Assembly (NCBI GenBank): GCA_029211095.1
Contig: JARGFS010000010.1
Coordinates: forward strand, 1-38,936
Length of the DNA stretch: 38,936 nucleotides
From: a bacterium
GTDB taxonomy: Bacteria > Zixibacteria > MSB-5A5 > GN15 > FEB-12
Direction: 5' to 3'
Part shown: in pieces, positions 1 to 38,936 of the stretch
How the letters are laid out: each line of letters starts with the position of its first letter
Position numbering within the stretch: position 1 is the stretch's first letter
The notes under the pieces: model-generated
Database searches by the model: none
Told to the model about the DNA's origin: nothing
The model's input: the letters and a program-made list of their open reading frames with translations, nothing else
Position numbers and translations under genes: made by a program

Positions 1-8
1 CCAGTTTT

Positions 9-317
9 CTATTTGGTAGCATTGCTTTCATATAGAGAGCGGATATCTTGTTCAATGGAATTGCGTTCAACTTGATCATAGCTCGGAGTATATAGAACAG
101 CAAAACACAGTGTCCCGGTGGAAGCAAACTTCTTCCATCTGGTATTACTCCCGTGTATCTCAACACATTCTCGAATGTTGTTGGATTCACCTACATCGAT
201 CAACGCACCACGATCACCATTTGCCACTATAACGGCGAAGATACCTGGGTCATTCATTATGTCTTTGGTGATAGTATAGGGACCATCAAACTTATGTTTA
301 CCTATTGTAATAGACAT
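9..317 (-). CDS. small GIY-YIG-like protein, copy 1
   Basis: A 102-residue protein, about 40% similar by eye to the product of the gene just upstream, so the two are tandem paralogs. Both share a FxGP start, a central D/LPG(I/V)FAVI strand, an LID(V/I) strand and a late DIR. The order 'PGIFAV', 'LIDVGES', 'NIRECVEIH' resembles the core of GIY-YIG-type domains, where G-I-Y, Y-I-G and an Arg upstream of a His recur. Here the Tyr of YIG and the usual Arg are missing, so nuclease activity is doubtful. The longer frame to 380 overlaps the neighbour; I chose the ATG at 317 because it aligns with the paralog start and has AAGGAG upstream, 22 bases after the neighbour's stop. The fold assignment is inference. 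Confidence 0.6.
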   Translation of the reverse strand: MSITIGKHKFDGPYTITKDIMNDPGIFAVIVANGDRGALIDVGESNNIRECVEIHGSNTRWKKFASTGTLCFAVLYTPSYDQVERNSIEQDIRSLYESNATK

Positions 318-339
318 TTCTCTGTTCTCTCTCCTTCCG

Positions 340-648
340 TCAGTTTCCACACGGGACATCCATTGTTCCACGAATGTCATTTACGAGTATTTCTCGTTTT
401 TTCTTATCATCTGTGGTTTGATATCGTACTACAAAAGCATGCCCGACTGGTTTTGATAGCTTTTGCCATATTCTCTTTCTGGGGTGTTTCTTGACAGATT
501 CACGGGTATTTTCACCTGAGTCTATATCTATCAAAACAGGAGATGTATCCCAAACTGTAATCACAGCAAAAACTCCAGGGAGTGTTTTGAGGTCGCCGCT
601 TGTCATTATTGGTCCTTCGAATTTGTATCCCGCCAGCGTCATCGACAT
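340..648 (-). CDS. small GIY-YIG-like protein, copy 2
   Basis: A 102-residue protein lying between the MarR-type gene and its own paralog. It starts MSMTLAGYKFEGP and ends in DVPCGN; a PPCG-like end is, as I remember it, common in this family of small conserved hypothetical proteins. The GIY-like strand reads 'PGVFAVITV' and the second strand 'LIDIDSGEN', so the canonical YIG is lost. The position usually held by the catalytic Arg is Ser ('TRESVKKH'), and the late acidic position reads VND. An AAAGGAG inside the last codons of the MarR gene probably serves its start, with the stop and ATG 6 bases apart, suggesting translational coupling. Family assignment is by pattern only. Confidence 0.6.
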   Translation of the reverse strand: MSMTLAGYKFEGPIMTSGDLKTLPGVFAVITVWDTSPVLIDIDSGENTRESVKKHPRKRIWQKLSKPVGHAFVVRYQTTDDKKKREILVNDIRGTMDVPCGN

Positions 649-654
649 TATCAG

Positions 655-1257
655 CTAAGCGCTCCTTTGTTCATTTCGGGTTTGGTCTTGACTTTCTATC
701 GTTTTTGAATCAGCATCTTTTTCTCCAATTACATTGAGTTGGCCTGTCTCAAGGATTGGGGCGGCGTCGAGTTGTTCAGCTTCCATGAGATCAACGACTC
801 GTTGAAGGGAGAATGCAATTGTGGCTTGTTCTAACACTGGTAATTGTTGAAGTGCGTTGGCTAGATTATCCTGCAAGGGGGATGGCGCTACTTTTGCAAG
901 CTGTATTCCCTGGTCGGATGCTGTTACATTCACAATTCGTCTGTCATTGCTATCCCGTTCCCTGGACAACAAACCGCGTGATTCAAGCCTGTCGAGGATA
1001 CCAACAATTGTACTTGGGCTAAGAAAGACACTCTTAGAAATGGCAGCAGAATTCAAGGGCCCTTCCTCCACCACACAGAGCAAACATATCAATTGGGGGG
1101 CTGTCAGTTGATGAGTTGTCTTCAACTTTCGGGAATATATGTCAACTGCCTGAATGATTCTCCTCAGGGACCGTAAGACTTGAAGGTCATATCTTGCCTT
1201 TGGCACCGAAGGAATTTGTACGGGCAAGTCAGCTTGTCCATTCGATTTCTTATTCAT
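655..1257 (-). CDS. MarR-family transcriptional regulator
   Basis: A 200-residue winged helix-turn-helix regulator. The order is typical of MarR: an N-terminal dimerisation helix (about 25-50), 'LTAPQLICLLCVVEEGPLNS' leading into the HTH, the recognition helix 'LSPSTIVGILDRLESRGLL', and the wing 'RERDSNDRRIVNVTASDQG'. A polar C-terminal tail of about 50 residues goes beyond the usual 140-150 residues. The ATG at 1257 is preceded by GAGGGAC. It is the first gene of a tightly packed operon with two small paralogs, so it may control them and itself. A short inverted repeat upstream (1299-1311) is a possible operator. The ligand is unknown. Confidence 0.88.
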   Translation of the reverse strand: MNKKSNGQADLPVQIPSVPKARYDLQVLRSLRRIIQAVDIYSRKLKTTHQLTAPQLICLLCVVEEGPLNSAAISKSVFLSPSTIVGILDRLESRGLLSRERDSNDRRIVNVTASDQGIQLAKVAPSPLQDNLANALQQLPVLEQATIAFSLQRVVDLMEAEQLDAAPILETGQLNVIGEKDADSKTIESQDQTRNEQRSA

Positions 1258-1298
1258 TGATGTCCCTCAGAATAGTAATTAACACCATTTCAGCACAC

Positions 1299-1311
1299 CG
1301 ACACATTGTCG
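1299..1311. promoter_or_regulatory. short inverted repeat upstream of marR-type gene
   Basis: CGACA-CAT-TGTCG is a perfect 5-bp inverted repeat about 42 bases before the MarR-type start codon. MarR proteins usually bind palindromes in their own promoters, so this is a candidate operator. It is short enough to be chance. Confidence 0.25.
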
Positions 1312-1441
1312 AGATGCGTAACAGATGACATAACAACATATTACGCCATCTCCTCGTCTTTTCATACGTCAGCCCAACCAATTACAACAACAAGAATCGT
1401 TTCAACACAAATCATTTCTATAAGAAATACAATTTTATTAA

Positions 1442-2404
1442 CGTTGTCAAGAGTACTTCGGACTTCTTTGGGTCAATCAACGGCCATATCATGAACATTG
1501 GACGCTCATTTTAAGCGACCCCAAGAAGGCGGATAAAAGAGAATTTGAAGCGGGCAATTTCAAATCTGTTATGTTTGAGCATGCGATTGAGCGACTAACG
1601 AAAGTCAGGGGATTCAGAATAAGAGGTGCAGAAAACAGTTGTTTTGGTCTTTTGTGAGATCATCGCAACAAATTGATTCACTTTTTCAATGCATCATATT
1701 CACCGACTCCAGACGCATCAGTGGTCCAAGAAGTTGCAACCGAACAGTGCCGGGCATGGTACTACCTACACTCCTGGTTAACTGTTGATTGGGACGATGT
1801 GTTCAATGATTATCGCTCTGATATCAACAATATACATTTGAAGATTTCGAGAAACAGGCAGTTCCTCAACGCCAAGTACGATGAACTCTCGCCACTCATT
1901 GCGAAATTGAAGGCAACAGGCAACATATTCTCTGTATGTCAGGTATGCCAATTCGAATCAGCATTAGAGAATAGTCTTCACAAGCAGTCTGACCTTGAAC
2001 TCATCAGGAAAAGCTGTAGGGTCTGTGAACATCAGGGATGGATATTTAGGATCAGTTGCCCCGACTGCCAGCAATTGGTAGACATAGCAGAACCGTGCGA
2101 GGGAAAGTGTATCAACTGCCAAAGGGATTTTGATTTTGTGACCGTTTTGGAACTTGTAGGACCCGATACTTCTACAGAGGATTATTCGATAAATCCAACT
2201 CTTGTCTACTGCTCTGAATGTAGTACAACTTCTGAGCCGACTGTGATCCCGTTGAATGGGAACCAATATCTTTGTCTTGTATGTTTAGATTTTACGGACA
2301 AAGTGACAGAATGTGAGTATTGCAACGAAACTGTTACTGGCGAACTATATGATACATTTCTCACCGGTTGTTCGATATGCGATGGGTACGGGTTTGATGA
2401 CTGA
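1442..2404 (+). pseudogene. HEPN-like / multi-zinc-ribbon protein, broken by an in-frame TGA
   Basis: The open part (TTG at 1673 to 2404) encodes eight CxxC pairs: CQVC, CRVC, CPDC, CINC, CSEC, CLVC, CEYC and CSIC. That is enough for about four zinc ribbons. The same frame continues upstream through a single TGA at 1655-1657 into protein-like sequence ('LSDPKKADKREFEAGNFKSV', then 'MFEHAIERL') back to a stop at 1439-1441. Immediately after the TGA comes DHRNKLIHFF, whose RNKLIH fits the Rx4H motif of HEPN domains. One CGA-to-TGA change would explain the stop. No good start or ribosome site is visible, and sequence before about 1490 no longer reads as protein, so 5' loss is also likely. HEPN proteins are often RNases in defence or toxin systems; function here is inference. 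Confidence 0.6.
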
Positions 2405-2491
2405 CCCGAGCCTGCTCTACTGGCTTATTTCTTAAGCCGCGCTTACATGTGAACACTTATTGCATGGCTAACCAAACCGCAATGCTTAGTC

Positions 2492-2728
2492 GAACCACGC
2501 GCTGATGTACTTGATAATCCAGAGCCGGAAGTTCTGCTTTCTGGATTTGGAGATTCTTCCTGGAATATGATATTGAGAGCTTGGGTAGCTCATCCGAAAA
2601 GGCACTATATCACACGGTCGGAAATCAACTGTGCAATTGTTCGGAAGTTTCGGGAATCCAACGTTGAGATTCCATTCCCACAGCGAGACCTGCACGTCAA
2701 ATCACTCAACGATTCTTGGCTCAAATGA
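2492..2728 (+). pseudogene. C-terminal remnant of an MscS-family mechanosensitive channel
   Basis: This frame reads EPRADVLDNPEPEVLLSGFG, then DSSWNMILRAWV, and ends with 'VEIPFPQRDLHVKSLNDSW' before a TGA. This is the well-known C-terminal cytoplasmic end of MscS channels (PEPxVxxxxFGDSS ... ELNxAIxxxFxExxIEIPFPQRDLH). The frame stays open only back to a stop at 2450-2452, with no start codon and none of the membrane segments or pore helix. It therefore looks like the end of a gene whose 5' part is deleted. It lies directly after another broken gene. A complete but divergent MscS gene lies at 12062-13132. Confidence 0.75.
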
Positions 2729-3075
2729 GTGGTCAGACAAACTATCTGGCTGCAAAACAGGACCGCTACCACTCTTACATTCCACTCGATTTCGACACGG
2801 CATCCGATGGGTCAAATGTAATTACATCCAATCAGAACACTCGTTGATCTCCCACAATGCTGCCGAGACAAAGAAAGTCAAGAGCCCTTCAAAAGTTCTA
2901 ACAATGTCCAACCGGGGGAGCTTTTCTGTCGCACAGACAAATTGTAGGCCAGCTTGGTCATAAGCATTTCCAACCCTATACCTGACAATAATCAGCGATC
3001 GCCAATTATTAGGTTTTCATTAGTCGTAGATTTTTGGCGTGCTTTTTCTTCAACTACTCCCTACCATTTCCGAAC
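2729..3075. other. intergenic stretch with no recognisable gene
   Basis: About 350 bases between the MscS remnant and the serine hydrolase gene. A 110-codon open frame crosses it but has low-complexity, unprotein-like composition and partly overlaps the MscS remnant out of frame. I see no hairpin terminator or clear promoter. It probably belongs to the same decayed patch as the two remnants upstream. Confidence 0.4.
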
Positions 3076-4797
3076 ATGAATCAAAAGTGGAGACATTCGT
3101 CAGAGAGTCTAACCAGAGCCGCCATCGGATTAGCAGCCATACTTGGCTTGACCGTCCTCCTTTCGGCGGTGGGGTGTCGAGGACTATCAGACTTTCTGGA
3201 TAAATATCTTGTGCTGAGTCAGAAACACTGGGGTTTTAGCGGATCCGCACTTGTAATCTACAAAGATGAGGTTCTGATACAAAAAGGATATGGATGGGCC
3301 GATCAGGAATTCAGGCAGAAGAATGGGTCGGAGACCAAGTTCTTTGTTGGTTCTGTTACCAAACAGTTTACCGCCCTGGCGGTTCTTCTGCTGGAAGAGG
3401 ACGGTCGTCTCAAGCTTGATGACCCAATCACAAAACATATAGCAGAACTTCCCCAACAAGATGCCGCCAACATCACCGTTCACCACCTTCTCTCGCACAC
3501 ATCAGGACTCTACAATTACACGGACGATTCAGAAGTGATGCTTCTGCGAACAACACCGGTCGCATTAAATGAAATAATAGAGGAGGTAAAAAGCCGGGCG
3601 CTGAGGTTCAAACCGGGGACTCGCTTTGAGTACAGTAATACCAACTATGTCCTTCTGGGAGAGATTATAGAACGTGTCTCCAGACAATCATATGAAGCGT
3701 TTCTACATCACCGTATTCTGAAACCGCTGGGAATGCTGTCATCAGGATACGGCCGTCGAGATATGGCTGTCCCCCGGCGCGCCTCCGGCTACACTATGGA
3801 GGAAAGTGGTCACTTAACCAATGCCCCCGCCGCCCGCTTTTCCATGCTCCATAGTGCCGGTGCTCTTTATACGACCACTAACGATCTTGAGAAATGGTAC
3901 GGACTGTTGGCGCGGGGAGATGGCCTTGGAAGTGGACCGATCCAAAAGATGCTGACTCCGTACGCCGGTCACTACGGTTACGGCTTCTGGCTCGAACGCA
4001 AAGATGGACACCGTCACGCTTTTCATGCCGGATTCATTGATGGATACTACAGCAGAATAGATTGGTGGCCTGACAACGGGTTATTTGTGGCTGTTCTTGC
4101 CAACGATGACGAAGCACCGGTTCCCAGAATTGCCAACGGACTGGCCAGTATTGTATTTGGCGAACGACCAATAACACCGGAAGTCCGTAAATCAATCCAG
4201 CTCCCGGTAGAGGCCCTGGTCCCGTATGCAGGTCTGTTCACCGACAGTGCCTCCAATGGCTTATCGGTAACCCTGATTGATCGCACCCTCCAGCTGCAAT
4301 TCAGCATGCAGCCACCCAAACAGCTTGTTCCAGAGGCTGCAGATACTTTCTTTGTTGGGACAGATAACAACCAGCGGGTTATTTATCAGAGAGACCTCAA
4401 TGATTCCATTGTCGGACTTGATCTGTTTGATACCCAGGCCTGGGGAAGTTTCAAAAAGCAGGTGATCAGGCATTCTGATTTACAATCCGAACCAATTGCC
4501 GGGCGATGTGACTCAGTCCCCTCCCTGTCCCAGTATGTTGGCACGTACGAACTTCGCTCAAGATTCGCAGATGGAACTGACAAGTTGGTCATGGAGGTAT
4601 CTTTGTCTGACAATCAGTTGTGCGCTTCTCTCCCCGGAACCAGTCATATTATCTTGCAACACATTGAAAACCACCGTTTTGGCCACCAACTTTCAGGTTT
4701 TTCCATCACCTTTGAGCCAAAATCAGACTCCAAACCTCAAAAATGCCGGGTTGTTCTGGGAAATGCCCGTATCAATGGTGTTCTTATCTCCCGGTGA
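3076..4797 (+). CDS. serine hydrolase (beta-lactamase / class C family), probable lipoprotein
   Basis: A 573-residue exported protein from the ATG at 3076; an upstream TTG at 3034 would add 14 residues that do not look like a signal. The N-terminus has a basic region, a hydrophobic stretch and a lipobox-like SAVGC, suggesting a lipoprotein. The class C beta-lactamase/PBP-like motifs are present, counted from ATG 3076: SVTK at about 93-96 (nucleophile Ser and Lys), YSN at about 186-188, and HAG at about 317-319 in place of KTG. 'HHLLSHTSGLYNY' is also typical of the family. After the catalytic domain there is a C-terminal beta-rich extension of roughly 200 residues. Substrate (peptidoglycan peptide, D-amino-acid peptide or ester) cannot be told. 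No strong ribosome site is visible. Confidence 0.85.
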   Translation: MNQKWRHSSESLTRAAIGLAAILGLTVLLSAVGCRGLSDFLDKYLVLSQKHWGFSGSALVIYKDEVLIQKGYGWADQEFRQKNGSETKFFVGSVTKQFTALAVLLLEEDGRLKLDDPITKHIAELPQQDAANITVHHLLSHTSGLYNYTDDSEVMLLRTTPVALNEIIEEVKSRALRFKPGTRFEYSNTNYVLLGEIIERVSRQSYEAFLHHRILKPLGMLSSGYGRRDMAVPRRASGYTMEESGHLTNAPAARFSMLHSAGALYTTTNDLEKWYGLLARGDGLGSGPIQKMLTPYAGHYGYGFWLERKDGHRHAFHAGFIDGYYSRIDWWPDNGLFVAVLANDDEAPVPRIANGLASIVFGERPITPEVRKSIQLPVEALVPYAGLFTDSASNGLSVTLIDRTLQLQFSMQPPKQLVPEAADTFFVGTDNNQRVIYQRDLNDSIVGLDLFDTQAWGSFKKQVIRHSDLQSEPIAGRCDSVPSLSQYVGTYELRSRFADGTDKLVMEVSLSDNQLCASLPGTSHIILQHIENHRFGHQLSGFSITFEPKSDSKPQKCRVVLGNARINGVLISR

Positions 4798-4871
4798 GAA
4801 AGCCCAGGCCCATAATTAACGCCTCGCTAATAATACATTAATAATTAATCTGCATTTTCTTCGTCAAAAGA

Positions 4872-5585
4872 ATGATAGTGACAGCTGCAAAAATGATAGA
4901 GAAGAAGATTCTGGTAGTCGAAGATGACCCTGATATCCGCGAACTGGTTGGATACAACCTTCGCAAAGAAGGATATAAGGTCTTGTTCGCCTCTTCCGGT
5001 GTTGATGGCCTTGAAATGGCAATCTTTGAAAGGCCGGATTTGATACTTCTGGATATTATGCTTCCGGGGATGGATGGATTTCAGGTATGCCGGGAAATCC
5101 GGCGCTCCGATGTAGTGAGCAAGACTCCAATCATCATGATGACCGCCAAGTCCGATGAGCGGGATATGGTTTCATCCCTTGATATTGGAGCGGATGATTA
5201 CATTACCAAGCCGTTTGGGGTCCGGGTACTGGTTGCCCGGGTCCGCGCCAAGCTTAGAGCCGCCGCGTCACTAAAATCTGACAAAGATATTGTTGAGGCA
5301 GGGGGGCTAAAGATCGATCCGCGGAGCTATTCGGTAACTATTGACGATAAACCAGTCGATCTCACTCTGACCGAGTTTCGGATACTGATGTTACTGACCA
5401 AGAACCCGGGCTGGGTTCTTTCGCGATACGAAATTATTGATGCCGTTCATGGGCAACACATAGTGGTCACGGATCGCTCGGTCGACGTGCAAATATTTGG
5501 GCTTCGCCAGAAATTAGGACGGCTTCGGAATTCAATTGAGACAATTCGGGGTGTCGGCTACAAATTCACCACCCCTTCAAACTAA
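4872..5585 (+). CDS. OmpR/PhoB-family response regulator, orphan
   Basis: A 237-residue two-domain regulator. The receiver domain (about 11-128) has the acidic pair in 'VVEDDPD', phosphoacceptor Asp61 in 'LILLDIMLPGMDGF', Thr91 and Lys113 in 'DDYITKPF'. A linker leads to a winged-helix effector domain (about 145-235) with 'VTDRSVDVQIFGLRQKLG' and 'IETIRGVGYKF', closest in style to PhoB/OmpR. An ATG at 4893 (residue 8) is an equally possible start; neither has a clear ribosome site. No histidine kinase is adjacent, so its partner lies elsewhere. The TonB-dependent receptor starts 385 bases downstream on the same strand and is a plausible target; this is inference. Confidence 0.93.
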   Translation: MIVTAAKMIEKKILVVEDDPDIRELVGYNLRKEGYKVLFASSGVDGLEMAIFERPDLILLDIMLPGMDGFQVCREIRRSDVVSKTPIIMMTAKSDERDMVSSLDIGADDYITKPFGVRVLVARVRAKLRAAASLKSDKDIVEAGGLKIDPRSYSVTIDDKPVDLTLTEFRILMLLTKNPGWVLSRYEIIDAVHGQHIVVTDRSVDVQIFGLRQKLGRLRNSIETIRGVGYKFTTPSN

Positions 5586-5970
5586 CTACATATTCATCAA
5601 TGCCTTACGTAATTCTACTCCCCAGGTAGACTGATTCCATGTGCCTTATTGCAAGGCAAATCGACGAATAATCTTTCCCAAATATAGCGCTAACACAAGC
5701 AGCCGACCTTGTTGCTGTTATGAACAGAGCCAATAAATTCAAGCAAACCAAGCGTGATGGATTTCTGCAATATCTGGGAACATGGGCAATCATGCGCACT
5801 CCGGGATCGCGAGTAATTGAATCACCAATGAGGGGCAACGAGAGTCTGGGGAGACTTCATCGTTCCTCTTCAGGTCCGCAGAAAGTTTGAAGCTGTGTGA
5901 GACGGAATGGTAAGGGAAGTGAGAACATCAGGTTTCATTGGAAACAAGGAATGGTTAAAGGAGAACAAGA
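5586..5970. other. leader region upstream of TonB receptor gene
   Basis: About 385 bases with no supported gene. The only plus-strand frame with an ATG (5720, 57 codons) lacks a ribosome site and resembles nothing I know. The region ends with a strong ribosome binding site, AAAGGAG at 5957-5963, eight bases before the receptor ATG. I could not pick out a convincing promoter or Pho-box-like direct repeat. Its length leaves room for regulator sites. Confidence 0.4.
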
Positions 5971-8900
5971 ATGGAGAAAACTAAAGCTAATTGGAGTGGC
6001 CGGTTCTTTCGGTTGGCAGTGATACTGTTATTGCCCCTGGCCCTGTCTGGTTTGGCGATCACAAGCAACGCGGCTGAGATGGGAAAAATTGCTGGACAGA
6101 TCGTAAATGCGGCGACCGGTGAGACTCTTATTGGGGCTACCATTACGGTCAAGGGGACTGAGTTGGGAGCCATGACGGATCTGGATGGCAACTACCTGAT
6201 CAAATCGGTTCCGGCAGGAACATATACGCTCGTAATAAGCAGCATTGCATATACGCCAGTTGAAATCACCAGCGTTATTGTAACCGCGGGCGAGACTAAT
6301 CGCATCAATACTTCTCTTAAGGAGCAGGCGCATCAGGTTCAGGGAGTTAAAATTGAGGCTCGGGCGGTTCAAAATACTGAAGCAACCATGCTGGTAAAGC
6401 GCCAGAAAGCGGCGGCGGTGAGCGATGCCATAAGTGCGGAGCAGATATCTCGCTCCGGAAGCGGAAATGCAGCCGAAGCAATGGCCAAAGTCACCGGAGC
6501 TTCGGTAGTAGGTGGTAAATTTGTCTATATCCGAGGTCTCGGAGATCGTTACTCAAGTACCAAACTCAATGGCAGCGTTCTTCCGAGCCCGGATCCGGAC
6601 AAGCAGTCAATGCCGATTGACATTATTCCATCCTCCCTGTTGGACAATATTATTGTAGAGAAGACGTTTACACCGGATAAGCCGGGTGATTTTGCCGGTG
6701 GGTCGGTGAACCTCGGAACTAAAGACTATCCGGATGAACGCACCCTGAAGTTCTCTTCCTCAACCGGGTACAACTCAAATACTAACGGTGACAGCGACTT
6801 CCTTTATCAGACTCCGAGCTCAAAAGACTGGCTGGGTTACGATGATGGCAGCAGAAGTCTTCCTGACTATATCCGGGACAATGCGGACTTGCAGGATCGG
6901 GTTAATGAAGAGGTTTCCCATTTTGTGACTTTCAATGAAGACAGTCGGGATTCTCTTTTTCCGCTGGTTGTGTTCATGGACTCTTCTACCCGGGCCTTTT
7001 CAACCGAGATGAAGCCGCAGACCAAAAAAGCACCGCTGGACCAGGGGCATTCAATCTCCTATGGTGACCAGTTCCGACTCTTTGATCGGCCCCTCGGCAT
7101 TACCGGTTCTCTCTCCTACGGTCGCAGCTACCAATCTTATGTGAACGGTTTTGACGGCAAATACAAACTCGCTGGAGGCCAAGGTTCTCAGGGATTGACT
7201 GTTGATCATGAACTTCGGGACTGGCAGGGTATAGAGGAAGTTCTATGGGGCGGTCTTCTCTCGGCCAATGTCGGCGTACACCGTAATCACAAGTTAGGCG
7301 CAACGTTCTCATATACCCGCAACGGGGAATCCACGTCCCGTTACTTGACCGGCATAAATCTGGAACATCTTGATTCCGGACAGACCTTGCGCACCTACGC
7401 CATGACCTATTCTGAACGCAAATTGAATTCCCTTCAGTTCACAGGCAAACATCATCTCCCTCAGTCACTGTTGCTGGAATGGGTTGTATCTGATGCAAAC
7501 ACTAACCAATATGAGCCGGATACCCGCTTCTTCACCGATTACAGTTACTGGGAATCTTATGAAGATGATGAAACCGGTGAACTGATTGATACGCTTCGCT
7601 GGGATATTGATCCCAACCGCTTCCCCACTCCGCAGCGACTCTGGCGGGAGCTGGATGAATCCAACCGGGAATACCGCGCCGATCTGTCCATTCCGGTCAC
7701 TACTCAAATAAAGGGTAAAGTCGGCTTCGCGGCCATACGCAAAGAGCGCTCCAGTCGGGAGGATCGGTACCGCTACTCTCGCGAAGGAAGCAATGACTAC
7801 GATGGCGAAATTGACGTGTATGCCAGTGACGTTGGGATTGATACTTCCTGGACCACCCAATATGGAAATACCACCTACATTTTCCGCAACTACATCAAAA
7901 ACGCATACCAGGACAGAAATCAGTACACCGGTGAGAAGAATGTCGATGCCGTTTACGGCATGGTTGATTTACCACAGCTTGGCCAACTGCGCGTAATCAC
8001 CGGCCTCAGGTATGAGACAACATACATGGAGACCGTTTCGCAGGATTCCACCGTTGGTACTTTGTCAAACGATGGAACCGATGGAAATCCGCGAACCTAT
8101 ACGTATGGTCCCGGAATCTCACGCATAGAAGCAACAGACATTCTCCCATCTGTCAATTTAATCTATGCCCTGAACGACAACATGAATACCCGCTTTGCTT
8201 ATGGACGCACCCTCGCCCGGCCAACTCTTCGGGAAATGTCCGCGGCGGCTTCCGAAGAATTTGGTGTGAGTCGATTCTTCCTGGGGAATCCCAATATAAG
8301 ACAGACATACATCAACAATCTTGATTTCCGCTGGGAATGGTTCATCCGTCCCGGCGAAGTACTGGCCGTAAGCGCATTCCACAAGAGCTTCACTGATCAT
8401 ATTGAGCATGGGATTCTGATTACCTCGGCCAATGGGAACCTCTCCCCTATCAATGTTGACGAAGCAACCGTGCTCGGTGTGGAAGTGGAATTCCGTCGTC
8501 GTCTTGATCATGTCGGATCGCTTTTGAGGAATTTTGTTCTCGGTGGAAATGTAACCCTGGCCAAGTCGGAAGTGGCAATCCCGGAAGATGAGATGCTGTC
8601 GATCAAAGAATTTGATCCAAACGCCTCATCCACCCGCCCCATGGCCGGCCAGTCTCCATATTTGATCAACCTTGACCTTGGCTATTCTACTGCCGACAAC
8701 GGACTACGGGCCTCACTGTTCTATAACGTGTTTGGCCGCCGTCTGGCTTTCAATGCTATGGGCAAGACTCCAAATGTATATGAGATGCCTCGCCACCAGG
8801 TTGATCTGGTTGTATCCAAAAGTCTCCTCTTTGGAGCAACGCTCAATTTCAAGGCCAAGAACCTGCTTGACGAAGATGTTCGGTTTGTTCACGACAATAT

Positions 8901-8988
8901 CGGTCTTCCGGATGGAGTTGAATATGTTTACAGGGAGCATCGTGTCGGTCGGTCATTTTCAATCGGGATGGACTACCAGGTTTGGTAG
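5971..8988 (+). CDS. TonB-dependent receptor with CarboxypepD_reg domain
   Basis: A 1005-residue outer-membrane receptor. It has a signal peptide (about 1-34, cleavage near SNA-AE), a carboxypeptidase-regulatory-like beta domain (about 38-118, 'GETLIGATITVKGTELGAMT' then 'DLDGNYLIKSVPAGTYTL'), a plug domain (about 140-250, with 'VYIRGLGDRYSSTKLNG' and 'DIIPSSLLDNIIVEK'), then a long beta-barrel ending in a terminal aromatic residue (...MDYQVW). Such receptors import large or scarce substrates (siderophores, vitamins, glycans, phosphorylated compounds) using TonB/ExbBD energy. No TonB, SusD or degradative enzyme is adjacent, so the substrate is unknown. The next gene encodes a beta-helix secreted protein of a kind I recall beside such receptors in FCB bacteria. 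Confidence 0.93.
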   Translation: MEKTKANWSGRFFRLAVILLLPLALSGLAITSNAAEMGKIAGQIVNAATGETLIGATITVKGTELGAMTDLDGNYLIKSVPAGTYTLVISSIAYTPVEITSVIVTAGETNRINTSLKEQAHQVQGVKIEARAVQNTEATMLVKRQKAAAVSDAISAEQISRSGSGNAAEAMAKVTGASVVGGKFVYIRGLGDRYSSTKLNGSVLPSPDPDKQSMPIDIIPSSLLDNIIVEKTFTPDKPGDFAGGSVNLGTKDYPDERTLKFSSSTGYNSNTNGDSDFLYQTPSSKDWLGYDDGSRSLPDYIRDNADLQDRVNEEVSHFVTFNEDSRDSLFPLVVFMDSSTRAFSTEMKPQTKKAPLDQGHSISYGDQFRLFDRPLGITGSLSYGRSYQSYVNGFDGKYKLAGGQGSQGLTVDHELRDWQGIEEVLWGGLLSANVGVHRNHKLGATFSYTRNGESTSRYLTGINLEHLDSGQTLRTYAMTYSERKLNSLQFTGKHHLPQSLLLEWVVSDANTNQYEPDTRFFTDYSYWESYEDDETGELIDTLRWDIDPNRFPTPQRLWRELDESNREYRADLSIPVTTQIKGKVGFAAIRKERSSREDRYRYSREGSNDYDGEIDVYASDVGIDTSWTTQYGNTTYIFRNYIKNAYQDRNQYTGEKNVDAVYGMVDLPQLGQLRVITGLRYETTYMETVSQDSTVGTLSNDGTDGNPRTYTYGPGISRIEATDILPSVNLIYALNDNMNTRFAYGRTLARPTLREMSAAASEEFGVSRFFLGNPNIRQTYINNLDFRWEWFIRPGEVLAVSAFHKSFTDHIEHGILITSANGNLSPINVDEATVLGVEVEFRRRLDHVGSLLRNFVLGGNVTLAKSEVAIPEDEMLSIKEFDPNASSTRPMAGQSPYLINLDLGYSTADNGLRASLFYNVFGRRLAFNAMGKTPNVYEMPRHQVDLVVSKSLLFGATLNFKAKNLLDEDVRFVHDNIGLPDGVEYVYREHRVGRSFSIGMDYQVW

Positions 8989-9065
8989 AGGGAAACTGAA
9001 TGAACCTGGTGACTTTCATAGTTAACGAAATAATAGGAAAAAACCCCTGCGTGTTTCATATCGCA

Positions 9066-9105
9066 GTTGCTCAAGTTGGGAGCCACACCATAAGCTGCGA
9101 GCAAC
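9066..9105. repeat. inverted repeat between receptor and beta-helix genes
   Basis: GTTGCTC (9066-9072) and GAGCAAC (9099-9105) form a perfect 7-bp inverted repeat with a 26-base loop in the 266-base gap. No U-run follows, so it is not a classical terminator. It could be an RNA stem that sets relative expression of the two genes. Confidence 0.3.
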
Positions 9106-9254
9106 GACCTTGGACGGAAGTTAAGAATCCTGACCGGAAAGGAGGACTGACAAGGGAATTTACAAGTAACAAATCCAATGATGATTGCAAAAAGAACTGT
9201 GTAGTAGCTAAAAAACCGTGACTCTAAGACGGATTACTCTGGAGGTAACCAAAA

Positions 9255-10895
9255 GTGAATAGAATCTTAACCATGTGCCTGCTTCTGTTAGCGCTCGCAA
9301 TTTCGGCGTCGGCTCAGGTCAGCGATGATGGTAAACCGGTGGTGGTTGTCACCAACGCTGATATTGTTGGGAATGTGACCTGGACAGCCGGCAATGTCTA
9401 CAACCTTTCGGGCTTTATGTATGTAGAGAGTGGAGAAAAACTGACCATTGAACCGGGCACCATAGTTAAAGGTAACCCCGGGCAGGGCGCCAACGCTTCA
9501 GCATTGATCGTGGCACGCGGAGGCCAGATCTTTGCCAACGGTACTCAGGCCCTTCCTGTCATCTTTACGTCCATTCAGGACGATCTTGATGATCCCAGTG
9601 ATATTCCCCTGGACGCCAATGGACGCGGTCTTTGGGGCGGTCTCATTATTCTCGGCAATGCCAAGATCAACACAACCACCGGCGTTGGCCAGATTGAAGG
9701 AATCCCGGAAACCGAACCCCGCGGCGCCTACGGTGGAAATGACGACAACGACAATTCCGGCGTTTTGACTTACGTTTCTATCCGTCACGGCGGTTCAGAA
9801 ATTGGTGCCGCTAACGAAATCAACGGACTCACCATGGGAGCCGTTGGCCGTGGAACTACTGTCAGTCATGTCGAAGTCTTGTTCAACCTCGATGATGGCT
9901 ACGAGTGGTTTGGTGGAACTGTAAATGCCGACCACCTGGTAACAGCATTCTGCGGAGACGATGCCTTTGACTACGATGAAGGCTGGCGCGGCGGCGTTGA
10001 ATACTCGTTCTGCATCATGTCTACCGATGTTGGCGACCGCGGCGGCGAGCATGACGGCGGTACTTCGCCTGTCGATGGCACCCCGTATGCCACTCCGCTG
10101 TTTAGCAACGTCACCTATTTCGGGCGCGGAGCTGTTAACGGCGGTCAGCGTTGTTTTGAAATTCGCGACAACTCTGGCGGCGGCTGGTACAACTCGATCT
10201 TCTATGATCACGGAACCTACGGTATCAAGGTTGAAGAAAATCTGGCTGAGCCGACTGACTCCCAGGATCGGTTGGCGGCCGGTCATATTAAATTCATGAA
10301 CAATCTCTGGTATGAATTTGGAGATGGAAACAGCACCACAGCAATTTGTAATGGTGTCGCCACAACGGAAGCAGCCATTTTTGGAAGCGGCAATGACCTC
10401 GCGGCCGATCCGGGAATCGCCAGTGTTTCCCGTATTCCCAATGGATTGCTTGATCCTCGTCCAACGAATCTGTTCGGCGCAGGATGGGGCGGATGGGTAG
10501 ATCCTCAGGGTGCCTCCGGATTCTTCCCGGCCGGGGCCGAGATTGATGTAAGCTATCCTGCATACAATTCTGGTCCGTACCCGTATGCAGGTGCCTTTGA
10601 TCCGGATCTGCCCATGACCAGTCAGTGGACTGACAACTGGACATTTTTGAGCTTTGCCGGATATCTCTCAACCGCTCCGGTAGCATGCTGTAAGTTGCGT
10701 GGTGACAACAACCACAGTGGAGCGATTGACATCTCTGACCTGACCTTCCAGGTGGACTTCCTCTTTGGCGGCGGTGCTTCGCACCCGTGCGAAGATGAAG
10801 GTGACTTTAATGCCTCAGGAGCTATTGATATCACCGACCTGACAGATATGGTTGACTTTTTGTTCGGTGGCGGTTCGGGACCGTCCCCTTGCTGA
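9255..10895 (+). CDS. secreted beta-helix protein with C-terminal dockerin-like tail
   Basis: A 546-residue exported protein. The GTG start is chosen because a strong GGAGGT (9241-9246) lies eight bases before it and the signal peptide begins there (about 1-20, cleavage near ASA-Q). The body (about 25-460) has the Gly/Asp-rich pattern of a right-handed beta-helix ('GLWGGLIILGNAKI', 'GGNDDNDNSGVLTYVSIRHGG', 'DAFDYDEGWRGG', 'GGEHDGGTSPVDGTPY'). Residues 478-546 hold two dockerin-like calcium repeats, 'GDNNHSGAIDISDLTFQVDF' and 'GDFNASGAIDITDLTDMVDF', each followed by LFGGG and bracketed by Cys. From memory, similar beta-helix proteins sit next to TonB receptors in many FCB genomes; their function is unproven. 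It probably acts at the cell surface. Confidence 0.82.
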   Translation: MNRILTMCLLLLALAISASAQVSDDGKPVVVVTNADIVGNVTWTAGNVYNLSGFMYVESGEKLTIEPGTIVKGNPGQGANASALIVARGGQIFANGTQALPVIFTSIQDDLDDPSDIPLDANGRGLWGGLIILGNAKINTTTGVGQIEGIPETEPRGAYGGNDDNDNSGVLTYVSIRHGGSEIGAANEINGLTMGAVGRGTTVSHVEVLFNLDDGYEWFGGTVNADHLVTAFCGDDAFDYDEGWRGGVEYSFCIMSTDVGDRGGEHDGGTSPVDGTPYATPLFSNVTYFGRGAVNGGQRCFEIRDNSGGGWYNSIFYDHGTYGIKVEENLAEPTDSQDRLAAGHIKFMNNLWYEFGDGNSTTAICNGVATTEAAIFGSGNDLAADPGIASVSRIPNGLLDPRPTNLFGAGWGGWVDPQGASGFFPAGAEIDVSYPAYNSGPYPYAGAFDPDLPMTSQWTDNWTFLSFAGYLSTAPVACCKLRGDNNHSGAIDISDLTFQVDFLFGGGASHPCEDEGDFNASGAIDITDLTDMVDFLFGGGSGPSPC

Positions 10896-11026
10896 TCTGA
10901 TGAATTAGTGCTCTTGTGAATTAGTGTCTCCCAGAGCACTACTGTTACAGGGGGCGGTAACACGCTCCCTGTACAAATTGAGTATGAGAATGGAATCTTG
11001 GGAATGAATTTTACGGAGAAAATAAA

Positions 11027-11905
11027 ATGAAGAAAATGTTAAGAAATTTGATTCTTGGTGGGGTGATTCTTGCATCACCTTCGGTTTTTGCGCAGAGTGG
11101 AGCAGTTTCACTCGATCATGTCGATGGACTCATCAATTCCAGCGATACGGTGGATACAAGTACTCCGCTTACCTTTCACATAAGAATTAATAATTCCACC
11201 GGAGAAACTCTCAGAGGCGTGTCCAACGGATTTCGTATCTATTCTCCCGAAGGCGTTCTCTGGAACCAGGTGGGCGGGGCATCTACCGGAACAATTGACT
11301 CCACTATCTTTGAACTGTCAAAGGGGATTGTGATTGACACAACCGCCCTGGACCAGAATACAGATAATAAACCAGATACGATTGGAATCTGGGGAGCCCG
11401 CCTGTTTGCAGGATTGGCCAGTGGGTTTGATGATGTCTATGCCACAATCACACTTAATGTTCTGCCTAATCTGGCCGGTGGCACAATTTGCCTTGACTCA
11501 GCTTTCTTTGGCCAGTCCACCGGCGATTCCTGGCTCTGGTCGGGAGTGTCACAGGACTTCACCCCTGCCTGGGACGGACCCCATTGCTTTATTGTTCCTG
11601 CCGATCCGATGAGTGTTGAAGACGATGACTCCGAAGCTCTGCCGGAAGGAATTGAACTGATACAGAATTATCCCAACCCATTCAACCCCAGCACGACCAT
11701 TAGCTTTGAATTGTCCGAACGATCAAGCTATTCGGTTACGATCTATAATACCATCGGTCAGTTGGTGCAGGAATTCAATGGAGGAGCGACAGTCGGACGG
11801 GTCAATATAGATTGGGATGCTTCAGACTACTCAAGCGGTATCTACTTCTATCGTCTTGAAGTTGCAAGCGGAAACTATGTCAAGAAAATGGTCTTACTTA
11901 AATAA
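11027..11905 (+). CDS. secreted protein with C-terminal 'PNPFNPST' sorting-type domain
   Basis: A 292-residue exported protein. The signal peptide is about 1-22 (cleavage near VFA-Q). The middle (about 25-195) is probably a beta-sandwich with no name I can give; its end 'WDGPHCFIV' recurs, as I recall, in Zixibacteria-like secreted proteins. The C-terminal 80 residues form a T9SS type A-like or FlgD-Ig-like module: 'IQNYPNPFNPSTTISFELSE', 'YNTIGQLVQEF', 'SGIYFYRLEVASGNYVKKMV'. Such modules direct outer-membrane export and surface attachment in FCB bacteria; whether this lineage has T9SS cannot be seen here. An ACGGAG lies before the ATG. It follows the dockerin-tailed gene by 131 bases and a terminator follows it. 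Confidence 0.82.
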   Translation: MKKMLRNLILGGVILASPSVFAQSGAVSLDHVDGLINSSDTVDTSTPLTFHIRINNSTGETLRGVSNGFRIYSPEGVLWNQVGGASTGTIDSTIFELSKGIVIDTTALDQNTDNKPDTIGIWGARLFAGLASGFDDVYATITLNVLPNLAGGTICLDSAFFGQSTGDSWLWSGVSQDFTPAWDGPHCFIVPADPMSVEDDDSEALPEGIELIQNYPNPFNPSTTISFELSERSSYSVTIYNTIGQLVQEFNGGATVGRVNIDWDASDYSSGIYFYRLEVASGNYVKKMVLLK

Positions 11906-11932
11906 ATCTCCCCAACCATTCCTTCTCAATTC

Positions 11933-11970
11933 AAGCGGTCCTATCTCTTCTGATGGGACCGTTTGATTTT
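11933..11970 (+). terminator. intrinsic terminator after the secreted-protein genes
   Basis: CGGTCC (11936-11941) pairs with GGACCG (11956-11961), extended by A-A-G / T-T-T pairs including one G-U, and is followed by TTTGATTTTTG. It lies 28 bases after the stop of the sorting-domain gene and ends the plus-strand group that starts with the response regulator. Confidence 0.7.
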
Positions 11971-12061
11971 TGCGGCCAGTTTGCTTGTTTGAGGGGACTG
12001 GAGCATTGGGTTGTCGAATGACTACTGGCAGCAGTGGAACACCAGACGATGAAAAATCAAC

Positions 12062-13132
12062 TCACTGTCTTTCTTCGCTCTCCCGGCGATTGATTATCTG
12101 AACAAGCCATTCTTCGCGATTTTTAAGACGATCTATTTCAGACTGCAAACGATCTCTCTCCCCCTCATCTTCCGCTTTGTCCCGCTCCTTGTTAGTCGCT
12201 TTCAGCTTGTCGCCAATCTCTCGTAGCTTCTCATTCAGCCTTCCAATTGACTCAGCTTCGTCCGCCTTATCAAAAACAAGAGACTCCGCCTTTTCGATTT
12301 CCGATACCACTTTGTCAACCCGAGAGACCGGCGCTATGAATGCGTCTTTAGGATTATAAGCCCGGGTGTTCATGAAGGTTGGTGAGACAATTTCAATCTT
12401 TGCCTTGTGAAGAGAGTCCAGCATGCTTTCGCGCAGTCTTGAGCGGGCTGACAGAAGATGTTTTACTTCCGTCAATAATCCGGACACTTTGTAGGAAACA
12501 GAGTAGTTGCCAAGTTCAACCACATGAGCAAACGGCTCTTCCAAACCGGCATCTGAAGCTGCCTTACAGAGTAGCTCGGAGATTTTTGAGTGGGGCACAT
12601 CATAGCCGAGCGAAATATCAGCCGTAACCATTGTACCGGAAGATCGGACTACTCTCACCGGCGTGGTTATCAGGTAGAGGTTGGGAATGCTGGTCAGGTT
12701 GCGGTCTTCGGTCTGTATTTCAATATGGAAAAGGCCGCGTTCGGTCACTCGGCCAAAGTTGTCTCCGGACTGGATGAAGTCGCCAAGCTTAAAAGACCTG
12801 ACCGCCCTCAGCATCATTCCGGCCATCATGTTGCCAACAAAGGTCGTGGCCGAGAGCGCGATGGCCGCCGAAAGCAAAATGCCGATCAGGCTGAGCAGCT
12901 GGCCGCGCGTATTCTCTGTAATTGGAAGGGCCATAATTATGGCCAGCCCCCCGGCGAATGACAACAGCAGCAAACTCATCTGTATCCGAAAGCGGCTGCT
13001 GGAGGTGCCGGGAAATTTCCTGTCGAGAATCAGCCTGACTATGGTGATTATCCCAAACACAACCGCCACCGTGATCAGAGTTGGCAACAGAGCATTGACT
13101 ATTTCAACTATACGGGTAAGCAGATCACTCAT
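12062..13132 (-). CDS. MscS-family mechanosensitive ion channel with coiled-coil tail
   Basis: A 356-residue membrane channel that releases solutes under hypo-osmotic stress. There are three predicted membrane segments (about 12-36, 50-70 and 80-112). The third carries the MscS pore-helix pattern 'LSATTFVGNMMAGMMLRAVR', followed by the beta domain 'FKLGDFIQSGDNFGRVTERG' and 'TEDRNLTSIPNLYLITTPV'. Unlike standard MscS, the C-terminus (about 270-355) is a highly charged coiled coil (EIEKAESLVFDKADEAES ... DRLQSEIDRLKNREEWL) instead of the PFPQRDLH end. AAAGGTAG precedes the ATG. It is transcribed away from the kinase gene. Confidence 0.9.
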   Translation of the reverse strand: MSDLLTRIVEIVNALLPTLITVAVVFGIITIVRLILDRKFPGTSSSRFRIQMSLLLLSFAGGLAIIMALPITENTRGQLLSLIGILLSAAIALSATTFVGNMMAGMMLRAVRSFKLGDFIQSGDNFGRVTERGLFHIEIQTEDRNLTSIPNLYLITTPVRVVRSSGTMVTADISLGYDVPHSKISELLCKAASDAGLEEPFAHVVELGNYSVSYKVSGLLTEVKHLLSARSRLRESMLDSLHKAKIEIVSPTFMNTRAYNPKDAFIAPVSRVDKVVSEIEKAESLVFDKADEAESIGRLNEKLREIGDKLKATNKERDKAEDEGERDRLQSEIDRLKNREEWLVQIINRRESEERQ

Positions 13133-13179
13133 ACTATCTACCTTTCAGGGTACTGACAGAACCAATATAAGGGCTTGAC

Positions 13180-13428
13180 TCATTGCAGGGCAACAACATA
13201 AAGAGAGCGCTCGGACCCGCTGTTATCCTGCCGGACCGGCTCATGCAGTCGGTAGTTGCTGATTAACGGGTAGTCAGGCCGGATTGTCCGATTTGTAAAC
13301 GATTCAAAAAGGATACAATACAACAGCTGTCTCCATTTGCGGTCCAGCCTGAACGAAGCAAAACTTATCTTGAAAAATGGGTAATATATATCTATAATAA
13401 CCCGGTAGACCAGATAGTATTTGACCAT
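13180..13428 (-). CDS. possible 82-residue hypothetical protein or gene remnant
   Basis: A minus-strand frame ending 47 bases before the MscS gene on the same strand. Its end, 'NRTIRPDYPLISNYRLHEPV' then 'RQDNSGSERSLYVVAL', reads like real protein, but I cannot place it in a family. The ATG at 13428 has no ribosome site, and the frame continues upstream only as antisense of the kinase gene. It may be the tail of a gene truncated at the kinase boundary, or chance. The kinase promoter also lies inside it. Confidence 0.25.
   Translation of the reverse strand: MVKYYLVYRVIIDIYYPFFKISFASFRLDRKWRQLLYCILFESFTNRTIRPDYPLISNYRLHEPVRQDNSGSERSLYVVALQ
13370..13398 (+). promoter_or_regulatory. sigma70-type promoter for the kinase gene
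   Basis: TTGAAA (13370-13375), a 17-base spacer and a perfect TATAAT (13393-13398). Transcription would start near 13405, giving a leader of about 45 bases before the ATG at 13450. Confidence 0.65.
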
Positions 13429-13449
13429 TTCTTGAAAGGTGATAAAAGC

Positions 13450-16104
13450 ATGGCTCTTGAAGCAGGCAGTAAACTCGGTCCTTATGAAATAATCTCCCTC
13501 ACCGGTGCCGGTGGCATGGGCGAAGTTTACAAAGCCAAGGACACCCGTCTGGACAGAACGGTCGCTATCAAAGTACTCCCTTCGCATCTTACGGCAAGTG
13601 ATCAGATAAAGCAGCGTTTTGAGCAGGAAGCCAAGGCTATCTCCAGCCTGAATCACCCCAACATTTGTATTCTCCACGATATTGGGGAACAGGATGGCAC
13701 CGCCTACCTGGTCATGGAATTCCTTGAAGGTCAAACCCTGTCTGAGAGAATCCTTGAAGGTCCTCTCAGCAATGATCAGATGGTTGAGTATTCGCTCCAG
13801 ATTGTGGATGCCCTTGACAAGGCGCACAAGCAGGGTCTGGTCCACAGAGATCTGAAACCGGCTAACGTCATGCTGACCAAAGAGGGCGCCAAGCTGCTTG
13901 ATTTTGGACTGGCCAAACTGCAGGTTCCTTCAGGCGGCTTTGAGGAAACTTCGGGACTTACCAGAACCTCAACCCCCTTGACTCAACAGGGAACAATACT
14001 CGGCACAATTCAGTATATGTCTCCGGAACAGCTGGAAGGGTTGGAAGCCGATGCCCGCTCCGATATTTTTGCCTTTGGGGGTATTCTGTTTGAAATGGTC
14101 ACCGGTCAGAAAGCGTTCAACGGCAAGAGTCAGGCTTCGCTGATAGCCTCGGTATTGAAGGAAGAGCCAAAGTCTGTTTCCGAAGTCCAGCCGATGGCCC
14201 CGCCAATGTTCGAACGCATTATCAAACGTTGCCTGGCCAAAGATCCGGATGATCGATGGCAGACGGCGGGGGACCTTAAGCACGCCATTGAATGGACCGC
14301 CGACGGAGGCTCACAGATTGGTATTCCGAAAGCTGTTTCTACCCGGAGAAAGCGCCACTTCACTCTGGCAACCGCACTGGCCGTTCTATTTTTTGTCACC
14401 ACCGCTTATCTTTCGTTTATTTATTTCACCCAACCGGTAGAAGAGAAACTGATATCCAGGTTCACGGTTGAAGTAGAACAGGGACTCACTAACATATCAT
14501 GGCCGCGCATCTCTCCTGATGGCAAACTAATCGCCTTCCGAGGAACCGACTCAACCAACACGCGAAGAATATGGGTGCGACCCCTTAGCTCCCTTGAAGC
14601 CTATCCCCTTTTCGGCACCGAAACGGCTGACCGCCATTATTGGTCGCCGGACAGTAAGTTCCTGACCTTCTTTGATGGAAACAAGCTGATGAAAATGCCC
14701 GTTACCGGCGGTCAGAGCCAGCTGTTGAGCGAGGGGGTTAACGGGGCAGACTGCAGCTGGGGCTCAAAGGATATTATCCTGTTTGATGGAGCAGAAAGCG
14801 ATCCGCTCCGCATGGTTTCAGCAAACGGCGGACAGGTAACCACGACCGCAGAAGTTGATACCGCCTCGGGGGAGACTTTTATAGGCTGGCCCTGGTTCTT
14901 GCCGGACGGTGAGAATTTTATATTTCAGGCCAACAGCATGGATTCTACGAACAAGACCATATCAACAATTAAGCTCGGCTCAATCAATTCTTCAGACAGC
15001 AGGGTCCTGCAGGTTCTCAAACATGATGTGCGCATAGAATTCAGTGCGGGCTTCATTCTCTTTGTTCAAGACAACAACCTGATGGCCCTGCCTTTCGACG
15101 ACCAGAAATTGGAAGTAACCGGCGAAGCCAAACCAATTGCCCAGGATATCAGTTTTTCCGGCAATGCCGAAGCGTTCAGCATGGCTGACAATGGGACGTT
15201 ACTGTACCACAGCAGCAATACAAATGCGACCAGCCAGTTTATGTGGGTCGATCGAAGTGGGAAGGAGTTAAGCAAGGTTGGGGCGATTGGAAACTACCTT
15301 GACTGCAACCTCTCTCCCGATGAAACAAAACTGGTCTACGCCCTTACGGAAGATGGCAACAAGAGCAATATCTGGGTGTACGACCTGAATCGGAATGTCC
15401 CCACCAAGTTGACGTTTGATCCGTCTGATGAAGTATGGCCAATCTGGTCGCCGGATGGAGAGGCTGTCATTTATGCTTCCAACAGAGATGGTAGTTACAA
15501 CATTTATGAAAAAAACCTGAATGGTGTTGAAGAACCGCACTTGCTCTTTGGCAGTGATTCCGGACAGATTGGTCCCGGAACTTTCACTTCTGACGGGAAG
15601 CGGCTCACTTTTACTCTCTTGAAGTCAAATAGAGACATTGGCATTCTCTATCTCTCAGACAGCAATAGAATAGACATGTTTGCCAACAGTTCCTTCAGTG
15701 AGCAGATGTCTGAAATATCACCCAATGACAAATATGTTGCCTATATAAGTTCTGAATCCGGCCAGCCGGAAGCATACGTGAGGCAGCTCGACGGCAAAGG
15801 TGGGAAATGGCAGATTTCTAAGGAAGGGGCAGTCTTCCCACGCTGGCGAGCGGATGGAAAGGAACTGTACTTCTATTCCTACAGTGACAGCAAGATCGTT
15901 GCGATTCCGGTTGAAACCGACGGTCCTTTTACGGCAGGCAATCCAATTTCCCTGTTTACCGCGGCCCTTCAACAACGAATCGGATTTCAAATTGGCCCGT
16001 ACGACGTGAGCAAGGATGGGCAGAAATTTCTTTTGAATACTCGCTTAAGCGGAATATCTACGCGGAAGATGATAATCGTACTCAACATGAATGAGCAGAT
16101 TTAG
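13450..16104 (+). CDS. transmembrane Ser/Thr protein kinase with PD40/TolB-like propeller
   Basis: An 884-residue receptor-like kinase. The ATG at 13450 is chosen over the TTG at 13432 because AAAGGTG precedes it and the kinase domain starts at once. The N-terminal Hanks-type kinase has all key motifs: 'GAGGMGEVYKA' P-loop, Lys41 in AIKVL, HRDLKPAN (His132-Asp134), DFG (151-153), 'YMSPEQLEG', 'DARSDIFAFGGILFEM' and RCLAKDPDDRWQ. One membrane helix follows (about 304-326). The outer part (about 335-880) contains repeated 'SPDGKLIAF', 'SPDSKFLTFF', 'SPDETKLVYA' and 'SPDGEAVIYASNRDG' blades of a TolB/PD40 beta-propeller, probably a sensor outside the cytoplasm. Targets and ligand are unknown. 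Confidence 0.93.
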   Translation: MALEAGSKLGPYEIISLTGAGGMGEVYKAKDTRLDRTVAIKVLPSHLTASDQIKQRFEQEAKAISSLNHPNICILHDIGEQDGTAYLVMEFLEGQTLSERILEGPLSNDQMVEYSLQIVDALDKAHKQGLVHRDLKPANVMLTKEGAKLLDFGLAKLQVPSGGFEETSGLTRTSTPLTQQGTILGTIQYMSPEQLEGLEADARSDIFAFGGILFEMVTGQKAFNGKSQASLIASVLKEEPKSVSEVQPMAPPMFERIIKRCLAKDPDDRWQTAGDLKHAIEWTADGGSQIGIPKAVSTRRKRHFTLATALAVLFFVTTAYLSFIYFTQPVEEKLISRFTVEVEQGLTNISWPRISPDGKLIAFRGTDSTNTRRIWVRPLSSLEAYPLFGTETADRHYWSPDSKFLTFFDGNKLMKMPVTGGQSQLLSEGVNGADCSWGSKDIILFDGAESDPLRMVSANGGQVTTTAEVDTASGETFIGWPWFLPDGENFIFQANSMDSTNKTISTIKLGSINSSDSRVLQVLKHDVRIEFSAGFILFVQDNNLMALPFDDQKLEVTGEAKPIAQDISFSGNAEAFSMADNGTLLYHSSNTNATSQFMWVDRSGKELSKVGAIGNYLDCNLSPDETKLVYALTEDGNKSNIWVYDLNRNVPTKLTFDPSDEVWPIWSPDGEAVIYASNRDGSYNIYEKNLNGVEEPHLLFGSDSGQIGPGTFTSDGKRLTFTLLKSNRDIGILYLSDSNRIDMFANSSFSEQMSEISPNDKYVAYISSESGQPEAYVRQLDGKGGKWQISKEGAVFPRWRADGKELYFYSYSDSKIVAIPVETDGPFTAGNPISLFTAALQQRIGFQIGPYDVSKDGQKFLLNTRLSGISTRKMIIVLNMNEQI

Positions 16105-16173
16105 CCAGGAAACCAAACACTCCTGGTGATGAGCGAGCCTTCTATTTCTTGTATGGAGGAGCCGCTCCCCTTT

Positions 16174-17901
16174 CTACCAGCTGCCGCCGCCCCCACCGCC
16201 GCCACCGCCACCTGATGATCCCCCACCTGATGAGCCGGAACTGCGTGGCGCGGAGAAAGTGGCCGTGGACAGATGCGAAGTTGTCGTATTGATAGCATCT
16301 GAAAAGGCTACCGGGTGGAAGTGCGTCATACCGTGCGCCCCCACATACCAGGCGGGCATATTCTGCTCAATCCCTTCAAACGCCTTGGCCCACCGGTCAA
16401 CCACATCCAGAGCGATAGCATACGGAAGGTACTTACTGAACAGATCTTTGTCTTCCATCCGCTCCAATTTGTCTTTTTCCGCTCGCTCCAGAAATTCCTG
16501 AAAACCGAGCACGTCGGCAAGCGCCAGAGCTCCCTGTCTGGTCTTGGCTGGCATTGCTTTGGAAAAGAGAAAAAACGGCATGGCAGTTAATATTGAGATG
16601 ATAATTAATTTTGGCTGAAGACTGAAATCTGTTGAGATTAATTGTGAGACCCCGGCCAGTATCAGCACCAGGGCTCCATACCCCATGTACCTGCCCACAG
16701 TCTGTTGCGGTGAGGTAGCAAAAAATCGATGACTGACAAGTTGCTTGTAAATTGCCTTGGACAGTTTGGGAAGATACTTGTAGAATTTGTTCTTCAAGTC
16801 CGAGACAAGAACTTCTGTCTTCCCGTTCTGGAACAGACCAGCCATCAGCCACTGTTCAAACTCGGTGAGTTCCTGAAACTCAGTCTTAAGGGCTGTAAGT
16901 TTGTAGTCCTTCCTGGAAAACACGAGAATCTTCATTTCCACTTCTTCTATTTTCAGATAGCCTTTTACGGCCAGACCAACCATGGTGGCGGAAATATCTC
17001 GGGGGTCAAGGTTCTCATCAATCAGCGTTCCAACTTCGGCAGCCGTAAGTTCCCTGCCGTTAACTTCGGGCGGGTTGTATTTTACTACCGTCGCCTCCCT
17101 GACTTTTGGATCACGCCCCTTTTTCTTCCAGTGCGAAAACATGAAAAAGAAAGAGATTATCGGGAGGATGAAACCCCAGTTTTCAGGGAGATTTAAGGCA
17201 AGCAGGGACCTTTCAAAATCTGACGGTTCGGCAACTATCCCTTTATCAAATGAGAAGGCGATCGTCATTCCTTCATTTGGATTAAGTGGAGCAGTTGAGT
17301 AGAACTTACCACCGTTCTCTGAAGATTCAAAATAGCAGTCAGACTTTTTGGAACCAAACTCGCCGGTATAACAGGAGAAATCCATATTCCGGATCTCACT
17401 GGGCGTATTGATAGTTACCTGAGCGCTCACTTGCTCAATCTCGGCCAGCCAGAAATTACCGGTGACATTCCAGTAGAGTTCATCATGATCTTCAAAGTAG
17501 AGAAGACCATTCTCCACGCGATAGACGATCCTGTATTCCTGTTCCCCCCGGACATACTTGTCTGCATCCCCAATACGGATATTGACCACGTTGCCAGTCT
17601 TGCTCGTCTTACTTGTTAAACGATTGCCGTTGCCGTCGGTTACCGAGATAACATCAATTGGCATGAGCACAGTGCGGCCAAGTTCATCTTCGTACCGGAA
17701 GGGAATCTCACGATATATCCCGTGCTTTTCCCGATGAAAATCTACTGCAATATACTCTGAGACAGTAAAACTGCCATCTTCGTCTATTACGATATCGGCG
17801 CGAAAATCATTGATGGTGAAGTGCTGGGCATGACTGACAATCGGCGACAGGAGAAGGCATCCAAGAATGAGTAGTTTTGCAAAAAGAAGGGCAGCTTTCA
17901 T
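16174..17901 (-). CDS. DUF2207 membrane protein with Gly-rich C-terminus
   Basis: A 575-residue exported membrane protein. The ATG at 17901 gives a clean signal peptide (cleavage near SHAQ, about residue 25); a GTG at 17916 is an alternative. The first part (about 26-230) is the DUF2207 ectodomain, with 'FTVSEYIAVDFHREKHGIYR' and 'YRIVYRVENGLLYFEDHDEL'. Membrane segments follow at about 245 and a pair near 405-450. Cytoplasmic sequence includes 'SATMVGLAVKGYLKIEE' and 'FQEFLERAEKDKLERM', both typical of the family. The protein ends in a run of Ser-Gly and poly-Gly closed by Ser-Trp. It is downstream of lemA by 20 bases, a common pairing. The cellular role of these proteins is not established. 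Confidence 0.88.
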   Translation of the reverse strand: MKAALLFAKLLILGCLLLSPIVSHAQHFTINDFRADIVIDEDGSFTVSEYIAVDFHREKHGIYREIPFRYEDELGRTVLMPIDVISVTDGNGNRLTSKTSKTGNVVNIRIGDADKYVRGEQEYRIVYRVENGLLYFEDHDELYWNVTGNFWLAEIEQVSAQVTINTPSEIRNMDFSCYTGEFGSKKSDCYFESSENGGKFYSTAPLNPNEGMTIAFSFDKGIVAEPSDFERSLLALNLPENWGFILPIISFFFMFSHWKKKGRDPKVREATVVKYNPPEVNGRELTAAEVGTLIDENLDPRDISATMVGLAVKGYLKIEEVEMKILVFSRKDYKLTALKTEFQELTEFEQWLMAGLFQNGKTEVLVSDLKNKFYKYLPKLSKAIYKQLVSHRFFATSPQQTVGRYMGYGALVLILAGVSQLISTDFSLQPKLIIISILTAMPFFLFSKAMPAKTRQGALALADVLGFQEFLERAEKDKLERMEDKDLFSKYLPYAIALDVVDRWAKAFEGIEQNMPAWYVGAHGMTHFHPVAFSDAINTTTSHLSTATFSAPRSSGSSGGGSSGGGGGGGGGGSW

Positions 17902-17921
17902 AATAGTGTCCGTCACCGGAT

Positions 17922-18479
17922 TCAGGAGAAATCCGGCTTGATAGCATTGCGTTCTTCGGGAGTCTCTATTTCAAAAAATTCCTTTTTGGTGAAATTGAAC
18001 ATAGAGGCTACCATGGCCGAAGGAAACGTTTCGGTCTTTATGTTGTAGTCTCTAACCACGGCGTTGTAGTATCTCCGGGCTGATTCAATATCACTCTCAA
18101 TCTCTTCAAACTGTTTTTGAAGTTCCAAGAAATTGCTGTTCGCTTTTAGGTCGGGGTATGCTTCGGAGACGGCAAACAAAGACTTCAGGGTGCCGGTCAA
18201 CATATTGTGTCCGGCGGCAATCTCTTCAGGAGACCCGCCTTGCATAGCCTGTGATCTGGCTTTGGTCACTTTTTCAAAGAGTCCGCTTTCGTGCTTAGCA
18301 TATCCTTTGACGGTCTCGACCAGGGCAGGCACGAGGTTGTATCTCTTTTTCAGTTGGACATCAATATCCGACCAGGAGGACTCGGCGGTCGTGCGAAGTT
18401 TTACCAGGCCGTTGTAAATGGCGATAGCAAACATGGCCAGCGCAATGATCGCACCTATAAATATTAGGAAAGCTGTCAA
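17922..18479 (-). CDS. lemA: LemA family protein
   Basis: A 185-residue protein with an N-terminal membrane helix (about 4-24) and the LemA helical-bundle signatures 'WSDIDVQLKKRYNLVPALVE', 'TVKGYAKHE', 'ARRYYNAVVRDYN' and 'FPSAMVASMFNF'. The start is a TTG, decided by a strong AAAAGGAG ending five bases before it. It forms an operon with the DUF2207 gene. LemA proteins are membrane-anchored with the bundle probably facing outside; their biochemical role is unclear. Confidence 0.92.
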   Translation of the reverse strand: MTAFLIFIGAIIALAMFAIAIYNGLVKLRTTAESSWSDIDVQLKKRYNLVPALVETVKGYAKHESGLFEKVTKARSQAMQGGSPEEIAAGHNMLTGTLKSLFAVSEAYPDLKANSNFLELQKQFEEIESDIESARRYYNAVVRDYNIKTETFPSAMVASMFNFTKKEFFEIETPEERNAIKPDFS

Positions 18480-18616
18480 GTGAACTCCTTTTACATACTT
18501 AAGTTCTGACTGTTTTCATCTGTTTCAAGAATTCGATGCATCGGTAAAATGCAACCGTAATCCTTACCCGTCAAGTTTAGACATTCTTCACCAGCAATTG
18601 CTGCAAATTTATATTT

Positions 18617-18628
18617 TCTGTTAACAGA
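18617..18628. promoter_or_regulatory. 12-bp perfect palindrome in divergent promoter region
   Basis: TCTGTTAACAGA lies between the divergent lemA and U32-family genes, a few bases after an AT-rich TATATT. It has the size and symmetry of a dimeric regulator site, but there is no second copy to support it. Confidence 0.3.
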
Positions 18629-18687
18629 TTTGTTCAATTCCTGCTTACATTGCATTGGAACCTGTCAAAAAGAGGATTAGCCAAAGA

Positions 18688-19875
18688 GTGACCAGACCGA
18701 AATATGAATTGATGGCCCCGGCGGGAAATCTCGCTATGTTCACAGCTGCTGTAAAAGCGGGCGCGGATGCGGTCTATTTTGGACTCAGTGATTTTTCGAT
18801 GCGGGCCTCCTCTAAGAATGTCACCATTGCCGATCTGGATGAGATGAAGAAGATAGCTGCTGCTTCGCCCAGAGATCTGAAGATGTATTTGACCCTGAAC
18901 ACTATCATCTACAACGAAGAGATTACGCAATTGGAGCAGATCATTGAAGAGGTCAAGGGCAGAATTGATGCTGTCATCTGCTGGGACCTGGCGGTGATTT
19001 CGCTCTGTAAAAAGCACAAGATTCCATTTTTTATCTCAACTCAGGCCTCAGTGGCCAATATTGCTTCGGCTGAGTATTACAAGGAACTCGGGGCACAGCG
19101 GGTGGTGCTGGCGCGCGAACTAAACCTGGAGCAGATTGCGGAGATAGCGAAGATAATTGATGTGGAGTGTTTTGCTCATGGCGCTATGTGCGTGGCTATC
19201 TCGGGGCGCTGTTTTATGTCTCAATTCACTTATAATCGATCCGCAAACCGGGGGGAATGCAATCAGAATTGTCGCAGGAGTTACACCGTCACCGATGACG
19301 CTGGTCATGAACTGGAAGTCGAGAACTCACGAATCATGTCGGCCAAAGACCTCTGCACCCTCCCGTTTATTGAAGAAATGAAACAGGCGGGCGTGATCAG
19401 TTTTAAGATTGAAGGGCGTGGTCGGGACCCAAGATATGTTGACCTGGTTACTTCGGTTTATCGAAAGGCATTGGACAATTCTCTGACTCCGGAAGAGATT
19501 CAGACTGAGATGAAAGAGCTTGAGAAGGTGTTCAACCGCCAGTTTTCTTTCGGGTTCTATCTCGGAGAACCGACCGATCATGACTTCTCTTCGACCGAAA
19601 ACAGTGCGGCAACCGAAGTCAAACAGGGCCTGGGAAAAGTTGTCAACTACTATGCCCGTAACCAGGTCGCTTCGATTAAGCTGACCGCCGATCTGACGGT
19701 GGGAGACAAAATTGTTGTTATCGGGCATAAGACAGGGATTGAGACAACGGTTGTTACTTCGATGGAAGTTGAGAACCAGCCGGTGAAGGAGGCGAAAAAG
19801 GGGGACTTTGTCGGTGTCAAGATAGCTGGCATTCGCAAAAATGACGCCGTATACAAAGTTATTGCCAAAGAGTGA
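18688..19875 (+). CDS. U32 peptidase-family protein (TrhP/RlhA-like RNA hydroxylation)
   Basis: A 395-residue protein from a GTG start; a TTG at 18655 would add 11 residues. The GTG places 'MTRPKYELMAPAGN' at the N-terminus, matching the usual short lead before ELLAPAG. Family features: 'AGADAVYFGL', 'HGAMCVAISGRCFMSQF', 'ANRGECNQNCRRSY' and 'FKIEGRGRDPRYV'. The four-Cys pattern probably holds an iron-sulfur cluster. Homologs YegQ/TrhP and RlhA take part in prephenate-dependent 5-hydroxylation of tRNA uridine-34 or a 23S rRNA cytidine; older annotation as collagenase-like peptidase is probably misleading. The length fits the TrhP-like subgroup. AGAGGA lies about 11 bases before the GTG. Confidence 0.87.
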   Translation: MTRPKYELMAPAGNLAMFTAAVKAGADAVYFGLSDFSMRASSKNVTIADLDEMKKIAAASPRDLKMYLTLNTIIYNEEITQLEQIIEEVKGRIDAVICWDLAVISLCKKHKIPFFISTQASVANIASAEYYKELGAQRVVLARELNLEQIAEIAKIIDVECFAHGAMCVAISGRCFMSQFTYNRSANRGECNQNCRRSYTVTDDAGHELEVENSRIMSAKDLCTLPFIEEMKQAGVISFKIEGRGRDPRYVDLVTSVYRKALDNSLTPEEIQTEMKELEKVFNRQFSFGFYLGEPTDHDFSSTENSAATEVKQGLGKVVNYYARNQVASIKLTADLTVGDKIVVIGHKTGIETTVVTSMEVENQPVKEAKKGDFVGVKIAGIRKNDAVYKVIAKE

Positions 19876-19943
19876 GCGAGCAGACCGCACAATGGACAGT
19901 TTCTAAACCCGAACAAATCTGCGGTTACACCCTAATATTGCGA

Positions 19944-19995
19944 AGCCTCAGACAGGAATCTCCGGTTCAATCCTGTTCACCTTCCAATTGAGGCT
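19944..19995. repeat. nested inverted repeats downstream of the U32 gene
   Basis: AGCCTCA (19944-19950) pairs perfectly with TGAGGCT (19989-19995). Inside, ACAGGA (19952-19957) pairs perfectly with TCCTGT (19971-19976). The result is a two-part stem with asymmetric interior loop and no U-run. It may be part of the 3' UTR structure or a small structured RNA. Confidence 0.35.
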
Positions 19996-20010
19996 GGGGG
20001 TATTGTCTTG

Positions 20011-20038
20011 CTCCGGGTAAGCGCCGGAGTTATATTTT
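20011..20038 (+). terminator. probable terminator between U32 gene and the 36-residue ORF
   Basis: CTCCGG (20011-20016) pairs perfectly with CCGGAG (20024-20029), with a 7-base loop, followed by TTATATTTTA. It is 136 bases after the U32 stop and 41 bases before the start of the small Lys-rich gene. Confidence 0.55.
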
Positions 20039-20078
20039 ACTGTGATATCAAATCAAATCTAACACAGGAGTAAGAACC

Positions 20079-20189
20079 GTGGGCGACAAAGGAAGTAAAG
20101 ATAAGGGGAAGAAGGAAACGCAGAAAAAAGCGCAGAAAACTCCAAAGGAAAAACGAAAAGAGAAAAGAGAGAAAAAGAACAGCAAGTAA
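20079..20189 (+). CDS. 36-residue Lys-rich small protein
   Basis: A short open frame starting with GTG and encoding MGDKGSKDKGKKETQKKAQK, then a tail of K/E/R residues ending NSK. AGGAG sits eight bases before the GTG. From memory, very similar small basic proteins (MGDKGSKDKGKRE...) occur in many bacteria as conserved hypotheticals, which makes this a real gene despite its size. More than a third of the residues are Lys. It could bind RNA or ribosomes, but no function is established. Confidence 0.7.
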   Translation: MGDKGSKDKGKKETQKKAQKTPKEKRKEKREKKNSK

Positions 20190-20236
20190 CTATTCGATTC
20201 TTTTCGTTGATTCAGGCTCACACCGGAGTAGATAAC

Positions 20237-20274
20237 AAAAAAAGAGAGACTGGCCTTAAGCCGGTCTCTCTCAA
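20237..20274 (-). terminator. strong intrinsic terminator for the RRM gene
   Basis: AGAGAGACTGGC pairs with GCCGGTCTCTCT (12 bp, one G-U) around the loop CTTAA. Read on the minus strand the stem is followed by seven U's, as expected for the end of the RRM transcript. On the plus strand only a weak U tract follows, so it may work poorly for the small Lys-rich gene. Confidence 0.85.
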
Positions 20275-20318
20275 AATCTACCAGCGCTTGTTATAACGCA
20301 GGATGTGTGATTTTTTGA

Positions 20319-20609
20319 TTAGTAGGAATTGCGATAGCGATTTCCGCCATTGCGATTGCCACTGTCAGTTTTGGGCTTGGCTTCATTGACGTTCAGTTCC
20401 CGTCCATTCACTTCTTTGCCATTCAGACCGGTGATAGCGGCAGTAGCCTCTTCCTGACCGGACATCTCGACAAACGCGAACCCTTTCGGACGGCCGCTGT
20501 CTCTGTCCATAATGACTCTTACAGATGTGACTTCACCAAAAGCTTCAAAAGCCTGGCGTAAATGATCTTCGGTCGTATCGTACGACATGTTTCCGATGTA
20601 GATATTCAT
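20319..20609 (-). CDS. RRM-domain RNA-binding protein
   Basis: A 96-residue protein made of one RNA recognition motif: RNP2 'NIYIGNMSY' at the N-terminus, RNP1 'KGFAFVEM' near residue 45, then a Gly/Asn/Arg tail (GNRNGGNRYRNSY). The ATG at 20609 is chosen because AAGGAGTG precedes it and the RRM begins directly; a longer frame to 20747 is not supported. Small bacterial RRM proteins bind single-stranded RNA and are often cold-induced. A candidate promoter upstream (TTGAGT, 16-base spacer, TATTGT, within 20744-20771) would leave a leader of about 130 bases, reminiscent of cold-shock mRNAs; this is inference. Confidence 0.93.
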   Translation of the reverse strand: MNIYIGNMSYDTTEDHLRQAFEAFGEVTSVRVIMDRDSGRPKGFAFVEMSGQEEATAAITGLNGKEVNGRELNVNEAKPKTDSGNRNGGNRYRNSY

Positions 20610-20743
20610 TCTACACTCCTTAGGTTGCTTATCCCGAAGTGATCTGCGTTCAGTCGAAAACAGATTCTCCCAGACAAAAAACGATTTGCGCAGGATTGCG
20701 CGGTAATTCGAGATTAAGCTTTGGCGGAGGATTGTAGATTGGG

Positions 20744-20771
20744 ACAATACTGCGATAAAGGTCTAACTCAA
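20744..20771 (-). promoter_or_regulatory. candidate promoter for the RRM gene
   Basis: On the minus strand: TTGAGT (20771-20766), a 16-base spacer and TATTGT (20749-20744). It implies a leader of roughly 130 bases. The match is moderate and a second TATACT box lies further upstream. Confidence 0.35.
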
Positions 20772-21146
20772 ATAATTAGTTACACTTTAGTATATCGGCT
20801 TTAATCACAAAAACCTACGATTATTTTGGACAAACTGGGTCAAATATTGAAATTTTTTTGATTGTCCCTATTTTGGTCCCTGGAGGTCAAGGCCTGTTTG
20901 AGGCATAAGCTGATGTGCCGCAACAGGAACCTTTGCCACCACGGACAGAATATCTATCTGCTGTCCGATTTGTTCTTGGTGCTAAAGAAACTCGAAAACG
21001 GCCTGGTCATTCGGCAGGTGGGAAGTCCCATAATCTTGTGAGGAGGATGAATAGCATACTTGAACAAAACTAAGGAATACAACTCCAGGGGAAAGGAATC
21101 ATGGAGTGTTATCCCCTGGCCGTAATTCTGAATCTGCAGGAAAATC
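20772..21146. other. intergenic stretch without a supported gene
   Basis: About 375 bases between the RRM and bacilliredoxin promoters. It holds one clear inverted repeat, CGGACAG (20942-20948) and CTGTCCG (20961-20967), followed by ATTTGTTCTT, which looks like a weak terminator on the plus strand. Two open frames of about 60 codons cross it without ribosome sites or recognisable motifs. Confidence 0.4.
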
Positions 21147-21175
21147 TTGGAAAATCGTCATTTTGGATGTATACT
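21147..21175 (+). promoter_or_regulatory. sigma70-type promoter for bacilliredoxin
   Basis: TTGGAA (21147-21152), a 17-base spacer and TATACT (21170-21175). A start near 21183 leaves a leader of about 67 bases and excludes translation from the upstream in-frame start at 21106. Confidence 0.6.
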
Positions 21176-21249
21176 ATCCATGTTTCGCAATTGTAAGTTA
21201 CACTGATTTCAGACTATTTGATCAGGTATACAAAGAAAGGTACTACATT

Positions 21250-21762
21250 ATGCAGCCCCCCGTTTATAAAGCCGAAGCGGTTCGCCCCATGTGGGAAGAG
21301 TTGGCCCAGGTAGGAATCAAGCCGCTCACCACCGCTGACGAAGTTGATGAGTACGTCACAAAAAAAACAGGCACAACGCTGGTGGTCATTAATTCTGTCT
21401 GCGGCTGTGCGGCCGGTAATGCTCGCCCTGGCGCTATGCTGGCGTTACAGCACAAAACCATACCAGATCATCTGACCACTGTCTTTGCCGGAATGGATCA
21501 CGAAGCGGTAGATAGAGCCCGGTCCTATATGCCGGTTCCCCCTTCCTCCCCCTGTATCGGGCTGTTCAAAGAGGGACAGATGATCCATTCGCTGGAGCGT
21601 CGACAGATCGAACAGATGGATGCCGAAGAGATCGCCGAGAATCTCACCGCCGCTTTTGACAACTATTGCACGGCCCAAGGCCCTTCCTGCCCCCCGGAAA
21701 CATTCCAGAAGATAATTCCGGTCGATATGTGTGGTTCGGATGTTCCTCCTCATGTAGAATAG
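21250..21762 (+). CDS. BrxA/BrxB-family bacilliredoxin (DUF1094)
   Basis: A 170-residue thioredoxin-fold protein. The ATG at 21250 has AAAGG upstream and lies after the promoter. The family hallmark CGC motif is present in 'VVINSVCGCAAGNARPG' (Cys51, Cys53), with 'YMPVPPSSPCIGLFKEG' later. In Firmicutes, BrxA and BrxB remove bacillithiol from mixed disulfides on proteins after oxidative stress; the family is also common in Bacteroidetes-like bacteria. Additional Cys residues at the C-terminus (YCTAQGPSCPP, DMCGSD) are family-like. Whether this organism makes bacillithiol cannot be told from this window. Confidence 0.92.
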   Translation: MQPPVYKAEAVRPMWEELAQVGIKPLTTADEVDEYVTKKTGTTLVVINSVCGCAAGNARPGAMLALQHKTIPDHLTTVFAGMDHEAVDRARSYMPVPPSSPCIGLFKEGQMIHSLERRQIEQMDAEEIAENLTAAFDNYCTAQGPSCPPETFQKIIPVDMCGSDVPPHVE

Positions 21763-21882
21763 GGTCAGATTGCTTGACCAGCCCGGAGGCCGACCTCAGG
21801 CTTCCGGCTATTCCATTCTCTCTCTTGGGTATATAGAGACGGGGTGGATAGTATAAAAGAACGGCCCGGCTGAGAGTTTTCA

Positions 21883-21910
21883 TTGACAAATTCTGAAAAT
21901 AGCCTATTAT
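21883..21910 (+). promoter_or_regulatory. sigma70-type promoter for typA
   Basis: A perfect TTGACA (21883-21888), a 16-base spacer and TATTAT (21905-21910). The implied leader is about 130 bases before the typA ATG at 22050, with GGAAGG at 22033-22038 as ribosome site. Confidence 0.7.
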
Positions 21911-22049
21911 AGTCAGGCTTCATACTCTTCCCGGCCAGCCTGAAAGCTGATCGGGTTTTTTCTGCGTGATTATTCCCTGAAAGTTTAATCGGTAGATGAC
22001 AGATTTTGCAAACGGCAGATATGACTGCCCTTGGAAGGTGTTTTGAATA

Positions 22050-23963
22050 ATGACTGATATCGCTCGTATCCGAAATCTTGCTATCGTGGCTCATATTGAT
22101 CACGGGAAGACCACTCTCATTGACTCCGTGTTCAAAGCCACGCAGACTTTCCGTGACAATCAGGAAGTCGCTGAGCGGCTGATGGACAACAATGTCCTGG
22201 AACGTGAGCGCGGTATTACTATTCGGTCCAAACACTGTACCGTCTCCTGGAATGATTATCTCATCAATATCATTGATACCCCTGGTCATGCCGATTTTTC
22301 CGGCGAGGTTGAACGGGTTCTGTCTATGGTTGACTCTGTCCTGCTGTTGGTTGATGCCAACGAGGGTCCTATGCCCCAGACACGCTATGTTCTGATGCGT
22401 GCCCTCAAGCTGGGTCTTCGTCCTATTGTGGTTATCAATAAAGTCGACCGACCCAATGCCCGGCCCGACTACGCCCTGAATAAGACTTTTGACCTCTTCA
22501 TAGAACTTGGCGCTACCGATGAACAAAGCCACTTTCCCGTCCTGTATGGTTCCGGCCTTGACGGTTGGTTTGTCACCGATCTGGATAAAGAGGCACACGA
22601 AGGAACCGATGCGCTATTCCAGACTATTATTGATGAAGTCCCCCCGCCCCAGGTTAACCAGGAGGGAGACTTCCTGATGCAGGTCAGCTCGCTGGACTGG
22701 AACGACTATATCGGCCAGATTGGTTGCGGGCGAGTGCTGCGCGGCTCCCTGAAAAAAGGGGAAGAATTCACCCGTATGGTCACCAAGCTCAATAACCCTT
22801 CCTCGCCAAACAACGGCTGGTCTTTTGAATCCTCCTCCAAAGCCAGGGGAGTCCACATGTGGATTACTCGTGGCCTGACCAGAGTGGAAACGGATGAGAT
22901 CTCAGCCGGGGACATTGTCTGGATTGCCGGACCACCGGAAATTACTATCGGCGATACTTTTTCAGAAAACGAAGATAGCAACGAAGCGCTCAAGCCACAT
23001 GAAATTGAGGAACCGACCCTCTCTATGTTCTTCCTGGTGAATAACGGACCCTTTTCCGGTCAGGACGGGACCGCCATTATGCTTCGGCAGCTCAAAGACA
23101 GACTGGAAAGAGAGCTTCGCGTAAATGTCGCCCTGAGGATGGAAGATATAGGTCGGGCCGATGGCGTCAAAGTATCGGGCCGTGGGGAACTTCACCTGGC
23201 TATCCTGATTGAAGAGATGCGCCGTGAAGGGCTTGAGTTCTGTATCTCAAGACCGGAAGTTATCACCCATCTGGACGATAAGAACAACGTCACCGAACCG
23301 ATTGAGCAGCTTATAATTGATGTCCCCGAAGAGTACCAGGGGATTGTCATTGAGAAGTTGGCCAGGCGCAAAGGGGAGTTGACTTCGGTAGAAAATGGTG
23401 GGACCAACAGCGTCCGTATTGAGTTTGAAATCCCCACTCGCGGACTGATTGGTTATCGATCCGAATTTTTGACCGACACGCGCGGTCTCGGTATCATGGC
23501 CTCACGATTCAGCGGTTACGGTTCCTGGCGCGGTGACATTGTCTCTCGGAACAGAGGATCGGTGGTCAGTATAGAGACCGGACCGGCCACCGCCTATTCG
23601 CTGGAGAGTCTGCAGGAACGCTCAGTTGTCTTTGTTGAACCGACTGAGAAAATCTACTGCGGCCAGATTGTTGGCGAAAACTCCAGAAACATGGATATGA
23701 CCTGTAACCCGACCAAGAAAAAAAACCTGACCAATCATCGGTCATCCACAAAGGATATCGGCGTAAAACTGGATGTCCCCCGCAAGATGACGCTGGAGCA
23801 GGCGATGGAATGGATCAGGTCTGACGAGTTGGTGGAAGTGACGCCAAAGTCTATTCGGATAAGAAAAACGATTCTGGATTCCGATGAACGTAGGAAAGCA
23901 GAAAAGAGACAGATGATTCTCGATGAGAGCGCTGCGGCTCTTCAGCCCCGCCCTATTGCCTAA
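22050..23963 (+). CDS. typA: ribosome-associated GTPase TypA/BipA
   Basis: A 637-residue translational GTPase. The G motifs are intact: '[10 protein letters not shown]' (about 14-23), 'ERERGITI' (51-58), 'DTPGHADF' (76-83) and 'NKVDRP' (130-135). EF-G-like domains III and V are visible ('[20 protein letters not shown]', '[18 protein letters not shown]', '[11 protein letters not shown]') as is the BipA C-terminal domain ('[12 protein letters not shown]', '[16 protein letters not shown]', '[20 protein letters not shown]'). It is about 25-30 residues longer than typical TypA. The extra length appears to include '[17 protein letters not shown]' within domain II. TypA aids ribosome assembly and growth at low temperature or other stress. 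Confidence 0.97.
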
Positions 23964-23990
23964 AAGCGGTCATAATACTCAACAAGCTCT

Positions 23991-24020
23991 AAGGCAGGTC
24001 AGTAGATCTGCCTTTTTTAT
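23991..24020 (+). terminator. intrinsic terminator after typA
   Basis: AAGGCAGGTC (23991-24000) pairs with GATCTGCCTT (24005-24014) around AGTA, ten pairs with one G-U, followed directly by a T run. It lies 28 bases after the typA stop, in the gap with the convergent transporter gene. Confidence 0.88.
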
Positions 24021-25438
24021 AATACTCCCAGAACCGTCCGATCCAGGTACAAAATACCAAGCATAATAATCACACCAATCACGGAAATCAGGGTACCGTA
24101 ACGAGCCAGTTCCCTCGTTGTAATCGCCTGTGTGGCAAATGCGATAGCATTGGGCGGCGTTGATATGGGCAAGCTCATGGCCAGGGAGCAAGCCAGGGCA
24201 ACTCCGATTGCGCTCAGGACTGGATTGACAAATGACATAGAGACTACAATAGGTATGAGAAGATTTGCCGCAGCGGTATGGCTCATGAAATTAGACAATA
24301 CCAGGGCGATCAATGCAATAGCTGCAAGCATAGAAGCTCCCGAAAGAGGTATCTGGGCGAAGTAAAAGACAATGATCTCTGATAGTCCGGAGTATTGCAT
24401 GGCCACTCCCAGGGTCAACCCGCCCGCAATTAATATCAGGACATGCCATTCAATCTTCTTGAGGTCTTCGCGATCAATAATACCGAACATGGTGAACACA
24501 AATATCGGCAAAAGAGCCACAACTGCCGATGGAATCTTAACAACCGGCTGCATTAGCCAGAGAAAGACAGTCACACAAAAAGTGATCACAACCACAACCA
24601 GGTCCCAGGTCAGTTTCAGTTGGTCCGGAAAGAGAATCTCAAACCGATCCTCTCGCGGCTTGAACACTTTGACCAGGACTACCCAAAGACCAAAGATAAG
24701 TACCAACACGATAGGCACACCGATAGTCATCCATTTGATAAAGGATATCTCGTACCCGATTTTTCCCAGCACCGATGCGGCCACGGCATTTGGCGGCGTT
24801 CCAATTATAGTACCCATCCCCCCAATGTTGGCGGCAAATGGTACGGACAGAACCAGCGCTCTTTTGAAGGGATCGCGCCCTTCAAAATGACTGAAGACCG
24901 GTCCCAGGATGGCAATCATCATCGCCGTGGTGGCCGTGTTTGACATAAACATGGAAAAGAGAGCCGTGATGAGAATCACTCCAAGTAGAACCATCTTTGG
25001 TTTGGTGCCAAAAGGCTTGATAAAGGCCTTGGCCAACCGAATATCAAGCCCATGTTTGGAAGCGGCCAGGGCCAGGACAAAACCGCCAAAGAATAGGACT
25101 ATCACCGGTGAAGCCATCGGGTTGAGAAAAATCTGGTAGCTGCTCTGGATACCGGAAGCATCCAATCCCAAGGGGCCCCCCGCCTGACCTAATAGATAGA
25201 TCGAAAGAACAATAACCATAATGCCGGTCGCAAACGGAGGAACCGCCTCCGTCACCCAGAGTCCGGCCGCCCCGACAAAAATCATCAAGCAAATTCTTGA
25301 TGCTTCGGTCTGCCCCTCCAACTGCAAATAGCCAGCACCAATGGTGCAAACTATCACGGCTAACAACTTTATGATTGGTTTGAGCTTAAGTCTGAGAATG
25401 ATGCTTCCATCGTCGTCAAAATCTATTTCGTGTGCCAC
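24017..25438 (-). CDS. DASS-family (SLC13) sodium/dicarboxylate symporter
   Basis: A 473-residue inner-membrane transporter with about eleven hydrophobic segments. Both inverted-repeat signatures of the divalent anion:sodium symporter family are present: 'SNTATTAMM' (about 166-174) with 'IGTPPNAVAAS' (about 212-222), and 'SHTAAANLL' (about 386) with 'PISTPPNAIAFATQ' (about 425). These SNT and TP loops bind sodium and the carboxylate. The start is GTG with GCGGAG upstream. Likely substrates are succinate, malate or fumarate, but sulfate- and citrate-type members share these motifs. A good promoter lies 46-75 bases upstream of the start codon. Confidence 0.92.
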   Translation of the reverse strand: MAHEIDFDDDGSIILRLKLKPIIKLLAVIVCTIGAGYLQLEGQTEASRICLMIFVGAAGLWVTEAVPPFATGIMVIVLSIYLLGQAGGPLGLDASGIQSSYQIFLNPMASPVIVLFFGGFVLALAASKHGLDIRLAKAFIKPFGTKPKMVLLGVILITALFSMFMSNTATTAMMIAILGPVFSHFEGRDPFKRALVLSVPFAANIGGMGTIIGTPPNAVAASVLGKIGYEISFIKWMTIGVPIVLVLIFGLWVVLVKVFKPREDRFEILFPDQLKLTWDLVVVVITFCVTVFLWLMQPVVKIPSAVVALLPIFVFTMFGIIDREDLKKIEWHVLILIAGGLTLGVAMQYSGLSEIIVFYFAQIPLSGASMLAAIALIALVLSNFMSHTAAANLLIPIVVSMSFVNPVLSAIGVALACSLAMSLPISTPPNAIAFATQAITTRELARYGTLISVIGVIIMLGILYLDRTVLGVL

Positions 25439-25483
25439 AGATGGCTCCGCTCTTATTGAACGAATTAATATTATTCGCGACCA

Positions 25484-25512
25484 TTAATAGGTAACAGACT
25501 GGTAACTGTCAA
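25484..25512 (-). promoter_or_regulatory. sigma70-type promoter for the DASS transporter
   Basis: On the minus strand: perfect TTGACA (25512-25507), a 17-base spacer and TATTAA (25489-25484). The spacer contains a direct repeat, GTTACC-N5-GTTACC, exactly 11 bases apart, which could be a regulator site that would block or help polymerase. Confidence 0.65.
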
Positions 25513-25769
25513 GACATCTCCGGCTCAGATCGCAATTATATTTGAACAATCCGGTGGTAAATAGGAATCTTCCAACAAGCTGTTTCTGGTGGTGAATCCA
25601 ATGAAGACCTATTGAGTATCGTACCCGATGCGCAGACCGCAGCTTCCGGTTGCTCTCCATGCAGAAGAAACAGGTGCGGCTTTAACAAATCTTAACAAAC
25701 CTAAGACTTTCCATCGTCGTAGTGATGTATTAATTGAGGGGAAACATACAAATAGATACTGGAGGTCCG

Positions 25770-27263
25770 ATGCTTTTCAAAAATACAGTTTTAACAAGCC
25801 TGACTGTTTTGGTTCTTTTGGCCAATTCGCCTTTTGCGGCGGATTCGGTAGAGTTCAAGCTGCCCGACACCAGAGTGGGTGAATTAACGGCTGAATTTAT
25901 CAAAGCTTTCAATTCCGGCGATAAAGAGCAATGGACAATGTTCATCTCTGAATACTGGAAACCTTCGGAGCAGGAGGGCGCCACCGAGCGACGTCTCGGC
26001 TTTTTTGAAATGCTGACTAATGACCTCGGCCCTATTGAACCGGTGATAGTTGAGAGTTCCGATGAATTCTCAATCCGCTTTCTCGCCCGGGGAACCGTGC
26101 CGCAGGGTCCTTTCGAGTGGATTAGGATCGGTTTCCAGATCGACACTCTGGCGCCCAATTTGATATTGCGTGCCTCGGCTGATCCCGGCGAAAACCCCAA
26201 GTACGCAATCCCCGAAGGAAAGCTGACTGACAAAGATATAGCCGCCTTCCTGGAAAAATACATGGCCGATCTGGCGGCAGATGATAAATTTTCCGGAGCG
26301 GCCATACTGGCCCGGGAAGGAGAACCAATTTTTGCAGGGGCTTTTGGTCTGGCCAGTAAGCGGTGGAACATACCCAACAAGCTGGACACAAAGTTTAACC
26401 TGGGTTCCATGAACAAGATGTTTACCTCTGTCGCCATTGCCCAGTTAGTCCAGCAGGGGGAGCTGTCTTTCGATGACAAGGTGGGTACGTACCTGCCTGA
26501 TTGTCCAAGTAAAGAGATCGCGGACAAGGTGACGATTCATCACCTCCTTACTCACACGTCAGGGATGCAGGATTACTGGGAAGAACTGTTCGATTCTCAC
26601 TGGTGGGAGATTAAAACTGTGGATCAGCTGGCCGCACTGATCTACGATGATCCACTGCTGTGCGAGCCGGGCGAAGAATTTCATTACAGCAACTCCGGGC
26701 CAATCGTGCTGGGCCAGATTATCGAGAAGGTAAGCGGCCGGAGCTACTATGACTATATCAGAGAAAATATATGCAAACCGGCCGGAATGATAAATACTGA
26801 CTGCTATGAAGTCGACACCCCGACGCCAAATCTGGCCATTGGATATACCAAAGAGACCTACACCGACAATGAGCCGCGCCCCGACCACTGGCGGAACAAC
26901 CTGTTTATGCATGCCTCCAAGGGCGGACCGGCCGGTGGAGGCTATTCGACGGTCGAAGACCTGATTCGGTTTGATCTGGCCCTGCACTCAGGGAAACTGC
27001 TGAGTAAAGAGTACGTGGATATCATCACCGCCGGAAAGGTGGAGATAGGTGGCCCGGAAATGAAGTACGGCTACCTCTTTGGCGATGAAAATTTTGATGG
27101 TATCCGGTCGGTCGGTCATAATGGGGGCGCACCCGGGATTAACGCCGAGCTTAAAATGTATGTTGACCTGGGTTACACCGTAGCGGTCATGGCAAACTAC
27201 GATATGGCCGCTGACCAGGTGGCCCACAAAATGGATGAGCTGATCCGGCAGCAACAGGAGTAG
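25770..27263 (+). CDS. serine hydrolase (beta-lactamase / class C family), secreted
   Basis: A 497-residue exported protein from the ATG at 25770 (GGAGG five bases upstream); the longer frame to 25734 only adds leader. The signal peptide is about 1-23. The first domain (about 35-140) looks like an NTF2-like module ('LTAEFIKAFNSGDKEQWTMF'), then the hydrolase: SMNK (Ser213/Lys216), YSN (306-308) and HNGG (450-453) in place of KTG, with 'HHLLTHTSGMQDYWEELF' and 'GGGYSTVEDLIRF' as further family marks. It is a second, distinct member in the window, and unlike the gene at 3076 it has its accessory domain at the N-terminus. Physiological substrate unknown. Confidence 0.9.
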   Translation: MLFKNTVLTSLTVLVLLANSPFAADSVEFKLPDTRVGELTAEFIKAFNSGDKEQWTMFISEYWKPSEQEGATERRLGFFEMLTNDLGPIEPVIVESSDEFSIRFLARGTVPQGPFEWIRIGFQIDTLAPNLILRASADPGENPKYAIPEGKLTDKDIAAFLEKYMADLAADDKFSGAAILAREGEPIFAGAFGLASKRWNIPNKLDTKFNLGSMNKMFTSVAIAQLVQQGELSFDDKVGTYLPDCPSKEIADKVTIHHLLTHTSGMQDYWEELFDSHWWEIKTVDQLAALIYDDPLLCEPGEEFHYSNSGPIVLGQIIEKVSGRSYYDYIRENICKPAGMINTDCYEVDTPTPNLAIGYTKETYTDNEPRPDHWRNNLFMHASKGGPAGGGYSTVEDLIRFDLALHSGKLLSKEYVDIITAGKVEIGGPEMKYGYLFGDENFDGIRSVGHNGGAPGINAELKMYVDLGYTVAVMANYDMAADQVAHKMDELIRQQQE

Positions 27264-27314
27264 TTCTATCCCGGAGCATCTTCTCTTTTGAAATTACAGT
27301 TAGAAGGATATATT

Positions 27315-27349
27315 CTCCTGTCCGATATATGTAGTGATCAAGACAGGAG
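27315..27349 (+). terminator. hairpin after the serine hydrolase gene
   Basis: CTCCTGTC (27315-27322) pairs perfectly with GACAGGAG (27342-27349) around a 19-base loop. There is no U run, so termination would be weak or factor-dependent. It separates the hydrolase from the metal-efflux operon promoter. Confidence 0.4.
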
Positions 27350-27395
27350 GCTTCCCTGAGCGAAATATCCGAATTTCAACCTGATAGGTCTACTA

Positions 27396-27424
27396 TTGAC
27401 TGATCGGACAATTACCCGTATATT
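27396..27424 (+). promoter_or_regulatory. promoter of the metal-efflux operon, possibly leaderless
   Basis: TTGACT (27396-27401), a 17-base spacer and TATATT (27419-27424). Initiation 7-9 bases later would fall at 27431-27433, that is at the ATG of the first gene, which has no ribosome binding site. Confidence 0.6.
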
Positions 27425-27432
27425 GACTTGAT

Positions 27433-27861
27433 ATGAGACTGAGACTCAAACATGCTTTGGCCGTAGGTGTCTGCCTGCTTCTTTTTGTCGGACTAAATTT
27501 CGGCAGCTTTGGAGGCGTGTTATGTGTAGGAGGTGATGGACACTTACAGGTTGAACCCGTCTGTGAGCCCGGATGCAATGAGGATGACTACGCCTGCTTA
27601 CCAGAGGTTTGTGACAGCGAAAGCGAAGATCACCAGGATTGCAAAAGCTGCTCTGATCTGCCTCTGGAGGGGCCTGTCTGGCACTGGCAGAAGAAAAAGT
27701 CCCTCACTCAACAAGAAAACTCAACTACCCATGATTGTACGGTCGCTTTGATACTCGATAATCAGAGCATCAACTATCCCTCTTATAAACAATTTCATGG
27801 TTCTCCTCCCCCCGAAGAGATCTCCGTCCATCTGATTTCCACATCCGTTTTTCTCTGCTGA
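27433..27861 (+). CDS. small Cys-rich exported protein leading the metal-efflux operon
   Basis: A 142-residue protein with an N-terminal hydrophobic segment (about 8-28) followed by 'GGVLCVGGDGHLQVEPVCEP' and a cluster of Cys residues (PVCEPGC, YACLPEVC, DCKSCSDL). I recall similar short proteins with a 'VLCxGxDGHxxxE ... CxDCxDxPL' pattern in front of CzcABC/CusABC-type systems in other phyla; this is from memory. The Cys cluster and the location suggest binding of thiophilic metal in the periplasm or at the membrane. The last 45 residues contain 'SPPPEEISVHLISTSVFL', which is also family-like. ATG has no ribosome site and sits at the expected transcription start. Confidence 0.72.
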   Translation: MRLRLKHALAVGVCLLLFVGLNFGSFGGVLCVGGDGHLQVEPVCEPGCNEDDYACLPEVCDSESEDHQDCKSCSDLPLEGPVWHWQKKKSLTQQENSTTHDCTVALILDNQSINYPSYKQFHGSPPPEEISVHLISTSVFLC

Positions 27862-27962
27862 TCCACCAGCAATAATTCAATCTCAGAATAGACAGATCAT
27901 TCGCACTCGTAGGAAGTGCGCTTGTATTGCTGTTTGGAAAAATTGTTGTGGAGAGAAAAGCG

Positions 27963-29264
27963 ATGAAAATAAAAATGCCCATACTCGCCTTCATGGCCGT
28001 ATGGTTGGTAACTCTGACTGCAAGTATAGCCGCTAATGACCGCTGGCAAAGCGGTTTGGAATCTAACGGCTCTGGTCAGATGGAAAAGAGCTCAGTTCTG
28101 ACCTTTGCCGATGTTCTCAAGCGGGTCGCCGCCAACAATCCGTTGCTTCGATCAGTCAGTTTCCGGAACGAGGCTGCCGCTAATCGTTTGGAGCAGGCAG
28201 GTCTCAAAAGCAACCCGGAATTTTCAGCCGAAATTGAGGAAGTAGGCTGGAATGCACCCGGATTCTCAGAATCTGAATTGACCATATCGTTGTCGCAGGA
28301 AATTGATATATTCGGCAAACGGAAGGCGCGCAAGAATGTCGCCTCGGTTGAATATCAATCAACTGACTTTAGCGGTAAGGTTCGGGCGTTTGACCTGTAT
28401 ATCGACACCAGAAACAGGTTCAACAAACTCCTTCATGCCCAGAGATTTGCGGTTCTGGCCGCATCTTCGGTGCGACTGGCCGAAAATATCGTGGAAGGGC
28501 TTGAATACCGCGTAAGTCGTGGTGTCACTCTTCGATCAGACCTGCTTCTCGCCCAGCTTGAACTTCAGAGAATTATCCTTACTGATGAAGAAGCGCAGCA
28601 GGAGTTGGCTGGCGCCCGGCTTGCCCTGGCCGCACTATGGAACAGCAGCTCGGTCGATTTCACACTCTTTGCACCTGAGGAGCCCGACCTGCAACCGGTC
28701 CGCAGGAAACTGCCTACGCTGCTGAAGCAGATTGATTCAACCAGAATAGTGCGGGAATCACAGTACGATAAAGATATCCTGCAGGCCGGAATTGCCCTGG
28801 CCGAAGCCGAAGCAAAACCGACGCTGACTCTGGGTGGCGGTTTCAAAAGACTCCAGTTGGACAATTCCAAGTCATTTCTCTTTGGAGTCTCAATTCCACT
28901 TCCATTGTTCAATCGCAACCAGGGAGAGATCGCCGCTCTTAAGGCATCGTTGAACTCCAAAGAGTATGAGCAGGCACAGGCCAGGACAGAGACCATGGCT
29001 TATATTAGGATGACAACAGCCCGCCTGGACCAGCTTTTCAGCCGACATATAGCTCTTGATACTCTGCTGCTGCCTATTGCCGAGCGTGCCTATGCCAGCC
29101 TTGAGGAGACGCACAAAGTTGGACGCTTGCCATACACCACGCTGTTAGAGGCAGAACGCTCCCTGATTGAATTACGGTTTGAACACAATGATGTCCTCTT
29201 TGAAATCAATGAGCAGCTGGTAGCTCTGGAGCAGATAACAGGCATAAAAATGCATGACCAATAA
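27963..29264 (+). CDS. outer-membrane efflux channel, TolC/CzcC/CusC type
   Basis: A 433-residue outer-membrane factor. The ATG at 27963 is preceded by GGAGAG and gives a signal peptide (about 1-25). Two TolC-type repeats are visible, with 'FADVLKRVAANNPLLRSV' and 'NRLEQAGLKSNPEFSAEIEE' in the first and 'AEAEAKPTLTLGGGFKR' and 'GVSIPLPLFNRNQGEIAALK' in the second. The second motif is typical of the CzcC subgroup. It is 17 bases upstream of the adaptor gene. It would form the exit duct of the tripartite metal-efflux pump. Confidence 0.92.
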   Translation: MKIKMPILAFMAVWLVTLTASIAANDRWQSGLESNGSGQMEKSSVLTFADVLKRVAANNPLLRSVSFRNEAAANRLEQAGLKSNPEFSAEIEEVGWNAPGFSESELTISLSQEIDIFGKRKARKNVASVEYQSTDFSGKVRAFDLYIDTRNRFNKLLHAQRFAVLAASSVRLAENIVEGLEYRVSRGVTLRSDLLLAQLELQRIILTDEEAQQELAGARLALAALWNSSSVDFTLFAPEEPDLQPVRRKLPTLLKQIDSTRIVRESQYDKDILQAGIALAEAEAKPTLTLGGGFKRLQLDNSKSFLFGVSIPLPLFNRNQGEIAALKASLNSKEYEQAQARTETMAYIRMTTARLDQLFSRHIALDTLLLPIAERAYASLEETHKVGRLPYTTLLEAERSLIELRFEHNDVLFEINEQLVALEQITGIKMHDQ

Positions 29265-29281
29265 ACTCTGAGGTAGATGAA

Positions 29282-30271
29282 ATGAAAATATTGATGGTAA
29301 TTATCTCACTGGCCCTTCTCGCTCTGACGCCAGTCTACACAACCGCACAGGATGATCATGATCGTCATGATCATGGTGCGGAAGCGCCAACCCATGAGGA
29401 TGCGGCGCCAACCGGAGACCACGATGGTCATGAAGATGAATTAGTTGTGGAACTCTCTGCCGAGTCTGCCCGATTGGCCGGAATAGAGATTTCAACCGCT
29501 GTAACCGGACATGTTGACAGGACTGTCGATTTGCCCGGTGAGATAGGATTTAACGAGGACAGACTTGCGCATATCGCACCGCGATTTGCCGGTGTTGCCC
29601 AGCAAGCCAGGTTTCGTGTTGGAGACTATGTCAGCAGAGGTGACACGGTAGCCATTGTGGAGAGCAATGAGAGTATGAACAATTACTCAATCACGGCTCC
29701 TATCTCCGGTTGGGTTTTGGAAAGACATATTACTCCGGGGGAATTTGTCTCCGAAGAAAATAGTATTTATCTGATTGCTGATCTCTCCACCGTCTGGGTC
29801 AATCTGGCTGTCTACCCCAAAGATGCCGGACAAGTGAAAAAGGGACAGTCGGTAAAAATCTCCGCCATCGGATCAGAGAATGTCACTTCCGGAACTATCG
29901 AGTACATCACGCCGATTGTAGATCTTCGCACCCGAAGTCTCACCGCGCGCATCACTCTTTCCAATCCGGACAATCTCTGGCGTCCCGGATCGTTCGTCCT
30001 CGGGAAAATTGCTGCCGAATCGGGTACGAAAGGTCTGATCATCGAAAAAAGTGCGGTGCAGTACCTGGATGAGAAGAGCGTAATTTTTCTCCTTGATGGA
30101 CCCAACCGATTCAGGCCGGAGGAAGTGACCACCGGAGATAGCAACCAGACCATGGTTCAACTGTTGACCGACATCGGCGAGGGGACCAGGTACGTTTCCA
30201 AAGGTGCTTTTGAGCTCAAAGCCAAAATAGTCACCAGTAATCTGGACGCCCATGCGGGCCATGGCCATTAG
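29282..30271 (+). CDS. periplasmic adaptor of heavy-metal efflux RND system (CzcB/CusB type)
   Basis: A 329-residue membrane-fusion protein with a signal peptide (cleavage near TTAQ) and GAGGT before the ATG. A His/Asp-rich segment follows the signal ('DDHDRHDHGAEAPTHEDA', 'GDHDGHEDE') and the C-terminus is HAGHGH; both could bind Zn, Ni, Co or Cu. The core has the adaptor order: 'GEIGFNEDRLAHIAPRFAGV', lipoyl-like 'YSITAPISGWVLERHITPGE', beta-barrel 'VWVNLAVYPKDAGQVKKGQ' and 'LTARITLSNPDNLWRPGSFV'. The stop codon overlaps the long frame of the pump gene by a few codons; the pump ATG is 14 bases after this stop. Confidence 0.93.
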   Translation: MKILMVIISLALLALTPVYTTAQDDHDRHDHGAEAPTHEDAAPTGDHDGHEDELVVELSAESARLAGIEISTAVTGHVDRTVDLPGEIGFNEDRLAHIAPRFAGVAQQARFRVGDYVSRGDTVAIVESNESMNNYSITAPISGWVLERHITPGEFVSEENSIYLIADLSTVWVNLAVYPKDAGQVKKGQSVKISAIGSENVTSGTIEYITPIVDLRTRSLTARITLSNPDNLWRPGSFVLGKIAAESGTKGLIIEKSAVQYLDEKSVIFLLDGPNRFRPEEVTTGDSNQTMVQLLTDIGEGTRYVSKGAFELKAKIVTSNLDAHAGHGH

Positions 30272-30284
30272 CGCTGGGATAAAC

Positions 30285-33200
30285 ATGAAAAATTTATTTG
30301 AGTTAATACTGAAAAACCGTCTGATCGCAGTAATGCTGCTGTTGGGCATATTTGCCCTGGGGTCGCTCAGCTACCGGCAGCTGCCTACCGATGCTTTCCC
30401 GGACATCTCCCCCGTTATGGTGCCGATATTTGCCGAGGCACACGGTATGGCCCCGGAAGAGGTTGAGCGCCTGATTACCTTTCCGATAGAATCAGCCATG
30501 AATGGTCTGCCCGGAGTGCGACTCATCAAGTCAACTTCGGCATTCGGAATGTCTGTCATATATGTCTATTTTGAAGATAACGTTGACATCTATTTCGCGC
30601 GACAAATTGTATCCGAACGGTTGGCCAGCGCCCGCGGTGATCTTCCGGAGATGCATGAACAGCCCGGATTAGGCCCGATCTCCACCGGATTGGGCGAGGT
30701 ATTTATGTATTATCTTTCGGCTGACAGTACGGTTGAGACGGACGGGAAACCGCTTGACACTTACCTGCGCGAAATCAACGACTGGTCCATAAAATATCAG
30801 TTGCAGTCAGTCCCCGGAGTGACCAAAATTCTGTCCATGGGCGGCCATGTATTGCAGTACCAGATCAAGATCAACCCCTATGCGCTCAACAAATATGGGT
30901 TTGGTCTGGAAGACATTGTAGAAGCGGTCTCCAACAATAACCGGAATGCCGGCGGCCAGTTTCTGGTCCTGGGATCAGAAGAGTATCTTGTTCGGGGGAT
31001 CGGACTGCTGGAGAAGCGGGATGATCTGGCCAACCTGCAGCTGGAAGTGGTCAATGGAACCCCGATCCGATTGGGAGATGTAGCCGAAGTTGACTTTGGA
31101 AAAGAGATACGAAGAGGGGTGGTCACCCGAAATGGGGAAGAAGAGATTGTCGCCGGAATTGTGATGAAACTCTATGGCACCAATACTTCGGAAGTGATTG
31201 AGGGATTAAACCGGAAAATCCCGGAAGTACAGAACTCATTACCCCAGGGAGTCCACCTGGTCCCCTACTACAACCAGTCGGCTCTGGTCAGCAACGCCGT
31301 TAACACGGTTCGGGAGGCACTCTTCTACGGCGGGTTTCTGGTGGTGCTGGTGTTGGTGATGTTCCTCGGAAATATCCGGTCCGCCTTCATCGTCTCCCTT
31401 GCTCTACCGATTTGTGCCCTGATCGCGGCAATCTTCATGAACGGCGCTGAGATGTCGGCAAATCTTATGTCGTTGGGGGGGATCGCCATTGCTATCGGCC
31501 TCCTGGGGGATGCATCAATCGTGATTGTTGAGAACATCTACCGGCAACTGGGCGAAAGGAATAATGAAGAGAAGAGCAGATTTGAGATTATTGTCGCTGC
31601 CTGCACCGAGGTGGCCCGACCTATAATCTTTTCCGTCTCCATTATCATTATTGTCTTTTTGCCCCTGTTCACTCTGGAAGGTGTGGAGGGAAAGATGTTT
31701 TCACCGATGGCCTTCACAATAACATTTGCTCTTCTGGGCTCACTTGTGGCCGCATTGGTGATTTCTCCCGTCCTTTCCTCGTTTCTGTTAAAGAAAGGGG
31801 TCAGACGAGAATTTTTCCTGGTTAATCTGCTCAAAAACAGCTACCGACCCATTCTAAAATATGTCCTGAGGTTCCGGGCGATCATTTTGGCCGTTACTCT
31901 GGTGGTCTTCATTGGTACTCTGGCTATGGTTCCATATCTGGGGACGGAGTTTATTCCAACCCTTGAAGAGGGAGCTATTCAGATTAACGTGACAATGGCC
32001 CCGTCAATATCACTGGTCAAAGCGACTGAGACGATTATGCGGCTGGAAAAGGTTGTTATCGGCTTTGATGGCGTACAGCAGACGGTGGCGAAGATTGGTC
32101 GGCCCGAAGCTGGCAGCCATCCCCATCCGGTAAACTCTTCTCACATCCAGGTGATGCTCAAGCCGCCGGAAGAGTGGCGAGTGTACCGCTCCAAAGAGGA
32201 GTTGGTGGAAGCGTTAAATCAGAAACTGTCCGACTATCCCGGGGTTCAATTGGTTTTTTCGCAGCCGATACAGAGCATGTTTGATGAACTTCTTTCCGGA
32301 GTCAAAACCCAGCTGGCTATCAAGCTGTATGGCGAAGACTTAACGATCCTCAGGACCAAATCAGAAGAGATCAAAGAACTAATCCAGCCGGTTGAAGGTC
32401 TGGTTGATCTTTCGACCGAGCAGAGTTTTGGCCAGCCGCAGGTGCAGATTGTTGCCGACCGTGAGGCCTGCGCCAGGTATGGTGTTGATGTTTCCGGTAT
32501 TCTGGACGTGGTTGAGCTGGCTATCGGCGGTGAAGTAATTTCTCAGATATTCCTCAACACCCGGCGCTTTGGGATATATGTGCGTTATGACGAGTTGTAT
32601 CGCAAGGACCCGGAATCAATCAGGAATCTTCTGGTCCACGCCTCGGATGGCGTACTGCTTCCCCTGTCACAGGTGGCCGAAGTAAAAACGATAGTCGGCC
32701 CGATCCAGATCAACCGTGAAAAAAACCAGAGGCGCTGGATAATTTCCGGAAATGTGCGGGGACGTGATATGGGTGGGGTGGTCTCGGACATTAAAGGGCT
32801 GGTACAAGAGAGGATTGAACTTCCCCCCGGCTATTATGTTGAGTACGGAGGACAGTTTGAAAATCAGGAGCGAGCCATGAAGCGGCTTGGTATTATTGTA
32901 CCGGTTACGCTCTTTTTAATCTTTCTCCTGCTATACATGTCATTCGGCAGCATTAAGAGCGCTACGCTGATATTCATAAACGTCCCTCTCGCCCTGATCG
33001 GCGGAGTCTTGGGGTTGTATTTCACCGGTGAGTATCTCTCGGTCCCGGCCTCGGTCGGGTTTATCGCCCTGTTTGGTATCGCCGTTCAGAATGGCCTCGT
33101 GCTGGTCTCATATATAAATCAGCTTCGTGACAATGGTCTTCCGACCGAAGATGCAATAACCGAAGCCTGCATGCTTCGCTTGCGTCCGGTACTAATGACA

Positions 33201-33404
33201 GCCCTGACAACGATCCTCGGGCTGGTGCCGCTACTGCTGTCGCATGGAATGGGTTCCGAAGTTCAGCGGCCGTTGGCGGTGGTAGTGGTTTTTGGCCTGT
33301 TGTCTTCGACCTTCCTAACCCTGGCTCTCATTCCTGCTCTTTATAGCTGGTTTGCTCCAAAGCAAGTAGTAAAGGAAGTGCAAACCGATCAGGCGGTGTT
33401 TTAG
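30285..33404 (+). CDS. heavy-metal efflux RND transporter (CzcA/CusA family)
   Basis: A 1039-residue inner-membrane pump with twelve predicted helices and two large periplasmic loops. It begins 'MKNLFELILKNRLIAVMLLL' and contains 'LPTDAFPDISPVMVPIFAEA', 'GLEDIVEAVSNNNRNAGGQF' and 'YVEYGGQFENQERAMKRL', all HME-RND marks. Helix 4 reads 'GGIAIAIGLLGDASIVIVEN' with Asp409 and Glu416 for proton relay; the upstream position is Ala403, as in copper/silver CusA, not the extra Asp of CzcA. However, of the three CusA metal-binding Met positions only one seems kept, and 'MFDELLSGVKTQLAIKLYGE' is CzcA-like. Substrate is therefore open between monovalent and divalent metals. Last gene of the operon. Confidence 0.94.
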   Translation: MKNLFELILKNRLIAVMLLLGIFALGSLSYRQLPTDAFPDISPVMVPIFAEAHGMAPEEVERLITFPIESAMNGLPGVRLIKSTSAFGMSVIYVYFEDNVDIYFARQIVSERLASARGDLPEMHEQPGLGPISTGLGEVFMYYLSADSTVETDGKPLDTYLREINDWSIKYQLQSVPGVTKILSMGGHVLQYQIKINPYALNKYGFGLEDIVEAVSNNNRNAGGQFLVLGSEEYLVRGIGLLEKRDDLANLQLEVVNGTPIRLGDVAEVDFGKEIRRGVVTRNGEEEIVAGIVMKLYGTNTSEVIEGLNRKIPEVQNSLPQGVHLVPYYNQSALVSNAVNTVREALFYGGFLVVLVLVMFLGNIRSAFIVSLALPICALIAAIFMNGAEMSANLMSLGGIAIAIGLLGDASIVIVENIYRQLGERNNEEKSRFEIIVAACTEVARPIIFSVSIIIIVFLPLFTLEGVEGKMFSPMAFTITFALLGSLVAALVISPVLSSFLLKKGVRREFFLVNLLKNSYRPILKYVLRFRAIILAVTLVVFIGTLAMVPYLGTEFIPTLEEGAIQINVTMAPSISLVKATETIMRLEKVVIGFDGVQQTVAKIGRPEAGSHPHPVNSSHIQVMLKPPEEWRVYRSKEELVEALNQKLSDYPGVQLVFSQPIQSMFDELLSGVKTQLAIKLYGEDLTILRTKSEEIKELIQPVEGLVDLSTEQSFGQPQVQIVADREACARYGVDVSGILDVVELAIGGEVISQIFLNTRRFGIYVRYDELYRKDPESIRNLLVHASDGVLLPLSQVAEVKTIVGPIQINREKNQRRWIISGNVRGRDMGGVVSDIKGLVQERIELPPGYYVEYGGQFENQERAMKRLGIIVPVTLFLIFLLLYMSFGSIKSATLIFINVPLALIGGVLGLYFTGEYLSVPASVGFIALFGIAVQNGLVLVSYINQLRDNGLPTEDAITEACMLRLRPVLMTALTTILGLVPLLLSHGMGSEVQRPLAVVVVFGLLSSTFLTLALIPALYSWFAPKQVVKEVQTDQAVF

Positions 33405-33473
33405 ATTGCTGAACATGAATCATAGAACTTAGAAAGAGACAATATTCCTTCTGCCGATAGATAGTCGAAAGTT

Positions 33474-33823
33474 ATGAACGCCAGAGTGGGAATATACCGT
33501 CGGTTGGATGCCGGTGTCGGTTACGCCGTTGACACGGAGAAGCTGCTCTGGAGTGCACGCTTTCAGCCGCTGTATGACCAGAGCGCGATCTGGAGACCGG
33601 GGCTCATTTTGGGAACGGGCAGTGTGCAGGCAGGTGGGAGTGACCAGGCCGCTTACAACCCAGGGGTTCAAATCCCTGAGCTTGAATGAATCCTGCAGCA
33701 TCATCTTGTCGGACGGTCTGGCAACACTGCTGCCGGATTCTGGACCAGACATTTGGGCTGGGCGCATCCTTCCTGCTCATTGAATCGGAGTTTCCTGCTT
33801 TTTCACTTTCGGTCAGGCTGTAG
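33474..33823 (+). pseudogene. frameshifted remnant of an outer-membrane beta-barrel protein
   Basis: Three consecutive frames give one continuous protein-like reading. The first is 'VGIYRRLDAGVGYAVDTEKL' and 'WRPGLILGTGSVQAGGSDQ'. After a frame change near 33655 it reads 'QGFKSLSLNESCSIILSDGL' and ATLLPDSG. After a second change near 33745 it reads 'TFGLGASFLLIESEFPAFSL' then SVRL and a stop. 'GLILGTGSVQxGGSDQ' recalls YjbH-like or related beta-barrel proteins. There is no signal peptide or ribosome site, and an in-frame stop lies just before the first Met, so the 5' end is lost too. Sequencing error cannot be excluded but would need two indels in under 100 bases. Confidence 0.5.
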
Positions 33824-33904
33824 TTCTTGATCTCTTGACCCCGGCTGTTGACTCTGTTATTGTTGTGGGCAACGTTGCACTCTTGCATGAGGACTGTTAC
33901 GAAT

Positions 33905-34396
33905 ATGGACAAGTCATTTAGAGAGATGGTATGGCGTCAATTTGGTGCCGCTATTGATGCGCTGGAAGAAGCCATCAACGTCTGTCCCGAGAAACTCTGG
34001 GCGGATCGTAAAAGACAACCGGAGTTCTGGTACCTCGCTTTTCACACCCTTTTTTGGCTGGATTATTATACGTCAGAAGAGTATGAAGGGTTTACTCCCC
34101 CGCTTCCATTTGGTCTGGAGGAGAGGGACCCAGCTGGTGTCCTGCCGGAACGTCCGTATACCAAAGAGGAACTCCTGACTTACCTGGAGCATGGGCGCAC
34201 CAAAGGGAAAAAGAGAATTCTTTCCCTGACAGACCAGGAAGCAACCCGTACGGTTGCGCTTCGAAAAGCCACGCTCAGTTTTTCGGAGTTACTGCTCTAT
34301 ATAATGCGGCATATCCAGCACCATTCCGCTCAGCTCAATCTGATTCTTCGCCAGGAGACCGGATCGGCTCCCGGCTGGACTTTCATATCCAGGTGA
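33905..34396 (+). CDS. DinB-like four-helix protein
   Basis: A 163-residue protein from the ATG at 33905 with GAGGA about 11 bases upstream. It has DinB/YfiT-like helices: 'MDKSFREMVWRQFGAAIDAL', 'EFWYLAFHTLFWLDYYTSEE', then 'LLYIMRHIQHHSAQLNLILR'. His47, His136 and His140 match the three metal-ligating His positions of the superfamily. Members include bacillithiol transferases and glutathione- or mycothiol-dependent enzymes; many have no known function. A bacilliredoxin gene in the same window makes a thiol-transferase role thinkable, but that link is speculation. Confidence 0.78.
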   Translation: MDKSFREMVWRQFGAAIDALEEAINVCPEKLWADRKRQPEFWYLAFHTLFWLDYYTSEEYEGFTPPLPFGLEERDPAGVLPERPYTKEELLTYLEHGRTKGKKRILSLTDQEATRTVALRKATLSFSELLLYIMRHIQHHSAQLNLILRQETGSAPGWTFISR

Positions 34397-34439
34397 CCGG
34401 ATGAGCAGGTGGAAGTTGAATGCGTACGAACAATAGATG

Positions 34440-37166
34440 TCAGCCGGTATTTCTCATCCCGGCTGCCACTCCCGCAATCGTGACCAGCAACGCTTTGTTG
34501 AGAGCCTGACTGGTGCGTCCCGAAGATTGTCGTGTCCGGTATAGAGCTTCAATTTGAAACAGGTTGAGCGGATCGGTGTAAGGATTTCTAACATCAATGG
34601 ACCTTCGTATGACCGGCGAATGCGACAGCAATTGACGATGTCCGGTCAGTTGCTTCAATGAGCTGATCGTGAGGGCCAGCTGCTTCCTTAATTCATGCCC
34701 CAGCGGATGTAGTTTTGTATCGGTTAATCTCTGCTCATAGTGGCGGGTGATTTCCGGTTCCGCTTTGGCGAGGACCATTTCCAGCATGTCGAGAATAGTC
34801 CTGAAGTAGTGCCAGTCTTTTGCCATTTTCAGAATCAGGTTTTTGTTACCACTGTTTATTGCATGGTCCAAAGCCATGCCGGTCCCAAGCCAGGCGGGCA
34901 ACATGAGGCGAACCTGGGTCCAGGCAAATACCCAGGGGATAGCGCGGAGGCTCTCCAGACCGCCGCTCTCTTTCCGCTTGGCCGGTCTGCTCCCCAGTGA
35001 CAGTTTCTGCAATTCCAGCTCGGGCGTAGTGGTTCTGAAGTAAGAGATGAACTCATTTTTGTCCTGCACAATTTCCCGATACTGGCTTTTTGACTCCTCA
35101 GACATTTCGTCCATCAATTGTCGCCACTGGCTGGTGGGAGAGACTGGCGGTGAGACCATAGCTTCCAGCGTGGCCGAAGTATACACTTCCATAGTCCGCA
35201 CCGCGATTGGCGTCATACCAAATTTGAATCGGATAACTTCCCCCTGCTCGGTAACTCGCACAGAACCATCAACAGACCCGGGCGGAAGGGAGAGCAGTGC
35301 ATTATACGAAGATGCACCACCACGGCTGACCGATCCCCCCCGGCCATGAAAGAAAGTCAGATGAACACTATGTCTCTTTGCCACCGCCAGTAGCTCTTCC
35401 TGTGCCTTATACTGAGCCCAGGACGCGGCCAGGAATCCGGCATCCTTGGCCGAGTCTGAGTAACCAATCATTACCTCCTGTCTCCCATTGATTGTCTTAC
35501 GATACCAATCAAGCGAGAGCAGTTGATCCAGTGTTGCGGCCGCGTTGTTCAGATCATCCAATGTTTCAAACAGTGGGACAACCCGGAGATAGTCCTCCAC
35601 CCCCGCCTCCTGCTGAAGCAGCAAAACGGCCAGAACATCCGAAGGCTCTTTGGCCATTGAGATTACATAAGCACCCAGGGCCTCCCGCGGCTGCCTTGCC
35701 AACATCTCAAACGTATCCCAAACCACCTTCTCCTTGGGGCCGGGAGCAAAATTCTTGGGGATGAGAGAACGGTTAGTCTTTAGTTCCTCGAGCAGGAACT
35801 GCTGCCTCTCACTCTCACTCAGTTTTGAGTATACTGTGAGACCGAGTTGATCTGTTATTTGATCAAGTAATTTACTGTGACGGTTTGATTCCTGCCGAAT
35901 ATCAAGCGTGAGCAGGGTAATGCCAAAACAGTTGAGCCGCGTTATGATATCCCGGAGGTGGCCGTTGGCTATCTCCTGCATGTTGCAATCAATCAGAGAG
36001 TCATAGCACAACATGAGCGCTTTTCTCAATGGTCCTTCATGGAGGTAGATCGGAATCTGGGTTGGCTCCTGACCCTCAAGTCTTGCCTCCACCCAATTCC
36101 TGGCCTCTTTCAGCAACCTGAGCGACTGCTTGAGGAAGACACGATACGGTTCACGCACCTGACCCACCACCGCTCTTAGTTCCGATGAGCAGGAAGTCAT
36201 GGAGAGTTCTGAACGAAGCTCCGTGATATCCTCTGTCAACAGTTCCAGAGCCTGCCAGCGACCCAGTAATAAAACCTGTTCGGTAATTTCAGCCGTTACG
36301 TTCGGGTTGCCATCCCGGTCCCCCCCTATCCAGGAAGCAAACCGGACCGGCGTATAGTCTATCGGCAGACTTTCACCGAGATTCAACTCCACAGTCTTGT
36401 TGAGATCACGAATAAAAATGGTGACTCCCTTCCAGAGGGACTGTTCAATCACCGCAAAACCCCACCGGGCTTCATCAATCGGTGTCGGCTTGGTGGTTCG
36501 AATCTCATCACTGTTCCATGATGACAGCAGCAATTGTCGCATTTTTGAAACATGTTCTTCCCGTTCAGAGATTGTCAAATCAGGACGATCCAGCGTCAGC
36601 AGCAATCGTGATATCTCATCATGTTTCCGGATCATCGTCCGCCGCTTGACTTCGGTTGGATGAGCGGTCAGCACGAATTCAATACCGGTTCTCTTGATCG
36701 CGTCCATAATCTCCTGCTTGCTCTTGTCCATTTTGAGCAGCCGCGGCAGAAGTTCCTGTACCGACCCAGCCTGCGGCAAGGTGTCCGGCAGCAGGTTGTA
36801 TGCCCGTTTTCTTCGGACCCGATGAACCTGCTCGGAGATATTGGCCAGTGTCAGGAACTGAGTAAAGGCTTTGCTCATCAGCAGAAGTTCTTGATCGGTC
36901 AACTGTTCAATCTGTTTGACCAACTGCTGCCAGGATTTTTTGTCTCCGCCCCTGGCTCGCTGCGAAGTTTCCCGCAAGAGGGTGACCTTGTCAAGAACCT
37001 GCTGCCCCTCCTGCGACAGGATTACTTCGCCCAGAAGATTCCCCAGGAGTCTGATATTGTTCCGGAGCGGCTCCTGTGTATTATGAACAAAACTCTGTTT
37101 TTTCAATGTCGCACCAGAGATAAGATTGTATTCTCCAAGCGTCGAGCCATCGGCTCGTTGACCCAT
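34440..37166 (-). CDS. ppc: phosphoenolpyruvate carboxylase
   Basis: A cytoplasmic enzyme that makes oxaloacetate from phosphoenolpyruvate and bicarbonate, refilling the TCA cycle. Key motifs are present: 'EFVLTAHPTEVKRRTM' (catalytic His), 'SWIGGDRDGNPNVTAE', 'FFHGRGGSVSRGG' (catalytic Arg/Gly loop), 'TEQGEVIRFKFG', and the C-terminal 'AAGMRNTG'. The start is uncertain: the frame is open to a TTG at 37271, with in-frame ATGs at 37214 and 37166, both inside a 16-bp tandem repeat, and a TTG at 37106 after it. Conserved sequence starts at 'EPLRNNIRLLGNLLGE', so residues before it are probably dispensable. I give the ATG nearest the core (908 residues); typical lengths are 880-940. Confidence 0.95.
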   Translation of the reverse strand: MGQRADGSTLGEYNLISGATLKKQSFVHNTQEPLRNNIRLLGNLLGEVILSQEGQQVLDKVTLLRETSQRARGGDKKSWQQLVKQIEQLTDQELLLMSKAFTQFLTLANISEQVHRVRRKRAYNLLPDTLPQAGSVQELLPRLLKMDKSKQEIMDAIKRTGIEFVLTAHPTEVKRRTMIRKHDEISRLLLTLDRPDLTISEREEHVSKMRQLLLSSWNSDEIRTTKPTPIDEARWGFAVIEQSLWKGVTIFIRDLNKTVELNLGESLPIDYTPVRFASWIGGDRDGNPNVTAEITEQVLLLGRWQALELLTEDITELRSELSMTSCSSELRAVVGQVREPYRVFLKQSLRLLKEARNWVEARLEGQEPTQIPIYLHEGPLRKALMLCYDSLIDCNMQEIANGHLRDIITRLNCFGITLLTLDIRQESNRHSKLLDQITDQLGLTVYSKLSESERQQFLLEELKTNRSLIPKNFAPGPKEKVVWDTFEMLARQPREALGAYVISMAKEPSDVLAVLLLQQEAGVEDYLRVVPLFETLDDLNNAAATLDQLLSLDWYRKTINGRQEVMIGYSDSAKDAGFLAASWAQYKAQEELLAVAKRHSVHLTFFHGRGGSVSRGGASSYNALLSLPPGSVDGSVRVTEQGEVIRFKFGMTPIAVRTMEVYTSATLEAMVSPPVSPTSQWRQLMDEMSEESKSQYREIVQDKNEFISYFRTTTPELELQKLSLGSRPAKRKESGGLESLRAIPWVFAWTQVRLMLPAWLGTGMALDHAINSGNKNLILKMAKDWHYFRTILDMLEMVLAKAEPEITRHYEQRLTDTKLHPLGHELRKQLALTISSLKQLTGHRQLLSHSPVIRRSIDVRNPYTDPLNLFQIEALYRTRQSSGRTSQALNKALLVTIAGVAAGMRNTG

Positions 37167-37215
37167 TGGCTCGCTGACCCATTGGCTCGCTGACCCATTG
37201 GCTCGCTGACCCATT
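37136..37215. repeat. 16-bp tandem repeat at the start of ppc
   Basis: Four units of GGCTCGCTGACCCATT (37152-37167 with one change, 37168-37183, 37184-37199, 37200-37215), plus a degenerate fifth unit at 37136-37151. On the coding strand each unit contains ATGGGTCA. Because 16 is not a multiple of 3, successive ATGs lie in successive frames, and adding or losing a unit would change which ATG is in frame with ppc. Confidence 0.92.
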
Positions 37216-37312
37216 GACTCCAAGATGCCGGTTCTTCGATTGCAAATCAAATATAATTCGATTGTTAACAAAAGTGGTTTGACGGGGGATTCTCAACCGG
37301 CGCGATAGAAAC

Positions 37313-37357
37313 CGGGAGCCAAAAAGTACGGACTTTCGTCCGGCTCCAAGGCTCCCG
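37313..37357. repeat. two-part hairpin between ABC permease and ppc genes
   Basis: CGGGAGCC (37313-37320) pairs perfectly with GGCTCCCG (37350-37357). A second perfect stem CGGAC-TTTC-GTCCG (37329-37342) is nested inside. It is 42 bases after the permease stop (minus strand) and upstream of ppc. No long U run follows, so it may terminate weakly or act as a structured leader element. Confidence 0.5.
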
Positions 37358-37398
37358 ACAGGTGCAAAAGAGATTCTCTGCCAAAATGGACAGCTATT

Positions 37399-38865
37399 TT
37401 ATCTTACGTCATAGCGCAAAAAGGATACAAAGGCAGCCGCAAAACTGAGCAGGCAGAGGGTTGACAGCAATCCAAAATCCAAAACAACCGCCTGGGCAAC
37501 TTTGGAATCATTTGTTTTGGGATGTTCAAACTGCGGCTTGTCTGTAATATCCAGCCCGGCATCATCGTGGGAAGTGCCTATCGTAACTCCTTTTTCAGAA
37601 TCCATCTCGATCATGATACCCCCGAACTGACCGGACTCAGCCTGCTTCTGCTCCGTATACTCGTTGAATTTGGTTCGGAACTCATCAATGCTGGCCTCGT
37701 ATCTTGATTTCATTTCAGTATCGTTTCCAGCCAATGTCATGGCGCCCAGTTGGAGCGCCGAAGCTGGCGAGAAACGGGATACAGTGAACCCGAGTCGCCG
37801 CTGGACCTGTTTTTTGTTCTGCCAATCGTTCATGATTTTCCGCTCGTATTCTTCAATCTCCAGTTGAACAACTCGCCGGGCTGAATCTTCCGCCTTCATC
37901 CGAGCCCACATAGCCATTTCCGCCTCTTCTTCTTCTTCGGGAGTCATGCTCTCGAGATTCTGGCGCTCGGTCTCCGTCCACCTTTTCTCGGAAGCATCAT
38001 AATACTGAGCCCAGAGATCTTTGGCGTATCCATCACGGACCCCTTCAATCTCGGCCAGGCTGGGGACATCCACAATGCTCCCGGCCGCCATCACCCCGGC
38101 CCGCGGGATGATCAGAACAAAGGCCACCCATAGCACCAGCGAGAACAAAAACGAGATACTGGATCGCCTGGTCAGAGCTGAGATCAGTACGCCTATCATC
38201 ACAAAGAGCGTTATGTATTGCAACGAGAGTGCAATTAACAACAGCAGCCGGAGCCAGTCCGAGCCGGTCAGGGGAACCCCAAAAAGCTGGACGATCAGCA
38301 GTGACAAAAGAATGGGAATACAGACTGGCAAAACCAAGCCCAACCAGGAACCAATCGCTTTACCCAGTATATACTGGGCTCGTGGAATGGCGTTGGAGAA
38401 AACCAACCGAAGGGTTCCGTTTTCTCGCTCGCCGTTGATGGCGTCATAGGTAAAGAGAATTGCAAAGAGTGACAGGACGATCTGGATTATAAAAACAAAA
38501 TCCGTAATCCGAAAGACGGCAAAGATAGGATCATCGGAGTACGGACTATGCTTCATTTTGACCGATGACTCGGTTGACACCGCACTCCACCTCCCAATGT
38601 CATAGTTGAGCCCCGAGACAAATATGGACATCGGGTTTGGCTCTCTGTATACCTTCTCGGTAAGGGAATGCCATGAACTCTGCTGCTCCATCCGCTGCTG
38701 CGCCAGCGAGACAGCGGTGTTGTACTGATCCACTGACTGCCGGTACTCCATAATGCCGATGAAGACGCTCAATAGAAGGAGCAATGAGCAGACAGCAAAA
38801 GTGGCCACAAATTTCGGGCTTAGCAGAATTGCTCTGAGCTCTTTTTGTATCACCAACTTAATCAT
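37399..38865 (-). CDS. ABC-2 type transporter permease
   Basis: A 488-residue membrane protein. It has an N-terminal helix (about 18-38), a periplasmic loop of roughly 95 residues, then helices around 'FVFIIQIVLSLFAILFTYDA'. This is followed by the ABC-2 signature 'INGERENGTLRLVFSNAIPR', 'YILGKAIGSWLGLVLPVCIP' and further helices to about residue 265. A long acidic, coiled-coil-like extracytoplasmic region (about 270-455, with 'ESMTPEEEEEAEMAMWARM') precedes the last helix ending SFLRYDVR. The arrangement resembles DUF3526/GldF-like permeases. AGGGAAG precedes the ATG. It starts 20 bases after the end of a paralogous gene. The cognate ATPase must lie beyond the window edge. Substrate unknown. 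Confidence 0.87.
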   Translation of the reverse strand: MIKLVIQKELRAILLSPKFVATFAVCSLLLLLSVFIGIMEYRQSVDQYNTAVSLAQQRMEQQSSWHSLTEKVYREPNPMSIFVSGLNYDIGRWSAVSTESSVKMKHSPYSDDPIFAVFRITDFVFIIQIVLSLFAILFTYDAINGERENGTLRLVFSNAIPRAQYILGKAIGSWLGLVLPVCIPILLSLLIVQLFGVPLTGSDWLRLLLLIALSLQYITLFVMIGVLISALTRRSSISFLFSLVLWVAFVLIIPRAGVMAAGSIVDVPSLAEIEGVRDGYAKDLWAQYYDASEKRWTETERQNLESMTPEEEEEAEMAMWARMKAEDSARRVVQLEIEEYERKIMNDWQNKKQVQRRLGFTVSRFSPASALQLGAMTLAGNDTEMKSRYEASIDEFRTKFNEYTEQKQAESGQFGGIMIEMDSEKGVTIGTSHDDAGLDITDKPQFEHPKTNDSKVAQAVVLDFGLLSTLCLLSFAAAFVSFLRYDVR

Positions 38866-38885
38866 ATTGCTTCCCTTCTCTCCAA

Positions 38886-38936
38886 CTAACGGGCGTCATA
38901 ACGGTTAAAACCAACAAAGGCGCCGGCGAAAAATAT
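38886..38936 (-). CDS. 3' end of a second ABC-2 permease (partial)
   Basis: The last 16 codons and TAG of a gene cut by the window edge: IFFAGAFVGFNRYDAR. They align with the end of the complete permease downstream (FAAAFVSFLRYDVR), so this is a tandem paralog in the same operon, 20 bases apart. Nothing more can be seen of it. Confidence 0.75.
   Translation of the reverse strand: MFFAGAFVGFNRYDAR

Follow-up and report, generated by a model that had tools for sequence, protein, structure and literature searches.

Among the closest described systems is CruR of Bordetella pertussis, where copper is sensed by a CxxC motif whose distance to an arrest motif at the C-terminus is fixed; the spacing between this CxxC and the RAPP motif is kept to within 1-2 residues in more than 2000 proteins and has been shown to matter (PMC9426467). 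A second system is CutF, a leader exported through Sec and bearing a metal motif, which raises translation of the next gene by way of a stem-loop masking the ribosome-binding site (RBS); numerous leaders located 5' of OEP (outer-membrane channel) genes are already included in the survey in the same text, and CzcI, a small protein encoded 5' of czcCBA, is suggested there to be a metal-sensing regulator (PMC9973294). As far as the accessible texts extend, our literature search found no paper on a metal-responsive nascent-chain arrest peptide that governs RND efflux.

Here we describe a leader gene from a Candidatus Zixiibacteriota MAG, located in a stretch of 38,936 nucleotides that is called the window below. 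We consider it probable, with a good deal of room for doubt, that this leader is a cis-acting nascent-chain metal sensor that switches on the pump encoded downstream. The features of the locus are the following.

27396..27424, + strand: sigma70-type promoter TTGACT-N17-TATATT, 10 of 12 positions matching, -10 box ending 8 nt 5' of the leader ATG
27433..27861, + strand: leader ORF, ATG start, 142 aa, an exported Cys-rich protein with homologues and conserved Cys
27433..27513, + strand: N-terminal signal or membrane helix, residues 1-27, from the sequence and an AlphaFold2 helix at residues 2-22 (pLDDT 84-87)
27520..27555, + strand: motif LC(I/V)GxDGHxxxE, residues 30-41, C31 and E41 invariant in 21 relatives
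27574..27576, + strand: C48, second of the conserved Cys sites, which most relatives occupy with CC
27640..27657, + strand: motif CxxCxD, residues 70-75, a putative metal site, C70, C73 and D75 invariant in 21 relatives
27658..27831, + strand: linker (ruler), variable in sequence and fixed in length, with the last residue 67 aa beyond D75
27832..27858, + strand: C-terminal motif LISTSVFLC, a candidate arrest motif, immediately 5' of the stop codon
27862..27878, + strand: predicted 5' arm of helix P1, directly after the stop codon and complementary to the RBS of the pump gene (duplex -13.9 kcal/mol)
27902..27920, + strand: core of hairpin P2, CGCACT/AGTGCG, indicated by the central z-score and by covariation in relatives
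27937..27953, + strand: predicted 3' arm of P1, from duplex prediction, over the GGAG Shine-Dalgarno sequence (27950-27953) of the outer-membrane channel gene
27963..29264, + strand: outer-membrane channel gene (OEP, CusC/CzcC-like; Pfam OEP, 1.1e-31)
29282..30271, + strand: periplasmic adaptor, CusB/CzcB-like, with a His-rich N-terminus (Pfam HlyD_D23; NCBIfam IhpB closest, below its cut-off)
30252 or 30285..33404, + strand: RND metal-efflux permease of the CusA/CzcA family (TIGR00914; ZneA/CusA alignment)

The leader ORF is a real gene and not a chance reading frame, as is evident from its homologues, from Cys residues retained at the same places and from purifying selection between relatives (dN/dS approximately 0.18 in the Cys core, 0.34 in the linker and 0.21 in the last 10 residues). 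The positions conserved overall are C31, E41, C48, C70, C73 and D75, in the order LC(I/V)GxDGHxxxE ... CC ... CxxCxD, and the invariant residues of the cross-phylum alignment are C31, G33, D35, H37, C73 and D75. Ten Cys are present in the window leader, at residues 14, 31, 44, 48, 55, 60, 70, 73, 102 and 142, seven of them between residues 31 and 73. The preliminary description had reported at least ten Cys clustered after a membrane-type N-terminus; the cluster is borne out, and the count is corrected to nine because one Cys sits within the N-terminal hydrophobic helix.

Homologues of the leader occur in 22 of 61 related genomes. Profile searches recovered relatives in 36 of 133 Zixiibacteriota genomes and in the phyla of the matched Poribacteria (39 of 85 genomes), Hydrogenedentota (25 of 68), Planctomycetota (30 of 246) and Verrucomicrobia (7 of 195) records, so that the family spans at least five phyla. 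As a single query against genome contigs the window leader had no match; a trimmed alignment of the family did find records there. Plasmids searched with this leader and with a Sumerlaeia relative yielded none. One locus, in a Candidatus Abyssobacteria SURF_17 record (L083), carries a leader and a gap very close to those of one genome in the window's own family, the leader sharing 83% protein identity with that of L009; because of this closeness, the contig may have been binned wrongly or transferred recently.

Searches of Pfam, NCBIfam and the PDB with the window leader gave no match. Weak Pfam matches to SAND_ULT1 (E 0.16) and to nematode insulin (E 0.0023, one member), as well as an NrfH match in one member of the family, were set aside as Cys-driven chance. 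The AlphaFold2 model of the window leader, built on a shallow alignment of 16 sequences, is of low confidence (mean pLDDT 53.9), and on that alignment secondary structure is absent beyond residue 42 and a fold beyond about residue 50.

The leader had been described from the start as heading an RND metal-pump operon, and Pfam and NCBIfam assignments confirm that genes for an outer-membrane channel, an adaptor and an RND permease follow directly downstream. For the channel gene, the ATG at 27963 is favoured over a TTG at 27927, and relatives begin at the equivalent MKxK; the RND protein matches the HME-RND model TIGR00914 with 1045 bits against a cut-off of 701. Homologues, picked for the neighbourhood counts by leader sequence alone, lie mostly beside efflux genes and not away from them. 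In Zixiibacteriota, 30 of 35 leaders adjoin pump genes (29 precede the outer-membrane channel gene and one the adaptor gene), and pump genes likewise adjoin 22 of 25 leaders in the Poribacteria set, 21 of 25 in the Hydrogenedentota set and 7 of 8 in the Verrucomicrobia set; adjacency is weakest in the Planctomycetota set, at 11 of 24. The other five Zixiibacteriota leaders comprise two at contig edges and three that keep different company, two preceding an HMA-domain lipoprotein gene in a cluster that contains HupE/UreJ and one standing directly after an RND gene.

The pumps downstream of leaders fall into two subtypes. In the window pump, the CusA Met triad M573/M623/M672 is replaced in the alignment by N579, S629 and E679, and a Glu aligned to a site Glu of ZneA is kept; at the triad columns, none of the 14 readable pumps downstream of leaders has the Met triad. 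Because the triad is missing and the ZneA-aligned Glu is retained, the substrate of the window pump is probably a divalent metal rather than Cu(I), to judge from the alignment.

Several arrangements around these genes merit mention in their own right. At one locus (L039, G021:C127, 2684-7413), the leader-channel-adaptor-RND operon is immediately preceded by an RND gene of CusA type that has the Met triad, so that two pumps, the first of Cu type, stand in tandem. At another (L042, G020:C10, 7823-14493), two members of the leader family flank one channel-adaptor-RND operon; after the second comes a gene for a 211-aa protein of unknown family that has CGPNCPVC close to the N-terminus. The leaders before the HMA lipoprotein gene (L045, G031:C18, 8202-10951, and the corresponding part of L046, G003:C42) share their cluster with an exported, His-rich protein, encoded upstream of the HupE/UreJ gene, whose last residues are RGPPFIA or RGPPSLS; two different leader families thus stand in one cluster, the His-rich one resembling the His-rich CutF-like clusters already described. 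In the window itself, a beta-lactamase-family protein (PF00144) is encoded on the same strand at 25734-27263, immediately 5' of the leader promoter, and an ORF at 21106-21762 contains VINSVCGCAAG, which resembles a bacilliredoxin (BrxA/YphP) active site.

Downstream of the Cys core the leaders keep their length and not their sequence. By direct counting, 67.4 +/- 1.4 aa (n=39) separate the CxxCxD Asp from the C-terminal residue; the CxxCxD-to-end spacing is 67.5 +/- 1.2 aa in Zixiibacteriota and has a median of 67 in 98 proteins from all phyla. Over 592 Zixiibacteriota pairs compared without gaps from the C-terminus, identity in the linker is 9%, near random, versus 38% in the last nine residues. 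Most of 118 members, across phyla, end in L-(R/S)-(T/S)-(T/V)-(V/I/T)-L-(L/R)-(I/C)-stop, a C-terminal motif that is, to our knowledge, unlike any characterised arrest sequence. A linker of random sequence and fixed length, together with an end conserved at the stop codon, fits the needs of a nascent-chain sensor. The ribosomal exit tunnel holds approximately 30-40 residues of nascent chain, and some 20 more are required to cross the membrane; by these lengths, the Cys motifs would stand at the periplasmic mouth of SecY when termination is reached.

Promoters with at least 9 of 12 matches precede 27 of 35 Zixiibacteriota leaders; among control ORFs, taken from the same loci and at least 200 aa long, 7 of 215 have one. 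The -10 box lies 8 nt from the ATG in 18 of the 27 Zixiibacteriota leaders with a promoter match, a spacing that is not general in other phyla. Because transcription starting 6-8 nt past the -10 box would yield an mRNA that begins at the AUG or just before it, promoter position suggests that the Zixiibacteriota leader transcript is probably leaderless.

RNA folding and pairing were computed for Zixiibacteriota loci, in which the gap between the leader stop and the pump start is conserved at approximately 95 nt (mostly 87-117 nt); in Poribacteria it is about 200 nt. An Rfam scan of 27200-28100 gave chance matches only, and the leader region is thus without a known riboswitch. The Zixiibacteriota gaps are stabler than dinucleotide shuffles (mean z -2.0 for the whole gap and -2.19 for its centre; 16 of 30 with p < 0.05). 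P1 of the window sets UCCAC (27862-27866) against GUGGA (27948-27952) (-13.9 kcal/mol, p = 0.014 versus composition shuffles), and other lineages pair UUCUUUCAUCU against AGAUGAAAGGAA between the post-stop segment and the RBS. The pairing probability of the post-stop segment with the Shine-Dalgarno and start region is 0.49 in Zixiibacteriota versus 0.16 in shuffles, and in the window the post-stop/RBS value is 0.76 versus 0.18. When shuffling preserves the base composition of the post-stop segment, only 6 of 30 loci stay at p < 0.05, so the P1 pairing partly reflects nothing more than a run rich in pyrimidines opposite an RBS rich in purines; p-values combined over loci are moreover too strong, since the loci are related. 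Blocking the first 14 nt opens the RBS by a small mean gain of 0.06 versus 0.01 in shuffles, and at the window locus no gain is seen (-0.01). The two-helix covariation score is 0.255 versus 0.197 +/- 0.022 and is beaten by 5 of 500 shuffles, with changes on both sides in 8 of 15 hairpin pairs and in only one P1 pair. The RNAalifold consensus contains the central hairpin and lacks P1, and for 22 sequence-aligned gaps RNAalifold gave no consensus. Masking of the pump RBS by P1 is accordingly treated here as suggestive only.

The mechanism that we propose starts from what was computed, namely the family, the operon, the spacing, the C-terminus, the promoter position and the capacity of the gap to fold and pair; metal binding, arrest, the direction of the switch and the identity of the metal are inferred. 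Transcription would begin at or beside the AUG to give a leaderless mRNA, and the N-terminal signal would direct the nascent chain into the Sec channel. Once translation has reached the stop codon, some 67 residues would separate the LC...CC...CxxCxD motifs from the peptidyl-transferase centre; this should bring the motifs to the periplasmic opening of the Sec channel, where bound metal could alter the pull on the nascent chain. The hydrophobic C-terminal motif would then stall or slow the ribosome at or just before termination, and a ribosome halted there would hide the first ~12 nt past the stop, that is, the 5' arm of P1, and so free the Shine-Dalgarno sequence of the pump gene. Without metal, the leader would be completed, exported and degraded, and the Shine-Dalgarno sequence would remain masked. 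Induction by metal is what would be expected for an efflux pump and agrees with the direction of CutF.

Other readings of the locus account for parts of these data. A stable periplasmic metal chaperone or sink of the CusF or SilE kind, which hands metal to the pump or buffers it, would make sense of the signal peptide, the conserved Cys/Asp/His motifs and the adjoining pump genes; we regard it as unlikely, however, given that a fixed-length linker of random sequence and a conserved end next to the stop codon would serve no evident purpose in such a protein, that the gap to the next gene is conserved and structured, that the PDB search found no solved structure like it, and that AlphaFold2 shows no fold past residue ~50, albeit from a shallow alignment. 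For the window leader, no Pfam or PDB sequence match and no confident fold indicates similarity of the CusF/SilE type. The preliminary description had offered a metal sensor, a chaperone or a sink: of these the sensor survives, as a cis-acting leader, whereas the fixed ruler, the conserved end and the lack of a fold speak against a stable periplasmic sensor, chaperone or sink.

The leader could also work through transcription, arrest or its relief governing access of Rho or an attenuator in the gap, and here CruR provides a precedent (PMC9426467). The terminator-like hairpin at 27902-27920 and the Poribacteria gaps of about 200 nt fit such control, but the hairpin has no proper T-run (its tail is CTTGTATTGC), terminator-like sites show no clear excess (2 versus 0.8 +/- 0.8 in shuffles) and the Zixiibacteriota gaps are short, which makes this quite unlikely in our estimation. 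Periplasmic tail-specific proteases are attracted by nonpolar C-termini, so the leader might instead be a small secreted protein whose nonpolar end is a degradation tag and whose role in signalling is an unrelated one, for example a CzcI-like modulation of metal regulation. The suggestion that CzcI is a metal-sensing regulator, made in the CutF report (PMC9973294), lends this some plausibility, but the 67-residue ruler and the conserved gap are left unexplained, and we think it very unlikely.

If the leader is indeed a cis-acting nascent-chain sensor, metal sensing by a nascent exported chain would not be peculiar to the DUF2946 copper leaders; a second sequence family would have this capacity and would control RND pumps in phyla with scant genetics, and 'hypothetical Cys-rich exported proteins' of this type would be regulators rather than chaperones. 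The 67-residue ruler and the stop-codon motif offer testable predictions and a candidate new arrest sequence.

As to known systems, the preliminary description had placed the leader outside the standard Czc/Cus model, which is half right: the DUF2946 model (PF11162) is not matched, and yet the comparable CutF, CruR, CopL and CzcI have been published (PMC9973294, PMC9426467). Among the families listed, PF11162 found no match at E <= 1 in the 21 and 16 aligned members of the leader family, and it is absent from 21 genomes of the window's relatives. Two traits of DUF2946 are present, a CxxC in the mature part (C70 and C73) and a fixed spacing from CxxC to the C-terminus, longer than that of CruR. 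The third, RAPP or PP in the last 15 residues, occurs in 5 of 41 members (13 of 41 have PP in the last 24) and not in the window leader, where PPP sits 16-18 residues from the C-terminus. Because the Pfam model is unmatched and the PP/RAPP end is missing, the leader family should not be filed as DUF2946.

With CruR (Bp2923, DUF2946), the leader shares an exported protein of ~145 aa at the head of an operon, a CxxC and a fixed spacing to a C-terminal motif, and metal-dependent control of its own translation arrest, a property of CruR, is proposed here; the two differ in that CruR carries RAPP three residues before its end, 45 residues from its CxxC, whereas the present family ends in LRT(T/V)(V/T)L(L/R)(I/C), ~67 residues on, and in that CruR represses a TonB-dependent transporter through Rho and the DUF2946 model is unmatched here (PMC9426467). 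CutF of Rhodobacter capsulatus (DUF2946-like) is likewise a Sec-exported, Cys-containing leader with a stem-loop masking the next RBS, masking that is only predicted here, and CutF-like proteins most often stand upstream of the OEP genes of RND pumps, as the present leader does (PMC9973294). In the same text, however, the CutF-like list demands PP in the last 15 residues, a feature rare in our family, and its members belong mostly to Pseudomonadota and Bacteroidota, unlike ours; a probable leaderless mRNA and the conserved LCIGxDGHxxxE further distinguish the present leader from CutF as described there (PMC9973294). Overlap of the leader family with one of the survey's clusters may nevertheless exist. 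CzcI of Cupriavidus metallidurans, compared by its description in that text only and of unsettled role, is also small, is encoded directly 5' of the czcCBA RND operon and is without a C-terminal proline motif (PMC9973294).

SecM, VemP and MifM are exported leaders on which a stalled ribosome exposes a downstream RBS, as is proposed for the stall here, but they sense export or insertion activity and not metal, and their arrest motifs are unrelated. That the family forms a class of its own among metal-responsive arrest leaders, spread over several phyla, with LCIGxDGHxxxE and CxxCxD motifs, a 67-residue ruler, a stop-codon stall at LRT(T/V)(V/T)L(L/R)(I/C), leaderless expression in Zixiibacteriota and divalent-metal RND pumps as targets, is a tentative proposal to which we give slightly less than an even chance. 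The most economical reading by analogy is that the leader would work as the CruR and CutF leaders do, set apart from DUF2946 by the Pfam model and by its C-terminal motif.
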